Shown in pieces: positions 1 to 64,000 of a stretch of 64,000 nt of DNA. The notes under the pieces were generated by a model, which was not told where the DNA came from, did no database searches, and worked only from the letters and a program-made list of their open reading frames with translations. The translations under genes and the position numbers were made by a program. The stretch is from contig NZ_CP134062.1 in assembly GCF_031583025.1 (NCBI RefSeq), positions 5,801,234-5,865,233 on the forward strand. The letters are read 5' to 3'. The DNA comes from Mycobacterium sp. Z3061. Lineage in GTDB: Bacteria; Actinomycetota; Actinomycetes; Mycobacteriales; Mycobacteriaceae. The first letter of the stretch is position 1; every line of letters starts with the position of its first letter.

Positions 1-303
<303 letters not shown>

Positions 304-406
304 CAACCGCCCAGCGTGTCAGTACCCCGTTACCGGAGTTCGCTGCACTAGAGTTCGCACGTAACGATTCCGTTGCTGACGTGCACGGAGTCTGCGAGGA
401 GAAGCC

Positions 407-1186
407 ATGCGGGAACTCAAAGTGGTTGGGCTTGACCCCGACGGCAAATTCGTCCTCTGCGAGGGCGCCAGCTCGGCCGAGAAGTTCCGACTGCCGGCCG
501 ATGAGCGTCTGCGAGCCGTGCTCGACGGGGAGCCGATACCACCCGAGCAGCCGGCGCTCGACATCGTCGTCACGAACATGTTGAGCCCCAAGGAGATTCA
601 GGCCCGAATCCGCGCCGGTGCGTCCGTCGAGCAGGTCGCCGCGGCGTCCGGATCCGACGTGACACGGATCCAGCGGTTCGCCAATCCGGTGTTGCTGGAG
701 CGCTTCCGCGCCGCGGAGCTGGCGACTGCCGCGCACCCGGTCCTGGCCGACGGACCTGCGGTGCTGAGTCTGTTGGAGACTGTCACGGCGGCGTTGGTGG
801 GACGGGGCCTGAGCCCGGAGAAACTCACCTGGGACGCCTGGCGCAACGAAGACAGCCGCTGGACGGTGCAACTCGGCTGGCAGGCCGGCCGCTCGGACAA
901 CGTCGCCCATTTCCGCTTCACGCCCGGAGCGCACGGCGGCACCGTCACCGCTATCGACGACGCGGCCAGCGAGCTCATCGACCCTGAGTTCAAGCCCCGC
1001 CAGCTTGCCCCGGTGGCGCGCTTGGCGTTCGAGGCCGCCGCAGAACCGGCCCAAGCCCCACCGCCCGCGCAACCGAGCGCCCCGGACACGCCGGCCGAGC
1101 AGCCGGCCGGCAGCAGGCGCGGCAAGCCGGCCATCCCCGCCTGGGAGGACGTCCTCCTCGGGGTGCGCTCAAGCGGCCAACGCTAA
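407..1186 (+). CDS. sepH: SepH-like cell-division protein (DUF3071)
   Basis: 259 residues. The N-terminal half (MRELKVVGLDPDGKFVLCEG, then a helix-turn-helix-like stretch IQARIRAGASVEQVAAASGS) is the DUF3071 domain of SepH. In Streptomyces and mycobacteria SepH binds FtsZ and promotes its assembly. The C-terminal 70 residues are proline/alanine-rich and end in a basic segment, as in the family. ATG follows a GAGGAGAAG ribosome site. It sits 103 bases after serC, as Rv0883c does after Rv0884c. Function is inferred from the family. Confidence 0.85.
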   Translation: MRELKVVGLDPDGKFVLCEGASSAEKFRLPADERLRAVLDGEPIPPEQPALDIVVTNMLSPKEIQARIRAGASVEQVAAASGSDVTRIQRFANPVLLERFRAAELATAAHPVLADGPAVLSLLETVTAALVGRGLSPEKLTWDAWRNEDSRWTVQLGWQAGRSDNVAHFRFTPGAHGGTVTAIDDAASELIDPEFKPRQLAPVARLAFEAAAEPAQAPPPAQPSAPDTPAEQPAGSRRGKPAIPAWEDVLLGVRSSGQR

Positions 1187-1234
1187 GTCGATCGCAAGCC
1201 GGGCGCAGCATTTCGCACGCTCGTCGGCAGCCGC

Positions 1235-1513
1235 CTAACTGGCACCCATCAGCGTCACGGCCAGCAGTGACACCCACGCCCCGGCCACCCCGATCGCCGC
1301 CCCGAGCACGAACCACCGCAACACCAGGGTGCGTCGCCAGCCCCACAGCGTGGGTGCGAGTCCGCCGACCGCCACCACATTGAGGCCCACGGCCAACAGC
1401 GGATGCACTCGGATCAGCCCGAGGCTGAGCACCACGATCGCTGCACCGGTGACGGCGGCGACGAAACCGGCCACCGCCAAACCCGTTGCCCAGGGCACGG
1501 ACTCATCGTTCAC
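1235..1513 (-). CDS. Small membrane protein, DUF2537 family (Rv0882-like)
   Basis: 92 residues with three hydrophobic segments (about 9-32, 38-56 and 66-90) and few charged residues, so a small integral membrane protein. Composition and position (between sepH and the SpoU methyltransferase) match Rv0882, a DUF2537 protein of unknown function. It follows the methyltransferase on the same strand by 9 bases and is probably cotranscribed with it and the MarR gene. No catalytic motif is visible. Confidence 0.7.
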   Translation of the reverse strand: MNDESVPWATGLAVAGFVAAVTGAAIVVLSLGLIRVHPLLAVGLNVVAVGGLAPTLWGWRRTLVLRWFVLGAAIGVAGAWVSLLAVTLMGAS

Positions 1514-1522
1514 GTCGCGAGC

Positions 1523-2347
1523 CTAGCCCGAGCACACCCGCTCGTAGAACGCCACCGCGGCCGCCGTCGCTACGTTGAGCGAGTCGGTGCCACGCGACAT
1601 CGGGATCCGCACCCGCACGTCGCTGATCCGCAGCGCGGCCGCCGTCAGTCCGGGCCCTTCGGCGCCGACGAGCACCGCGACCCGTTCCTGACGCACCGTC
1701 GTCATCGCCTCCCGCAGGTCGCGTGCGCCGCCGTCTGGCGTCATCGCCAACAGCCGGAAGCCGAGCTCACGGAGTCGCACCAGGTCGGCCGGCCAGTCGG
1801 TGGCCCGCGCATAGGGCACCAGCAGCGCGTGACCCATGGAAACGCGGACCGCGCGACGGTAGAGCGGGTCGGCGCAGCCGCTGCCGAAAACCACCGCGTC
1901 CACCCCCAGGCCCGCCGCGTTGCGGAAGATGGAGCCGAGGTTCTCATGGTCGTTGACGCCTTCGAGCACCGCCACGGTGCGCGCGCCCTGGACCACCTGG
2001 GCGACGCTCGGCTCTGCCACCCGGCTGGCGCTGGCCAACACCCCACGGTTGAGATGGAACCCCACCGCCTGCGCCATCACCTCGGCGGAGGCCCGGTAGT
2101 ACGGCGCCGTGGTGGCCGTCAGGTCGTCTCTCAACTCGGCCAGCCTGCGGTCGGTACCCAGCAGCGCGCGCGGGGCGAACCTCGAAGCCAGCATGCGTTG
2201 CACCACCAGCACACCCTCGGCGATCACCAGACCCTTGCCGGTGGGCAGGTCGGGACGGCGGTCAACGCTGTTCAGGTCGCGGAAATCGTCCAGGCGCGGG
2301 TCGTCGGGATCGGTGACGTCCTGAACATCGATGTCCGGCGCGGTCAC
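1523..2347 (-). CDS. TrmH/SpoU-family RNA 2'-O-ribose methyltransferase
   Basis: 274 residues from a GTG at 2347 that overlaps the MarR stop as GTGA, which decides the start. The three SPOUT motifs are visible: motif 1 ([20 protein letters not shown]), motif 2 ([10 protein letters not shown]) and motif 3 ([22 protein letters not shown]), which form the AdoMet-binding knot. An RNA-substrate-binding N-terminal domain ([12 protein letters not shown]) precedes them. Such enzymes methylate a ribose 2'-OH in rRNA or tRNA; the site cannot be read from sequence. Orthologue by position of Rv0881. Confidence 0.88.
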
Positions 2348-2775
2348 GGGCTTTCGTCGACCAAAGCCGAGATCAGGTCGGACGCGTTGCGCAGGATGTC
2401 GAGCTGGGCATCGTCCAAAGTCGCCAGCCGCTCGGCCAGCCACTCCTGACGGGCCTGACGGGCCGCTCTGACCAATTCGGCGCCGGCCTCGGAGACCGAA
2501 ACCAGCACCTGCCGGCCGTCGACGGGGTGCGGGGCGCGGTCGACCAGCCCCTCGTCGGCCAGGGAAGCGATCACCCGGGTCATCGACGGCGGCCGGACCC
2601 GTTCCCGGATCGCCAGCGCGCCGGGCGTCATCGCACCCTCGTTGGCCAGCGTCGTCAGTGCCGAAAGCTGGGTCAGCGATACCGGCGACGAAGCGTTCCG
2701 AAACCGGAGTTGGCGAGCCAGCCGCATGACTGCCAATGACAAGTCTGCTGCCAACCGCGCATCGCTGTCAGGCAC
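2344..2775 (-). CDS. MarR-family transcriptional regulator (Rv0880-like)
   Basis: 143 residues with the MarR winged helix: [20 protein letters not shown], recognition region [20 protein letters not shown], and the wing [17 protein letters not shown] with the conserved D-x-R. The flanking N- and C-terminal helices form the dimer interface in this family. It is the first gene of a three-gene minus-strand unit (regulator, RNA methyltransferase, DUF2537) and diverges from the DUF2530 gene, so it may control both; no operator could be assigned with confidence. Confidence 0.88.
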
Positions 2776-2889
2776 AGCGCGAGGTTACAACCAAACGCCA
2801 GAGACGGGAATCAGAAACGGCGAACCACACGCCGCCGGCTCACCACGGCGATCACCGCCGGGATCGTCGGCGGTATGTTGAGACGCGAA

Positions 2890-3159
2890 ATGACTGACCA
2901 GCCTGCGCCCGAACCACCGCCGCTGCCACCGGCGCTGCTTGCGGTGTGGCCGATCATCCTGGTCGGTGCGCTGGGTTGGCTGGTCGCCGTAGCCGTCGCG
3001 TTCCTCGTACCCGGTCTCGAGACGTGGCGCCCGATTGCTATCGCCGGCCTCGGCGTGGGGGTGCTGGGAACCAGCATCTTCGGGTGGCAACTTGCCGCCG
3101 CCCGCCGCGGCGCCCGGGGTGCGCAGGCCGGTCTGGAAACCCTGCTCGATCACCGATAA
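2890..3159 (+). CDS. DUF2530 membrane protein (Rv0879c-like)
   Basis: 89 residues: a proline-rich N-terminus, two transmembrane helices (about 16-40 and 47-65) and a basic cytoplasmic tail (AARRGARGAQAG). Length and pattern fit DUF2530. The start chosen is MTDQPAPEPP; an ATG at 2875 would add five residues. It diverges from the MarR gene, as in M. tuberculosis. Function unknown. Confidence 0.7.
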   Translation: MTDQPAPEPPPLPPALLAVWPIILVGALGWLVAVAVAFLVPGLETWRPIAIAGLGVGVLGTSIFGWQLAAARRGARGAQAGLETLLDHR

Positions 3160-3173
3160 CTCAAGGAGGACGC

Positions 3174-3629
3174 ATGGCCGCCCCGCTGCTACAGGCTTCG
3201 ATCGACATCGACGCGCCGCCCGCCAAAGTGTGGGAGTTGATCTCTGACTTCCGGCGCATGCCGCAGTGGAGTCCCCAGTGCCGGTGGATGCGGCAGTTCG
3301 GACCGCTGCGCAACGGGACCCGCACGCTGAACCTCAACCGGCGCAACCGCCTGTTCTGGCCGACGACGTCTACGGTCGTGGAGGTCGTTCCGGAGAAGAA
3401 GTTGGCATTCCGGGTCGATACCAATCGCACCATCTGGAGCTACGAGCTCGAGCCCCAAGGGGCGGGCACTCGCGTAACGGAGAGCCGCCACGCCGAAAAC
3501 GGCACCAGCGCAGTGTCCAACCTCACGGTGAATGCACTCCTGGGCGGAACCGACAGCTTCGAGCGGGAGTTGGTCGAGGGCATGAACGCATCGCTGGAAC
3601 GGATCAAGTCCGCCGCCGAGGGGCGCTGA
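3174..3629 (+). CDS. SRPBCC/polyketide cyclase-type lipid-binding protein
   Basis: 151 residues starting at ATG 3174 after a strong AAGGAGGA site. Hallmarks of a START/SRPBCC fold: ASIDIDAPPAKVWELISDFRRMPQWSP at the N-terminus, a central beta-sheet, and a long C-terminal helix (FERELVEGMNASLERIKSAAE). These proteins form a hydrophobic cavity; ligand unknown. It lies 14 bases after the DUF2530 gene. In H37Rv this slot holds PPE13 (Rv0878c), from memory, so the locus differs there. A 5-bp stem (GGCGC-TGAG-GCGCC) overlaps its stop codon. Confidence 0.8.
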   Translation: MAAPLLQASIDIDAPPAKVWELISDFRRMPQWSPQCRWMRQFGPLRNGTRTLNLNRRNRLFWPTTSTVVEVVPEKKLAFRVDTNRTIWSYELEPQGAGTRVTESRHAENGTSAVSNLTVNALLGGTDSFERELVEGMNASLERIKSAAEGR

Positions 3630-3712
3630 GGCGCCGGACGCAGCGGAAAGCATAGCGGCATGGCAGTCAAACCTGCTGAGCCGCAGCGTATTACAAGATC
3701 AAGCGGGCGGCG

Positions 3713-4798
3713 TTAGCCGGACTCCGGACCATCGCTGGGGACGTCGGGCACCTGCGGTTCCACAGGGTCCGTGAGGTCTGCCGGCCCCGCTGTCTCAGCC
3801 GGTGCGGAGGGCTCCGGCTCCGTCGGCTCGGGGGTCTCGGCGGGCGCGGCAGCCTCCACAGGCGCGTCGGGTTCGGCAACCTCGACAGGCGCCTCGGGCT
3901 CGGCGGGCGCGTCGGTCTCCACCGGCGCGTCAGCCTCAACCGGTGCGTCAGCCTCAACCAGCGCCTCAGGTTCGGCGGGCGCGTCAGCCGCGGCATCCAG
4001 AGCCTCGACGACCTCGACAGGCGGCTTCGCTGCCACGTCGAGCACCCCGTCGTCGTACGGTTCGTACATCGGCGAACCGGTACCCGCCGGGGCGGGAGTA
4101 TCGGAATGCGCGCCGCACCCGTAGAACTTGTCGACGACGTGCCCGTCGGCGGACAGTTCATTGCCGCAGACACCGAACATCTCCCCGAGCGATCCGGCCA
4201 GCGGCAGGAAGAATCCGCAGTCACGGCACACGCGCTTGGTCGCGCGCGACATCGCCGAGTCGGGTCCGTAGTCACCTTCGTGCCAGCGCTCCGCGGCGTC
4301 GGCGCGGCCCCAGGGGCTCATCACCCAGCGCCGGCCCAGGCCGAGTTCGACGGCGACCTCATCGATGTAGGGGTCCCCGCTGGCGCTGTATCCGGGGACC
4401 AGCCGCGGGTCGTCCTTCACCGGCGCCAACAGGTCCCCGGGGCCCAGGTCTCCCGGCCGCACCCGCTGGTCCCACGGAACCCAGTCCGGCGCGAGCAGGG
4501 CGGTCGGACCGGGGATCAGCACAACCTCGCTGATCGTGGCGTGGTCGGCACCGGGGTACCCGGCGACGACGACGGCCCACTGCCAGCCCTGATATCCGGG
4601 CACGTGGGCCAGGAACCGGTGGGTGGCGGCGTTCGGGTCCTCGTAGCTGACACCCAGGTAATCGCCGACGGCGTCTGCCCCGCTGAACTCCGCCACCGCT
4701 TCCCTGGCCTGCTCAGCCGCACCCGTGAGCACCCCCGCGAGCTCGTCGGGCCACTCAGCCACGGTCGCTACGGAGGACTCCTCCATGGGTCCGGTCAC
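3713..4798 (-). CDS. DUF3027 protein with zinc-ribbon-like cysteines and acidic Pro/Ala tail (Rv0877-like)
   Basis: 361 residues. The first ~240 are the DUF3027 region, ending in a four-cysteine cluster (CRDCGFFLPL.., then FGVCGNEL and FYGCGAHSD) that looks like a metal-binding ribbon. The last ~110 residues are low complexity, with repeated APVEADAPVEADAPVE-type units. GTG 4798 is preceded by AAGGTGAC; the alternative is ATG 4786. The upstream DNA holds a tandem AAGGTGACATT repeat. It diverges from the MFS gene. Function unknown; the tail is longer than I recall for Rv0877 (262 aa). Confidence 0.72.
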   Translation of the reverse strand: MTGPMEESSVATVAEWPDELAGVLTGAAEQAREAVAEFSGADAVGDYLGVSYEDPNAATHRFLAHVPGYQGWQWAVVVAGYPGADHATISEVVLIPGPTALLAPDWVPWDQRVRPGDLGPGDLLAPVKDDPRLVPGYSASGDPYIDEVAVELGLGRRWVMSPWGRADAAERWHEGDYGPDSAMSRATKRVCRDCGFFLPLAGSLGEMFGVCGNELSADGHVVDKFYGCGAHSDTPAPAGTGSPMYEPYDDGVLDVAAKPPVEVVEALDAAADAPAEPEALVEADAPVEADAPVETDAPAEPEAPVEVAEPDAPVEAAAPAETPEPTEPEPSAPAETAGPADLTDPVEPQVPDVPSDGPESG

Positions 4799-4919
4799 AG
4801 TGTCACCTTAATGTCACCTTGTCGATGGCGTTCTTTCGTGCGCCCCCATACTGCCGGAAGACACGATGACCGAGCCACACCGGTTTACTCCGCAGTGACT
4901 CGGCATAGGACAGAATTGA

Positions 4920-6605
4920 ATGGTGTCCGGACGGCGAGGTGATGATGCGGGCCGGATGGCCCCACCCCCGGGCCGCCGGACCCGATCGCCCAACCAGCAT
5001 CCGGGCATGGCGAACTACCCGGCAGATGACGCCGACTATCGCCGGTCGCGCCGGCCGCCACCACCGCCGAGCGCCAACCGTTACCTGCCGCCGCTGGACC
5101 ACGAGCCGCCCCGGGCGCGCGACACCGAGCCCGAGTCGCCGCGCGCTGCCGGTGAACGCATCACCGTCACCCGCGCCGCGGCCATGCGCAGCCGTGAAAT
5201 GGGCTCCCGGATGTACTGGATGGTGCAGCGCGCCGCCACCGCTGATGGAGCCGACAAGTCCGGGCTCACCGCGCTGACCTGGCCGGTGATGGCGAACTTC
5301 GCCGTCGACTCCGCTATGGCGGTCGCCCTGGCCAACACGCTGTTCTTCGCGGCGGCCAGCGGTGAAAGCAAATCCAAAGTCGCGCTGTACCTATTGATCA
5401 CCATCGCACCGTTCGCCGTCATCGCGCCGCTGATCGGCCCGGCGCTGGACAAGCTGCAGCACGGCCGGCGGGTCGCGTTGGCGTTGTCGTTCGCGCTGCG
5501 CACCGCGCTGGCTCTGGTGTTGATCATGAATTACGACGGCGCCAGCGGCAGCTTCCCGCCGTGGGTGCTGTATCCCTGCGCCCTGGCAATGATGGTGTTC
5601 TCCAAGTCGTTCAGCGTGCTGCGCAGCGCCGTGACGCCGCGCGTCATGCCGCCGACCATCGATCTGGTCCGGGTCAACTCTCGGCTGACGGTGTTCGGGC
5701 TGCTGGGCGGCACCATCGCCGGCGGCGCAATCGCGGCGGGCGTCGAGTTCGCATGCACCCACATGTTCAAACTGCCCGGCGCGCTGTTCGTCGTCGTAGG
5801 CATCACGATCGCCGGCGCCCTGCTCTCCATGCGCATCCCGAGTTGGGTGGAGGTGACCGCGGGCGAGGTCCCCGCCACCTTGAGCTACCACCGTCACAGC
5901 GACCACCTGCACCAGAGCTGGCAGGAGGAAGGCGCGAAGGTCGGCGGCAAGCTGCGACAACCCCTGGGCCGCAACATCATCACCTCGCTGTGGGGCAACT
6001 GCACCATCAAGGTCATGGTCGGCTTCCTGTTCTTGTACCCGGCGTTCGTGGCCAAGGCGCACGACGCCGACGGGTGGGTGCAGCTGGCCATGCTGGGCAT
6101 GATCGGTGCCGCCGCCGCCATCGGTAACTTCGCCGGCAACTTCGCCAGCGCGCGTCTGAAGCTGGGCCGGCCGGCCGTTCTGGTGGTGCGGTGCACCCTG
6201 GCGGTGACTGCGTTCGCCATCGCCGCCGCGGTCGGCGGGAACCTGATCGTGGTCGCGGTCGCCACGCTGGTCACCTCGGGTTCAAGCGCCATCGCCAAGG
6301 CCTCGCTGGACGCGTCGCTGCAGGACGACCTACCTGAGGAGTCCCGCGCTTCAGGATTCGGGCGTTCAGAGTCCACCTTGCAGTTGGCGTGGGTACTGGG
6401 AGGCGCGGTCGGCGTGTTGGTCTACACCGAACTGTGGGTCGGCTTCACCGTCGTCAGTGCCCTGCTGATTCTTGGCCTGGCCCAGACGATCGTCAGCTTC
6501 CGGGGCGACTCGCTGATCCCCGGTCTCGGTGGCAACCGACCTGTCATGGTCGAGCAGGAGGGCCGGCGCCCCGGCGCCCCGACGCCCGGAGTGATGCCGC
6601 GGTGA
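4920..6605 (+). CDS. MFS-type transporter (Rv0876c-like)
   Basis: 561 residues. About 110 residues are a hydrophilic, proline/arginine-rich cytoplasmic N-terminus, followed by roughly twelve hydrophobic helices with the MFS loop-2-like LIGPALDKLQHGRR after the second to third helix. Substrate unknown. The N-terminus is uncertain: ATG 5007 (MANYPADD) is an in-frame alternative. It overlaps the next gene by four bases (GTGA at 6602), so the two are translationally coupled, as with Rv0876c-Rv0875c. Confidence 0.78.
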   Translation: MVSGRRGDDAGRMAPPPGRRTRSPNQHPGMANYPADDADYRRSRRPPPPPSANRYLPPLDHEPPRARDTEPESPRAAGERITVTRAAAMRSREMGSRMYWMVQRAATADGADKSGLTALTWPVMANFAVDSAMAVALANTLFFAAASGESKSKVALYLLITIAPFAVIAPLIGPALDKLQHGRRVALALSFALRTALALVLIMNYDGASGSFPPWVLYPCALAMMVFSKSFSVLRSAVTPRVMPPTIDLVRVNSRLTVFGLLGGTIAGGAIAAGVEFACTHMFKLPGALFVVVGITIAGALLSMRIPSWVEVTAGEVPATLSYHRHSDHLHQSWQEEGAKVGGKLRQPLGRNIITSLWGNCTIKVMVGFLFLYPAFVAKAHDADGWVQLAMLGMIGAAAAIGNFAGNFASARLKLGRPAVLVVRCTLAVTAFAIAAAVGGNLIVVAVATLVTSGSSAIAKASLDASLQDDLPEESRASGFGRSESTLQLAWVLGGAVGVLVYTELWVGFTVVSALLILGLAQTIVSFRGDSLIPGLGGNRPVMVEQEGRRPGAPTPGVMPR

Positions 6606-7087
6606 AACGCACAGTGGCCGCTCTGGTCGCGGCCGTCGTGGTGGCGCTGGCTGCCGGAGCCGGTCTCGGGATCTGGCTACTGTCCCGTGATCGAGGCCCG
6701 CACTTCCCGGAGATCAGCGCCTACTCGCGTGGCCATACCGTCCGGGTGGGTCCCTACCTGTATTGCAACGTGCTGAACCTCAACGACTGCCAGACGCCAC
6801 AGTCGCAGGGCGAATTGCAGGTGAGCGAACGCTTTCCGGTGCAGCTGTCGGTGCCCGAGGCCATCGGCCGGGCCCCGTGGCGGCTGCTGCAGATCTATGA
6901 GGACCCGACCAACACCGCGACCACCTTCTTCCGGCCGGACACGCGCCTCGCGGTCACCATTCCCACCGTCGACCCACACCGGGGACGGCTGACCGGGGTC
7001 GTGGTGCAGCTGTTGACCCTGGTGGTCGACGACGGCGAACTGCGCGAAGCACCGCATGCGGAATGGTCTGTCCGCGTGACCTTTTGA
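6602..7087 (+). CDS. Membrane-anchored exported protein, DUF2771-like (Rv0875c-like)
   Basis: 161 residues from GTG 6602, overlapping the MFS stop. One N-terminal hydrophobic segment (about residues 4-27, without a lipobox cysteine) anchors an extracytoplasmic domain with a likely cysteine pair (PYLYCNVLNLNDC). Its coupling to the transporter suggests a periplasmic accessory role, but this is inference. It converges on the GST-like gene with a 12-base gap. Confidence 0.7.
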   Translation: MKRTVAALVAAVVVALAAGAGLGIWLLSRDRGPHFPEISAYSRGHTVRVGPYLYCNVLNLNDCQTPQSQGELQVSERFPVQLSVPEAIGRAPWRLLQIYEDPTNTATTFFRPDTRLAVTIPTVDPHRGRLTGVVVQLLTLVVDDGELREAPHAEWSVRVTF

Positions 7088-7099
7088 CCTGCGCCGAAC

Positions 7100-8104
7100 T
7101 CACGCGCCGTGACCGGCTGGCACCCGTTCCCCGTCGGCCGGCGGCCCGGGTGGAGTGCCGTCGCCGAACGGCCTGCCGCCCAACGCTTCCCGGCCGTGCG
7201 GTGTGAGCCAGCCGGACAGGTCAGGGCCCTTGGGCACGATGCGGGTGGGGTTGATGTCGGCGTGCACGATGTAGTAGTGCTGCTTGATCTGAACGAAGTC
7301 GGTGGTGTCGCCGAAACCCGGTGTCTGGAACAGGTCTCGCGCATACGCCCACAGCACCGGCAGCTCTGACAGCTTGGACCGATTGCATTTGAAGTGCCCG
7401 TGATACACCGGGTCGAAGCGGGCCAGCGTGGTGAACAGCCGGACGTCAGCCTCGGTGATGGTGTCTCCCACCAGATATCGCTGATGCGCCAGCCGGTCGC
7501 TGACCCAATCCAGCGCGGTGAACAACCGGTCGTACGCCGCCTCGTAGGACTCCTGCGAGCCGGCGAATCCGCAGCGGTACACCCCATTGTTGATCTCGGT
7601 GTAGATGCGCTTGCTCACTTCGTCAATCTCGTCGCGCAACTCCTCGGGGTAGAGCTGCGGCGCCCCCTCCCGGTGGTAGGCGGTCCACTCGGTGGAGAAG
7701 TCGAGGGTGATCTGCGCGAAATCGTTGGTGACGACGGCGCCGGTCGGTATGTCGACGATGGCCGGGACCGTGATGCCCTTGGGGTAATCGGGATCACGCT
7801 TGAAGTAGGCGTCCTGCAAGCGCGGAATCTTCAGCACCGGGTCGACGCCGCCGGGATCAAGGTCGAACGTCCAGCTGCGCTCGTCATGGGTGGGACCGCA
7901 AAAACCAATGGAGAGAACGGATTCCAGGCCGAGCAATCTGCGCACGATGATGGTGCGATTAGCCCAGGGGCACGCGCGGGCTACGACGAGCCGATATCGG
8001 CCCGGCTCCACCGGATAACCGTCACGCCCGTCGGCGGTGATGCGGGTGGTGATGTAGTTGGTGTCGCGGTTGAATTCGCCCTTGCCGGCAACGTAGGAGC
8101 CCAT
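7100..8104 (-). CDS. Glutathionyl-hydroquinone reductase-like (Xi-class GST) protein
   Basis: 334 residues. The thioredoxin-like N-terminal domain carries the Xi-class CPW motif (VARACPWANR, Cys45), and the C-terminal half is the helical GST domain (YDRLFTALDWVSDRLAHQRYLVGDTITEADVRLFTTL, then YHGHFKCN). In the E. coli YqjG/yeast ECM4 family the cysteine removes a thiol from S-conjugated hydroquinones. Mycobacteria use mycothiol rather than glutathione, so the natural thiol is uncertain. In H37Rv this position holds other genes (fadE10, PE_PGRS15), from memory. Confidence 0.85.
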   Translation of the reverse strand: MGSYVAGKGEFNRDTNYITTRITADGRDGYPVEPGRYRLVVARACPWANRTIIVRRLLGLESVLSIGFCGPTHDERSWTFDLDPGGVDPVLKIPRLQDAYFKRDPDYPKGITVPAIVDIPTGAVVTNDFAQITLDFSTEWTAYHREGAPQLYPEELRDEIDEVSKRIYTEINNGVYRCGFAGSQESYEAAYDRLFTALDWVSDRLAHQRYLVGDTITEADVRLFTTLARFDPVYHGHFKCNRSKLSELPVLWAYARDLFQTPGFGDTTDFVQIKQHYYIVHADINPTRIVPKGPDLSGWLTPHGREALGGRPFGDGTPPGPPADGERVPAGHGA

Positions 8105-8135
8105 TCATCCATCCTGCCGCACGGACGACGGTGGA

Positions 8136-8555
8136 TCAGGCCTCGAACTCCCGCGCGACGGCCTTGACCACCTCGGAGATCTGGCGGGCGGTCTTGCGAT
8201 CGGGGTAGCGGCCCTTGCGCAACTCGGGCTGGACGGTGCTTTCCAGCAGCGTGATCATGTCCTCGACCATGCCGTGCAGCTCGTCGGGACTGTGCTTGTG
8301 TTCGGCCGGCGCCTCGCGACGCGGGCGGGCGGCCGACCGCGCCAGGCTCGGCGGCGGGTCGATCAGCTTGAGGCTCAACGCCTGCGGTCCACGCCGGCCG
8401 GATGCGATGCCGAACTCGACCTTCTGCCCCGCTTTGAGCCCTTCGACACCCGCGGGCAACGCCGAGGAGCGGACGTAGACGTCCTCGCCATCCTCCTGCG
8501 ACAGGAAGCCGAACCCCTTCTCGGAGTCGTACCACTTCACTTTGCCGGTCGGCAC
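8136..8555 (-). CDS. cspB: Cold-shock domain protein with C-terminal extension (Rv0871-like)
   Basis: 139 residues from GTG 8555, preceded by an AGGTGAGA site; [20 protein letters not shown] is the usual start of this family. Both RNA-binding motifs are present: RNP1 (KGFGFL) and RNP2 (VYVRSS in place of VFVH). Unlike 67-residue CspA, it has about 70 extra residues: a basic linker ([10 protein letters not shown]) and a helical tail. An ATG at 8597 would add 14 residues. Probably an RNA chaperone. Confidence 0.88.
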
Positions 8556-8718
8556 TGCTCTCACCTGCTTGTCTGATGGATCACTGGTATGCGACATAGA
8601 AGACGCGTCCCGCCTGCGCAGGACGCGTTGACGATCACAGATCCTACTCGGATGCCCGACCGCCGAGCACCCCGGTTTAGCGGGTACTCGGTAGGCTTGC
8701 ATTACCGCTGGAGGAAAG

Positions 8719-9108
8719 ATGCGCCTGATTCTGAACGTTATCTGGTTGATTTTCGGTGGCCTCTGGCTGGCTCTCGGCTATCTCCTGGCGGCGCTGGTGT
8801 GCTTCCTGCTGATCGTCACCATCCCGTTCGGTTTCGCCGCGCTGCGTATCGCCTCATATGCGCTGTGGCCGTTCGGCCGCACCATCGTCGAGAAGCCCGG
8901 CACCGGGACGGGCGCGCTGATCGGCAACGTCATCTGGATCCTGCTGTTCGGGTTGTGGCTGGCGATCGGACACCTGGCGAGCGCGATCGCCATGGCCGCC
9001 ACGATCATCGGCATTCCCCTGGCGCTGGCAAATCTGAAGCTGATCCCCGTGTCACTGGTACCGCTCGGTAAAGAAATCGTCCCGGCCGACGCACGGATGA
9101 CCGCATGA
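8719..9108 (+). CDS. YccF-family inner-membrane protein (Rv0870c-like)
   Basis: 129 residues with two duplicated YccF units: [20 protein letters not shown] and [20 protein letters not shown], each followed by a second helix and a PFGF/IPLA turn. ATG 8719 follows GGAGGAAAG. It overlaps moaA by ATGA at 9105, so it is cotranscribed with the molybdopterin genes although no role in that pathway is known. Confidence 0.82.
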
Positions 9109-10172
9109 CGCTGACCGCTCTGGGCTTACCGACCGTGCCCCGGCAGGGCGCCGCTCGGGAACCCATGGACGGGCCTCTGCTGGACAGTTACGGCCGCGTC
9201 GCCACCGATCTGCGGGTCTCGCTCACCGACCGCTGCAATCTGCGATGCAACTACTGCATGCCCGAGGAGGGTCTGAACTGGCTGCCCGGCCACCAGTTGC
9301 TGCAACCCGACGAGCTGGCCCGGCTGCTGCGCATCGCCGTCGCCCGGCTGGGAGTCACCAGCGTCCGGTTCACCGGTGGCGAACCGTTGCTGGCCCGGCA
9401 TCTCGAAGAGGTGATCGCCGCGGCCGCCGGGCTGACCCCACGTCCGGAGATCTCGCTGACCACCAATGGGGTGGGGCTGGCGCGACGGGCGGCGGCGCTG
9501 GCCGCGGCCGGGCTGGACCGGGTGAATATCTCGCTGGACAGCGTCAACCCCGCCCACTTCGCGGCAATCACCCGCCGGGACCGCCTTGATGATGTGCTGG
9601 CCGGCCTGGCCGCCGCTGACGCCGCCGGTCTGCGCCCGGTCAAGGTCAATGCGGTCCTGGATCCCGGCACCGGCCGGCAGGACGTCGTGGAACTGCTGCG
9701 TTACTGCCTGGCGTACGGCTACCAGCTGCGTGTCATCGAGCAGATGCCGCTCGACGCCGGGCACCGGTGGCGTCCCGGCGCCGCACTGAGTGCCGACGAC
9801 GTCCTCGAGGCCCTGCGCCAGCACTTCCGTCTCGAACCCGACCCGGCTCCGCGCGGTTCGGCGCCGGCTCAGCTCTGGCTGGTCGATTCGGGACCGGACA
9901 CACCGCGCGGCAAGGTCGGGATCATCGCGTCGGTGTCGCACGCGTTCTGTTCCACCTGTGACCGCACCCGGCTGACGGCCGACGGCCAGATCCGCAGCTG
10001 CCTCTTCTCGAGCGAGGAGACGGACCTCCGCGGCCTTCTTCGCGGCGGTGCCGACGACGATGCCATCGAGACGGCCTGGCGCGCCGCGATGTGGGCCAAG
10101 CCCGCCGGCCACGGAATCAACGAACCGGGATTCATCCAGCCCGCACGTCCGATGAGCGCCATCGGTGGCTGA
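9105..10172 (+). CDS. moaA: GTP 3',8-cyclase (radical SAM, molybdenum cofactor step 1)
   Basis: 355 residues. The radical-SAM [4Fe-4S] motif is CNLRCNYC (Cys44, Cys48, Cys51). The GTP-binding C-terminal cluster is seen as FCSTCDRTRLTADGQIRSCLF, and the protein ends in the Gly-Gly tail needed for activity in MoaA. With MoaC it turns GTP into cyclic pyranopterin monophosphate. It overlaps yccF upstream (4 bases) and moaD downstream (8 bases). Positional equivalent of moaA2 (Rv0869c). Confidence 0.95.
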   Translation: MTLTALGLPTVPRQGAAREPMDGPLLDSYGRVATDLRVSLTDRCNLRCNYCMPEEGLNWLPGHQLLQPDELARLLRIAVARLGVTSVRFTGGEPLLARHLEEVIAAAAGLTPRPEISLTTNGVGLARRAAALAAAGLDRVNISLDSVNPAHFAAITRRDRLDDVLAGLAAADAAGLRPVKVNAVLDPGTGRQDVVELLRYCLAYGYQLRVIEQMPLDAGHRWRPGAALSADDVLEALRQHFRLEPDPAPRGSAPAQLWLVDSGPDTPRGKVGIIASVSHAFCSTCDRTRLTADGQIRSCLFSSEETDLRGLLRGGADDDAIETAWRAAMWAKPAGHGINEPGFIQPARPMSAIGG

Positions 10173-10443
10173 AATTTCCCGGCAGGCCACCGGCATCGCG
10201 GTGACCGTCCGCTATTTCGCCGCCGCCCGCGCAGCAGTAGGTCTCGAGTCGGAAACGCTGGTGTTGCCAACTGGTACGACGGTCGCCGACCTGGTTGAAA
10301 AGCTGGCCAACCGGGGTACACACCTGGCAACGATCTTGAGCCGATGCTCCTATCTGCGCGACGGAATTGCAGTGCGAGATGAGGCCTCGGCGTTATCCGC
10401 CGGCGACACGGTTGACGTACTCCCACCGTTCGCAGGCGGATAA
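10165..10443 (+). CDS. moaD: Molybdopterin synthase sulfur carrier subunit
   Basis: 92 residues from GTG 10165 inside the end of moaA. Beta-grasp fold pattern (VTVRYFAAARAAVGLESETL, ALSAGDTVDVLPPFAGG) ending in the C-terminal Gly-Gly that is adenylated and thiocarboxylated. It works with MoaE, which is encoded on the other strand beyond rpfA. Positional equivalent of moaD2 (Rv0868c). Confidence 0.93.
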   Translation: MAEISRQATGIAVTVRYFAAARAAVGLESETLVLPTGTTVADLVEKLANRGTHLATILSRCSYLRDGIAVRDEASALSAGDTVDVLPPFAGG

Positions 10444-10447
10444 AAAC

Positions 10448-10463
10448 TGTGAGTTATCTCACG
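10448..10463. promoter_or_regulatory. Putative CRP/Rv3676-type binding site upstream of rpfA
   Basis: TGTGAGTTATCTCACG fits the TGTGA-N6-TCACA pattern in 9 of 10 arm bases, and GTGAG-TTAT-CTCAC is a perfect inverted repeat. CRP (Rv3676) is known to activate rpfA in M. tuberculosis. The site lies about 200 bases before the riboswitch and 4 bases after the moaD stop. Binding here is inference. Confidence 0.6.
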
Positions 10464-10659
10464 TAACGGAACGATAACAACCCGGCCACGCTCCGGTGTC
10501 GGGTGCTATGAGCTGCGCAAACGCAGTCGATTCCTGGCGTTTTGCGGCGCCGGTGTGACGAAAACGCCGATCAATTGCACACGTGACGGGACCGCCAGAA
10601 ACCGCTACCGTCTCGGGAGGCTCGTCAAACCCAACCCGAGCGATGAGCCCTCCTTCACC

Positions 10660-11752
<1,093 letters not shown>

Positions 11753-11764
11753 CTTAGTGGTTGA

Positions 11765-11789
11765 GGCCTGAGCCCGCGGGGCTCAGGCC
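11765..11789. terminator. Perfect 11-bp stem between rpfA and moaE
   Basis: GGCCTGAGCCC, loop GCG, GGGCTCAGGCC. It sits 13 bases after the rpfA stop and overlaps the moaE stop codon, so it can serve both convergent transcripts. No U-tract follows on either strand. Confidence 0.6.
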
Positions 11790-12208
11790 GAACCCACCCA
11801 TTCTTCGGACCCGTCGTCGAAGAACTGGTGTTTCCACACCGGTAACCGCTCCTTGATCGCGTTTACCAGCAGCGCGCAGGTGGCGAACGCCGCTTGGCGA
11901 TGATCAGCGGCCACCGCGGCCACCAGCGCGGCTTCTCCGATGTGCAGAACGCCGACGCGGTGGCTGGCGGCCACCGCCCGCACCCCGTCGGCGTGACCGG
12001 CGACCTCCGCCACCACCTCCGCGAAGACATCCGGGGCCGACGGGTGCGCGGAGTATTCCAGCCGCACCACCTGACGGCCGCCGTCGTGGTCGCGGATCAT
12101 GCCGACAAAGCCCACGACGGCCCCGGCGGACTGATGATTCACCAGGGCCTCGTGCTCGGCGAGGGAAATCGGCTGATCGGTCACTGCGGCGCGCAGGACC
12201 GTCGTCAT
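11783..12208 (-). CDS. moaE: Molybdopterin synthase catalytic subunit
   Basis: 141 residues from ATG 12208, which overlaps the mog stop (ATGA). MoaE features: [50 protein letters not shown], and the catalytic-lysine segment [22 protein letters not shown]. MoaE transfers two sulfurs from MoaD thiocarboxylate to cyclic pyranopterin monophosphate. Last gene of the moaC-mog-moaE unit (Rv0864-Rv0866 order). Confidence 0.95.
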
Positions 12209-12684
12209 CGCGGGTGATCTCCGCCGGCAAGCTGCTCGAGTGCGTGGATGAGCACGCCGTCGAGCACCCCGAGGCCGTCGCGCACCCCACCCGGCGATCC
12301 CGGCAGATTGACGATCAGTGTCTTGCCCGCCACCCCGCACACGCCGCGCGACAACACCGACGTCGGCACCTTCGGCAGTCCCGACTGGCGAATCGCGTCG
12401 GCCAAGCCGGGGATCAGGTAGTCCAGCACCGCCACCGTCTGTTCGGGGGTGTTGTCGGTCGGCGCGATGCCGGTGCCGCCCGAGGTGATGATCACGTCGA
12501 CGTCGGCCTCGAGCGAATCGTGCAGCGCGTCACCCACCTCGTTCCCGTCCGCCACCACCCGGGGCTGGGTCGGCAGAAACCCGCGCTGCTCCAGCCATTC
12601 GGCGATGATGGGTCCGCATTCATCGGCATACACACCCTTGGATGCGCGGGTGGAGGCGATGATGATCCGGGCGGTGCGGCTCAT
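12205..12684 (-). CDS. mog: MoaB/Mog molybdopterin adenylyltransferase
   Basis: 159 residues from ATG 12684, overlapping the moaC stop. MoaB/Mog signatures: the [20 protein letters not shown] loop and [16 protein letters not shown]. The enzyme adenylates molybdopterin before molybdate insertion. Translationally coupled on both sides. Confidence 0.93.
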
Positions 12685-13193
12685 GGTCGCGTCCAACTTC
12701 CGCTGCGACCGCCTTCTTTGCTGATCACCCGGATGCCGTCGATGCGGGCGGCCGGGTCGACCGCTTTGATCATGTCGTAAAGGGTCAGGGCCGCCACACT
12801 TACAGCGGTCAGCGCTTCCATCTCTACCCCCGTTCGGTCGGTGCTGCGCACCGTCGCTCTGATCTCAACATCTGACTCCCCGACGGTGAAGTCAACATCG
12901 ACCTTGGTGAGTGCGAGCTGATGGCACAGCGGGATCAGGTCGCTGGTGCGTTTCGCGGCCTGGATGCCCGCTACCCGCGCGGTCGCCAGCGCATCGCCTT
13001 TGGGCAGGCCACCGGCCGATATCAGCGCCACAACCTCAGCAGAGGTGCACAGCACGCCGACGGCCACGGCGGTGCGCCGCGTCGTCCCTTTATCGGTGAC
13101 GTCGACCATGTGCGCGGCTCCGCGCTCATCCAGGTGCGACAGCGCCGACCCGGGGGCGTCAGGGCGCTCGTCAAAGGCCCCGGCCCCCGACAT
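12681..13193 (-). CDS. moaC: Cyclic pyranopterin monophosphate synthase
   Basis: 170 residues. MoaC motifs: [16 protein letters not shown], the active-site [27 protein letters not shown] segment, and [25 protein letters not shown] with the second catalytic lysine. About 28 residues precede MVDVTDK, slightly longer than E. coli MoaC. It completes the reaction begun by MoaA. First gene of the moaC-mog-moaE unit. Confidence 0.95.
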
Positions 13194-13201
13194 CCCGTGC
13201 C

Positions 13202-13393
13202 CTACCAGGTGGCGACCGTCACCGGATGGACGTAGGGCAACTCCTCGGCGGGCACCGGAAACACCACTTCGCCGAACGGCGAGAGTGCGCCCGTGCGGTC
13301 GGTCACGAGTTCGCTCACCGCATGGTCGTCCGGGTCCGTGGTCGGCCAGCCGGGGTCCACATACTTCTCTTTGCGCGCCTTCGAGTCAGCCAC
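13202..13393 (-). CDS. Small conserved hypothetical protein (Rv0863-like)
   Basis: 63 residues from GTG 13393 ([23 protein letters not shown]), highly charged, no membrane segment, no motif recognised. A GTG at 13447 would add 18 residues. I prefer the shorter form: a CAGAAT -10-like hexamer ends 7 bases before GTG 13393, as in mycobacterial leaderless transcripts. It is 8 bases upstream of moaC and diverges from the helicase-associated gene. Confidence 0.6.
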
Positions 13394-13465
13394 GCGCTCT
13401 ATTCTGACAGGTCCGGCAACCGTCCGCGGCGGAAGGTTGAAGCTCACGCCTAGGCTTGATCAGCA

Positions 13466-15721
13466 ATGACCGAACACACCCCGGATATCCCGCTGGGGTC
13501 CTGGCTGGCCGACCTGCCCGACGAGCGGCTGATCCTGCTGTTGGAGCTGCGGCCGGACCTTGCCCAGCCGCCTCCCGGCAGCATCGCGGCACTGGCCGCC
13601 CGCGCGCAGGCGCGTCAGTCGGTCAAGGCTGCCACCGACGACCTTGACTTCCTGCGGTTGGCGGTGCTGGACGCCCTGTTGGTGCTGCAGGCCGACACCG
13701 AACCCGTCCCGGTGACGAAGTTGACGGCCCTGATCGCCGAGCTGGCTCCGGACGCCGACGTGACGGCGGCACTGGATGACCTCAAGAACCGCGCCCTGGT
13801 GTGGGGCGCTACGGCGGTGCGGGTGGCCGCCGACACCGGCAGCGCCCTGCCGTGGCATCCCGGGCAGGTCACCCTCGAGGACCGCGCCCACACCGGCGCG
13901 CAGATCGCCGCGCTGATCGCCGACGCCGACGACGCACAGCGCGACGTCCTGGAGAAGCTGCTCGAAGGGTCGCCGATGGGACGCACCCGCGACGCGGCAC
14001 CCGGGGCTCCGATGGACCGGCCCGTCCCGCAACTGCTCGCGTCGGGCCTGCTGCGACGCGTCGACGCCGAGACGGTGATACTGCCCCGCCACGTCGCGCA
14101 GGTGTTGCGCGGCGAGTCGCCCGGCCCGGTGCAACTGACCGAACCCGATCCGGTGGTGTCGACCGTCTCAGCCGCCGATTCCGACGCCGCGGCCGCCGGC
14201 GCCGTCGTCGACCTGCTGCGTCAGGTCGATGTGCTGCTCGAGAATCTCAGCACCGCACCGGTTTCCGAGCTGCGCAGCGGCGGCCTGGGTATCCGCGAAC
14301 TCAAGCGGCTGGCCAAAGTGACCGGGATCGACGAGGCCCGGCTGGGCCTGATCCTGGAGATCGCCGCGGCGGCGGGGTTGATCGCCAGTGGCATGCCCGA
14401 TCCCGACCCGGCCCACGGGGACGGACCGTACTGGGCGCCCACGGGGACAGCCGATCGGTTCAACACGCTGGCCGCCGCTGACCGTTGGTATCTGCTGGCC
14501 ACCACCTGGCTCGACCTGACCTGCCGCCCGACGCTGATCGGCAGCCGCGGTCCGGACGGCAAACCGTTTGGCGCGCTTTCGAATTCACTGTTCTCGACGG
14601 CGGCCCCACTGGACCGGCGGCTTCTCCTGACACTGCTCGCCGGCCTACCGGGCGGCGACGGCGTCGACGCGAGAACGGCGTCCGCGGCCTTGATCTGGCG
14701 GCGCCCGCGCTGGGCCCGGCGGTTGCAGCCCGAGCCGGTCGCCGACCTGCTGGCCGAGGGCCACGCAGTGGGACTGATCGGTCGCGGGGCGATCAGCACG
14801 CCGGGCCGCGCACTGCTCGGTGACGAGAGCCCGGACGTCGTCGTCGACGCGATGACTCGGGCGCTACCCAAACCGATCGACCACTTCCTGGTCCAGGCCG
14901 ACCTGACCGTGGTAGTGCCGGGTCCGCTGGAACGCGACCTGGCCGACGACCTCGCCACCGTCGCGACCGTCGAATCGGCCGGTGCGGCAATGGTTTACCG
15001 GGTCAGCGAACAGTCCATCCGGCATGCACTCGACATCGGCAAGACGCGCGACTGGATGCAGGCCTTTTTCGCCGAGCACTCCAAAACCCCGGTGCCGCAG
15101 GGTCTTACCTACCTGATCGACGACGTGGCACGTAGGCACGGTCAACTCCGTATCGGGATGGCATCCTCATTCGTGCGCTGCGAAGATCCCGCCCTACTTG
15201 CGCAGGCGGTGGCGGCACCGGCTACCGAGGGACTGCAGCTGCGGGCGCTGGCCCCCACGGTGGCGGTGTCGCCGGCGACCATCGCCGAAGTGCTCGCCGC
15301 CTTGCGAACCGCGGGGTTCGCCCCGGCCGCTGAAGACTCCACCGGCGCGATCGTCGACGTGCGGACCCGCGGCGCCCGGGTCGCCGCTCCGCCCCAGCGC
15401 CGGGCGTACCGGCCGGTCCCCCGGCCCAGCAGTGAGACGCTGAACGCCGTGGTCGGGGTGCTGCGCAAGGTCACCGCGGCCCCGTTCGGCAACATCCGCG
15501 TCGATCCTGCGGTGTCGATGTCGCTGCTGCAGCGCGCCGCCAAAGACCAGGACACGGTGCTCATCGGCTACCTCGACGCCGCAGGGGTGGCCACCCAGCG
15601 GGTGGTGTCCCCGATCGTCGTCCGGGGTGGCCAGCTGGTGGCTTTCGATTCAGGGTCCGGGCGGATGCGGGACTTCGCCATCCACCGCATCACATCGGTG
15701 ATGTCGGCGGACGAAGGATAA
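13466..15721 (+). CDS. Large helicase-associated protein (XPB/Ssl2-like domain, Rv0862c-like)
   Basis: 751 residues, alanine/leucine-rich, soluble. The C-terminal third (about 470-745: KPIDHFLVQADLTVVVPGPLERDL, then TLIGYLDAAG-type ending VVRGGQLVAFDSGSGRMRDFAIHRI) matches the Helicase_C_3/WYL-like module annotated in Rv0862c. No Walker A or DExH is visible, so it is not a helicase by itself. Constant linkage to the XPB gene, here 58 bases downstream, suggests a partner role, perhaps like archaeal Bax1; this is inference. Confidence 0.75.
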   Translation: MTEHTPDIPLGSWLADLPDERLILLLELRPDLAQPPPGSIAALAARAQARQSVKAATDDLDFLRLAVLDALLVLQADTEPVPVTKLTALIAELAPDADVTAALDDLKNRALVWGATAVRVAADTGSALPWHPGQVTLEDRAHTGAQIAALIADADDAQRDVLEKLLEGSPMGRTRDAAPGAPMDRPVPQLLASGLLRRVDAETVILPRHVAQVLRGESPGPVQLTEPDPVVSTVSAADSDAAAAGAVVDLLRQVDVLLENLSTAPVSELRSGGLGIRELKRLAKVTGIDEARLGLILEIAAAAGLIASGMPDPDPAHGDGPYWAPTGTADRFNTLAAADRWYLLATTWLDLTCRPTLIGSRGPDGKPFGALSNSLFSTAAPLDRRLLLTLLAGLPGGDGVDARTASAALIWRRPRWARRLQPEPVADLLAEGHAVGLIGRGAISTPGRALLGDESPDVVVDAMTRALPKPIDHFLVQADLTVVVPGPLERDLADDLATVATVESAGAAMVYRVSEQSIRHALDIGKTRDWMQAFFAEHSKTPVPQGLTYLIDDVARRHGQLRIGMASSFVRCEDPALLAQAVAAPATEGLQLRALAPTVAVSPATIAEVLAALRTAGFAPAAEDSTGAIVDVRTRGARVAAPPQRRAYRPVPRPSSETLNAVVGVLRKVTAAPFGNIRVDPAVSMSLLQRAAKDQDTVLIGYLDAAGVATQRVVSPIVVRGGQLVAFDSGSGRMRDFAIHRITSVMSADEG

Positions 15722-15725
15722 TGGA

Positions 15726-15761
15726 CGTTGCTCCCCGCCAACCGCTTGCCGGGGAGCAACG
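15726..15761 (+). repeat. Perfect 12-bp inverted repeat between the helicase-associated gene and ercc3
   Basis: CGTTGCTCCCCG, 12-base loop, CGGGGAGCAACG. It fills most of the 58-base gap and ends 4 bases before the GGAGGAG ribosome site of ercc3. No U-run follows. It could be a transcript-stabilising or attenuating hairpin within the operon, or an operator. Confidence 0.7.
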
Positions 15762-15779
15762 ATTGGAGGAGCAGCGCCC

Positions 15780-17429
15780 ATGACAGACGGGCCGTTGATT
15801 GTGCAGTCCGATAAAACGGTGCTGCTCGAAGTCGACCATGAGCAGGCCGGGGCGGCGCGCGCCGCCATCGCGCCGTTCGCCGAGCTGGAACGCGCACCCG
15901 AGCACATCCACACCTACCGCATCACACCGCTGGCGCTGTGGAACGCCCGCGCCGCCGGACACGACGCTGAGCAGGTGGTCGACGCGCTGGTCAGCTTCTC
16001 CCGCTACGCGGTACCGCAACCCCTGCTGGTCGACATCGTCGACACCATGGCGCGGTACGGCCGCCTGCAACTGGTCAAGCACCCCGCGCACGGCCTGACG
16101 CTGCTGAGCTTCGATCGCGCCGTCCTCGAAGAAGTGCTGCGCAACAAGAAGATCGCGCCGATGCTCGGCGCCCGCATCGACGACGACACCGTCGCCGTTC
16201 ACCCCAGCGAGCGCGGCCGGGTCAAGCAGATGCTGCTCAAGATCGGCTGGCCGGCGGAGGATCTCGCCGGCTACGTGGACGGCGAGGCCCACCCGATCAG
16301 TCTGGAACCCGACGGGTGGGAGCTGCGCGACTACCAGCAGCTCGCCGCGGACTCGTTCTGGGCCGGCGGCTCGGGCGTGGTGGTACTGCCCTGCGGCGCC
16401 GGCAAGACGCTGGTCGGTGCGGCCGCCATGGCAAAAGCGCAGGCCACAACGCTGATTTTGGTCACCAACATCGTGGCGGCCCGGCAGTGGAAGCGCGAGC
16501 TGGTGGCACGGACCTCGCTCACCGAGGAGGAGATCGGCGAATACTCCGGCGAGCGCAAGGAGATCCGGCCCGTCACCATCTCGACGTACCAGATGATCAC
16601 GCGACGCACCAAGGGCGAGTACCGGCATCTGGAGCTGTTCGACAGCCGCGACTGGGGCCTGATTGTCTATGACGAGGTGCACCTGCTGCCGGCACCGGTG
16701 TTCCGGATGACCGCCGACCTGCAGTCCAAGCGGCGCCTTGGCCTCACCGCCACGCTGATCCGCGAGGACGGCCGGGAGGGCGATGTGTTCTCGCTGATCG
16801 GGCCGAAGCGATATGACGCCCCGTGGAAGGACATTGAGGCACAGGGCTGGATCGCACCGGCTGAGTGCGTGGAAGTCCGGGTCACCATGACCGACAACGA
16901 GCGGATGATCTACGCCACCGCCGAGCCCGAGGAACGCTACAAGCTGTGTTCGACCGTGCACACCAAAATTGCTGTGGTGAAGTCGATCCTGAAGAATCAC
17001 CCTGGCGAGCAGACCCTGGTGATCGGCGCATACCTCGATCAGCTCGACGAGCTGGGTGCCGAGCTGGGCGCCCCGGTGATCCAGGGGTCGACCAAGACCC
17101 GGGAACGCGAGGACCTATTCGACCAGTTCCGGCGTGGTGAGATCGCGACCCTGGTGGTGTCCAAGGTGGCCAACTTTTCCATTGACCTGCCGGAAGCCTC
17201 TGTTGCGGTTCAGGTTTCGGGCACCTTCGGGTCGCGACAGGAGGAGGCCCAGCGCCTGGGCCGGCTACTGCGGCCCAAGGCGGACGGTGGCGGCGCCATC
17301 TTCTATTCGGTGGTTGCGCGCGACAGCCTGGACGCCGAATATGCCGCGCACCGGCAGCGTTTTCTGGCTGAGCAGGGCTACGGGTACATCATTCGCGACG
17401 CCGACGACCTTCTGGGCCCGGCGATCTAG
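15780..17429 (+). CDS. ercc3: XPB/ERCC3-type DNA helicase
   Basis: 549 residues, near the 542 of Rv0861c. The N-terminal ~170 residues are the damage-recognition/helicase-associated domain. Then come SF2 motifs: Q-like LRDYQQLAADSFW, Walker A CGAGKT (Lys209), DEVH at about 298-301, TATLIRED, and in domain 2 LVVSKVANFSIDLPEA and QEEAQRLGRLLRP (motif VI). A 3'-5' ATP-dependent DNA helicase probably acting in repair. Strong SD before ATG 15780. Followed by a 56-base terminator hairpin. Confidence 0.93.
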   Translation: MTDGPLIVQSDKTVLLEVDHEQAGAARAAIAPFAELERAPEHIHTYRITPLALWNARAAGHDAEQVVDALVSFSRYAVPQPLLVDIVDTMARYGRLQLVKHPAHGLTLLSFDRAVLEEVLRNKKIAPMLGARIDDDTVAVHPSERGRVKQMLLKIGWPAEDLAGYVDGEAHPISLEPDGWELRDYQQLAADSFWAGGSGVVVLPCGAGKTLVGAAAMAKAQATTLILVTNIVAARQWKRELVARTSLTEEEIGEYSGERKEIRPVTISTYQMITRRTKGEYRHLELFDSRDWGLIVYDEVHLLPAPVFRMTADLQSKRRLGLTATLIREDGREGDVFSLIGPKRYDAPWKDIEAQGWIAPAECVEVRVTMTDNERMIYATAEPEERYKLCSTVHTKIAVVKSILKNHPGEQTLVIGAYLDQLDELGAELGAPVIQGSTKTREREDLFDQFRRGEIATLVVSKVANFSIDLPEASVAVQVSGTFGSRQEEAQRLGRLLRPKADGGGAIFYSVVARDSLDAEYAAHRQRFLAEQGYGYIIRDADDLLGPAI

Positions 17430-17435
17430 GACCGC

Positions 17436-17491
17436 GAGCAGACGCAAAAGCCCCCTGGAACATGTGTTCCAAGGGGCTTTTGCGTCTGCTC
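17436..17491. terminator. 56-base bidirectional terminator hairpin after ercc3
   Basis: Two 27-base arms with one mismatch around a TG loop. From outside in: GAGCAGACGCAAAA, then GC-rich GCCCC(C/T)TGGAACA, mirrored to TTTTGCGTCTGCTC. On either strand a GC stem is followed by TTTTGCGT, so it can end both ercc3 and the convergent thiolase transcript. A second element at 24015 has the same outer arms and length. Confidence 0.85.
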
Positions 17492-17501
17492 GGCGTGGGG
17501 A

Positions 17502-18647
17502 CTAGAGCGACAGGATGGTCGCCGAGGCGGTGCCCGGCGCGCCGTAGACCTGCGCCAGACCCACCCGCGGGTTGCCCGGCACCTGCCGTTCGCCTGCCTC
17601 ACCGCGCAACTGCCGCACCAACTCATGCATCTGGCGCAACCCGGACGCGCCGATCGGCTCGCCGTTGGCGATGAGACCGCCGTCGGTGTTGACCGGAATC
17701 GAACCGTGAATCTCGGTGGCACCGTCGGCCACCAACTTCTCCTGTTCGCCGTCAGCGCACAGACCCGTCTCGGCCATGTGGATCACCTCGCTGCCGGCAT
17801 CGGTGTCCTGCAACTGGGCCACGTCGACGTCCTCAGGCCCGATGCCCGCGGCCTCGTAGGCGGCTTTGGCCGCGTACACCGTCGGCGAGGCGTCGCCGTC
17901 CAGCGGAGCGAACGTGGCGTGCACCTCGTAGGCGCCGTAACGGCGGGTGCGAATCTCGCAGGCGCGCACGTACACCGGCTTGTCGGTGTATTTGTGTGCC
18001 AGGTCGGCGCGGCACATGATCACCGCCGCGGCCCCCTCGTCCGGCGCGCAAAACATGTACTGCGTCAGCGGATAGTTGAGCACCGCTGAGTTGAGGATCT
18101 CTTCTTCCGGAATTGCCTTGCGGCGGAACGCGTTCGGGTTCATCGCGCCGTTGCGGAAGTTCTTGGCTGCCACCTTGGCCAGCGTCGCCTGAGAGATGTT
18201 GTGGTCGTGCAGGTACTTGTTGGCCTTCATGCCGAAGAACTTCGTGGTGACGAACTGCCCGTTCTGCGCATACCACTGCGGCAGCGCGAGTTTGGCGGGA
18301 TCGTCGGTGAACGCGCCGCGGGGATGCTTGTCCAACCCGATCGCGATTCCGAGGTCGTACTTGCCCAACCGGATGGTGTCGGCGGTCTGCTGGATGGCGC
18401 TCGCCGCCGTGGCGCAGGCGTTGAACACATTGGTGAACGTGATCCCGGTGAGCCCGACGAGGCGCGTCACGGCGTCCGGGTTGGACACCTCATGACTGCC
18501 GCCGAAGCCGAACTGAATGTCCTTCCAGTCCACTCCGGCGTCGGTCAGAGCGGACTGGATCGCCTCGGCACCCATCTCCATCGCGGTCTTCTCGAACCTG
18601 CCGAAGGGGTGCAGGCCGACGCCGATGATGGCGACATCGTTGGTCAT
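17502..18647 (-). CDS. Thiolase-like lipid-transfer protein (SCP2-thiolase/Ltp2 type)
   Basis: 381 residues with the two-lobed thiolase fold. The nucleophile-position cysteine is present (NACATAAS, Cys78), but the second lobe reads NGEPIGASG where thiolases have GHP-x-G-x-G, and the C-terminal Cys-x-Gly is replaced by VYGAPG. This pattern is typical of the thiolase-like proteins of sterol side-chain breakdown, some of which (Ltp2) are aldolases working with a DUF35 partner. The DUF35 gene lies one base upstream. Steroid-type substrate is inference. Confidence 0.82.
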   Translation of the reverse strand: MTNDVAIIGVGLHPFGRFEKTAMEMGAEAIQSALTDAGVDWKDIQFGFGGSHEVSNPDAVTRLVGLTGITFTNVFNACATAASAIQQTADTIRLGKYDLGIAIGLDKHPRGAFTDDPAKLALPQWYAQNGQFVTTKFFGMKANKYLHDHNISQATLAKVAAKNFRNGAMNPNAFRRKAIPEEEILNSAVLNYPLTQYMFCAPDEGAAAVIMCRADLAHKYTDKPVYVRACEIRTRRYGAYEVHATFAPLDGDASPTVYAAKAAYEAAGIGPEDVDVAQLQDTDAGSEVIHMAETGLCADGEQEKLVADGATEIHGSIPVNTDGGLIANGEPIGASGLRQMHELVRQLRGEAGERQVPGNPRVGLAQVYGAPGTASATILSL

Positions 18648-18648
18648 T

Positions 18649-19077
18649 TCATGCTCCTGTCGCTGCGACCGGCTGGAACGCGAAGGTCATGATTTCGGCG
18701 CCGTCGTCGTCGCGATTCAGCGGCACCATGGTGAGTTCGACTTCCTGACCGAAATCCAGCTTGGCCGGATCATTCTCGGTGAGCCTGCCTTCCACCCGGA
18801 TCACGTCACCGAGTTGAACCAGGCCGACCCCGAACGGCACGAAGTCCTTGCCAACAGGTCCGGCGTAAGGGGCGCCCGGCGGGAACCCCTGGGTGGTCCA
18901 TGCGACCAGCGTGCCGCGCCGCGGCAGCAACACCTCGGTCATCTCGCTGTGGCTGCAGCGCGGACAGTACCGCTGCACCGGGAACGTCGTGGCCTCACAA
19001 CTGCCGCATCGGCTGCCGATCAGCTGGGGATTCTCGTCCGGCCAGGTAGAGATTTCAGGGGCCAGCGCCTTCTGCAT
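18649..19077 (-). CDS. DUF35 zinc-ribbon/OB-fold protein
   Basis: 142 residues from ATG 19077. A rubredoxin-like zinc ribbon (CGSC at 24-27, CPRC at 38-41) is followed by an OB-fold (RRGTLVAWTTQGFPP, VPFGVGLVQLGDVIRVEGRL). Such proteins bind thiolase-like or hydratase partners in acyl-CoA and steroid side-chain degradation. Upstream of and adjacent to the thiolase-like gene, so the two probably form one complex. Confidence 0.85.
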   Translation of the reverse strand: MQKALAPEISTWPDENPQLIGSRCGSCEATTFPVQRYCPRCSHSEMTEVLLPRRGTLVAWTTQGFPPGAPYAGPVGKDFVPFGVGLVQLGDVIRVEGRLTENDPAKLDFGQEVELTMVPLNRDDDGAEIMTFAFQPVAATGA

Positions 19078-19113
19078 CGACAAACCTCCGTGGAGCACGG
19101 GAAAAGTCCGACT

Positions 19114-19191
19114 CACTGAACGGTACAACAGCGTTCCGCAAAAATGGAAATCGCATTCTCGTCCGACTCGACACGGACCACTCGTTCAGTG
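19114..19191. promoter_or_regulatory. Inverted repeat in the DUF35/kinase divergent promoter region
   Basis: CACTGAACG (19114-19122) is mirrored by CGTTCAGTG (19183-19191), and the 9-base word GTCCGACTC occurs directly repeated at 19107 and 19161. A further GAACG-N9-CGTTC half pair starts at 19118. The 147-base gap between the divergent genes probably holds both promoters and an operator. No regulator gene is adjacent. Confidence 0.4.
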
Positions 19192-19224
19192 TCGTGGAAA
19201 ATTGCCAGCAATTACGATTTGGCC

Positions 19225-21120
19225 ATGTCCCTCGTCGTTGGCCAGGTATTCGCCGGATACACGATCCTGCGCGTGCTGGGTGCAGGCGGCATGGGCAGGG
19301 TTTATCTGGCAACGCATCCGCGCCTGCCCCGCGAGGACGCGCTCAAAGTGCTGCCCGCGGAATACACCGACGACCCCGAATACCGGAAGCGGTTCGCGCG
19401 CGAAGCCGACGTGGCCGCCGGCCTGTCCCATCCCCACATCGTGCGGATCTACGACCGCGGTGAGACCGACGGCCAACTGTGGATCTCGATGGACTACGTG
19501 GCCGGCACCGACGCTTCCCACTTGTTGTCCGAGCGCTACCAGCGCGGCATGCCTGTCGACGAAGTGGTCGCCATCATCTCCGCGGTCGCCTCCGCGCTGG
19601 ACTACGCCCACCACCGCGGCCTGTTGCACCGTGACGTCAAGCCCGCCAACATCCTGCTCACCGAACCCGACGGCGGGCAGGCGCGCCGGATATATCTGGC
19701 GGACTTCGGCATCGCGCGCCGCATCGATGACGCGTCGTCCATCACGGACATAAACGTCGCGGTAGGCACCGTCGCCTATGCCGCACCCGAACAGCTCAAG
19801 GGTGCGCCGGTTGACGGGCGCGTTGACCAATATGCGTTGGCCTGCACGGCTTATCACCTGTTGACCGGCGCCCCCCCGTTCACCGACAGCAGCCCGACGG
19901 TGGTTATCACCCAGCAGATCAGTTCCCCGCCGCCGCCGATCGGCACACGTCGACCCGAATTGTCGTCATTGGACCCGGTTTTCGCCATCGCCATGGCCAA
20001 AGACCCGGACGGCCGCTACAGCAGCTGCAGCGACTTCGCCCTGGAGTTGACCAAACACCTCGCCACGCAAAACTACGACACCCCGGTCGATTTGCACGCC
20101 CGGCAAACTCAGCCCTCGATCTCGCTGATCAAGTCCAGCGAGCCGGACCCGAGAGGATGGGCGCGGCGGCCGGCCGTCCTCTTCAGCGTGCTGGTGGCCG
20201 TCGCGTTGCTTGTCGTCGGCGGCGTCTTCGCCGGCACCAAATTCAGGCATTCCGGCAGGCACACCGCCGCGCCGCTCGGGTCGTCCACTGCGGGGCCGCA
20301 GGCCACCCCCCCAGCGGCGCAGGGCCCGTTCACCGGCACTTACCGCGCCGACTTCGGCCCGGTTACGTTGATCAACGGCAAGCAAGTTCCAAATGCGCAA
20401 CCCACCACGGGCACCTATGGCGTGCGCTCGATGTGCGGGGGCACCGGTTGCGTGGCAACGGGTTCGCGCCTTAAAGGCGAGAGATTTTTCGCCGCGAGCA
20501 TGGTTTTCGATCAGCTGGGCAGCAGCTGGGTGGCGGTGGCGCTGTCCACCCAACCATGCAATGACACGACCAGTGAGATCTGGGAGGTCTTCACGTTGGA
20601 GGCACGTCCAGACGGAACTCTGGTCGGCGAACAAACGCGCACCGCCCGCAACAATTGCGAAGAGCGGCGGACCGTGACCTTCACCCGCACCGGCGATGCC
20701 CCGGCCGGCCTTCCCGACCCGGCGACCCTGCCGCCGCGGGTGCCGTCAGTGGCCGAGGCGTTTCACGGCCGCTATGCGCGGACCCTCACGGTGGCGGGCC
20801 GGGGCACCCAGCCGGAGGGCGATTCCCCGGGCGTCACAAATTGCTTGCGTACCGGTGATCGGTGCATGAGCTTCTTTCACTTTGATTCAGGCGATGCTCC
20901 CCTGATATTCGCGGGCGGCAGCTGGACGTGGGATGAAGTGAGCAGCGGAAAGTGTCCAGACGGGAGCCCGACGACGCTGCGGATCAGCGCCACGTACCCG
21001 CTGCCACAACCGGCTGCGGATCCGCTGCCGTCGCTGACCGGCCACGGGCACTGGGCGCAAACGGGGACGTGCTCGGTCAACGTAGATCTTGACGACACGT
21101 TCACTCGGACAGGCGATTAG
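19225..21120 (+). CDS. Transmembrane Ser/Thr protein kinase, copy 1
   Basis: 631 residues from ATG 19225. Kinase domain 1-~270: glycine loop GAGGMG, Lys41 (EDALKVLP), [11 protein letters not shown] (Asp137), DFG (Asp160), TVAYAAPEQ. One TM helix at about 315-338. The extracytoplasmic half has two related cysteine-containing units, each ending FTRTGD, starting at [10 protein letters not shown] and [10 protein letters not shown]. Architecture resembles PknF/PknJ-type sensors; ligand unknown. ATG at 19144 in frame is less likely because it would include the inverted repeat. Followed 4 bases later by a close paralogue. Confidence 0.9.
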
Positions 21121-21124
21121 CCCC

Positions 21125-23014
21125 GTGCCGCTGGATGTCGGACAAGCTTTCGCCGGGTACACGATCCTGCGCGTGCTGGGTGCGGGCGGCATGGGCACGG
21201 TGTATCTGGCGACGCATCCGCGGCTGCCGCGCGAGGACGCGCTCAAAGTGCTGCCCGCGGAGTTCACCAACGATGCCGAGTACCGGGCGCGGTTCAATCG
21301 CGAGGCGGAACTGGCCGCCGGTTTGTCCCATCAGCACATCGTCGGGGTTCAGGACCGGGGCGAATTCGACGGCCAATTCTGGATCTCGATGGATTACGTG
21401 GCCGGCACCGACGCCTCCCGATTGCTCAAAGAGCAGTATCCGTCGGGCATGCCCGCCGAGGAGGTGCTGTCCATCGTCGCCGCGGTCGCAGCCGCGCTGG
21501 ATTACGCCCATGACCGCGGGTTGCTACACCGCGACGTCAAACCGGCCAACATCCTGCTGGCCGATCCCGACGGGCAGGACCGCCGCGTGTACCTGGCCGA
21601 CTTCGGCATCGCGCGGCGCATCGACGATTCCGCCGGGTTGACCGACACCAACGTGGCGGTCGGCACCGTTGCCTACGCCGCGCCCGAACAACTCCGAGGT
21701 GATCCGATCGACGGACGCGCCGACCAGTATGCGTTGGCGTGCACGGCCTTTCATCTGCTGACCGGCGCGCCGCCGTATCCGGACGACAACCCCGCCGTCG
21801 TCATCACCCATCATCTGTACGCTCCGCCGCCGTCGGTGGGAGAACACCATGACGAGCTGCGGAGTCTTGACCCGGTGTTTACCCGGGCCATGGCCAAGGA
21901 ACCAGCCGACCGGTTCGCCACCTGCAGCGAGTTTGTCTCCCAACTACGCAGGCACCTCGAAGGCGGCGCCCCGATCACCGCGCCGGACCACCTCCTCACC
22001 GCGCCCGTCGTCCGCGCGCCCCGCAGACGTTCCCGTCTGCTGATCGCCGCGCTCGTCGGCGTTGCGCTCCTGGTCGGTGGCGGGATCTTCGCCGGTTTCA
22101 AGCTCACGCATAGGCCGGTCGCAGCGCCCGCGCCGACCAGCACCACCACCGCCACCACATCGGCGACGCCGGTCAGCGCTCCGACCACCACCTCCGTTGC
22201 GCCGCTCACCCCTGGCCCGTTGAATGGTCGCTACAAAGCGGATTTCGGCGCCGCCACCGATCTCGATGGCAACGGCCACGGCGCGCCGCCGGCCACCGCC
22301 AGCTACGGGCTCCGTTCGGCGTGCCGAGGCGCCGCATGTGTGGCGACGGCCGAATCTCTGGGTAGGCCCAATGATCTGGCTAAGACGATGGTGTTCGACA
22401 AAATCGACGGCCGGTGGCTGGCGGTAGCGGTGATCAACGATGAGTGCCTTTCGACGAAATCTGAATTCTGGCTGGCGTTCTCCCTGCAGCTGGGCGCCGA
22501 TGGCACCCTCACCGGAGAGATGACCCGGACCAGTGCCACCAACTGCCGTGACAAGAGACCGGTAACCCTCACGCGCACAGGCGATCTCGATGTAGACACG
22601 GTCGTCGACCCGGCGACCGTCGCGCCGCGGGTTGTGTCCCCGGCCGAAGCCTTACACGGCCGGTACCAAGTCCTGCGGACTTACCCCACATCAGCCATTC
22701 CGACGGAGCCCGTAGATACCGCCGTCGTCACGACCTGCCTGCGCACCGGCGATCGCTGTATGAGCTATTTTCACGGCAATGGGGGCGACAACCCCCTGGT
22801 TTTTCAGAACGGCATCTGGGCATTGACTTCGGACGCCGATTACCCGTGTCCGGCCGGGGGCACACTGCATTTCAATGTCATCGCCGAGTTTCCGCTGCCG
22901 CAGCCGGTCGAGAATCCCATTCAGCGGCTCAGTGGGCACGGGCGCCAGACGCAGACCCGCGCGTGCACGGTCGACACACCCTTCGACCAAACATTCACCC
23001 GCACCGGCGATTAA
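21125..23014 (+). CDS. Transmembrane Ser/Thr protein kinase, copy 2
   Basis: 629 residues from GTG 21125, 4 bases after copy 1. Same layout: [46 protein letters not shown] at about 302-325; then a Thr-rich linker and two cysteine-bearing units ([10 protein letters not shown].. and [10 protein letters not shown]..), both ending FTRTGD. Long stretches are identical to copy 1 in the kinase part at both protein and DNA level, so this is a tandem duplication. Its stop shares bases with the convergent LLM gene. Confidence 0.9.
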
Positions 23015-23994
23015 CTCAGCGCGGGGATTACTTCGCGCTCGAACAGGTCGATACCGGAGCGGTCGTATGCCGCCTCGGGGAAGTAGCAGATCGCGTATTC
23101 ACAGCCGAGATCGCGGACCTCGGACAGACGCTCGATCACCTGCTCCGTGGTACCCATCGTCGAATCGGGCATGCCACCTACCATCGAATCCGCCACAGTG
23201 TCCGGCACATAGCCGTCCAGGCGGTCACGCACCCGCTTCTTGCGGTCGTCGACGTCGGCTTCAGAGCTGCCGACCACGGCGGTGAAGTTGGCCGATCGCA
23301 CAATCGCGTCGAAGTCGGTGCCCAGCGTGCGACAGTGCTCGGCGAGTACCTGCGACTTGTGGGCGAATGCTTCGAGGTCCGGAGTGAAGTTGGTGTATTG
23401 CGCGTAGGCAGCGGCGATGCGCAACGTCACCTTCTCGCCGCCACCGGCGATCCACAGGGGAATACCATTGCGCTGCAACGGCTTCGGGGCCACGATCGCG
23501 CCGTCAACCTGGTAGTGCTTCCCGTCGAAGCTGACCTTGCCGTCGCGCCAGGCATCCCGCATGATCTGCACGCCTTCGTCGAGGCGCGCCAGCCGCACTC
23601 CGGCCGACGGGAATCCGTAACCGTAAGCGCGCCACTCGTGCTCGTACCAACCACCGCCGATACCCATCTGGACGCGGCCGCCGGAGATGATGTCGGCGGT
23701 GGCCGCGACCTTGGCGAGATACACCGGGTTGCGGTAGCTCATCGCGGTGCACATCTGGCCCAGCTTGATCCGCGATGTGACGGCGGCGTAGGCCGACATC
23801 AGCGACCATGCCTCGTGAGTGGCCTGGTCGCTGGGCAGCGGGACGGTGTGGAAGTGGTCGTAGACCCACAGCGAATCCCAGGCGCCGCCGTCGGCATAGG
23901 TGGCCAGATCGCGCATCACCTCCCAGTGCCGCTCGGGTTCGATGCCGACGAGATCCATCCGCCAGCCTTGCGGGATGAAGAGACCGAAGCGCAT
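23011..23994 (-). CDS. F420-dependent LLM-class oxidoreductase
   Basis: 327 residues starting [10 protein letters not shown] at 23994. Luciferase-like TIM-barrel pattern: [62 protein letters not shown] and [17 protein letters not shown]. In mycobacteria these usually use coenzyme F420. Substrate unknown. It lies between the second kinase (tail to tail, stops overlapping) and the fadB terminator. Confidence 0.87.
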
Positions 23995-24014
23995 AGCGGT
24001 GACTCTACTTGGGT

Positions 24015-24070
24015 GAGCAGACACAAAATCGCCCATTTCGCTAGGCGAAAGGGCGATTTTGTGTCTGCTC
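24015..24070. terminator. 56-base terminator hairpin after fadB
   Basis: Outer arms GAGCAGACACAAAA and TTTTGTGTCTGCTC, inner stem TCGCCC(A)TTTCGC, loop TAG, GCGAAAGGGCGA. Relative to the 17436 element the outer arm differs by one compensated pair (G:C to A:T), and the inner stem is unrelated. It starts 8 bases after the fadB stop and lies in the upstream region of the LLM gene. Confidence 0.85.
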
Positions 24071-24077
24071 GGCAGTA

Positions 24078-26222
24078 CTAGGTGAGTGAGTCCGGCGGCA
24101 GGAAACGGTCGCCGTACTTCTCGGCCAGCTCGCGGGCGCGGGCCACGAAGGCTTCCTTGCCCCGGCCGAGCGGACCCTCGTAACCGACGATGTACTGCGC
24201 GCTACCACCGGTCCACGGCGGGAACCCGATGCCCATGATCGACCCGATGTTCGCGTCGGCCGTGGTCATCAGCACGTTCTCGTCGAGGCACTTCTGGGTT
24301 TCCAGCGCCTCGGCGAACAGCATCCGGTCGATCATGTCCTGCAGCGGCGGCTCCGAGCTACCCGACTTGAAGGTCTCCCGCAGACCCGGCCACAAGCCGG
24401 AACGCTTGCCCTCGGGGTACTCGTAGAAGCCGGCGCCCTTCAGACGGCCCGAGCGGCCGAGCTCAATCATCTTCTCCACCACGGCTTCTGCCGGGTGCGG
24501 CTCGTACTTGCCGCCCGCTTCCTCGACACCCTTGCGGGTGGCGACGGCGATCTTGTGCATCAGCTCCAGGTTGAGCTCGTCGGACAGCTGCAGCGGCGGC
24601 GCCGGGTAACCGGCCTGCGAACCCGCCTGCTCGATGCTGGCCGGCTCGACACCCTCGCCCAGCATGGCCAGCGCCTCGTTGACGAAGGTGCCGATGACCC
24701 GGGACGTGAAGAAGCCGCGGCTGTCGTTGACCACGATCGGGGTCTTGCCGATGGCCAGCGTGTAGTCGAACACGCGGGCCAGCGCCTCGTCAGAAGTCTT
24801 CTCGCCCTTGATGATCTCCACCAGCGGCATCTTGTCGACCGGCGAGAAGAAGTGGATTCCGATGAAGTCTTCCTGCCGCTTGACGCCGGTCGCCAGACCG
24901 GTGATCGGCAGCGTCGAGGTGTTGGAGCCGAGCAGCGCGTTGGGCTCGACGATGTCCTCGATCTCCTGGAAGACCTTGTGCTTGAGGTCCTGGCTCTCGA
25001 ACACCGCCTCGATGACGAAGTCGACGCCCTTGAAGTCAGCGGGGTCGGCCGTCGGAGTGATGCGCGCCAGCAGGGCGTCACTCTTCTCCTGCGTGGTGCG
25101 GCCCCGCTCCAGCGCCTTGGCTTCCAGCTTCTCGGAGTAGCCCTTGCCCTTCTGCGCGGCCTCGATGCTGACATCCTTGAGCACCACGTCGTAGCCGGCC
25201 TTGGCCGAGACGTAGGCGATGCCCGCACCCATCATGCCGGCGCCGAGCACGCCGATCTTGTTGATCTTGACCGGCTCGATGCCGTCCGGGCGGGACTTGC
25301 CGGCGTTGATGGCCTGCAGGTCGAAGAAGAACGCCTGGATCATGTTCTTCGAGACCTGGCCGGTGACCAGCGTGGTGAAGTAGCGGCTCTCGATGCGGCT
25401 GGCGGTGTCGAAGTCCACCTGCGCGCCCTCGACCGCAGCGGCCAGGATGGCCTTCGGCGCCGGCATCGGCGCACCCTTGATCTGCTTGCGCAGCAACGCC
25501 GGGAACGACGGCAGGATGGACGCGAGCGCGGGCGACGACGGGGTGCCGCCGGGCATCTTGTAGCCCTTCTTGTCCCACGGCTGCTCGTGGCTGTCGGGGT
25601 TGGCCTTGATCCACGCCTTGGCGGCGGGCACCAACTCCTCGACCGTCGGCAGCAACTCGTCGATCAGACCAAGTTCCTTGGCCTTGGCCGGCTTGAACCG
25701 GGTGCCCTGCGACAGGACATTCATGAAGGCGTTCTGGATACCGAACATCCGCACCGAGCGGGTGACACCACCCGCGCCCGGCAGCAGACCCAGCGTCGCC
25801 TCGGGGAAGCCGAACTGCGATCCCTTCACGTCGGCCGCGATGCGGTGGTGGCAGGCCAGGGCAATCTCCAGGCCACCGCCCAGGGCCGCGCCGTTGAGCG
25901 CGGCGACCACTGGCTTGCCCAGCGTCTCGAGCGTGCGCAGCTGCTTCTTGACGTTCTCGACCAGGTCGAAAGCCTCACCGGCGTTCTCCGGGCCGATCTG
26001 GATCATGCTCTTCACGTCACCGCCGGCGAAGAAGGTCTTCTTCGCACTGGTGATCACCACGCCGGTGATCGAATCCTTCTCCGCGACAAGGCGTTCCACC
26101 GCCTTGCCCATCGACTCGATGTACGCCTCGTTCATGACGTTGGCCGACCCCGACGGGTCGTCCAGGGTCAGCGTGACGATGCCGTCGTCATCCTTGTCCC
26201 ACTGAATCGTGTTGTCGGTCAT
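24078..26222 (-). CDS. fadB: Trifunctional beta-oxidation enzyme alpha subunit (enoyl-CoA hydratase/3-hydroxyacyl-CoA dehydrogenase)
   Basis: 714 residues (Rv0860 is 720). N-terminal crotonase domain with oxyanion loops (TFFAGGDVKSM; ALNGAALGGGLEIALA) and FPEATLGLLPGAGG. The NAD-binding domain starts IGVLGAGMMGAGIAYVSAKAG, with the dehydrogenase core NTSTLPIT and HFFSPVDKMPLVEII. The C-terminal 3HCDH domain ends near PPDSLT. It forms an alpha2beta2 complex with FadA for several beta-oxidation steps. fadA lies 4 bases upstream. Confidence 0.95.
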   Translation of the reverse strand: MTDNTIQWDKDDDGIVTLTLDDPSGSANVMNEAYIESMGKAVERLVAEKDSITGVVITSAKKTFFAGGDVKSMIQIGPENAGEAFDLVENVKKQLRTLETLGKPVVAALNGAALGGGLEIALACHHRIAADVKGSQFGFPEATLGLLPGAGGVTRSVRMFGIQNAFMNVLSQGTRFKPAKAKELGLIDELLPTVEELVPAAKAWIKANPDSHEQPWDKKGYKMPGGTPSSPALASILPSFPALLRKQIKGAPMPAPKAILAAAVEGAQVDFDTASRIESRYFTTLVTGQVSKNMIQAFFFDLQAINAGKSRPDGIEPVKINKIGVLGAGMMGAGIAYVSAKAGYDVVLKDVSIEAAQKGKGYSEKLEAKALERGRTTQEKSDALLARITPTADPADFKGVDFVIEAVFESQDLKHKVFQEIEDIVEPNALLGSNTSTLPITGLATGVKRQEDFIGIHFFSPVDKMPLVEIIKGEKTSDEALARVFDYTLAIGKTPIVVNDSRGFFTSRVIGTFVNEALAMLGEGVEPASIEQAGSQAGYPAPPLQLSDELNLELMHKIAVATRKGVEEAGGKYEPHPAEAVVEKMIELGRSGRLKGAGFYEYPEGKRSGLWPGLRETFKSGSSEPPLQDMIDRMLFAEALETQKCLDENVLMTTADANIGSIMGIGFPPWTGGSAQYIVGYEGPLGRGKEAFVARARELAEKYGDRFLPPDSLT

Positions 26223-26226
26223 GTAC

Positions 26227-27438
<1,212 letters not shown>

Positions 27439-27573
27439 GTCGGTTTCCTGTTCCAAAAAGGGAGGGTTTGGATCCGTCTTCAAGAGTAGGTCCAGGAAAG
27501 GAACACTAACAGGGGCCTCGGCCAACCTGTTGGTTGGGAGGGAGTTCGCAGGTCAGGCGGCCTACCTCGACCG

Positions 27574-27625
27574 CGAACGTGAAGCTGGCCGCACGTTGGA
27601 TGTCGAACGTGAAGCTGGCCGCACG
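27574..27625. repeat. Two 22-bp direct repeats (period 30) between fadA and dapC
   Basis: The identical 22-base words run 27574-27595 and 27604-27625, beginning CGAACGTGAAG and ending GGCCGCACG. Each contains an inverted repeat: AACGTG-N10-CACGTT in the first (perfect) and AACGTG-N10-CACGCT in the second. Position in the divergent promoter region suggests a pair of operator sites. Nothing else was recognised in the 222-base gap. Confidence 0.65.
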
Positions 27626-27660
27626 CTCGGCGACGGCGGCTCGCCCTAAGCTCGACCACC

Positions 27661-28833
27661 ATGACGGTCACGCGGCTGCAGCCCTACGCGACCACGGTGT
27701 TCGCCGAGATGTCGGCGCTGGCCGCGCGGATCGGCGCGGTGAACCTCGGCCAGGGCTTTCCCGACGAGGACGGGCCCCTGCCGATGCTCAAGGCCGCGCA
27801 GGACGCCATCGCCGCGGGCGTCAACCAGTACCCACCCGGGCTGGGCATCGCACCGCTGAGACAGGCCATCGCCGCGCAGCGCCACCGGCACTTCGGCATC
27901 GACTACGACCCCGATAACGAGGTGCTGGTGACGGTCGGCGCCACCGAGGCCATCGCCAGCGCCGTGCTGGGCCTGGTGGAGCCCGGCTCGGAGGTATTGC
28001 TGATCGAGCCGTTCTACGACTCCTACTCCCCCGTGGTGGCGATGGCCGGCGCTCACCGCGTCGCGGTGCCCCTGGTCGCCGACGGCCGCGGCTTCGCGCT
28101 GGACGCCGACGCACTGCGCCGCGCGATAACCCCGCGAACACGTGCCCTGATCGTCAACTCACCCCACAACCCCACCGGCGCAGTCCTGAGGCCGCAGGAG
28201 TTGCAGGCCATCGCCGAACTCGCGGTGGCCGCCGACCTCCTGGTGATCACCGACGAGGTCTACGAGCACCTGGTGTATGACGACCACACCCACGTACCGC
28301 TCGCCGGGTTCGACGGCATGGCACAGCGCACCGTCACCATCTCCAGTGCCGCCAAGATGTTCAACTGCACCGGTTGGAAGATCGGCTGGGCGTGCGGCCC
28401 CGCGCACCTGATCGCCGGCGTGCGCGCGGCCAAGCAGTACCTCAGTTATGTAGGTGGGGCGCCGTTTCAGCCCGCGGTGGCGCTGGCTCTGGATACCGAA
28501 GACAACTGGGTGAGGACTCTGCGCGATTCGCTGCAGGCGCGACGGGACCGGCTGGCCTCGGGACTCAAAGGAATCGGTTTCGAGGTCCACGACAGCTTCG
28601 GCACCTACTTTCTGTGTGCCGACCCACGTCCGCTGGGCTACGACGACAGCTCGGCGTTCTGCGCGGCACTACCTGAGAAAGTCGGCGTGGCGGCCATCCC
28701 GATGTCCGCCTTCTGCGATCCGGCCGCGGAGCACGCCGACCTGTGGAATCACCTGGTGCGCTTCACATTCTGCAAACGGGAGGACACCCTGGACGAAGCG
28801 ATCAGCCGACTCGGGGCACTGCGCGACAGTTAG
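27661..28833 (+). CDS. dapC: PLP aminotransferase, succinyl-DAP aminotransferase DapC type (Rv0858c-like)
   Basis: 390 residues, fold type I. Seen: NLGQGFPDEDGP at the N-terminus, YPPGLG, SPHNPTGAVLRPQEL (Asn), DEVYEHLVYD (Asp/Tyr), and the PLP-lysine region ISSAAKMFNCTGWKIGW. Rv0858c is assigned as N-succinyl-LL-diaminopimelate aminotransferase of lysine and peptidoglycan synthesis. Close relatives include kynurenine and methionine aminotransferases, so specificity is not certain from sequence. Stops of this gene and the next overlap tail to tail. Confidence 0.85.
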   Translation: MTVTRLQPYATTVFAEMSALAARIGAVNLGQGFPDEDGPLPMLKAAQDAIAAGVNQYPPGLGIAPLRQAIAAQRHRHFGIDYDPDNEVLVTVGATEAIASAVLGLVEPGSEVLLIEPFYDSYSPVVAMAGAHRVAVPLVADGRGFALDADALRRAITPRTRALIVNSPHNPTGAVLRPQELQAIAELAVAADLLVITDEVYEHLVYDDHTHVPLAGFDGMAQRTVTISSAAKMFNCTGWKIGWACGPAHLIAGVRAAKQYLSYVGGAPFQPAVALALDTEDNWVRTLRDSLQARRDRLASGLKGIGFEVHDSFGTYFLCADPRPLGYDDSSAFCAALPEKVGVAAIPMSAFCDPAAEHADLWNHLVRFTFCKREDTLDEAISRLGALRDS

Positions 28834-29270
28834 CCGAGGCTTCCCATCACCCGGCGTCGCAGTCCCTCGGTGGCCGCGTCGAGGATCTTCCTGCGGGCCC
28901 GGTTGACCAGGAATTCCGGTAGCGGCGCCGAGGGTTCGACGGTGATGGTGAACCGCACCCGCGTCTTGTCGTCGCCCTCGCGGCTCAGGTTGTACTCGCC
29001 GTGCTGACCGTGTTGCTGCTTGGTCTTCTTCGCATCCCACACCACCCAGTCCGGGCCCCAGTGATACTCGAGCAGCTCCCGGTCGATGATCCCGACGACC
29101 TTGATGGCGACCTTCACATATCGCGGACGACCGTCCGGCCAGGTTTCGACGACCTCGGCCCGCTTGTGCACCGACGACCACGACGGCACCGCCTGCATGT
29201 CGGCAAGCGCGTCGATAATGACGTCCGGCGGCGCGTCGATCACGACTTCACTGGAAGCTTGAATGGCCAC
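28830..29270 (-). CDS. SRPBCC family protein (Rv0857-like)
   Basis: 146 residues. START-like pattern: SSEVVIDAPPDVIIDALADMQAVPSWSSVHKRAEVVE, a central DKTRVRFTITVEP strand, and a C-terminal helix. About half identical by eye to the next gene upstream, with shared EYHWGPDWV and QQHGQH stretches, so the two are a tandem duplication. A hydrophobic ligand is likely; identity unknown. Confidence 0.82.
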   Translation of the reverse strand: MAIQASSEVVIDAPPDVIIDALADMQAVPSWSSVHKRAEVVETWPDGRPRYVKVAIKVVGIIDRELLEYHWGPDWVVWDAKKTKQQHGQHGEYNLSREGDDKTRVRFTITVEPSAPLPEFLVNRARRKILDAATEGLRRRVMGSLG

Positions 29271-29308
29271 TGTTGTTCAAACTAGCAATCATCGACCGGC
29301 TGAAAACG

Positions 29309-29764
29309 TCACTGCTCGTCCTGCTCTGAAGTGTCGCCCATGACCCGCTTCTGTAAGCCCTTGGCCGCGGCGTCGAGAATCTGCTCACTGGCCCGTCGGA
29401 CGATGAATCCCGGAATGGGTCCCGACGGCTCGACGGTGACGTCGAACCGCACCCGGGTCTTATCGAGACCTTCGGGGGTGAGCTTGTATTCGACGTGCTG
29501 ACCGTGCTGCTGGAAGGTCTTGTCCGCATCCCAACACACCCAGTCCGGGCCCCAGTGATATTCGAGAATCTCCTTGTCGACCAGGCCCAGAATCTTGACC
29601 GTCGCCCGCACGTGGTGCGGCCGGCCATCGGGGTAGTAGTCGATCACTTCGACGCTTTTGTGCAGCGGTGACCACGACGTCAGAATGCTGACGTCTGCCA
29701 GCGCCTCCATGATCACTTCCTGGGGCGCATCAATGACGAATTCTCGCGATGCTTTTACGGCCAC
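29309..29764 (-). CDS. SRPBCC family protein (Rv0856-like)
   Basis: 151 residues from GTG 29764 (VAVKASREFVIDAPQEVIMEALADVS). Paralogue of the neighbouring 146-residue protein, with the same EYHWGPDWVCWDADKTFQQHGQH core. Followed by a 38-base gap to the next gene. Function unknown beyond fold-level lipid or polyketide binding. Confidence 0.82.
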   Translation of the reverse strand: MAVKASREFVIDAPQEVIMEALADVSILTSWSPLHKSVEVIDYYPDGRPHHVRATVKILGLVDKEILEYHWGPDWVCWDADKTFQQHGQHVEYKLTPEGLDKTRVRFDVTVEPSGPIPGFIVRRASEQILDAAAKGLQKRVMGDTSEQDEQ

Positions 29765-29821
29765 CGAGTTCAAGCTAGCAACGCCGCCGCGCACCCGGAC
29801 ACGGTTCAGGCAAATACCTTG

Positions 29822-30901
29822 TTACCAGCCTATTTCGGCGAGGGTCGTGGTCTGCACCGGCGGCCGCCCCACCGGCGGGGCCGGCGTGCGGGAGAACCGC
29901 GGCGCCGGGGCGGCCTGCTCGACGCCGTGGGCGGTGATCACCGTCGACCGGCCGGTCAGGTGAGCATCGCAAGCGGCTTCGGCCCACGTCAGCACCGGCG
30001 TCACGCAGGCATCGGTGCCGGCGAAGACCTCGGTCCACTCGTCGCGGGTGCGACTGGCGAACTTCTCGGTGAACAACTCACGCATCCGGGGGAAGGAGCC
30101 GGCGTCCAGTTGAGCGGGCACCTCGTCGGGCGACAGTCCCAGGCCGGCCAGTAGCGCGGCGAAGAACTGAGGCTCGATGGCACCGACTGCGACGTACTTC
30201 CCGTCGGCGGTCTCGTAGCAACGGTAGAACGGGGCGCCGCCGTCGAGCAGGAACGATTCGCGCTGGTCACGCAGCGACCCGGTCGACTTCATCGTCCACA
30301 TCATCTGGGCGAGCACGCTGACCCCGTCGACCATGGCGGCGTCGATCACCTGTCCCATACCCGAGTGCTCCCGCTCATACAGCGCCGTCACGATGCCCAG
30401 CAGCACCAGCATCGAACCCCCACCGAAATCGGCCACCAGGTTCAGCGGCGGCATCGGTGGCCGGTCGCGGTAGCCGAGCGCCGACATCGCGCCGGTCTGC
30501 GACAGATAGTTGATGTCGTGACCCGCCGTGGATGCCAAGGGGCCATCCTGTCCCCAGCCGGTGATGCGCGCGTAGATCAGGCGCCGGTTCACGGACGCGC
30601 ACTCGTCAGGGCCGATGCCGAGGCGCTCGCAGGTGCCCGGCCGGAAGCAGTCCAGCAACACGTCTGCCGTGGCCGCCAGCTCCAGCAGCGCTCCGGGCTG
30701 CGTCTTGACGTCGAGGTCGACGATCCGCTTGCCGCGGTGTAACAGATCCCGGTCTTCGGCGGGCATTTGCAGGCCGCCAGGCCGACGCACCCGGACCACG
30801 TCCGCCCCAAGATCAGCCAGCACCATGCCCGCGTGCGGACCCGGACCGATGCCGCCGAGTTCGATGACCCTGACCCCGGCCAGTGGCCCCCCGCCAACCA
30901 C
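29822..30901 (-). CDS. far: Alpha-methylacyl-CoA racemase-type family III CoA-transferase
   Basis: 359 residues. CaiB/BaiF fold with N-terminal PLAGVRVIELGGIGPGPHAGMVLADLGADVVRV. The two racemase catalytic positions are conserved: His in GHDINYLSQTGAM and Asp in NLVADFGGGSM, as in M. tuberculosis MCR. It should invert 2-methyl branched acyl-CoA esters for beta-oxidation. Position matches Rv0855 (far), flanked by SRPBCC genes. Confidence 0.9.
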   Translation of the reverse strand: MVGGGPLAGVRVIELGGIGPGPHAGMVLADLGADVVRVRRPGGLQMPAEDRDLLHRGKRIVDLDVKTQPGALLELAATADVLLDCFRPGTCERLGIGPDECASVNRRLIYARITGWGQDGPLASTAGHDINYLSQTGAMSALGYRDRPPMPPLNLVADFGGGSMLVLLGIVTALYEREHSGMGQVIDAAMVDGVSVLAQMMWTMKSTGSLRDQRESFLLDGGAPFYRCYETADGKYVAVGAIEPQFFAALLAGLGLSPDEVPAQLDAGSFPRMRELFTEKFASRTRDEWTEVFAGTDACVTPVLTWAEAACDAHLTGRSTVITAHGVEQAAPAPRFSRTPAPPVGRPPVQTTTLAEIGW

Positions 30902-30907
30902 CGCCGG

Positions 30908-31351
30908 CTACTTCCCCTTCTTCACCTTCAGCACGCGCTCGCGCAGATCCTTGGTGGCCGAATCGATCGTGCCCTTGACGGCCCGCTTGAGTACGAAACC
31001 GGGCAGCGGCACGTTCGGATCTGCCAGGAGGTCGAACTTGACCAGAGTGGAGTCGCCCTTGGGAACCAGCACGTATTTCCCGTCCTGGGCCTTCTGCTGA
31101 GCAGAGCTGACCAACTCCCAGCTCACCTCGTTGTCTTTCCACGTGTAGGCGACCACTTGTTCGTCGGTGATACCGGCGACCTTGACCTTCATCTTGACCT
31201 TGCTGGGCCGCCCGTCGGCGCCCGTCTCGAGAACCTCTGCGCTCTGGTGGGGTTCGGACCACTCGGGCATCGCCTCAAAATCGGCGATGACATCCAGGAT
31301 CTCCTCGGGACTGGCTTCGATGACGATCTCGCGGGATTCTTTGATTGCCAT
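30908..31351 (-). CDS. SRPBCC family protein (Rv0854-like)
   Basis: 147 residues from ATG 31351: KESREIVIEASPEEILDVIADFEAMPEWSEPHQSAEVLE, then a strand-rich core and a lysine-rich C-terminal helix (RERVLKVKKGK). Third member of the local SRPBCC cluster around far; 6 bases upstream of it, so cotranscribed. Divergent from the decarboxylase gene with a 66-base gap. Confidence 0.82.
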   Translation of the reverse strand: MAIKESREIVIEASPEEILDVIADFEAMPEWSEPHQSAEVLETGADGRPSKVKMKVKVAGITDEQVVAYTWKDNEVSWELVSSAQQKAQDGKYVLVPKGDSTLVKFDLLADPNVPLPGFVLKRAVKGTIDSATKDLRERVLKVKKGK

Positions 31352-31417
31352 GGCCCGCACGATATCGCGGGCAGCGCCCGGCGGGAATAGGCTCTTTGCC
31401 GGGGTACCGTCGTTTTC

Positions 31418-33085
31418 GTGACTGATCCCGCTTACACCGTCGGTGATTATCTTCTCGACCGCCTTGCCGAACTCGGGATCTCGGAGATTTTCGGCGTTCC
31501 GGGCGACTACAACCTGGCGTTCCTCGATCACATCGTGACCCACCCGACGCTGCGCTGGGTCGGCAACGCCAACGAACTCAACGCCGGCTATGCCGCCGAC
31601 GGTTACGGGCGTCTTCGCGGATTGTCGGCTGTGGTAACGACTTTCGGTGTCGGTGAGCTTTCGCTCGCCAACGCCATAGCAGGCAGTTACGCCGAACACG
31701 TGCCCGTTGTCCACATCGTCGGCGGGCCGTCCAAAGACGCGCAGGCCACCCGCCGCGCCCTGCACCACTCGCTCGGCGACGGCGACTTCGAGCACTTCCT
31801 CCGGATAAGCCGCGAAATCACCTGCGCTCAAACCAATCTCATGCCGGCGACAGCTTGCCGGGAGATCGACCGGGTGCTGTGCGAGGTCCGGGAACAGAAG
31901 CGCCCCGGCTACATCCTGATGTCCACCGACGTGGCGCGCTTCCCCACCGAACCTCCCGCGAACCCATTGCCCGGCACCAGCGGGGGTACCAGCCCCCGCG
32001 CCCTGGCCATGTTCACCGAGGCAGCCACCAAGCTGATCGGTGACCACCAATTGACCGTGCTCGCCGACCTGTTGGTGCACCGTCTGCAAGCGGTCGACGA
32101 ACTTCAATCCCTGCTGGACGCAGACGTTGTGCCACATGCCACGTTGATGTGGGGCAAGAGCCTGCTCGATGAGAGCTCGCCCACCTTCATGGGTATCTAC
32201 GCGGGCACGGCCAGTACCGAACGGGTCCGCACGGCCGTCGAGGACGCACCCGTACTGGTCACAGCGGGGGTGGTCTTCACCGACATGGTCAGCGGCTTCT
32301 TCAGCCAGCGGATCGACCCGGCTCGAACCATCGACATCGGCCAGTACCAGAGCAGCGTGGCCGATGAGGTGTTCGCGCCACTGGAAATGACCGCCGCGCT
32401 CACCGCGCTGACGGCGATTCTCACCGAACGCGGGATCGAGTCGCCGGCCGTCCCGGCACCGGTGGCCCCGCCGCCGGCGCCCACGCCCGCGCATGACGAG
32501 CCGCTTACCCAACGAATGCTGTGGGACAGGCTCTGTGCCGCACTCACGCCCGGGAACGTGGTGCTGGCCGACCAGGGCACGTCGTTCTACGGGATGGCCG
32601 ACCACGTGCTGCCGCAGGGCGTCACCTTCATCGGCCAACCCCTCTGGGGCTCAATCGGTTACACGTTGCCGGCGGCCTTCGGCGCGGCGGTGGCGCATCC
32701 CGAGCGCAGGACAGTGCTGCTGATCGGCGACGGCGCGGCACAGCTGACCGTGCAGGAACTCGGCTCCTTCTCCCGCGAGGGACTTTCGCCCGTCATCGTG
32801 GTGGTCAACAACGACGGTTACACCGTCGAACGCGCGATTCACGGAGAAACCGCCCCGTACAACGACATCGTCGGCTGGAACTGGACCCAGGTCCCCGCCA
32901 CGCTGGGGGTGGCCAACCACCTCGCGTTCCGGGCGCAGACCTATGGCGAACTCGACGACGCACTCACCGCGGCCGCCGAGAACCAGGACCGCATGGTCTT
33001 CGTCGAGGTGGTGCTGCCGCGGCTCGAAATCCCGCCGCTGCTAGCCCAACTCGTCGGGAACATGCACCCCACGCCCCGCTCATAG
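31418..33085 (+). CDS. pdc: Thiamine-diphosphate-dependent 2-keto-acid decarboxylase (Rv0853c-like)
   Basis: 555 residues from GTG 31418. ThDP-enzyme domains in order: PYR domain with the catalytic Glu53 ([17 protein letters not shown]), a central domain with an alanine/proline linker, and the PP domain with the metal-binding motif [36 protein letters not shown]. The HH pair near 113 ([11 protein letters not shown]) is typical of pyruvate/indolepyruvate decarboxylases. Rv0853c decarboxylates branched and aromatic keto acids. Its stop overlaps the convergent PE-chitinase stop by 6 bases. Confidence 0.92.
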
Positions 33086-35623
33086 CCGGGGCGCGCCTTC
33101 GATCTGCTCGAAGATCTTCGAGAACTGGAACGGCGTTTGCGCGATCCCGCTGCCGTCGACCGCATCGACAGCGCCCAGCGTGCCGGAGATGTCGCGGGGC
33201 AACTCCCACATGGACAGCTCGCCGATGTGGTTCTGCACGGCGAAGGTGGTCAGCTTCTGCGCGTCGGCCAGGGTGAAGATCTCCAGCGGATCGTCGTTGA
33301 TTCCCACCAGCGGCGTCACCCCGAGCATCGACCAGGCCTGCTGGCTCGACATCGACGGATACAACGTCATCAACTGCCCGTGCGTGGCCGTCGCGGCGTC
33401 GATCGCGTACTGGCCCATGCCCGGGTTCCCGGCCTGATCGAACCCGTTGCCGTAGTCCATCGCCATGATGTTCACGTGTGAGATGTTCACGCCGTTGGCC
33501 GTAGCGGTCTGCAGCACGTTCAAGCCCCCACCCTGCCCCGGGACCAAGCCGGTCGGGAGCACCGGAAGGGTGTAGGAGACGGAGACGGGTGTGCCGTTGG
33601 CCGCCATCTGCTGCTGTAGCAGGGCGATGGCCTTCGACTGTGTCGACATTGCCTGCGTGTTGCCCTGCAGCGCGCCCTCGACATCGAAGTCGAGGTTGTA
33701 GATGTGGTAGGTGTTCACCACCGACGCGTACTGCTGCGCCAGTGCGGCCGGGGTCTGACCGCTGACCGCGGACAGGTCGGTGCCGAATGCGCCGCCGAAC
33801 GAGATGGTCCCGCTGATGCCGGCGTTGCGCATGCCGGCGATCTGGTTGTCGATGAAGGCACTCTGCGATCCGCCCGTGACGTCGTACGCCGAGTAGCCAC
33901 CCCAGGCCGGGTGGCCGGCGGGGTCGGCGTTGACGAAGGCGAGCGTGGCGTGTGTGACCCCGTTCTGTGCGGCGGTGGCGAAGTCGTATCCGTTGGGGCC
34001 GGGCCACAGCGTGATGTCGACATAGGGCGAGTACACGCCGGACCCGGTCGCGCTGGTGCCTCCGGTTCCCGTGCCGGTGCCTCCCGTGGACGTGCCGCCG
34101 GTCGACGTGCCGCCCGTGGAGGTGCCACCGGTCGACGTGCCGCCGGTCGCAGTCCCCCCCGTCGAGGTGCCGCCGGTGCCGGCCGTCGGCTGCCCGTTGA
34201 GCAGCAGATTGGTGGGCCCGGCGTAGGCACCGGTCTGCGTCGCCTGGATGCCGACGGTGACCGAGCCACCGGGAGCGATGGTCTGCGTCCAGGACTCCGG
34301 TGTCACGGTGTAGTGCGTACCTGAGTGAGCCAGCTGCCCACTCCAGGCGCCGGTGATGGATTCATCTGCCGGCAGATCGAATTGGAGATTCCAATTCGTC
34401 ACCGGCGCGGTGCCCGTGTTGGTGATCTTGAGGTCGGCCACGAAACCGCTGTCCCAGCGCGACGTCGGCGTGTACGTCGCGGTCAGGCCGCTGCCGCCGG
34501 TACTCGCGCCGGTCCCGGCGCCCCCGGTGGGGCCGGTCCCGATACCGCCGCCGGTCCCCGTCCCCGTCCCACCGCTGGTGCCCGTGCTTCCGGTTCCGGC
34601 GCCGGAGCCGGTCCCGGTGCCACCGGCGCTACCCGTGCTACCGGTTCCACCGGTGGTGCCGGTGCCCGTGCCTCCCGTCCCCGTTCCCGTGCTGCCGGGT
34701 CCGGAACCGGCGCCGGTGTCACCGACCGGGTGTCCATTCACCAGAAGATTGGTGGGAGCCGAGTAGTTCCCGGAATGCGCCCCTTGAAAACCGACGGTGA
34801 CCGAGCTGCCCGGCGCAATGGTGCCGTTATAACTTTCCGGGGTCACCGTGTACTGGGTGCCTGACTGCGAAACTTGTCCGTTCCACAGATTCGTGATGGA
34901 TTCATTTCCCGGCAGGTTGAATTGCAGCTGCCAGTTGCTCATGGGCGCGGTGCCGGTATTGGTGATCGTGTAATGGGCGACGAACCCATTACTCCATTGC
35001 GACGAGGTCGCATACGTGGCCGTCAGGCCGGTACCGGCACCGCCGGGCGTGGTCGTCGCGGCGCCGGTCGCCGCCGGCACCGATGGCGCAGCCGTGCTTC
35101 CCGTCGCGCCGGCCGAAGCGGCCGTACCGCCGGTCGCCGTGGCCGCGCCCGAAGCTGGCCCCGCAGCAGACTGGGCCGGCACCGTCGCGGCGGTAGTTGC
35201 GTCGGCAACACCGGGCCTCAACTGGGCTTTCGCTGAGTCATCGGGCGTCGAAGCAGCCGCAGCGCCACCACTGCCGGCCCGGCCGCTGGCGGCGTTCACC
35301 GCGCCGGCCACCTGCTGACCGGCACTCCGCAGCAGAGCGGCACTGCTCGCCTCGGCGCCGGCGTACGCCCCGGCCGCCGCAGTGAGCCCTTGCACCACCC
35401 GCGCCTGGAACGCCGAGGCCTGAGCGCTGAGCACCTGGTACTCGTGCGCGTGCGAACTGAACAGCCCTGCGATCGCCCCTGAGACCTCATCGGCGGCAGC
35501 CGCCAGTATCTTCGCCGTAGGAATCGCGGCGGCATTATTCACGACACCTAAATTAGAATTGATTTCTGAAATAGAATTTGCAGCCGCTACCAGTGCGTCC
35601 GGCGTTGTGGTCAGATATGACAT
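33080..35623 (-). CDS. PE domain fused to two CBM2 modules and a GH18 chitinase-like domain
   Basis: 847 residues. Start is ATG 35623: GAGGAAG lies 6 bases before it but abuts the alternative ATG 35629. Residues 1-~95 are a PE-like helical hairpin ([18 protein letters not shown].., PD instead of PE) with a YAGAE match to the YxxxE type VII secretion motif. About 198-300 and 379-480 are two CBM2-type modules ([27 protein letters not shown]..NWxLQF), joined by Gly/Thr/Ser linkers. About 530-847 is GH18 with the catalytic DxDxE as DFDVE near 644. Probably secreted (ESX-5-like route) to bind and cut chitin or a related glycan; target is inference. No PPE partner is nearby. Confidence 0.88.
34060..34180 (-). 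repeat. In-gene tandem repeat encoding a Gly-Thr-Ser linker
   Basis: About seven imperfect 15-base units encode GTSTG-type repeats between the second CBM2 and the GH18 domain. A second Gly/Thr/Ser-rich, repeat-like stretch (about 34495-34720) links the CBM2 modules. Such tracts vary in length between strains and act as flexible spacers in modular glycanases. Confidence 0.75.
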
Positions 35624-35760
35624 GCCCATCTTCCTCGATCACGTGTCAATAACTTACTTATAACGAGAACATCACAAGGAGAATTGCGGACGCATCCGGG
35701 CGTGTCAACTATCCGGCGTAAACAGAATTTCTAAATTTTGCGTAAGCCCCGGCAGGGAGA

Positions 35761-35976
35761 TCAGGAGCCGTGGCCGCGGCAACACGGCGGTGTCATGCCC
35801 TCGGCAGACCGGTCCGCGGTGCGCGACGTGATGATGGCCCGGACGGTGCGTCGACAGCGACCGCAGTCGGCCCCCGCGCCGCAGGCGGCGGCGACCTGCT
35901 TCGTGGTTGCCGCCCCAGCCGCCACGGCATCGGCCACCATCTGGCTGGTGATGCCGTTACACAGGCACACGAACAT
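35761..35976 (-). CDS. Bacterioferritin-associated ferredoxin-like [2Fe-2S] protein
   Basis: 71 residues. Cys4, Cys6 (FVCLCNGIT) and Cys38-x2-Cys41 region (CGAGADCGRCRRTV) give the BFD cluster pattern C-x-C-x(~31)-C-x2-C. The C-terminus carries an unusual CCRGHGS tail. BFD proteins reduce bacterioferritin to release iron. No bacterioferritin gene is in the window. It is 12 bases downstream of the next gene and 137 bases upstream of the PE-GH18 start; that gap is AT-rich and probably holds the PE-GH18 promoter. Confidence 0.82.
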   Translation of the reverse strand: MFVCLCNGITSQMVADAVAAGAATTKQVAAACGAGADCGRCRRTVRAIITSRTADRSAEGMTPPCCRGHGS

Positions 35977-35988
35977 CGAGTGGTCCGA

Positions 35989-36618
35989 TCACTCCACGTC
36001 GATCCGCATCATGTCGAAATAGCGACCGACGAACAGCGGCGGGTAAGCGCCCACCCCCGCACCGCCCCCCATCCATTGGGCGGTCGCGTCCGGGTGATCG
36101 ATCCACTGACGTGCACTTTCCTCGTCGGGAAACTCCTGCAGGATCAGCACTTCGTGGGAATCGTCAAAAGCCTGGAACACCCAGGTCTTTCGGACACCAG
36201 CTGAGGAGAATCGGTCCATCGCATGCCCGACCCGGGCGGTGAGGGCGGACACGTCGTCTACCGATGCGAATGCGGCCAGCACCACTCCCGGAGCCTTGGG
36301 TGCGGCTGGCGGGGTGGTGACGAATCTTTCGACGATCTCCCCGGCGAACACCGCCGGTATGTCCTCGACACCGGCCTCGTCGAACCAGTCGAAGAACACC
36401 CGTGAACGCAGCAGTTCCACGATCGGCTCGCGGCTGTGCACGCCGATCATGACCAGGACGCGGCCGTAGTCGTGCGTCGAGACATAGACCAGGACGTGGT
36501 GTGCGCCGATGTCCGCCAGAGCCGCCTTGTTTCGCTCGAGCAACGGCCAAACCCGCGTAGGATCCGGGATCCGGTAGTCCGACGCGATCACCATCGAGTG
36601 AATGTCGCCGTCGGTCAT
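35989..36618 (-). CDS. Conserved hypothetical protein, two ferredoxin-like/ABM-like repeats
   Basis: 209 residues from ATG 36618 (MTDGDIHSMVIASDYRIPDP). The two halves look alike: HHVLVYVSTHDYGRVLVMIGVHSREPIVELL and KTWVFQAFDDSHEVLILQEFPDEESARQWI, each a strand-rich stress-responsive barrel type unit. Similar mycobacterial proteins are often mislabelled. No catalytic motif seen. It follows the Mce-associated pair by 8 bases and precedes the BFD gene, so it may be in one operon with both. Confidence 0.55.
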   Translation of the reverse strand: MTDGDIHSMVIASDYRIPDPTRVWPLLERNKAALADIGAHHVLVYVSTHDYGRVLVMIGVHSREPIVELLRSRVFFDWFDEAGVEDIPAVFAGEIVERFVTTPPAAPKAPGVVLAAFASVDDVSALTARVGHAMDRFSSAGVRKTWVFQAFDDSHEVLILQEFPDEESARQWIDHPDATAQWMGGGAGVGAYPPLFVGRYFDMMRIDVE

Positions 36619-36626
36619 CGCACTCC

Positions 36627-37247
36627 TTAAGCCGGATTGAACTGCGAAATGAGCCACTTCCCATCGGCTTTCGTCAGCGTGACCAGCACGCTGCTGGACG
36701 TCGTCGTCGGCTCCGGGCGGTCGCGGCTCTGCGTGCTCTGGTTGATGAACAGCAGCACGGTGGCCGATTGAGGATGGAACTCCGTGAGCGCGCCGCGCAA
36801 CACCACGGCAGTCGTCTTCACCGCCTTCTGCTTGGCGGCCGGTGCGACGATCTGCTGGGTGAATTGGTCGTAGTACGAGAGAAAGTCGCCTGTCAGATGA
36901 GATCGTGCGCTGGAGAAATCGCGGTCGAGGGTGTCCGGTGAATACGAGAGGATGGCGATCGTTCCGTCGCTGGCGGCCGCGATGGCCGACTTGGCTGCCT
37001 CGGCATCGACCGCGCGGTCCGGCCGGTAGGAGAACCAGTACAGCGCTCCGAGAGCCGAAAGCGACGTCACGACAACCAACGTCAGTACGGCGACACCGAT
37101 CTTCCCCGACCATTTGGGCCGCTTTGACGACCGCTTCCCGACTCGTCGGGTCCAGCCCCTGAACCGCCCGGTCTGCGGCTCGTCCGACTTCTCGATGGCC
37201 TCCGGCTCTTCGGTGGCCTCAACCGTCGTCGATTTCTTGGGACTCAC
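36627..37247 (-). CDS. Mce-associated membrane protein (short member of pair A)
   Basis: 206 residues from GTG 37247, overlapping the upstream stop as GTGA. Cytoplasmic N-terminus rich in Glu/Lys, one TM helix at about 49-72, then the conserved extracytoplasmic domain: AAKSAIAAASDGTIAILSYSPDTLDRDFSSARSHLTGDFLSYYDQFTQ and the end VTLTKADGKWLISQFNPA. Mce-associated proteins stabilise or assist Mce lipid importers at the membrane. Paralogous to 49729-50253. Confidence 0.8.
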   Translation of the reverse strand: MSPKKSTTVEATEEPEAIEKSDEPQTGRFRGWTRRVGKRSSKRPKWSGKIGVAVLTLVVVTSLSALGALYWFSYRPDRAVDAEAAKSAIAAASDGTIAILSYSPDTLDRDFSSARSHLTGDFLSYYDQFTQQIVAPAAKQKAVKTTAVVLRGALTEFHPQSATVLLFINQSTQSRDRPEPTTTSSSVLVTLTKADGKWLISQFNPA

Positions 37248-38119
37248 GGGACGAACTCGACTTTCGACATTTTGAGCTGTCCACCATCTCGTGTCATGGT
37301 CACGATCAGCCGGTACTTGCGCGGATCCTGTTTGGCGCCAGCCGCGTTGGTGACTTCCGACGTGCTGGCCACCAGCACCACTGCCGAGTTGTCGGTCATC
37401 GAATCCAGATCCACCGCGGCGGCCTGGACAGAACCCTGCGAGACCACCTTCGACTGTTCGACGACGTTGGTGAAATCATCGGCCATCTTGAGGAAGTCGT
37501 CCTTGAACGTTCCCGTCGAGACTTCGACGATGCGCTGCACTCCTTCTTTCGCATGCTCAAAGTCCAGTGACGTCAAGGTCACCACACCCTGCCGCGCCGC
37601 TGCGGCGTACTCGGCCACCTGCTGACGCTCCCGCACCGCGTGCTTGTGCAGTACCGCCATTTCCACGCCGGCACCCACGGCGACGAGCGATACGAGGACG
37701 GCCAGCACGGCGGCAATCGCGGACAATTTCGGGCGGCCCGGCCACCGTCGGCCCGCCTCGGACTCTTCGGTTTCCAGCGAATCCTCGTCAGCCTCCGCGG
37801 AATCGGCGTCGGTCTCGGCTTCCTCTGGTTCCTCCGCGGATTCGGTGTCTTGTGGCTCGTCCTGCGAGGCCTGCTCGGTGACAACCGATTCCGTCGGCGC
37901 GGCTTCGTCTTTCTCATCCTGGGCCGCGGCAGCTTCGCTGATGTCTTCCTCGACAGGCTCTTTGGTTTCGACAAGTTCAGCTTCGCGACGCAACCTGATG
38001 GCCCGGGCGCGGGCACGGGCGGCAGCGGCAAGAGCTTCAGCTTCGGCGGCCTCGGCCTCAGCCTGATCGGCGAGAGACCGGATCTCCGCGGCAGTGTGGG
38101 GTGTGTCGCCCTTTTTCAC
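37244..38119 (-). CDS. Mce-associated membrane protein (long member of pair A)
   Basis: 291 residues from GTG 38119. An Ala/Glu/Arg-rich coiled-coil-like N-terminus (about 10-50), a long acidic region (about 55-125), one TM helix (about 136-158), then the Mce-associated fold ending QLKMSKVEFVP. Paralogue of 49034-49732, whose end reads QLKISKIEFVP. The acidic cytoplasmic region is much longer than in that paralogue. First gene of a minus-strand unit. Confidence 0.8.
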   Translation of the reverse strand: MKKGDTPHTAAEIRSLADQAEAEAAEAEALAAAARARARAIRLRREAELVETKEPVEEDISEAAAAQDEKDEAAPTESVVTEQASQDEPQDTESAEEPEEAETDADSAEADEDSLETEESEAGRRWPGRPKLSAIAAVLAVLVSLVAVGAGVEMAVLHKHAVRERQQVAEYAAAARQGVVTLTSLDFEHAKEGVQRIVEVSTGTFKDDFLKMADDFTNVVEQSKVVSQGSVQAAAVDLDSMTDNSAVVLVASTSEVTNAAGAKQDPRKYRLIVTMTRDGGQLKMSKVEFVP

Positions 38120-38425
38120 CAGACCTGCTCGTCGCTCAACCTGAACTCCTCTACCGCTTGCCCCGTCGGTGACGAATCACCTCGTTGCCGCTGGAACGCG
38201 ACCGGCGCCGCCGTTGGCCAAACCCTACTCGGCACCGGCAGGGGCGGCGAGTAACCGGGCGGCCTACGACCACATCCGTCGGCGGTCCCGCGGAGAGGCA
38301 GATTATCATCCTCCGCCGTACAGGCTACCGGGACCGCATCGAATTGGCTGCAAAAAGCGCGCCAAGCAGTGGAAATAGCGTTCTCAAACCTAGCATACGG
38401 ATGCGTTTGCGGCTCCCCTGGTGTC
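38120..38425. other. 306-base intergenic region without a gene
   Basis: Lies between the Mce-associated pair start and the acyl-CoA synthetase stop. It must hold the promoter of the pair (minus strand), where TATGCTAGGT near 38391 is a weak -10 candidate. A small GCAT-ACGG-ATGC inverted repeat is nearby. No coding frame with an acceptable start and codon pattern was seen. Confidence 0.4.
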
Positions 38426-39874
38426 TTATCTGAGCAGATCCTTGACCACCTTGCCGGTCGCGTTGAGCGGCAGCGCCTCGAGGAACTCCACAGTCCGGGG
38501 CACCTTGAATCCCGCCATGTGCTGCCGGCACCAGTCGATCAATTCCGTTGCGTCGACCGGACTCTTCCGGACGATGAAAGCCTTACCGATCTGGCCGAGC
38601 CGCTCGTCGGGCACACCGATGACGGCGGCCTGAGCCACCGCCGGATGGCCCATGAGGAACCCTTCGATCTCGGCCGGATAGGCGTTGAAGCCGCCGACGA
38701 TGAACATGTCCTTCTTGCGCCCGACGATGCGCAGCCGACCGGTTTCATCGAAATCGCCCAGGTCTCCGGTGTGCAGCCAGCCGTCGGCATCGATCGCCTC
38801 CGCGGTCGCGGCGGGGTCGTCGAGGTAGCCCTGCATGACGCCGTAACCACGCACCAGAACCTCGCCGTCCTCGCCGGTACGCACCTCGACCCCCGCACAG
38901 GGCAGTCCGGCCGTCGTGGCCACATCCTCGAAGGAATCACCGGGCCGGGACAGCGTCACATTGCCGGCCTCGGTGAGGCCGTAGCCGGTCATCAACGTCT
39001 GAAACGGCAACTCGCCGTGGATGCGACGGACGAGTTCGACGGGGATGTCCGCCGCCCCGGTCACCCCTGCGCGCAACGTCGACAGCCGGGATTTGTCGGA
39101 AACCGTCAATAACGAGTGATACAGCGTCGGCGGGCCGGGCAGCATCGTGACTCGTTCGCGCTCAATGAGATCCACCACCGAGTCGACGTCGAACACCGCT
39201 ACCGGTAGCATCGTCGCGCCCCGCAGGAAGGACGTCACCAGTCCGGCCTTCAGACCGAACGTGTGGAAGTACGGATTGATCTGCAGGTAACGATCGCCCT
39301 CACGCAGGTCCGCCAGCGTCGCCCATTCGTCGTACATCCGCAGCGTCTGGCGATGATTCATCATCGCGCCCTTCGGACGTCCCGTCGTGCCCGAGGTGAA
39401 GATGATGTCGGAGATGTCGGTGCCACTCACCTCGCGCTCGAAAGGTGAACCGCTGGAGAGGAAATCGGCTTTGAGGTCAATCACCGGAATGCCCGCTGGT
39501 GCACGATAGTCCTGCCCCAGGAATCCTTGCTGTACCAAAACGGCCTTGGCCCGGCTGCGGACGATGATGTCGCCGGCCTCCTGCGGTTTGAACCGGGTGT
39601 TGACCGGCACCAGCACGCCGCCGGCGGTGAGCAGACCGAACGCCGCGACGATCCACTCCACCGAGTTGGGCGCCCAAATCGCCGCCCGGTCACCCCTGCC
39701 GATGCCGAAATCAGCGAAAGCGCCTGCGGCGCAGCGAATCCGCTCAACGATTTCGGCGAAGGTGCAGCGCAGCGGTCCGTCCACGACCGCTTCGGCGTCG
39801 CCGAACCGGTCCGCCGCGCTCAAGACCATCTCGGGGATGGTCCGCCAGGTTTGCTTGGCCGGGTGGCTCGTCAC
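38426..39874 (-). CDS. Acyl-CoA synthetase (FadD family, FadD3-like)
   Basis: 482 residues, short for the family. ANL motifs: P-loop IIFTSGTTGRPKGAM, YGLTEAGNV, WLHTGDLGDFDETGRLRIVGRKKDMFIVGG and the catalytic lysine region LPLNATGKVVKDLLR. It adenylates a carboxylic acid and makes its CoA thioester. The compact size and amidohydrolase neighbour suggest a ring-degradation or terpenoid acid rather than a long fatty acid; inference. ATGA overlap with the amidohydrolase stop. Confidence 0.88.
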   Translation of the reverse strand: MTSHPAKQTWRTIPEMVLSAADRFGDAEAVVDGPLRCTFAEIVERIRCAAGAFADFGIGRGDRAAIWAPNSVEWIVAAFGLLTAGGVLVPVNTRFKPQEAGDIIVRSRAKAVLVQQGFLGQDYRAPAGIPVIDLKADFLSSGSPFEREVSGTDISDIIFTSGTTGRPKGAMMNHRQTLRMYDEWATLADLREGDRYLQINPYFHTFGLKAGLVTSFLRGATMLPVAVFDVDSVVDLIERERVTMLPGPPTLYHSLLTVSDKSRLSTLRAGVTGAADIPVELVRRIHGELPFQTLMTGYGLTEAGNVTLSRPGDSFEDVATTAGLPCAGVEVRTGEDGEVLVRGYGVMQGYLDDPAATAEAIDADGWLHTGDLGDFDETGRLRIVGRKKDMFIVGGFNAYPAEIEGFLMGHPAVAQAAVIGVPDERLGQIGKAFIVRKSPVDATELIDWCRQHMAGFKVPRTVEFLEALPLNATGKVVKDLLR

Positions 39875-41061
39875 ACCGTGACGAGCCGACCGAGGTTTCC
39901 GCCCATGATCTTCGCCTGCGACTCAACGGGCAGGTGCGACAGCGCGTTGATGTAGTACGTCGGCTCCGCCAGCCCCTCCGGGTGCGGCCAGTCCGAGCCG
40001 TACAGCACCTGGTCCACGCCGACGAGATTGATCAGATCGTCGATGCCATCCTCGAAGAACGGGCTGACGTAGATCCGGTTCTTGACGGTCTCGACGGGAT
40101 CGCTCGGGAAGGCTTCGGGAGCCTTGCGGAAGACCTCGGCCAGGCCGTCCAGCAGTGGGGTCATCCACTTCGACCCGGCCTCGACGATCGCGACCTTGAG
40201 CTTGGGGTGGCGGTAGAGCGCGCCGTGAATCACCCACGAGCCCACCGCGTCCTGGATGGGCCGCCACTCGTTGAGGATGCCCATCGCGTTGGTCTGGAAC
40301 GGCAGCATCTCCTGGTCGGCGCCGTCCCACTCCGAGGTGTAACGGGAGTAGCCGCTGTCGCTGGAATGCATGCCGACCAGCAGGTCGTGTTCGACGACCC
40401 GCTCCCAGAACGGGTCGAACTCGGGCAGCGCGAACGACCGCGGGCCGCGGAAGCCGGGGACCGGAGCCGGGCGGATCAGGATGCAGCGCGCACCACGCTT
40501 GACCACCCACTCCAGCTCCTCGATCGCCTTCTCCACAATGGGCAGGGTGATGACCGGGGTGGTGAAGATGCGGTTCTGGTAGTTGAAGCCCCAAACCTCG
40601 TCGAGCCACTGGTTCAGCGCGTGGATCAGCACATGGATGGCGACCGGGTCGTCGCGCAGCCGCTCCTCGATCAGACTGGCCAGCGTCGGGAACATCAGGG
40701 TGCGATCCAGGCCCAGCTCGTCCATCTTCTCCAGGCGCGGACCGGGCTCGAAGAACGCCGGGATCGCGCGCATCGGTTCGCCGAACAGCTCGCGTTTGGT
40801 CTTGCCGTCCGGGTTTCCGTATTTGAAGTACTCCTCCCAGGCGCCCGGCCGGGCGACGACCTCGAATGTCGGGTTGGGAATGTAGTTACTGATCACCCCG
40901 CGCAGCGCGATCTTGGTGCGCCCGTTGATCTGCACGTACTGGACGTAGTCCTTGTACTCCTTGGGCAGGAATTTGGTCAGCGCTTCCGGCGGCTCGTAGA
41001 GGTGATTGTCCGCGTCAAAGAGCGGGAACGGGACGTCTTCCCGGTGCGACAGCTGCCCCAT
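39871..41061 (-). CDS. Amidohydrolase-2 (ACMSD-like) metal hydrolase/decarboxylase
   Basis: 396 residues from ATG 41061. TIM-barrel amidohydrolase: N-terminal metal motif FDADNHLYEP (DxDxH type), a central LIRPAPVPG and HPKLKVAIVEAGSKW, and the C-terminal metal aspartate in LYGSDWPHPEG. Family members are hydrolases or decarboxylases of cyclic acids. Upstream at 41084 is a 15-bp palindrome near the expected promoter. Coupled to the acyl-CoA synthetase, so probably one catabolic operon. Confidence 0.85.
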   Translation of the reverse strand: MGQLSHREDVPFPLFDADNHLYEPPEALTKFLPKEYKDYVQYVQINGRTKIALRGVISNYIPNPTFEVVARPGAWEEYFKYGNPDGKTKRELFGEPMRAIPAFFEPGPRLEKMDELGLDRTLMFPTLASLIEERLRDDPVAIHVLIHALNQWLDEVWGFNYQNRIFTTPVITLPIVEKAIEELEWVVKRGARCILIRPAPVPGFRGPRSFALPEFDPFWERVVEHDLLVGMHSSDSGYSRYTSEWDGADQEMLPFQTNAMGILNEWRPIQDAVGSWVIHGALYRHPKLKVAIVEAGSKWMTPLLDGLAEVFRKAPEAFPSDPVETVKNRIYVSPFFEDGIDDLINLVGVDQVLYGSDWPHPEGLAEPTYYINALSHLPVESQAKIMGGNLGRLVTV

Positions 41062-41083
41062 GAAATCCTCCTTCGCGTTTTGT

Positions 41084-41098
41084 GAGAATACTATTCTC
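41084..41098. promoter_or_regulatory. Perfect palindrome GAGAAT-ACT-ATTCTC upstream of the amidohydrolase operon
   Basis: GAGAATACTATTCTC is a perfect 6-3-6 inverted repeat ending 23 bases before the ATG. It is likely an operator overlapping the promoter. Related sites occur at 41657 and 63415. Confidence 0.6.
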
Positions 41099-41173
41099 TC
41101 CGCTGGGCGTGCGCAACGAGGGGTGGCGCGACAGGGGGCACGGGCGGGCAACGCCCAGCACGCGGGGGAACGC

Positions 41174-41602
41174 TCAGCACGTGGCTTTGATCTTGAAATC
41201 CACCGTCGCCGCCTCGTTCGGCTTCGCGGTGGTGGCGCCGTTGGCGGTACCGCTGATGACGAAGTTGCTTCCGTCGAAACGGGTGGCGGCCGCGCCACCG
41301 CCGCCGGGCGCGGCCGTGGTGGTGCCGGTGAACCCGCCCAGATTGTGAAAGCGCACGGAGATGGTGGTCGCCGGGTGTTGACGCTGGTCCAGGATGGCCG
41401 TGGCTCCGGACTCGTCGTTGCCCAGAGCGATTGTCCGGTACCACTCCTGCTGGTAGCACCTGACTAGATCGGGCCGCACTTCGGTGCCATTGATATTCAC
41501 GGTCGCTGTGCTGGCGAGCTGGCCCTGGGACGGCGCGCTGCAGGCGGCGAGTGCGGCCACCACGGACACCGCCGCAATGACTGCCGCGATTCGGTTCTGC
41601 AC
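41174..41602 (-). CDS. LpqH (19-kDa antigen)-like lipoprotein
   Basis: 142 residues from GTG 41602 (VQNRIAAVIAAVSVVAALAAC). Signal peptide with lipobox LAAC, lipidated Cys21, then a Ser/Gln linker. The mature domain matches the mycobacterial 19-kDa family: TVNINGTEVRPDLVRCYQQEWYRTIALG, NLGGFTG and FVISGTANG, with a terminal cysteine. Surface-exposed; function of the family is unclear, apart from TLR2 recognition of LpqH. Confidence 0.85.
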   Translation of the reverse strand: MQNRIAAVIAAVSVVAALAACSAPSQGQLASTATVNINGTEVRPDLVRCYQQEWYRTIALGNDESGATAILDQRQHPATTISVRFHNLGGFTGTTTAAPGGGGAAATRFDGSNFVISGTANGATTAKPNEAATVDFKIKATC

Positions 41603-41656
41603 CTGGCACCCCCTGAAACAACTTCTGTCAACTTCGGGACCTGCACCGATGATGCT

Positions 41657-41675
41657 ATTCTCCGTGAACGAGAAT
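41657..41675. promoter_or_regulatory. Inverted repeat ATTCTC-N7-GAGAAT between the lpqH-like and crotonase genes
   Basis: ATTCTCCGTGAACGAGAAT uses the same half-sites as the palindrome at 41084 but in everted order with a 7-base spacer. It lies in the 113-base divergent gap, 41 bases before the crotonase ATG, so it could act on both genes. Confidence 0.45.
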
Positions 41676-41715
41676 GCCAATATCGCCGTTCTCGCGCCCC
41701 AAGGAGTGATCACCC

Positions 41716-42480
41716 ATGGTCGAGCTGGAATTCGATGAGCTCGGAACCGGGGTAGCCGTACTCACCATCGATCGGCCGCACGCGCGCAACGCCATCGCGC
41801 TGGAAACCATGGGGCAACTCGAGCGGGCCCTGCACAAGGCCACCGGCGCCCGGGCTCTGGTCATCAAGGGCGCCGGCGACCGGGCGTTCGTATCCGGCGG
41901 TGACCTGAAGGAACTGAGCGCCCTGCGCACCGAAGAGGACGCCGCGGCGATGGCGAAGCGAATGCGGGCCGTGTGCGATCAGATCGCGTCGTTCCCCGCT
42001 CCGGTGATCGCCGCGCTCAACGGTCACGCCTTCGGCGGTGGCGCCGAAGTCGCCGTGGCGGCGGACATCCGGGTTGCCGCCGACGACATCAGGATCGCGT
42101 TCAATCAGGTGCAGTTGGAGATCATGCCCGCGTGGGGCGGGGCCGAGCGCCTGGCCGCGCTGGTCGGCAAGAGCCGGGCACTGTTGTTGGCGGGCAGCGG
42201 AACTGCGCTCGAGGCCGCCGATGCCGAACGGATCGGCCTGGTGGACGTCGTGCTGCCGCGGGCATCCTTCGACACTCCCGACAAGGGATGGCGCGCGGTC
42301 GCCACATCGTTGGCCCGCCGTCCTGCCGCCGAGATAAAGCGGGTAATCAGCGGAGTTTCCGCTGATGAGGCGATAGCATCGTTTGCACGGCTGTGGGTGG
42401 CAGACGCGCACTGGCAAGCCGCAGAGCGGGTCATGAACCGCACAGCCAATCCGCGCCCAGCAGCCGGAGGAGCGATATGA
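41716..42480 (+). CDS. Crotonase-fold (enoyl-CoA hydratase/isomerase family) protein with atypical active site
   Basis: 254 residues. Oxyanion-hole loops are intact (GDRAFVSGGDLKEL and ALNGHAFGGGAEVAVA). Aligned by eye with rat mitochondrial hydratase, both catalytic glutamates are replaced: Glu144 by Gln in FNQVQLEIMPAWGG, and Glu164 by Leu in VGKSRALLLAGSG. It may therefore be a different crotonase reaction. Its last codon and stop overlap the start of the next gene (ATGA). Confidence 0.82.
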   Translation: MVELEFDELGTGVAVLTIDRPHARNAIALETMGQLERALHKATGARALVIKGAGDRAFVSGGDLKELSALRTEEDAAAMAKRMRAVCDQIASFPAPVIAALNGHAFGGGAEVAVAADIRVAADDIRIAFNQVQLEIMPAWGGAERLAALVGKSRALLLAGSGTALEAADAERIGLVDVVLPRASFDTPDKGWRAVATSLARRPAAEIKRVISGVSADEAIASFARLWVADAHWQAAERVMNRTANPRPAAGGAI

Positions 42481-42914
42481 CAGCCACCGCAACAAAATTC
42501 GCGGGCGCCGGATTCAAGATGGCCGCAACGACGTTGCTTGCCGGTCTGCTCGTCAGCCCCGCCCCGGCCTACGCCGACGACGACCCGCCCATGCATCAGG
42601 TGGTCTACACCATCTCGGCCAAGAACCCGATCTACGCCGATATCTACTACCAGGATCAAGACCCGAGCAAGTTCTCCGACTACAGCCATAATCCCTACAC
42701 GTTCACACCTAACATCCAGGCCGACATCGCCCCCGGCAGGCCGTGGACCCAGCAGGTGATGCTCATCAACCCCGACGCCTGGGCGATGGTCAGCGTCAGC
42801 ACCGGGCGGCAACCCGGTGCGCCCGGGTTTCACTGCACAGTGTCGGTGGACGGCAACGTCGTGGTGTCCAAGGACGGGGACAAGGGCGTGCTTTGTTCGC
42901 TACGGACCTGGTGA
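42477..42914 (+). CDS. Small secreted protein, MmpS-like domain
   Basis: 145 residues starting inside the crotonase stop (ATGA). Signal peptide: about residues 13-35, with cleavage near AYADD. The mature part is strand-rich (VVYTISAKNPIYADIYYQDQ, PWTQQVMLINPDAWAMVSVSTG, FHCTVSVDGNVVVSKDGDKGVLC) and resembles the periplasmic domain of MmpS proteins, with a likely disulfide. No MmpL gene is nearby. Its 3' end overlaps the convergent TetR gene by 85 bases. Confidence 0.65.
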   Translation: MTATATKFAGAGFKMAATTLLAGLLVSPAPAYADDDPPMHQVVYTISAKNPIYADIYYQDQDPSKFSDYSHNPYTFTPNIQADIAPGRPWTQQVMLINPDAWAMVSVSTGRQPGAPGFHCTVSVDGNVVVSKDGDKGVLCSLRTW

Positions 42915-43525
42915 GCCGCTGCACCGCCGAACATGTCCGCCCTCGGTTCGCCTTCCAGACGGCGCAGGTGCCGCTCGACGAACTCCGTCGTCTCGGCGTG
43001 ACCATCCGACATTCCCACCGCCTGCTCGAGAACCAGGAACCGCGACAGACTGGTCATGAACACGGTCCAAACCATCGGCGGCACATCGTCGGTGTCGACC
43101 GCGTAACGCTGCAACGCAGCCGACACCGCGCGGCGCTGCTCCTCGCGGAAACGTTCGGCGTAGTAGGCGATTTCGGCCCGCATTTCCTTGCGGTGATTCG
43201 CCAGCGCCATGAACTCCATCGAAATCCGGGCGAAACCTGGATCGGAACCGAACTTCCACAGCGCCCACAGGGGCTGCGGCGACTGCAACAACCGGCTCTG
43301 CGCCTGCAGTCCCTCCTCGGCCCGGCGCCGAAAAACGGCCAGGAAAAGCTCCTCCATCGTGCGGAAGTAGTAATGCACCAGCTGCGGCTTGAGTCCCGCC
43401 TCGCCGGCCAGCCGCCGCGAAGTCACTGCGGCGTAGCCCTCTTCAAGCATCAGCTTTTCGGCCGCGTCGAGCAGCAGCCCGCGATTCTTCGCGTCCGGCG
43501 CCCCGATCCTGCGGGCCGATGTCAT
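42830..43525 (-). CDS. TetR-family regulator
   Basis: 231 residues from ATG 43525 (MTSARRIGAPDAKNRGLLLDAA). HTH: AEKLMLEEGYAAVTSRRLAGEAGLKPQLVHYYFRTMEELFLAVFRR. The ligand domain includes FMALANHRKEMRAEIAYYAERFREEQRR. It diverges from the P450 gene across a 209-base gap with two TGCTNAGCA palindromes, so it probably controls the P450 and itself. The last ~28 codons overlap the convergent secreted-protein gene. Confidence 0.88.
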   Translation of the reverse strand: MTSARRIGAPDAKNRGLLLDAAEKLMLEEGYAAVTSRRLAGEAGLKPQLVHYYFRTMEELFLAVFRRRAEEGLQAQSRLLQSPQPLWALWKFGSDPGFARISMEFMALANHRKEMRAEIAYYAERFREEQRRAVSAALQRYAVDTDDVPPMVWTVFMTSLSRFLVLEQAVGMSDGHAETTEFVERHLRRLEGEPRADMFGGAAAHQVRSEQSTPLSPSLDTTTLPSTDTVQ

Positions 43526-43628
43526 CGCTGTACTCCGTACTCTGCGCACTCACCTGGCGGTCACGCCGATCGTAGTCACCGGACCCGGCCGGTCCGGCCG
43601 CGCAACCTTGACCCTGACATTACCGTCA

Positions 43629-43648
43629 TGCTAAGCAAGTGCTCAGCA
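43629..43648. promoter_or_regulatory. Tandem TGCTNAGCA palindromes, probable TetR operator
   Basis: TGCTAAGCA and TGCTCAGCA, each a 9-bp palindrome, separated by AG. Located about 100 bases from each of the divergent TetR and P450 starts. Confidence 0.55.
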
Positions 43649-43734
43649 AAGCATCTCATTCGGGCGGCGCCAGCTCTCGTCGCTGACTCAGCATCGGCGC
43701 CACGCAGGCCCGGCTCCAGGAGGCACGCAAAAAC

Positions 43735-45006
43735 ATGACCGCGTACGACACCATCGACTTTTTCACCGATCCGTCACTGGTTCCCGATCCGTATCCGTAC
43801 TTCGACTATCTGCGTAGCCGCAGCCCGGTGCTGAAGCTTCCCCATCACGGGGTCGTTGCCGTGACAGGTCACGCAGAGGCGACCGCCGTCTACAAAGACA
43901 CCGAGTCCTTCTCGAATTGTGTTGCGCTGGGCGGGCCCTTCCCCCCGCTGCCGTTCACACCCGAGGGCGACGACATCAACGCCCAGATCGACGCGCACCG
44001 CACCAGCTTCCCGATGTACGAGCACATGGTCACCATGGACCCGCCCGACCACAGCCGCGCGCGGTCGATCCTGAGCCGGCTGCTGACTCCGAGCCGACTC
44101 AAGCAGAACGAGGAGTTCATGTGGCGCCTCGCCGACCGTCAGCTCGACGAGTTCCTGGTCAACGGCCGCTGCGAGTTCATCGGAGAGTATTCAAAGCCAT
44201 TCGCCACGTTGGTCATTGCCGATCTGCTCGGCGTTCCCGAGGAGGACCACAAGGAGTTCCGGGTCGTTCTCGGTGCTGACCGCCCGGGCCGGGTGGGGGC
44301 TCTTGACCACGAGTCGGTAGGCGTCAACCCGTTGGAATTTCTCGACGACAAATTCTCCTCCTACATCGAGGACCGGCGCGCCCGCCCGCGCGACGACGTG
44401 CTGACCGCGCTGGCCACCGCCAAGTACCCGGACGGGTCGACGCCCGAGGTCATCGACGTAGTACGTTCGGCCACTTTCCTTTTCGCCGCCGGGCAGGAGA
44501 CCACGGCTAAGCTGCTCAGCGCCGCGTTGCAGGTGATCGGCGACCGGCCGGACATCCAGCGGCAACTGCGCGACGACCGCAGCCTGATACCCGGGTTCAT
44601 CGAAGAATCGTTGCGGATGGAGAGTCCGGTCAAGAGTGACTCGCGGCTGGCCCGCCGGGCCACTCAGGTGGGCGGGGTGGACATTCCCGCGGGCACCGTG
44701 GTGATGGTGCTACCGGGAGCGGCCAACCGCGACCCGCGCCGGTTCGACAATCCGCACGAATTCCAGATCGACCGCAAGAACGTCCGGGAGCACATGGCTT
44801 TCGCGCGTGGTGTGCACTCCTGCCCGGGTGGTCCGCTGGCCCGGGTGGAGGGCCGGGTATCCATCGAGCGCATTCTGGACCGCATGGCCGACATCGGGAT
44901 CGATGAGACCGAGCACGGCCCCGCCGACGCCCGCCGGTACACCTATGAGCCGACGTACATCCTGCGTGGGCTCAACCAACTGCACCTCACGTTCACCCCG
45001 CAATAA
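43735..45006 (+). CDS. Cytochrome P450
   Basis: 423 residues, soluble bacterial type. I-helix oxygen-binding motif FAAGQETTAK, K-helix EESLRMES (ExxR), and heme-ligand loop FARGVHSCPGGPLAR with Cys363. Needs ferredoxin and reductase encoded elsewhere. The DxxxH-type MDPPDHSRARSIL segment is standard. Subfamily not assigned; genes nearby for acyl-CoA metabolism suggest a lipid or terpenoid substrate. Confidence 0.93.
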   Translation: MTAYDTIDFFTDPSLVPDPYPYFDYLRSRSPVLKLPHHGVVAVTGHAEATAVYKDTESFSNCVALGGPFPPLPFTPEGDDINAQIDAHRTSFPMYEHMVTMDPPDHSRARSILSRLLTPSRLKQNEEFMWRLADRQLDEFLVNGRCEFIGEYSKPFATLVIADLLGVPEEDHKEFRVVLGADRPGRVGALDHESVGVNPLEFLDDKFSSYIEDRRARPRDDVLTALATAKYPDGSTPEVIDVVRSATFLFAAGQETTAKLLSAALQVIGDRPDIQRQLRDDRSLIPGFIEESLRMESPVKSDSRLARRATQVGGVDIPAGTVVMVLPGAANRDPRRFDNPHEFQIDRKNVREHMAFARGVHSCPGGPLARVEGRVSIERILDRMADIGIDETEHGPADARRYTYEPTYILRGLNQLHLTFTPQ

Positions 45007-45010
45007 ACCC

Positions 45011-45292
45011 TCAGTTCAACGCCAATCCCACGAAGTAGCTGCCGAACAATCCCGCGGCGATCAGCAGCACCCAGGCGTCGGTCAGCCGGCAGAGCAGGGC
45101 CGGGGCCTGCCTGACCTCCATGAACTCGCGAAAGATGATGCGCACCTTGACCAGTGCGATCACGATGACGCAACAGGTGACCACCACGTTGGATCGCGGG
45201 GATCCGTTGGCCGAATGGTCGATCCACAGATAGCTCACCGTCAGAGCGGCCAGCACCAACCAGACAACCAGCAGTCTCCTATTGAATTTCAC
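45011..45292 (-). CDS. Cytochrome c oxidase subunit IV-like membrane protein
   Basis: 93 residues, three TM helices (about 6-25, 34-53, 71-91). The pattern VVWLVLAALTVSYLW, then CCVIVIALVKVRIIFREFMEVRQAP, fits the prokaryotic COX4/NorF-like family, with its R-x-FMEVR-type motif. Last gene of a four-gene minus-strand unit. Start GTG 45292, 3 bases after the subunit III stop. Confidence 0.75.
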   Translation of the reverse strand: MKFNRRLLVVWLVLAALTVSYLWIDHSANGSPRSNVVVTCCVIVIALVKVRIIFREFMEVRQAPALLCRLTDAWVLLIAAGLFGSYFVGLALN

Positions 45293-45295
45293 CGC

Positions 45296-45883
45296 TCACC
45301 TCACCACGTACAACATTGCGAAGATGAGCACCCACAGGAAATCGACTGTGTGCCAGTACGTCGCGGCCGTCTCGATCAGCACCTGGGATACATCGGTGCC
45401 GCGCCTGGCACCCCGCAGCCGGTACCCGATGACGCCGAGGGCGACGAAACCGATCAGCAGGTGGACGAAGTGGATTCCGGTGAGGAAGAAGTAATACGTG
45501 AAAAAGTCGTTGCTGTCCAGACCGTTTCCCATCCGCACCAGGCGGGCCCATTCCACGATCTTGAAGACCAGGAAGACCGCGGCGAATGCGGCTGTGAGGA
45601 CGGCGTCGCGCAGTGCCGCCCGGTGGGCGCCGGCCCGCGCAGACTGAACGCACCGCGCCACCGACCACGAACTCAGCAGCAGGACAAGGGTGTTGAGTAC
45701 CCCGACGCGCAGATCCAGGTGCGCCTGAGACTGCAGGAACAATTCGGGGCTTCTGGCGCGATAGAAGAGGTAGAAGCCGAAATAAGCGGTGAATACCAAT
45801 GTCTCGAACAGAACGAAAGCCCACATGTCCGGCTGCCCCGGCACGGCGGTCGTGCCCTTGCCTTTCCCGGTGAAGTCGGTCAC
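45296..45883 (-). CDS. Cytochrome c oxidase subunit III/NorE-like protein
   Basis: 195 residues, five TM helices. COX III features: WAFVLFETLVFTAYF with the conserved Glu, GIHFVHLLIGF, and the C-terminal YWHTVDFLWVLIFAMLYVV. Proteins of this length next to a subunit-IV-like protein are usually called NorE. No subunit I or II gene is in the window. GTG 45883 overlaps the previous stop. Confidence 0.82.
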   Translation of the reverse strand: MTDFTGKGKGTTAVPGQPDMWAFVLFETLVFTAYFGFYLFYRARSPELFLQSQAHLDLRVGVLNTLVLLLSSWSVARCVQSARAGAHRAALRDAVLTAAFAAVFLVFKIVEWARLVRMGNGLDSNDFFTYYFFLTGIHFVHLLIGFVALGVIGYRLRGARRGTDVSQVLIETAATYWHTVDFLWVLIFAMLYVVR

Positions 45884-46635
45884 GACGCCGCAACTCTCCT
45901 CGTGGGCAGGTCCGGCAGCGGGCCCGTGCCAAAGTCTTCACGCCGGATCAGCTGAAAAAGCATGACGATGAAAGTCACTTGGTAGATACCGAATACGACC
46001 ATGTCCAGCCACCAGGCGATCTGCCCGTTCCAGGCCAGGACGCCGCGTCCGAAGATCCAGCAGGGCGCTACGACCACCTCGGTGAGCGCATTGCACAGAT
46101 TGAGGTAGCCGAACCATTTAGGGAACACCCGGTTCTTGTCGATCAGGACGGCGACCATCCAGATCAGCGAGCCGATCAGGAACACCCCCATGGTTCCGTC
46201 GAAGGACAGGAAGGCGAAGTCGTAGAGCCAGCCGAGCACCCTGGGGTCTCGACCAGGGCGCAACGTTGCGACGATGAGCGCGATGCAGAGCACCAGCATG
46301 CCGGGAACCGCGGCGAGCGAGTAGATGATCAGGTAGGAGTATCCGAAGATGCGGCTGACCGACATACGTCGCATCGAGTACGCGATCAGAGCGTTGTTGA
46401 TTGCGGTCATTCCGGTGATCACGAAAATGATGCCGAACCCGATTGGTATCCCCAGGCGGCGTTCTTCGAACCAGTGGACCTGGGTCGCGAGGTCCCAGGT
46501 GGGCTGCGGCGGCGGCTGCACCTGAGCCACGATGAAGAACACCGGGAAGAAGACGTTGTAGAACACCAGCTGGGTCCACCAGGCCAGCCACAGCTCGCGC
46601 TTCGGGTTCTGCCGCAGGTTCGTTACGACGCCCAC
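45880..46635 (-). CDS. Polytopic membrane protein of unknown function (paralogue 1)
   Basis: 251 residues from GTG 46635, overlapping the upstream gene by 13 bases. About seven TM helices. The sequence LYDFAFLSFDGTMGVFLIGSL, FPKWFGYLNLCNALTE and LAWNGQIAWWLDMVVFG parallels the next gene. Not recognised. Cotranscription with COX III/IV-like genes suggests a role in a membrane redox or respiratory-like complex, as inference. Confidence 0.7.
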   Translation of the reverse strand: MGVVTNLRQNPKRELWLAWWTQLVFYNVFFPVFFIVAQVQPPPQPTWDLATQVHWFEERRLGIPIGFGIIFVITGMTAINNALIAYSMRRMSVSRIFGYSYLIIYSLAAVPGMLVLCIALIVATLRPGRDPRVLGWLYDFAFLSFDGTMGVFLIGSLIWMVAVLIDKNRVFPKWFGYLNLCNALTEVVVAPCWIFGRGVLAWNGQIAWWLDMVVFGIYQVTFIVMLFQLIRREDFGTGPLPDLPTRRVAAS

Positions 46636-47411
46636 GTGCTGCCCGGTTCTGTTGTGCCCGAGGTTGTCTCGGCGCGCTCCCGATACACCGCCCGGCCCAG
46701 GACGACGCCCATCACGACGATCCAGACACCGATTGCGAGGTTCTTCACCCAGAACGACAACACACCGTCCCACGCCAGCGGGCCGGACAACGACACCCCG
46801 GCGAAGGCCGCCGGCACCAGGGCTGCGGCGACGAGCAGGTTGAAGCGGGCGACCCAGCGGCCGAAGACCGGCTGCGGCTGATCGTCGAAATAGATTGCCA
46901 GCGCCAGGATCACACTCTGCCCGATCAGGAAGGGAACCAGGATGGTGAAGGTGATCCACGCGAAATCATTGAGCAATTGCGTCAGCTCGGGACTTCGCTC
47001 CGGACGAAAAGCGGCCAGCAGCCAGCAGACGTCGGCGACCAGGAACAGCGTCGGACCGCCGGCCGCGCAACCCAGCATTGCGTAAGAGAAGATCGGCGTG
47101 CGATGCGCCATTCGCCGGATCTGCATCACGATCAGCGCCAGGATTGGGACCAGACACACCCCGAACCAGTTGAAAACGATCATGCTGTAACGGATTTCGG
47201 GCAGATGTGCCGGATCGCGGTAGAACGCGGCAACCTGCTCCGCCGACATGGTGGGCGACATCGGCGGATTGAAGCCGGGAAACAACAGGAAGGCAGCGAT
47301 CCAGATGGTCACCGTGACGGGCAGCGTCCACAACAGAATCAACTCACCATCCGTGCGCCGCAACCCAACTCGCGGCGGTCCTGAATTCTGAGTCGTGCCG
47401 ATGTCGGTCAT
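46623..47411 (-). CDS. Polytopic membrane protein of unknown function (paralogue 2)
   Basis: 262 residues from ATG 47411 after GGAAGGA. About seven TM helices. Shares LNDFAWITFTILVPFLIGQS, FGRWVARFNLLVAA and LAWDGVLSFWVKNLAIGVW with its downstream neighbour, so the two arose by duplication. First gene of the unit, with the TAGCCGATCGGCTA operators 59 bases upstream. Confidence 0.7.
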   Translation of the reverse strand: MTDIGTTQNSGPPRVGLRRTDGELILLWTLPVTVTIWIAAFLLFPGFNPPMSPTMSAEQVAAFYRDPAHLPEIRYSMIVFNWFGVCLVPILALIVMQIRRMAHRTPIFSYAMLGCAAGGPTLFLVADVCWLLAAFRPERSPELTQLLNDFAWITFTILVPFLIGQSVILALAIYFDDQPQPVFGRWVARFNLLVAAALVPAAFAGVSLSGPLAWDGVLSFWVKNLAIGVWIVVMGVVLGRAVYRERAETTSGTTEPGSTWAS

Positions 47412-47469
47412 CAGTGAATCCTTCCAGCGCACGTCATCGTGCGGCTAAGGTCGGCCCAGACACCGAAGC

Positions 47470-47509
47470 TAGCCGATCGGCTACTCCGTGGTCAATAGCC
47501 GATCGGCTA
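47470..47509. promoter_or_regulatory. Two identical 14-bp perfect palindromes, probable TetR operators
   Basis: TAGCCGATCGGCTA at 47470-47483 and again at 47496-47509, centres 26 bp apart. They fill the space between the divergent TetR gene and the membrane-protein operon. The second ends 11 bases before the chosen TetR start. Confidence 0.75.
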
Positions 47510-47520
47510 CGCTGCCAGGT

Positions 47521-48099
47521 GTGGTCGAAGCGACGCCCCGGAGCCAATTCCGGTTCATCACGCACAGCGCCGCGCAGACGCGCGTGCTGGATGCCGCGCT
47601 GAAACTGATCGGTGAGCACGGCGTCGGCGGCACCTCGCTGCAGATGATCGCCGACGCCATCGGGGTGACGAAAGCCGCTGTCTACCATCAGTTTCACACC
47701 AAGGAACAGATCGTCATCGCGCTCACCGAGCGCGAATTAGGCGGGCTCGAGGAAGCTTTGGAGGCAGCGGAAGCCCACGACCACCGGATCGAGGCCCGCG
47801 ACGTTCTTCTCACCCGCGTCATCGATGTGGCCGTGCAGCGGCGTGGCGCCGCAAGCACCCTGCAGTTCGACCCGGTCGTGGTGCGACTGCTCGCCCAACA
47901 CGAACCTTTCCAGCACTTCATTCAGCGGCTCTTCGGGGTGCTCGTCGACGACATGGCCGAGGACGCCCGGGTTTCGGCCGCGATGCTCTCCGGCGCCATC
48001 GCTGTGGGAGTCATGCACCCTCTGGTGGCCGGCATCGACGATGAGACATTGCGCGCCCAGTTGCTGCGGATCACTCGTCGGCTCTTCGACGCGGATTGA
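47521..48099 (+). CDS. TetR-family regulator of the COX-like membrane operon
   Basis: 192 residues from GTG 47521; GTG 47488 would place the second palindrome inside the gene, so I prefer the shorter form. HTH: ALKLIGEHGVGGTSLQMIADAIGVTKAAVYHQFHTKEQIVIAL. The C-terminal ligand domain lacks recognisable motifs. Divergent arrangement with shared palindromes indicates autoregulation and control of the 47411-45011 operon. Confidence 0.88.
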   Translation: MVEATPRSQFRFITHSAAQTRVLDAALKLIGEHGVGGTSLQMIADAIGVTKAAVYHQFHTKEQIVIALTERELGGLEEALEAAEAHDHRIEARDVLLTRVIDVAVQRRGAASTLQFDPVVVRLLAQHEPFQHFIQRLFGVLVDDMAEDARVSAAMLSGAIAVGVMHPLVAGIDDETLRAQLLRITRRLFDAD

Positions 48100-48158
48100 T
48101 CAGAACCGATTCTCGCCGTTCCATTTTCACAGGCGGGCCACTCGGATACCGTTCTGGT

Positions 48159-48446
48159 ATGGACAGTGTCAAACGCCTCGCCGCCGTGGCGATCGTGGTC
48201 ACCAACGGCTTCGGGCTGGCAGGCATGGGCACGGCCCAGGCTGATGACGACCTTCCCTGGCCTTGGGTGGGATACCACTGGTGCCCGGGTCAGCCCTTCA
48301 ACGCGGGGGCGTGGGGACCGCAGTTCGACCAGACCACCTGCCACGACGCGCACCATCGGGACATGGACGGCACGATCCACAGCCGTGATTACTTCGGCCC
48401 CAGCCCGTTCCAGGACTGGCCGGAGATTCCCAACAACCGGCCGTGA
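48159..48446 (+). CDS. Small secreted protein
   Basis: 95 residues. Signal peptide about 1-28 (MDSVKRLAAVAIVVTNGFGL.., cut near AQADD). The mature peptide is Trp/Pro/His-rich (LPWPWVGYHWCPGQPF, DQTTCHDAHHRDMDG) with two cysteines. Such short exported proteins are common in mycobacteria; function unknown. Converges on the next gene with a 7-base gap. Confidence 0.65.
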   Translation: MDSVKRLAAVAIVVTNGFGLAGMGTAQADDDLPWPWVGYHWCPGQPFNAGAWGPQFDQTTCHDAHHRDMDGTIHSRDYFGPSPFQDWPEIPNNRP

Positions 48447-48453
48447 CGGGTGC

Positions 48454-48882
48454 TCAGGTGTCGCCGCGCTCCCAGACCTTCTTACCGTCGTGGGAGTTGC
48501 AGACCAGGAACAAACCATCCGGCGCCTGTGCGACGTAGTAATCCGGGTACTCGCTGCACGAGGAGTTCTCGTTCTTGACGCCGACCATCGGCGGGGAACG
48601 GAACCAGCGAGGCTCATACCGCCTGGGTGACCCGCAGAACATCAAGCGTCCCGGCTCGGTCGCGAAGGACACGTAGTAGTCGGCGGTGCCGAACACGTAG
48701 TAGGTGGTGTTGTCGCAGGGCGCTCCGAGCACCTGGTGTCCGGCGATCCCTGGCGTGCAGTCCGGGTAATCGCACCCGACCGGATCAGCAGCGGCGTGCG
48801 GCGCCGCCACTCCACCCAGGCCGAGCAACGCGGCGATCGCTGGCACAATGAATCGCACCACCTTAATTTGCCACAGCTGCAA
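48454..48882 (-). CDS. Secreted cysteine-rich protein
   Basis: 142 residues from ATG 48882 (GTG 48861 is an alternative that gives a more standard signal peptide). Export signal about 8-32 ending PHAAADP. The mature part has six cysteines (CDYPDCTPG, APCDNTTY, MFCGSP, SSCSEYP, LVCNSHDG), compatible with three disulfides. Function unknown. Confidence 0.65.
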   Translation of the reverse strand: MQLWQIKVVRFIVPAIAALLGLGGVAAPHAAADPVGCDYPDCTPGIAGHQVLGAPCDNTTYYVFGTADYYVSFATEPGRLMFCGSPRRYEPRWFRSPPMVGVKNENSSCSEYPDYYVAQAPDGLFLVCNSHDGKKVWERGDT

Positions 48883-49033
48883 AGAAAATTCATTATGTTG
48901 GCGGCAGCTGGTAAGAAAATTCTCTCATTCGGAGAGGGTGCTGTGAGTCCGGCAACGCGCCGATCGGCACGGGCGTCAACAGGTGCCGGTGATAATGTGA
49001 CTCTCTTGTAGTCGCGGGGTGAGGAGGTGATTC

Positions 49034-49732
49034 ATGCCGTCACGCGAAACCTCGGCCGAAGCGTCCGCTACGGAGACCGGCGTCGATGACCTCGAGTCAT
49101 ACGACCTCGCCGAGGTGGAGGCTCGCGCCGAGGCCGCCCGTGCCCGTGCGCGCGAGCTGCGCAGGCAAGCAGAGGAGGCATCGTCTCCCCCAGAGACCGA
49201 CGACGCCGAAACGGGCCCGTCCCGGTTTCGCCGATGGCGACCACGCCGGCCCGGCCGAAAGGCCCTCATCGCCGCGGCCGCGATTCTGATCTCGAGTGCC
49301 GCGCTCGCCGGCAGCGGCTTTTTGGTGTGGCACCACCGCCACGTCGTGCAACAGAGCCACCGCTCCACGGAATTCGCGACCGCGGCCCGCAACGCCGTTG
49401 TGCTGATGATGTCGATCGACCCGAATAAGGCGAGAGAGGACATGCAACGTTTCGCCGACCAGACGACCGGCCAATTCAAGGCCGGCGTATTGATGGGCGC
49501 CGAGGATATGGTCCGGGCTTTGGAACAGTCCAAAGTCGTCGCGAAAGCCGCGGTGCAAGCAGTCGGCGTGCAATCGATGACGGAGGATTCGGCAGTCGTA
49601 CTGGTGGCGGCGAAGTCGGAGATCACCAAGACCGACCAGGCGAAGCCGGAGACGCGCACCTGGCGACTGGTTGTCGACGTCGAGCGCGAGGGCAGCCAGC
49701 TCAAGATCTCCAAGATCGAGTTCGTCCCGTGA
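49034..49732 (+). CDS. Mce-associated membrane protein (long member of pair B)
   Basis: 232 residues after an ideal GAGGAGGTGATTC ribosome site. Glu/Ala/Arg coiled-coil-like N-terminus (about 22-55), TM helix about 75-98, extracytoplasmic domain with NKAREDMQRFADQTTGQFKAG and VVAKAAVQAVGVQSMTEDSAVVLVAAKSE, ending QLKISKIEFVP. Paralogue of 37244-38119. It converges on the mce operon from the other strand. Confidence 0.82.
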   Translation: MPSRETSAEASATETGVDDLESYDLAEVEARAEAARARARELRRQAEEASSPPETDDAETGPSRFRRWRPRRPGRKALIAAAAILISSAALAGSGFLVWHHRHVVQQSHRSTEFATAARNAVVLMMSIDPNKAREDMQRFADQTTGQFKAGVLMGAEDMVRALEQSKVVAKAAVQAVGVQSMTEDSAVVLVAAKSEITKTDQAKPETRTWRLVVDVEREGSQLKISKIEFVP

Positions 49733-50253
49733 CGGTTGCGCGCACCGAACGGCGCCGGCTGCATCGTTGCCTGTCGCGGTGGCGGGTGATCGTGCTGACG
49801 CTTCTGGTTGTCGGCACCACCGGGTTCAGCGCCGGCTATTTCTACTTCGTGTACCGATCCGACATGGACACCGACCGCGCGGTCACCCGCGAGGTCGTCA
49901 AGGCCGCCAGCGACGGCACCGTGGCGTTGCTGTCCTATTCGCCCGCCACGCTCGGCCGCGATATGGACAACGCCAAATCCAGGATCACCGAGAATTACCT
50001 GCGCTATTACCAGCAGTTCGCCGACCAGATCGTGGGACCGTCGACCCAGCGCGCGCAAGTCACCACCACCGCTACCGTAGTCAAGGCGGCGGTCGCCGAA
50101 CTGAATCCGAATTCGGCCGTCGTACTGGTTTTCGTAAAACAAAAGACAGCCAGCAAGGAAAAGCCGGAACCGGTGGTGACATCGAGCAGCCTTCGGGTAA
50201 CGTTGAAAAAGGTCAACAGTTCATGGCTTATTGAGAAATTCGAGAGCATGTGA
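49729..50253 (+). CDS. Mce-associated membrane protein (short member of pair B)
   Basis: 174 residues from GTG 49729 (GTGA overlap with the previous stop). TM helix about 20-42. Shares ASDGTVALLSYSPATLGRDMDNAKSRITENYLRYYQQFADQI and VTLKKVNSSWLIEKFES with the short member of pair A. A short basic N-terminus replaces the acidic one of the paralogue. Confidence 0.82.
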   Translation: MTVARTERRRLHRCLSRWRVIVLTLLVVGTTGFSAGYFYFVYRSDMDTDRAVTREVVKAASDGTVALLSYSPATLGRDMDNAKSRITENYLRYYQQFADQIVGPSTQRAQVTTTATVVKAAVAELNPNSAVVLVFVKQKTASKEKPEPVVTSSSLRVTLKKVNSSWLIEKFESM

Positions 50254-50331
50254 GCTCATATCTACTTTCGCTGTGAACGTCCGACCGCAGGTGAAATTCT
50301 CCGAATTCGGCGCGTCGAGGAGCAGCAGGTG

Positions 50332-50847
50332 ATGCGTTCAGTAAGTGCTACGGTCAGCGCCACCCTCGCGGTGGGCGGCATGGCGGTCATGCTCCACACG
50401 GCCCCGACTGCCTCGGCCTACAACCCGGCCATCAACGGCAGATTCACCGCCACCCTGATCGGCGACTGGGCGCGGACCCGAACCGTGTATCACGACGAAG
50501 CCGTGGTGCAGAGCACCTGGACGATCAGCTCGTCGTGTTCGACCGCGCAGGACTGCAGTGGCCAGGTGGTCAGCGACCAGGGCTGGACGGCGCAGATGAC
50601 TATGCACGATGGGCTCAACTGGTACGTCAAGCGGGACGTACCGAACTGGGAGACGTGCGACGACGGCACCACGTTCACCGGGCATGAAGTTTTCTACTTT
50701 TATCCCGCCAACCCGGAAACCGGTGAAAACGTACTCGGCTCATCGGTTTTGGCCGGACGGGAACACATAGCCGGCGCCAGCGGTGCCTGCGGCACCAACG
50801 CCCCGCTGTACATCGAGCAACCGTTCCGGCTGGACAGGATCGGCTGA
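50332..50847 (+). CDS. Secreted protein of unknown function
   Basis: 171 residues from ATG 50332 (GTG 50329 adds one). Signal peptide about 1-30 ending PTASAYNP. The mature domain is strand-rich with four cysteines (SSSCSTAQDCSG, WETCDDG, SGACG). Similar exported proteins with a GRFTATLIGDWARTRTVYHDEAVVQSTW-type start occur next to mce loci in mycobacteria, as I recall. Ends 11 bases from the convergent mceF stop. Confidence 0.62.
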   Translation: MRSVSATVSATLAVGGMAVMLHTAPTASAYNPAINGRFTATLIGDWARTRTVYHDEAVVQSTWTISSSCSTAQDCSGQVVSDQGWTAQMTMHDGLNWYVKRDVPNWETCDDGTTFTGHEVFYFYPANPETGENVLGSSVLAGREHIAGASGACGTNAPLYIEQPFRLDRIG

Positions 50848-50858
50848 ACCCACCCGGC

Positions 50859-52490
50859 TCAGAGGGCGAACATGTCCTTCCACGTCTTCGGCGACTTGGA
50901 AGCGACGAGATCCGTCTGACGATAGACCTGGCCATCGGGCGCCACGTAGCTGCCGTTCTCCGGGTTGTATTGAGCGAACGCCACCGAGGGACCCGGGGAT
51001 TCGTTGCGCCCGAACGCACTCGGCGCGGCTGACGGCGCGGCGCTGGGCGCCGCCGCCGGCGGCGGCGACGTGCCGCCGGCCGTGTCGAGCGGTGCGATGG
51101 AAGTCACCTGGCCCATCGGCGCCTGCGGCGTGATCCCCGGTGCCACCGGTGCCCCCGCCGGCGGAGGCACCACACCGGCCGGCAGCGGTGTTCCGTCGAC
51201 CGGGCCGAAGATCCGTTCACGGTTCCAGTTGACCCGGTCGTCCGGCGGAATCCCCTGGGCGAGCAGGTTCGGGTCAAGCGGGTAGGTGCCGAATGCGTGC
51301 TGCCGCATCGCCAGTGGCATGAACGGCTTGTCGCTGTCACAGATCTCGACGGTCGGCGCGCGCTTACCCGGGTGTCCCATGCACGGGTAGTTGCGCGCCC
51401 CACGCACCCCGATCGGTGAATCCTGCGGGAGCTTGCAGTACAACCCGTCGGGGGTGTCGATCGTGGTGGTGTCGGCCGGCGAGCGCCACTGGCTAGGCGG
51501 CAGGAATCCGACGGTGCAAGCGGGCGGGTCACTGAGGATGAGATTGAAGGCGCCGGTGGCCAATCCGGTCGGGCTCTTGGTGCCCAGGAACGATTGAATG
51601 GCTGCGGTGAACGGCGGCAGAATCACCAATACCTGTTCAAGCGATGCGTGGTACGTCACCCCGATCTGGCCGATCGTGGTGAGGTTGGCCAGCAGCACCG
51701 GCAGCGTCGGCTTGATCTGGTCCAGCAGCCGGGACGCCTCGTTCAGCGCTTCTGGCCCGTTTTCCAGCAGCGTGCGCACCTGCGGATCGTTTGTCGCCAG
51801 TTGGCCGGTGAACCCGGCCAAGCTGTGGGCCCAGCGCCGGATCGAGCCGGCGGTCTGCGCTTGACTGTCCAGCAACGGCCCGGTGTCCTCGGTCAGACTG
51901 CGCGCCCGGTCGGAGACACCGTTGAGGTCACCGGAGATCTGGGCTGACGAATCGAAGAGCGAGCCGAAATCGTAACTGGCGCCGTTGAATGCCTTGAACG
52001 ACTCATCGAGCAGCTGGGTGAGCTTGCCCTGCGGGATGCTGTTGAGCAGCGCGCTGGTCTGATCCAGTACAGGACCGATCGGCTGCGGAGTCTTGGTGTC
52101 CTTCGCCGCGATCACCGAACCGTCGTGCAAATAGGGTCCCGAGTCGGTCCGGGGGCGCAGATCGACGTACTGCTCGCCCACCGCCGAGATGCTGCGCACC
52201 TCCGCATCCAGATCCGCCGGGATCTTCGGCGAAGTGTCCAGCCGCATCGTGGCTTTCGCGCCGCGCGCGGTCAGCTCCACACCGGTGACCTTGCCGATCT
52301 GTACGCCGCGGTAGGTCACATTGCTGAAGCGGTAGAGGTTTCCGGTCTCACGCAGTTCCAGTGTCACCGTCATCTTGCCGATCCCGAGCAGCGTCGGCGC
52401 CTGCACGTAGTAGATGACCATCACGAACAGGCCGATGACGCCCACAATCGCGAAGATCACCAACTGGATTCGGATGAAGCGGGTCAGCAT
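50859..52490 (-). CDS. mceF: Mce family protein, MceF position
   Basis: 543 residues. One N-terminal TM helix (about 8-30), MCE/MlaD domain (about 38-115: VTLELRETGNLYRFSNVTYRGVQIGKVTGVEL), a helical region, and a proline/alanine C-terminal tail ending APDGQVYRQTDLVASKSPKTWKDMFAL, typical of MceF. Mce proteins form a hexameric tunnel from outer layer to the YrbE permease for lipid import. Starts directly after the mceE stop. Confidence 0.93.
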   Translation of the reverse strand: MLTRFIRIQLVIFAIVGVIGLFVMVIYYVQAPTLLGIGKMTVTLELRETGNLYRFSNVTYRGVQIGKVTGVELTARGAKATMRLDTSPKIPADLDAEVRSISAVGEQYVDLRPRTDSGPYLHDGSVIAAKDTKTPQPIGPVLDQTSALLNSIPQGKLTQLLDESFKAFNGASYDFGSLFDSSAQISGDLNGVSDRARSLTEDTGPLLDSQAQTAGSIRRWAHSLAGFTGQLATNDPQVRTLLENGPEALNEASRLLDQIKPTLPVLLANLTTIGQIGVTYHASLEQVLVILPPFTAAIQSFLGTKSPTGLATGAFNLILSDPPACTVGFLPPSQWRSPADTTTIDTPDGLYCKLPQDSPIGVRGARNYPCMGHPGKRAPTVEICDSDKPFMPLAMRQHAFGTYPLDPNLLAQGIPPDDRVNWNRERIFGPVDGTPLPAGVVPPPAGAPVAPGITPQAPMGQVTSIAPLDTAGGTSPPPAAAPSAAPSAAPSAFGRNESPGPSVAFAQYNPENGSYVAPDGQVYRQTDLVASKSPKTWKDMFAL

Positions 52491-53753
52491 TTAACCACTC
52501 CCCTCCGCCGGTGCGACAGCGGGCGGCAACCCGTTTGGCAGTGCTGCGCTCTGATCGGCCGCCGGCGCCGTCGAGGGCGGCGGTCCGGGTGCGGCCTGGG
52601 GCGGTCCAGGAGTCGCCGGGGGCGGACCGGGCAGGTACGAGCCGGGAGCACCGGGCGCGCCGTACCGGAACTGCAGGTACTCGGGTTCGCCGGCCGCCGG
52701 GACGCTCTCGGCCCCTAGCCGTTCCCAATGGGTGCCGCGCAGGATGCTCCTGCGCAACGCCGCGTTCGTCAGGTCGATGATGAAGTAACCGTTGACGTAG
52801 TCGCCCCGGACGTAGCGGTCGATGAAGCCCTGGGTGAACGGGAAAGTCGGCGCGTAGGCAAGGGCCGCATCGAGATCGGGTCCCACGTCGGCCAGCGCGC
52901 TGATGGTGGGCTCGAGGTTCTTGAGGTTATTCACCAGGTCGTCGCCCGCGTCATTGACCAGTCGGGTTGCCGTGTTGCTGAACGTGCCGAGTTTGTTCAA
53001 CGCGGTGGTGAGGCGGGGCCGCTCCCGGTTGAGCACGTCGAGCGCCGGCGGAATCTTGTTCAGCGCCTGGGTGATTACGTCGCGCTGCCCGGCCAGCGTG
53101 CCGGAAAGCCGGTTCAGCGCCTGGACCGACGCAACGATGTTGTCGCGCTGGGCGTCAAAGGTGCCGACGAACCGGTCGAGCCGGTTCAGCAGATCCCGAA
53201 CATCACCCGCGCGGCCGGAGAGCGCGGCGTTGAAGTTGTTGATGATGTCCCCGATCTGTCCCAGCCCGCCGGCGTTGAGGACCACGGACAACGAGGACAG
53301 CGTCTGCTCGGTCGACGGATACGTCGACGACCGGTTGAGCGGGATGGTGGCGCCCGGTTGCAAGCGGCCGGTCGGCGCCTGGCCCAGCGGTGTATTCAGT
53401 TGCAGGTGCATCGATCCCAGCAGGCTGGTCTGGCCGACGCTGGCCACTGCGTTGGCCGGGATCACCACATGGGGCTGCACGGACACCTCGACATCGGCGT
53501 GCCAGCCCCGCACCGACAACTTCCTGATGCTGCCGACGATGACATCGTTGATCATCACCGGCGAATTGGCTTCCAGCGTCCCGACATTGGCTATCTCGAC
53601 GTGATAGCTGGTCGAACCGGGGCCGCGTCCCACCGCCCCCGGCAATGGCAGGGAGTTCAGGCCACTGAAGGCGCAGCCGGTCGAGGTCAGCATCACGCAC
53701 AGACCGACACCGATCATCATGCGGATTCGCCCCATCGCGCTGCGGGTCCTCAT
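52491..53753 (-). CDS. mceE: Mce family lipoprotein, MceE position
   Basis: 420 residues from ATG 53753 (ATGA overlap with mceD). Lipoprotein signal with Cys27 in MLTSTGCAFSGLNSLPLPG; the lipobox is imperfect, with Ser at -3. MCE domain about 45-120, helical domain, and a Pro-rich C-terminus (PGPPPATPGPPQAAPGPPP). MceE subunits are the lipidated member in mycobacterial mce operons (for example LprK). Confidence 0.92.
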   Translation of the reverse strand: MRTRSAMGRIRMMIGVGLCVMLTSTGCAFSGLNSLPLPGAVGRGPGSTSYHVEIANVGTLEANSPVMINDVIVGSIRKLSVRGWHADVEVSVQPHVVIPANAVASVGQTSLLGSMHLQLNTPLGQAPTGRLQPGATIPLNRSSTYPSTEQTLSSLSVVLNAGGLGQIGDIINNFNAALSGRAGDVRDLLNRLDRFVGTFDAQRDNIVASVQALNRLSGTLAGQRDVITQALNKIPPALDVLNRERPRLTTALNKLGTFSNTATRLVNDAGDDLVNNLKNLEPTISALADVGPDLDAALAYAPTFPFTQGFIDRYVRGDYVNGYFIIDLTNAALRRSILRGTHWERLGAESVPAAGEPEYLQFRYGAPGAPGSYLPGPPPATPGPPQAAPGPPPSTAPAADQSAALPNGLPPAVAPAEGSG

Positions 53754-55159
53754 GGTTGTGGCCTCTCCGCGGGCAACAGCAGTTCTGGCACGCTCTGCGG
53801 CGCCGGCGCCGGCGCCGGCGGCACACTCGGCGGCGGCGGCTCGGGCATTGCGGCTCCCGGTATCCGCGCCGGCGGTCCCGGCGGTGGCGGCGCCTCGGGA
53901 ACGTCGCCCGGCAATCCGGTATACGCGGACACGGCCGGCGGCAACTCGGGCGCCGTCGGCTTCGGGCCCTCTCCGCCCGGCGCCAGCCGTTGCTCGGTGT
54001 AGACGACGTTCTTCGGATCGAACGCCGGGGCGAGAATCGGGTTCACCGGGATCGGGAAATAGTTGAAGTTGAAATAGGTCAGCGGGTTGAACACCTTCAG
54101 CGCGGGGCTCAGATACAGGCCGCACAACTTGCCGGTCTCGACCGAGGTGACGTTCTCCAGCGCGCCGATCTGCGAGCAGAAGGCGTTCGTGGGGTTGCTG
54201 AGATTCTGCAGGCCGACGCCGCCGCGGACGTTGCCGACGTCGGGGTCGTAGTCGTTGTAGGCGTTGGCAAGTGCGTTCGGTGCCACGTGCAGCACGTTCT
54301 GCAGCGCCATCTTGTTATCGACGAGAATCTGGGTGAGGTCGGCCAACCGGGTGATCTGCTCAGCGGTCTGGTCACGGCTGCCCGCAATGAACCGCTGCAC
54401 TTCTCCGACCGCACTCGAGAGGTCGGTCAGCGCCGCGTCCAGGGTGGATTTGTTGTCGTCGAGCACGCTGGTGAGGCTGGCCAGCCGGTCGTTGAACTGC
54501 ACGAGCTGGACGTTGCTGTCCCGCAGGGCGCCGACGAAAGTCTGCAGATTCTTGATGATGTCGACGAGGTTGCCGCTGCCGTTGGCGAAAATCCGTCCCA
54601 ACGCCGATAGTTGGCCCAGCGTCTGGCGCAGCTTGTCGCCGTTGCCGCCGAGCGCGTTGGCGGCGGCGTCGATGAACCGCGCCACCGACGGCGTCGACAC
54701 CCTGCTGTTGGGGCCGAAATCGGTTGCCAACCGCATCAATTGGTCTTTGATCTCGTCCCACTCGACGGGTGTCGCGGTCCGGTTGACCGGTATCACCGCG
54801 CCGTCGGCCATCGTGGCACCGGTGGAGCGGTAGGCGGGCGTGAGCTGGACATAGCGCGCCGCCACCAGGTTCTGGGCGACGATCACCGCTTTCGCGTCCG
54901 CCGGAATGGAGATGCCGTGGTCCACGTGCATCACCATCTTGGCCTGGGTTCCGGCCGGTTCGATCGATTCGATGGTGCCGACCTTCAGGCCCGATACCCG
55001 CACATCGTCGCCGGGATAGATCGCGGTGGCGGTGTGGAAGTAGGCGATGATCGTGGTGGGCCGGAAGAACGTGTTGCGGATGGCGACCCCCGCGCCGACC
55101 ACGAGCAGCACCGCCAGCAGGACAGCCAGGGCCAGCTTGAAACCCTTGCGCCGCATCAT
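53750..55159 (-). CDS. mceD: Mce family protein, MceD position
   Basis: 469 residues from ATG 55159 (ATGA overlap with mceC). TM about 8-28, MCE domain (FHTATAIYPGDDVRVSGLKVGTIESIEPAGTQAKMVMHV), then helices and a proline-rich end (EAPPPPGPPARIPG..). Fourth subunit of the Mce hexamer by order. Confidence 0.93.
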   Translation of the reverse strand: MMRRKGFKLALAVLLAVLLVVGAGVAIRNTFFRPTTIIAYFHTATAIYPGDDVRVSGLKVGTIESIEPAGTQAKMVMHVDHGISIPADAKAVIVAQNLVAARYVQLTPAYRSTGATMADGAVIPVNRTATPVEWDEIKDQLMRLATDFGPNSRVSTPSVARFIDAAANALGGNGDKLRQTLGQLSALGRIFANGSGNLVDIIKNLQTFVGALRDSNVQLVQFNDRLASLTSVLDDNKSTLDAALTDLSSAVGEVQRFIAGSRDQTAEQITRLADLTQILVDNKMALQNVLHVAPNALANAYNDYDPDVGNVRGGVGLQNLSNPTNAFCSQIGALENVTSVETGKLCGLYLSPALKVFNPLTYFNFNYFPIPVNPILAPAFDPKNVVYTEQRLAPGGEGPKPTAPELPPAVSAYTGLPGDVPEAPPPPGPPARIPGAAMPEPPPPSVPPAPAPAPQSVPELLLPAERPQP

Positions 55160-56238
55160 CGCGAGCCTCCCGGGTTCTGGTTGAACGGGAACGGCAGCAA
55201 GGCCCGCGGGCCGGCGTTGTCCGGCGGTTGTCCCGGCGCACCGTAGGCGCGGAAGCCGAAGGCGTAGTCGAACAACCATTGGAAGAACTGCAGCGTGAAG
55301 ATGTTCGGGATGAACGGGTTGTAATAGAAACCGCTGGATACGGTCTCGCCCTGGGTCAACTCGAACTTGGCCAGCCCGGGCAACGCTTTGCCGAGGTTGT
55401 CGCGGTTCTCCTCCAGCATCGCTGTGACCGAGTTCAGCTTGGTCAGCGTCGGCGCCAGCTTCGCCTCGTTGTCGTGCACCAAACCCGAGAGTTGTTTGGC
55501 CACCGCGGAAGTACTGGCGAGCAAGCGCACGATCGCCTGCCGTCGCTCCACGAGCATGGACAGCAGATCATCGGCATTGAGGATCAGGGTGTTCAGCTGG
55601 TTGCTGCGCTCCGAGAGGATGTGCGTGACATCGGCTGCGCCCTTGAGTAATTGGCTCAATGTCTGATTGCGTTCATTCAGGGTCGACGACAGCCGGGTCA
55701 CCCCGTCGAAGGTCGGGCCCAGTTGCGGCGCAATCTGATTCAGTGTGTTCGACAGCGTGTCCAGGGACTGGTTGAGGGTGTCGGTGTTGGTACCGGCGAT
55801 GTCGGTCGCCAAATCACCGACGGCCTCGGACAGCGAGTACGGCGAGGAGGTTCTAGACAACGGGATGACGGCCATCGGGCGCATGTTGCCGCTGCCGGTG
55901 GATTCGACGGTCAGCACGCGCTGGCCCAGCAGCGAACCGGTGCGGATGTGCGCGGTGCTGGCCGACCCGAGTTGGACCGCCCCTTTGACCGTGAACGTCA
56001 CCAGGACATCACCGCCCTGCAGCGACATGCCCGACACGCTGCCGACCTTGATCCCCGACACCGTCACGTCATTGCCGGTCACCAGGCCGCCGGCATCGGC
56101 GAACACCGCCTGGTACCGGACTGTGGTGGCCCGCTGCAGCAATTGGTCCGGGGACAGACCTACAGCGATGACCAGCACTATCAACACGACACCGATGAAT
56201 CCGGCTCGAATGAGGCGCGCTCCGCGGTACTTAAGCAT
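55156..56238 (-). CDS. mceC: Mce family protein, MceC position
   Basis: 360 residues from ATG 56238, overlapping mceB by 8 bases. TM about 10-30, MCE domain (VRYQAVFADAGGLVTGNDVTVSGIKVGSVSGMSL), helical part with heptad-like TLNQSLDTLSNTLNQIAPQL, and no long proline tail. Shorter than usual MceC (about 500), with little disordered extension. Confidence 0.92.
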   Translation of the reverse strand: MLKYRGARLIRAGFIGVVLIVLVIAVGLSPDQLLQRATTVRYQAVFADAGGLVTGNDVTVSGIKVGSVSGMSLQGGDVLVTFTVKGAVQLGSASTAHIRTGSLLGQRVLTVESTGSGNMRPMAVIPLSRTSSPYSLSEAVGDLATDIAGTNTDTLNQSLDTLSNTLNQIAPQLGPTFDGVTRLSSTLNERNQTLSQLLKGAADVTHILSERSNQLNTLILNADDLLSMLVERRQAIVRLLASTSAVAKQLSGLVHDNEAKLAPTLTKLNSVTAMLEENRDNLGKALPGLAKFELTQGETVSSGFYYNPFIPNIFTLQFFQWLFDYAFGFRAYGAPGQPPDNAGPRALLPFPFNQNPGGSR

Positions 56239-57262
56239 CGGGTTCCGCACACCTCCCGGTGACCTGGTGGGTGACACCCACCTCGACCGTTCGGTACTGC
56301 AGGTCGGAGACCCGCAGCGCAAGGCCGCAAAGGTAGTAGGGGAACCAAGCGCCGTATGCGCCCAGCCTGGTCAGCTTGCGGTAGTTGTTCGGCAACTTCT
56401 TGAGCGAAATGTCGATGAGGTTCTTGTCCTTGTCCAGCAACGGAGCCAGCCGGTTCAGTTGGTCGATGGTGCCGGACAACGGCGGACGGGCACGGGTCAA
56501 CAGATCCGCGATCGAGGCGGTTCCGTTGTCCAGAGCGGTGATTGCGGCGCCGATCGTGTCGCGGTCGGAGGACAGTCCGCTGATGAGGCGCTCCAGCCGG
56601 TCGATCGCGCCGGAGAACTTGGTGCCCTCCGCGTCGACGGTGCCCACCACGGTGTTGAGGTTGTCGATCAGGGCCTGCACCGTTTCGCTGTTGTCGGCCA
56701 ATGTGTTCGAGAATGAAGACGTCTTGGACAGCAACGACTGCAGTGTCCCGCCCTCGCCCTGGAACACCTCGATCAGCGATGCGCTGAGCGCGTTGACGTC
56801 TTCGGCCTTCAGGCCCTTGGTGACCGGCTTCAGTCCACCCAGCAACAGATCCAGGTCCAGAGCCGGCGCGGTGCGGTCGATCGGGATCTCCGCACCTCCC
56901 GGCAGCGGTTTGGTATTGCCCGGACCGTCGAGCAGTTCGAGGTAGCGGTCACCGACCAGGTTCAGGTAGCGGATCACCGCGCGGGTGCCACCGGTCAGGA
57001 CCACGTCGCGGTTGGCATCGAACTTCACCAGAACCTTTTTGTCGGCCCGCAATTCGACGCTGTTCACCGTGCCCACCCGGACACCGGCGACCCGCACGGT
57101 CTGCCCCTCCTTAAGGCGCGAGACGTCGGTGAAGAGCGCGGAATACTCGGTGGTGGAACCGGTTTGGTACTGGCCGAAGATGAAGAACAGGGAAATCGTC
57201 AGCAACACCATGACCAGCGCGAAGGCGCCGAACTTGATGATCATCCCGCGTGAGTTGCTCAT
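56231..57262 (-). CDS. mceB: Mce family protein, MceB position
   Basis: 343 residues. TM about 9-30, MCE domain (YSALFTDVSRLKEGQTVRVAGVRVGTVNSVELRADKKVLVKF), helical domain, and a C-terminus with a cysteine pair (YLCGLALRV.., TGRCAEPDA) usual for MceB. ATGA overlap with mceA. Confidence 0.93.
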   Translation of the reverse strand: MSNSRGMIIKFGAFALVMVLLTISLFFIFGQYQTGSTTEYSALFTDVSRLKEGQTVRVAGVRVGTVNSVELRADKKVLVKFDANRDVVLTGGTRAVIRYLNLVGDRYLELLDGPGNTKPLPGGAEIPIDRTAPALDLDLLLGGLKPVTKGLKAEDVNALSASLIEVFQGEGGTLQSLLSKTSSFSNTLADNSETVQALIDNLNTVVGTVDAEGTKFSGAIDRLERLISGLSSDRDTIGAAITALDNGTASIADLLTRARPPLSGTIDQLNRLAPLLDKDKNLIDISLKKLPNNYRKLTRLGAYGAWFPYYLCGLALRVSDLQYRTVEVGVTHQVTGRCAEPDA

Positions 57263-58518
57263 CCGGGTTGTCCTATTTGCATCGTGTTGCGCGGCGGTCC
57301 GTCGATCGGCCCATACAGCAGTTGCTTGAGGGCGTCGGAGTTGAGCAATAGTTGTTGGTTGCCGTACTCCATCGGGTTGGCGCCCACGTCGGCCACCACG
57401 AACGGCGGCGCGACGTCATAGGGCACCACGGGAAGCGTCTGGCACTGTGGGCCGCCCGTAGCGGCCACCTTGGGCAGGTTGCTCGGGTAGCGGTAACGCT
57501 CGGCGCCGAACCCGATGTACACCAACACCTTGATCATCGGCTCGGGCAGGTTCGGCGAGTGCAGGTTCACCAGGGAGCCGGCCAGGCCGCACCACAGCGC
57601 CTGGTGGTACTCGTTGGTGAGGTTGGTGGTGGGCAGGAGCAGGTGTAAGACGTCGGTCAGGGCCTGCCGGTTCCCGCCGATCACCTCGTTGCCGATGTCG
57701 GCCAAACCAATTGAGCTGATCAGGAATGCGTCCAGGTTCTGCTGCTCTTCGACGACCGACTTGCTGATCCTGATCGCATTCTCGGCCGACCCGATCAGGT
57801 CCGGTGCCGCGTCGGCGTAGGCGTTGCTCACCACGGGCAGGACCGAGAGGTCATGGTTGAGCGCGGGCAGCGCCGGATCCTGCTTGGCCAGAAAGGCATC
57901 GAGGTCGGACAGTGCCTGACCGATCTTGTGGCCACGACCGTTCATCGCCGAAGCGATCGCGCCGAGCGTTTCGTTGAGTTTGGCCGGATCGATGTTCGAC
58001 AGCAGGTTGGTGAGTTGCTGGAAGACGGTGTTGACCTCGACGGTGACGCCCTTGCCCTCGAGTACCTGGTGCGGTTGCAGGGTCTGCGGCGAAGGCTGGT
58101 CGGGCGGAATCAACTCGATGAATTTGGCGCCGAAGACGGTCGTGGAGGCGATGTCGACGAGCACATTGCGCGGGATCAGACGCATTGCCGACGGCTGCAT
58201 TGCCAGGTGCAGCACCGCCTGACCGTTCGGCCGCTCTTCGATCGAATCGACCTTGCCTACCATGACGCCGCGCATCTTCACTTTGGCTTCGGGGTTCATC
58301 ACGAGGCCGGCGCGCGGCGAGACCACAGTGACGGGCACGCTTTCGGTGAAATCGCCTTGGAACAGCCCGATTGACAGGGCGAAGATCGCAAGGATGACAA
58401 CGACGGTGGCCAGGCCCATCAGCGGGCGCACGTAACCGCGTGGCTTGGGACGGCCGGAATGGTGCGACCGTCCCTTTGTACTCGGGCCGTGGCGGCCCGC
58501 CGGCACGTTTGCTGTCAC
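57259..58518 (-). CDS. mceA: Mce family protein, MceA position
   Basis: 419 residues from GTG 58518 (VTANVPAGRHG), preceded by GGGGGAGG. A basic N-terminus (SHHSGRPKPRGYVRP), TM about 33-55, MCE domain (VPVTVVSPRAGLVMNPEAKVKMRGVMVGKVDSIEERPNG), helical domain, and ends near RNTMQIGQPG. First mce gene after the two permease genes, 20 bases behind yrbEB. Confidence 0.92.
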   Translation of the reverse strand: MTANVPAGRHGPSTKGRSHHSGRPKPRGYVRPLMGLATVVVILAIFALSIGLFQGDFTESVPVTVVSPRAGLVMNPEAKVKMRGVMVGKVDSIEERPNGQAVLHLAMQPSAMRLIPRNVLVDIASTTVFGAKFIELIPPDQPSPQTLQPHQVLEGKGVTVEVNTVFQQLTNLLSNIDPAKLNETLGAIASAMNGRGHKIGQALSDLDAFLAKQDPALPALNHDLSVLPVVSNAYADAAPDLIGSAENAIRISKSVVEEQQNLDAFLISSIGLADIGNEVIGGNRQALTDVLHLLLPTTNLTNEYHQALWCGLAGSLVNLHSPNLPEPMIKVLVYIGFGAERYRYPSNLPKVAATGGPQCQTLPVVPYDVAPPFVVADVGANPMEYGNQQLLLNSDALKQLLYGPIDGPPRNTMQIGQPG

Positions 58519-58538
58519 TGAACTCTCTGCACCTCCCC

Positions 58539-59384
58539 CTAGCCCGACAAGTTGAAGTTGCCGTTGGAACCGTAGATGGACAACGAGATCAGCAGTGTCA
58601 CCGAGACCACCACGATCAATGAGGTCCGCACCGCGTTGCCGGTGGCGACGCCGACACCGGCCGGGCCGCCCGAGGCGAAAAAGCCGTAATACGTGTGGAT
58701 CAGCAGAATGGTGATCGCCATCAGGACGGCCTGCAGGAAGGACCACAGCAGGTCGATCGGGTTGAGAAACGTCGTGAAGTAGTGCTGATAAAGCCCGCCC
58801 GACTGTCCGAACAGGATCACCGTGGTGAACTGGCTGGCCAGAAACGACAGGCTGACCGCAATGCTGTACAGCGGCGTGATGGCCAGCATTCCGGCGACGA
58901 TGCGGGTACTGACCAGATACGAAACCGGCCGGATCGCCATGGATTCCAGCGCGTCGATCTCCTCGTTGATCCGCATGGCGCCCAATTGGGCCGTCACCCC
59001 GGCGCCGAAGGTGGCCGCCAGGCCGATGCCCGCCACGATCGGCGCAGCGATGCGGACATTGATGAATGCCGCGAGGAATCCGGTCAGCGCCTCGATGCCG
59101 ATGTTGCCCAGCGAGCTGTACCCCTGGACCGCCAGCGTGCCGCCCGCGGCCAGGGTGAGGAAGCCGACGATCACCAGTGTGCCGCCGATCATCGCCAAAG
59201 TGCCCGCACCCATGCTGATTTCGGCGATGAGCCGGATGATCTCGCGCCCGTAGCGGCTCACCGCGAAGGGGATACCGGCAAGCGCCTTACCGTAGAACAG
59301 CGTGTGATCGCCGATTCGGCCCAGACTGCCGACCGGTCTCTGGAGTTGCCGCGTGAAACGCGGATAGACGGCTCTCAGCGCCAC
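58539..59384 (-). CDS. yrbEB: YrbE/MlaE-type permease B
   Basis: 281 residues, five to six TM helices. MlaE-family core with AAPIVAGIGLAATFGAGVTAQLGAMRINEEIDALESMAIRPVSYLVSTR, the segment that contacts the ATPase in ABC-type Mce importers (MceG/Mkl, encoded elsewhere). Ends SIYGSNGNFNLSG. Follows yrbEA by 29 bases. Confidence 0.94.
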   Translation of the reverse strand: MALRAVYPRFTRQLQRPVGSLGRIGDHTLFYGKALAGIPFAVSRYGREIIRLIAEISMGAGTLAMIGGTLVIVGFLTLAAGGTLAVQGYSSLGNIGIEALTGFLAAFINVRIAAPIVAGIGLAATFGAGVTAQLGAMRINEEIDALESMAIRPVSYLVSTRIVAGMLAITPLYSIAVSLSFLASQFTTVILFGQSGGLYQHYFTTFLNPIDLLWSFLQAVLMAITILLIHTYYGFFASGGPAGVGVATGNAVRTSLIVVVSVTLLISLSIYGSNGNFNLSG

Positions 59385-59413
59385 GGTGAGTGCTTACACC
59401 TCCTTCTCATGCG

Positions 59414-60220
59414 CTACTTCGCCGACATCCGGATGCCGATAGCCGTGACGACGACATTGACCACGAACAGCGACATGAACGCGTACACCACCGTCTCGTT
59501 GACCGCGTTGCCGACGGCCTTGGCTCCACCGCCGGTGATCGTCAGGCCGCGATAGCAGGCCACCAACCCGGCGATCAGACCGAAAAGCGCTGCCTTGACA
59601 CACGAGATGATCACCTCGGGCACGCCGGTCAGCAGGGTGATGCCGGCGGCGAACGCGCCCGGGTTCACGTCCTGAACGAACACCGAAAAGATGTAGCCGC
59701 CAAGAATTCCGATGATCACGACCAGGCTGTTCAGCAGCAGCGCCACCAGACCGGAGGCCAGCATCCGGGGCGTCACCAACCGCTGAATCGGGTTGATCCC
59801 CAAGACTTCCATCGCGTCGATCTCTTCGCGGATCGTTCGGGATCCCAGGTCGGCGCACATCGCCGTGGCCCCGGCACCGGCCACGATCAACACCGTCACC
59901 AGTGGCCCGACCTGCGTGACCGCACCGAATGCGGCACCCGCGCCCGAGAGGTCGGCGGCGCCGAGTTCGCGCAACAGAATGTTCAGGGTGAAGCTGACCA
60001 GGACGGTGAACGGGATGGCCACCAACAACGTTGGCGCCAGCGCGACGCGGGCGACGAACCACGACTGCTCCAGGAATTCACGCCACTGGACGGGCCGGCG
60101 GAACGCGAACTTGATGGCATCGGCCGACATCGCGAACAGGGCACCGACGGCCTCCATGGGTTTGGAACCACGACCCAGCACGATGCCCGGGGTCCAACGC
60201 TCCGCTCCCTTACTCGCCAT
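59414..60220 (-). CDS. yrbEA: YrbE/MlaE-type permease A
   Basis: 268 residues. MlaE core with ATAMCADLGSRTIREEIDAMEVLGINPIQRLVTPRMLASG and several TM helices. A hydrophilic ~50-residue N-terminus with a KPMEAVGALFAMSADAIKFAFRRP amphipathic stretch is typical of YrbEA. First gene of the eight-gene yrbEAB-mceABCDEF unit; the 277 bases upstream would hold its promoter unless it reads through from the CoA-transferase. Confidence 0.94.
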   Translation of the reverse strand: MASKGAERWTPGIVLGRGSKPMEAVGALFAMSADAIKFAFRRPVQWREFLEQSWFVARVALAPTLLVAIPFTVLVSFTLNILLRELGAADLSGAGAAFGAVTQVGPLVTVLIVAGAGATAMCADLGSRTIREEIDAMEVLGINPIQRLVTPRMLASGLVALLLNSLVVIIGILGGYIFSVFVQDVNPGAFAAGITLLTGVPEVIISCVKAALFGLIAGLVACYRGLTITGGGAKAVGNAVNETVVYAFMSLFVVNVVVTAIGIRMSAK

Positions 60221-60497
60221 CAGTATGAGATCCTCTCCGGATCGTGTTGTGTGCGTGGAGCATTCGGGCCGCCAGCGCCATCATCGGCTGCGACTGCGGC
60301 TTTCCGACGCCCTCAACACGCGCTATCAATCTCACGCCGGTTTCTCCATTCGGTTGCGTGAGCTGCCGTTTCCAGACCAGGTCAGCTGCCCGCGCGCCAA
60401 CCCTGGAAGCGTTCGGCGATTATGACTCATGCCGCGTCCCGTGGGAACCGAAATCGCACAACCGTTATCTGCGCGGACACCGTTGCCACCTCATGTC
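60221..60497. other. 277-base gap between the CoA-transferase and yrbEA
   Basis: No gene with a credible start and codon use on either strand. It is the likely place for the mce promoter and its regulator site, but I found no clear palindrome and no hairpin strong enough to call a terminator for the CoA-transferase transcript. Confidence 0.4.
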
Positions 60498-61703
60498 CTA
60501 GGTAACCGCGCCGGCGGTCTTGAGTTCGATGATGCGGTCCCAGTCCAGTCCCAATTCCAGCAGGATCTCGTCGGTCTGCTCGGCGAAACCGGGAGCGGGG
60601 CCGGTCTGCGGCGCGGCGACATCGAATTGCACCGGGTTGGCGACCAGTTCGAGTTCGCCTGCGCGCAGCATGTATTCGTTCGCCCGGATCTGCGCGTCGT
60701 CGGCCGCTTGCAGGGTGTCCTGCACCGGCGCCCAAGGTCCCGCGAGCGTCGCAAAGCGTTCGCTCCACTCGGAAAGAGTGCGGGTTGCGAAGACTTTGGT
60801 CAAGATCTCCACCGCATCTGCCGTATTGGCGGCGATCGTATCGCCGTTCGCAAACCGCGGGTCGTCGATCAGTTCCGGACGGTCGATGTGCCGGCACACA
60901 TCGGCCCAGAACTTGCCGGGTTGCATCATCACCAAGGAGATGTAGCGTCCGTCGGACGTGGGGTACACCCCCACCAGAGGATTGACCGGCGAACCATGAA
61001 TGCCCGGCGGCGGCGCCTGCATCAGCTGACCCAGGTGCCTGGTGAGCGCCACCGTGTGGCCCAGCGCCCAGAGCCCGCTGCCGAGCAGCGAGACGTCGAC
61101 GACCGAGGGCTCCCCGGTGCGTTCACGTTTGAGCAGGGCCGCGGCGATACCGCCGGCGAGGTTGGTGCCGGAGATGGTGTCGCCATATGCCGGCCCGGGC
61201 GGATTGATCATGCCCTCATAACCCATCGGAGTGATGGTGGCCGCGGTTCCGGCTCGACACCAGAAGGCGGTCATGTCGTAGCCACCCTTGGTGGCTTCAC
61301 TGCCGCGTGGCCCGAGCGCGCTCCCGCGAGCGTAGACGATGTTCGGGTTGACCGCTCTTATGTTGTCGACATCGATACCGAACTTCTGCCGATGGTCCGG
61401 CAGAAAGCTGGTCAGGAAAACATCTGCACGACGGGCGAGTTCGTAGAGCACCTCCCTGCCTTCGGGCAGCGACATGTCCAGGCCGATGCTGCGCTTGCCG
61501 CGGTTGGCGTGCTCGATATTGGGGTTGGGGTCCCCCTCGACGCGCAACATCCCGGTCTGACGCAGTCCGCGCTGCGGGTCACCGGTCACCGCGTGCTCGA
61601 CCTTGATGACGTCGGCTCCCCATTCGCGCAGCACCGCACCCGCCGACGGGACGAACCCGTACATGGCGACTTCCAGGACCCGGATACCTTCGAGTGGTTT
61701 CAC
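60498..61703 (-). CDS. Family III (CaiB/BaiF) CoA-transferase
   Basis: 401 residues from GTG 61703 (GTGA overlap with the aldehyde dehydrogenase). N-terminal KPLEGIRVLEVAMYGFVPSAGAVLREWGADVIKVEH, then NRGKRSIGLDMSLPEGREVLYELARRADVFLTSFLP, and GPAYGDTISGTNLAGGIAAALLKRERTGEPSVVDVSLLGSG with the probable catalytic Asp. It moves CoA between acids. It differs from the AMACR-type protein at 29822 (no GHD motif). Confidence 0.88.
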   Translation of the reverse strand: MKPLEGIRVLEVAMYGFVPSAGAVLREWGADVIKVEHAVTGDPQRGLRQTGMLRVEGDPNPNIEHANRGKRSIGLDMSLPEGREVLYELARRADVFLTSFLPDHRQKFGIDVDNIRAVNPNIVYARGSALGPRGSEATKGGYDMTAFWCRAGTAATITPMGYEGMINPPGPAYGDTISGTNLAGGIAAALLKRERTGEPSVVDVSLLGSGLWALGHTVALTRHLGQLMQAPPPGIHGSPVNPLVGVYPTSDGRYISLVMMQPGKFWADVCRHIDRPELIDDPRFANGDTIAANTADAVEILTKVFATRTLSEWSERFATLAGPWAPVQDTLQAADDAQIRANEYMLRAGELELVANPVQFDVAAPQTGPAPGFAEQTDEILLELGLDWDRIIELKTAGAVT

Positions 61704-63205
61704 GCGCTTGCTCCTCGAGCCGCGGGGACAGCGAAAGTCTTGCCCTCCAAGAACTCTTCCAGCCCGGCCACACCCATCTCCCGGCCGACGCCGGACTGTT
61801 TGAAGCCCCCGAACGGGCTGTCCGCGCCGAAGTAGTTGCCGCCGTTGACCGAAAACGATCCGGCACGGATCCGGCGCGCGACCGACAGGGCACGTTCCTG
61901 GTCGCGACTGAAGACCGCACCGGCCAGCCCGTAGATCGAGTTGTTGGCGATGCGCACCGCATCGTCGTCGTCGTCGAAGGCGATCACTGCCAGCACCGGT
62001 CCGAACACCTCGTCCTGTGCGATCTCGCTGTCCGGGTCGACGTTGGTGAGCAGGGTCGGCGCGTAGAAGAAACCGGGATCCAATCGCTTGCCGCCGGTGA
62101 CCAGCGTGGCACCGGCGGCGACGGCCCGCTGGACCATGCCGTCGACCTTGTCGCGCTGGCGCTCGTTGATCAGCGGTCCCATATAGGTTTTCGGATCGCC
62201 CGGGTCGCCGTGGCGAACCTTGGCGAAGTTCTGCGCGATCAGGTCGACGATCTCGTCATGGTGCTTCCTCGGCACCAGCAGCCGCGAGGTGAGCGCGCAG
62301 CCCTGGCCGGCATGCGTGACCATGCTGAACGCGGCGAACATGGCCGCACCGGCGAAGTCGGCGTCGTCGAGCATGATCACCGCGGACTTGCCGCCCAGCT
62401 CCAGGAAGACGCGCTTGACGGTGTCACTGGCCGCGGCCATGATCCTGCGCCCGACCGCCGTCGATCCGGTGAAGGTGACCACGTCGACGTCGGGACTGGT
62501 GGTCAGCGCTTCGCCCACCGCGGGATCCGAAGAACTCAGCACGTTGACCACGCCGGGCGGGATGTCGGTGTGGTTGGCGATCAGCTCGCCGAGGGCCAGC
62601 GTGACCAGCGGCGTGTCCGGCGCTCCCTTGAGTACGACGGTGCAGCCGGCGGCGAGCGCGGGCGGCAGCTTGGCGAGCGCGAGCTGGTTCGGGTAGTTGT
62701 AGGCGATGATCGCCGCGACCACCCCCGCGGCTTCCTTCTCCACCCAGCGGTGGTGGCGCATGCCGCGCGACTCTTTCTCCCCAAGGTCTTCGGAGAACTC
62801 ATAGGTGCGCAACAGGTCGGCGTAGAACCGGACGATGCCGATCGGCTCGTCGAGCTGCGCGCCGTGGGTCAGCGCGCGGGTGGCGCCAACCTCGGCGATC
62901 GTCAGTTCACGCAATTCCTCGGCATGGTCGAGCAGCGCCTGATGCAGCTGATCCAGACAGCGGATGCGGAACTCGACATCGGTGGACCAAGAGGTGGTGT
63001 CGAAGGCGCGCCGGGCCGCCGCGATGGCCTGTTCGGCCTCCTCGACGCCGGCGTCGGGCGCATATCCCAGCACTCCGCCGGTGGCGGGGTTGATGGTGGG
63101 AAACGTCTTCTCCGTTGCCACCAGTCGACCGTCGATCAGCAATCTGCGGGTCGGTTGATCGCCCACTTGAGCGTCCTGGGTCGCCGCCGCGTCCTGCACT
63201 GACAT
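61700..63205 (-). CDS. NAD(P)-dependent aldehyde dehydrogenase
   Basis: 501 residues from ATG 63205 (MSVQDAAATQDAQVG). Rossmann region FTGSTAVGRRIMAAAS, catalytic Glu in FLELGGKSAVIML, nucleophile Cys in HAGQGCALTSRLLV, and DEVFGPVLAVIAF. Oxidises an aldehyde to an acid, possibly the one then activated by the coupled CoA-transferase. Divergent from the SDR gene. Confidence 0.92.
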   Translation of the reverse strand: MSVQDAAATQDAQVGDQPTRRLLIDGRLVATEKTFPTINPATGGVLGYAPDAGVEEAEQAIAAARRAFDTTSWSTDVEFRIRCLDQLHQALLDHAEELRELTIAEVGATRALTHGAQLDEPIGIVRFYADLLRTYEFSEDLGEKESRGMRHHRWVEKEAAGVVAAIIAYNYPNQLALAKLPPALAAGCTVVLKGAPDTPLVTLALGELIANHTDIPPGVVNVLSSSDPAVGEALTTSPDVDVVTFTGSTAVGRRIMAAASDTVKRVFLELGGKSAVIMLDDADFAGAAMFAAFSMVTHAGQGCALTSRLLVPRKHHDEIVDLIAQNFAKVRHGDPGDPKTYMGPLINERQRDKVDGMVQRAVAAGATLVTGGKRLDPGFFYAPTLLTNVDPDSEIAQDEVFGPVLAVIAFDDDDDAVRIANNSIYGLAGAVFSRDQERALSVARRIRAGSFSVNGGNYFGADSPFGGFKQSGVGREMGVAGLEEFLEGKTFAVPAARGASA

Positions 63206-63486
63206 AGGGCCTCTCGCGCTTGGTGTGGTGGCCGTCACGATAATTTCATTCTCATCTCCGGCGAATCTTACATTCGGGACGTGAGAAGACAAGCGAGTTC
63301 TCATCCCTGATTGCGCAGGTCACGGGCTGAGCGACCGCTCAGCGACCTCCCGTTCTGGCAGCTTGCCGCAGGCCCGGGGCGGTTTCTCGCCTCTCTTGCG
63401 GGCCGCTTCAGCCTGAGAGTACGATTCTCATAATTGCGAGGGAGATTCTTTGTGTATGAGATCGACAACCTGACGACTCGGAGTCG
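63206..63486. promoter_or_regulatory. Divergent promoter region with GAGAGTACGATTCTC operator-like site
   Basis: At 63415-63429 GAGAGTACGATTCTC, extended by an outer T:A pair, matches 13 of 15 bases of the palindrome at 41084. A further inverted repeat TGAGAA-N10-TTCTCA lies at 63282-63303. Both are between the divergent aldehyde dehydrogenase and SDR. No gene was found in the 281 bases. Confidence 0.5.
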
Positions 63487-64000
63487 GTGACCGTGAGAAC
63501 TGCGGTGGTCACCGGCGGCGGGTCCGGCATCGGCCTGGCGGTTGCGCAACGCCTCCGGGCGGACGGGCGCGCGGTCGCGACCATAGACCTCAAGTCATCC
63601 GATGACGACCTCTGCTACACCGCGGATGTCACCGACCGCTCGCAGATCGACGCGGCGCTGTCGGCAATCCGGGACCGCCTGGGACCCGTCACGATTCTGG
63701 TCAACGCGGCCGGACTGGACGGCTTCAAGCGGTTCACCAACATCACGTTCGAGGATTGGCAGCGGGTGATCGACGTCAATCTGCACGGCGTGTTCCACAT
63801 GATCCAGGCGGTGTTGCCCGACATGTTGGACGCGGGTTGGGGACGCATCGTGAACATCTCCTCGTCGAGCACGCATTCCGGCGTTCCGTACATGTCGCAC
63901 TACGTGGCCGCCAAGTCCGCCGTCAACGGACTGACGAAGTCCCTGGCACTCGAGTACGGGCCGAGCGGCATCACGGTCAACGCCGTACCCCCCGGCTTCA
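63487..64000 (+). CDS. Short-chain dehydrogenase/reductase, N-terminal 171 residues (3' end outside window)
   Basis: Starts at GTG 63487 or GTG 63493, after an in-frame TGA at 63457. Rossmann TGGGSGIG, NAAG motif (VNAAGLDGF), Asn in IDVNLHGVF, the Ser of INISSSSTHSG-like strand (VNISSSSTHSGVPYMSHYVAAKSA) and the YxxxK pair. Classical SDR; substrate unknown. It reads NAVPPGF where most family members have NAVAPGF. Divergent from the aldehyde dehydrogenase unit. Confidence 0.88.
   Translation, partial: MTVRTAVVTGGGSGIGLAVAQRLRADGRAVATIDLKSSDDDLCYTADVTDRSQIDAALSAIRDRLGPVTILVNAAGLDGFKRFTNITFEDWQRVIDVNLHGVFHMIQAVLPDMLDAGWGRIVNISSSSTHSGVPYMSHYVAAKSAVNGLTKSLALEYGPSGITVNAVPPGF

Follow-up and report, generated by a model that had tools for sequence, protein, structure and literature searches.

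A PE-domain protein with two CBM2 modules and a GH18 domain in Mycobacterium sp. Z3061 is probably an exported chitinase

Research on PE proteins has mostly dealt with their immune-facing role in tubercle bacilli, and only for a few of them is there a biochemical function that can be tested. For LipY and the PE_PGRS proteins, it has been reported from experiments that the PE domain is required for secretion. PecA strips the PE domains of these proteins at the surface of Mycobacterium marinum, at cleavage sites that are hard to predict (PMC6819658). In 2016, PE proteins with chitinase, endoglucanase, beta-1,3-glucanase, and carbohydrate-binding domains were described, with PE-chitinases listed for M. 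liflandii, M. marinum, M. sp. 012931, M. ulcerans, M. gastri, and M. gordonae (PMC4758615). That paper gives WP_036414736.1 as a CBD with GH18 and ETW25608.1 as two CBDs with GH12. It was the sole description of PE-chitinases in the literature searched, among the matches listed, and no experimental test of such a protein was noticed among them. The main text of an M. marinum ESX-5 proteome paper, in the part available, mentions neither chitin nor hydrolase (PMC11395111). M. ulcerans is reported to grow better with chitin, and a GH18 gene has been reported for it (PMC5928104). The sequence-only reading of the DNA studied here knew of no described PE-chitinase with tandem carbohydrate-binding modules. 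This did not hold up, since PE with chitinase and CBD with GH18 are both found in PMC4758615, although the order of two CBM2 modules and GH18 is not spelled out in the part available. The PE-chitinase class was already predicted in 2016, and tandem CBM2 modules with GH18 are a small variant of it.

The gene is located in a 64,000-nucleotide stretch of DNA that was analysed as a whole (the window, genome positions 5801234-5865233), which is part of a single 6,790,973-base contig. It is encoded on the minus strand (33080..35623) and runs uninterrupted from ATG 35623 to a stop codon at 33080-33082, giving a protein of 847 aa. The open frame, the Pfam matches, and the orthologues agree on this assignment. 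The protein possesses a PE domain, two CBM2 modules, Gly/Thr-rich linkers, and a C-terminal GH18 domain. A probable ribosome-binding site read from the sequence, GAGGAAG (35630..35636, minus strand), lies 6 bases ahead of ATG 35623. Another in-frame ATG (35629) would give an 849-aa frame, but GAGGAAG abuts it with zero spacing, so ATG 35623 is preferred as the start. The neighboring genes encode a TPP enzyme, a CoA-transferase III, a protein without a Pfam match, and an AMP-binding enzyme. The same order is present in L047, L048, L049, and L061, except for the AMP-binding enzyme, for which there was no match within the L047 stretch. A plasmid-borne gene family was also considered and rejected; 57 plasmid records gave matches, none of them over 80% of the protein, and the best identity was below 60%.

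The PE domain (residues 4-93; 35345..35614, minus strand) is the probable type VII export signal. It matched PF00934 with 90 bits (E 1.2e-25, cut-off 22), a score that rules out a chance resemblance, and it also matched the solved structures of PE8 (E 1.8e-9) and PE25 (E 1.8e-4). The PE-family N-terminus proposed from the sequence is thereby borne out, as the PE profile did find it. The structure models of this part are weak. When the PE part was predicted alone, helices were placed at residues 8-31 and 36-109 with a pLDDT of 58.9, and Foldseek gave no match to the PDB for this weak model. The full-length model is also weak (pLDDT 52.5, with the PE part below 50). For this reason, the PE call rests on sequence. 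A search of all six frames of the window with a profile built from 30 PE rows (E up to 0.01) found no other PE domain.

The PE motif is Pro-Asp (PD) at residues 8-9, and there is no Pro-Glu near this position. This had been raised as a concern, and PD was also considered here as a possible mark of a non-functional PE domain. Among the 30 PE rows, the window's own included, Pro is kept in 29 and Glu in only 17; these and the other conservation figures given here are counts of sequences and not of independent events, as the rows include near-copies. With Glu kept in so few PE-GH18 proteins, the PD letter is uninformative and does not define PE membership, and the concern was dropped. The YxxxE match noted earlier is present as YAGAE at residues 87-91 (35351..35365, minus strand), by sequence and alignment. 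Its first letter is Y in 25 and F in five of the 30 PE-GH18 proteins, and its last letter is E in 29 and D in one. YAGAE has the form of the YxxxD/E motif that follows the helical hairpin in ESX-5 substrates. The PE part is the fastest-changing part of the protein, with 49% identity to L050 as compared with 84% for GH18.

CBM2 modules bind cellulose and chitin. The two modules of the earlier reading were recovered by CBM_2 (PF00553, 190.9 bits over two stretches). The first (34730..35023, minus strand) was placed by Pfam and alignment and has an aromatic strip of W, W, and Y. The second (34190..34483, minus strand) was placed by Pfam and translation and has a strip of W, W, and W. Trp10 and Trp47 (alignment numbering) are kept in all 44 CBM2 modules compared, and the third aromatic is W in 34 and Y in 10. 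The conservation counts cover CBM2 matches longer than 86 residues and GH18 matches longer than 251 residues. The residues counted here are those that we take to form the CBM2 strip. The assignment was also drawn from PMC4758615. The CBM2 parts of the full-length model have a pLDDT of ~70-86 and match CBM2 structures.

The GH18 chitinase-like catalytic domain (33083..34042, minus strand) was identified through Pfam, solved homologues, and Foldseek. Its Pfam score is marginal (PF00704, 29.8 bits, cut-off 29.6), and the same-species copy falls under the cut-off with 27.5. A Pfam GH18 search of the organism's own genome reported a paralogue only and not the PE-CBM2-CBM2-GH18 gene. The same region is strong against the solved structures 9buf (E 2.2e-52, residues 526-841) and 2dsk (E 3.2e-36, residues 532-841), so the weak Pfam score seems to be a subfamily effect. 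The GH18 part of the full-length model, which is of mixed confidence, also matched 9buf in Foldseek (E 2.3e-19). The GH18 DxDxE acid cluster is present as DFDVE at residues 645-649 (33677..33691, minus strand), with Glu 649 as the predicted catalytic residue. It aligns with DFDIE of the Pyrococcus furiosus chitinase (2dsk, 3a4w, and 3a4x); the second D is replaced by A in 3a4x and the E by A in 3a4w. DxDxE, the D and Y of MDY, and a C-terminal Trp are kept in 45 of 45 GH18 domains. The claim of a GH18 domain with an intact cluster therefore stands, and the active-site acids of the predicted domain are intact.

The GH18 part was searched against 248 genomes of the genus, which are a subset of a larger group. 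Matches were found in 59 genomes (91 match rows). For the better matches and a few of the weaker ones, 40 surrounding stretches were fetched; L015 was added, and the frames were classified by phmmer with the window's own domains. A total of 43 GH18-bearing frames were obtained. These comprise 11 PE-CBM2-CBM2-GH18, 10 PE-GH18, six PE-CBM2-GH18 (one, L069, split), one PE-GH18-CBM2-GH18-CBM2-GH18, one PE-CBM2-GH18-CBM2-CBM2-GH18, four CBM2-CBM2-GH18 (one, L061, being a piece of a split frame), eight with GH18 alone, and two multi-domain pieces without a PE start. The giant multi-catalytic forms reach four GH18 domains and three CBM2 modules in a single PE protein of 2114 aa. A PE-GH18 frame is present in at least 21 of the 248 genomes, the split frame of G105 included; this is a lower bound, because the classification covers the fetched stretches. 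The survey for the same order that had been suggested found the exact PE-CBM2-CBM2-GH18 order in 11 of those 21 genomes, own genome included, and twice in G029. Being present in 10 other genomes, the order is not due to chance, and the claim of a mycobacterial protein also stands.

Not all of the relatives are complete or carry a PE domain. Six loci are split or truncated. The PE pieces of L059, L061, and L069 lie in other frames or stretches, L071 starts at a contig end, and no PE domain was found for L054 and L072 at E 0.01 within the stretches examined. The M. gordonae DSM 44160 record (L100) and the one match of G120 in the GH18 search are relatives of the PE_PGRS-type paralogue. In three genomes (G074, G222, and G158), CBM2-CBM2-GH18 is found without PE and with an N-terminus that resembles a signal peptide by eye. 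G074 has this Sec-like form alongside a PE-CBM2-GH18 frame, G222 has it with a second GH18 frame that also lacks PE, and G158 has it only. The PE and Sec tags therefore look interchangeable, which suggests that they fill the same slot ahead of CBM2-CBM2-GH18.

The history of the fusion was explored with a GH18 tree, from which L047 was omitted as a near-copy and in which one of four extra distant rows was taken in. PE and non-PE rows are strongly sorted on this tree. The PE label needs two changes, whereas shuffled labels need 10.7 on average and none of 500 shuffles was as low; in 12% of bootstrap trees, one change is sufficient. L086, L095, and L096 have long branches, and one of the four outgroup rows falls on the wrong side. 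There may have been one or a few PE fusions in the genus; the tree is compatible with either.

The genome contains other proteins of this kind. By Pfam, it encodes PE-CBM2-CBM2-GH12 (L011, a 662-aa frame), PE-CBM2-GH12 (L013, 501 aa), and PE_PGRS-GH18 (L015, 523 aa). Five of its six CBM2 matches are in PE proteins, namely L011, L013, and the gene at 33080..35623. The sixth, L012, has a signal-like stretch by eye, and no PE domain was seen in its frame. At least 150 PE matches are present (150 scored of 233 candidates), as are 87 PPE matches, of which 84 are over the cut-off (122 of 122 candidates scored). It had been noted that no PPE gene is nearby, and indeed none is found within the window; the nearest are at genome positions 5761850 and 5928312. 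Given the numbers of PE and PPE matches in the genome, the lack of a neighboring PPE gene is unremarkable. EccD has seven matches. The one at genome position 3464915 is amid PE/PPE genes and is flanked upstream by EccB and EccC and downstream by EccE and EccA. This locus (genome 3447000-3471500) is of the ESX-5 type according to its gene order (EccB/EccC-EccD-EccE/EccA), which we take to be that of ESX-5. The PecA family has six matches over the cut-off, the best of which is at genome position 3795463.

The product of 33080..35623 is likely to be an ESX-5-exported modular chitinase, the PE tag of which is possibly clipped by PecA. The PE hairpin would pair with a PPE protein encoded elsewhere in the genome. 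EspG5 and the ESX-5 channel would accept the pair by way of YxxxE, and the protein would cross the envelope, where a PecA-type protease may clip off the PE part. Anchored to crystalline chitin or cellulose by its two CBM2 modules, the enzyme would then cleave beta-1,4-GlcNAc links in the GH18 barrel, with Glu649 acting in substrate-assisted catalysis. It would likely help the bacterium to feed on or breach material that contains chitin or cellulose in water and soil, and fungi, arthropod debris, and amoebal cysts are candidate targets. We infer the export route, the clipping, the substrate, and the ecological role of this PE-chitinase from sequence comparison.

It would also be conceivable that the gene is a decaying or non-functional member of the expanded PE family, as some of the relatives are split frames (L061 at the same site in G203, L059, and L069). 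This is very improbable. The gene is intact in its own genome and at the same site in G006, G047, and G228; there is one difference across 320 GH18 residues in G006, which is of the same species, and the GH18 domain of G228 is 94% identical. The pairwise dN/dS values against the three same-site copies L047, L048, and L049 are 0.05-0.37 across the four domains, and the catalytic residues are kept in every GH18 row. The highest of these values is for PE against the same-species copy, where dS is only 0.025. The comparison with L048 and L049, which represent the nearest other species, gives 0.05-0.25 in all four domains, and that with six more distant frames reaches 0.47 (PE, L062). A pseudogene is therefore rejected. 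The gene is real and conserved, and its product is probably a working exported chitinase.

The remaining readings concern what the enzyme acts on and where it is held. PE and the linker could stay in the outer envelope, so that the cell adheres through the CBM2 modules to chitin, cellulose, or the walls of amoebal cysts, with hydrolysis being secondary or directed at host glycans. The aromatic strips kept in both modules are in line with such an adhesin, several PE_PGRS proteins are reported to be surface-held (PMC11939664), and M. paragordonae, a close relative, is reported to be more resistant to killing by amoebae than M. gordonae and M. marinum are (PMC6616192). However, GH18 is the most conserved part of the protein (94-100% identity and dN/dS of 0.05-0.08 against L047, L048, and L049), and therefore catalysis matters; the linkers have 93%, 66%, and 69% identity to the same three. 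PecA is also reported to clip PE_PGRS proteins and LipY (PMC6819658). A surface-held adhesin or host-glycan enzyme is thus possible, on the unlikely side. The enzyme could otherwise trim glycans of the bacterium's own wall or capsule rather than foreign chitin. Endo-beta-N-acetylglucosaminidases also use the GH18 fold. ESX-5 is reported to affect capsule integrity through PPE10 (PMC4900558). Against this, the closest solved relatives are chitinases and the GH18 relatives are patchy (59 of 248 genomes), unlike housekeeping wall enzymes. The binding of cellulose and chitin by CBM2 modules, in keeping with the titles of solved relatives, also does not favor it. A role on self glycans appears improbable, and an exported chitinase for foreign material is preferred.

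If the exported chitinase is correct, a PE protein with an evident enzyme and binding modules would make ESX-5 export and the clipping of PE simple to assay in an environmental group. It also suggests that part of the PE expansion has an ecological explanation. Tentatively, and with considerable doubt, type VII secretion could be a general exporter of polysaccharide-degrading enzymes in environmental slow-growing mycobacteria. PE tags would be placed on GH18 or GH12 with CBM2 where homologues have Sec-like signals, giant multi-catalytic forms would be included, and PecA-type clipping would give free glycanase. In that case, the roles of ESX-5 and of the expanded PE family would extend beyond host immunity to saprophytic feeding or the breaching of amoeba cysts.

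Several described systems can be compared with this protein. LipY, a PE-lipase, is alike in having a PE export domain that precedes a secreted hydrolase and differs in being a lipase, whereas a glycanase is found here; in the 849-aa frame, the NCBIfam LipY model matched just residues 14-112 at the N-terminus and scored 76.9 bits, below its cut-off of 450. Streptomyces venezuelae exochitinase 1 (9buf) and the P. furiosus chitinase (2dsk) share GH18, and the acid cluster of 2dsk lines up, but the matched chains are without a PE part. The mycobacterial CBM2-CBM2-GH18 enzymes L080-L082 have the same binding and catalytic modules and differ in having no PE domain and, by eye, a Sec-signal-like N-terminus. 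The PE-chitinases of PMC4758615, for which M. gordonae is one of the species listed, likewise have PE and GH18, with or without a CBD, and their DxDxE was modelled on 2DSK. They differ in that, in the part of that paper available, GH18 is named with one CBD and GH12 with two, whereas two CBM2 modules are followed by GH18 here.

The genome that contains the window also encodes other PE glycanases. Two of these form a pair of PE-CBM2-GH12 proteins, which are found on two stretches of the genome (L011:4350-6335 and L013:4173-5675). One protein of the pair has two CBM2 modules and the other has one. A PE-GH18 paralogue of the PE_PGRS type is also present (L015:886-2454). In this paralogue, the Y of the YxxxE motif is replaced by F, as it is in the PE-GH18 proteins L073, L074, L075, and L078. 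The F form is thus a naturally occurring version of the motif that is proposed to direct secretion.

Larger PE-GH18 proteins are encoded by another genome of the genus, G026. One, of 2114 aa (L108:2999-9340), has four GH18 and three CBM2 domains. The second (L065), of 1520 aa, has two CBM2 and three near-identical GH18 domains. In genome G203, the copy of the window gene (L061) lies at the same site, with the same neighbours as the window gene, and is broken into several frames. The split copy appears to represent decay in this one relative.

Six matches to the PecA family of aspartic proteases were above the cut-off in the window's own genome. Two neighbour proteins in the window, 36627-37244 and 37244-38119, both on the minus strand, had no Pfam match at 1e-4. 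They resemble Mce-associated membrane proteins.

The named non-mycobacterial relatives from the genome scan were one Aquabacter record (L095) and four Legionella GH18 enzymes (L096, L097, L098, and L099), the latter with 36-39% identity. Both Legionella and Mycobacterium are known to occur in amoebae.
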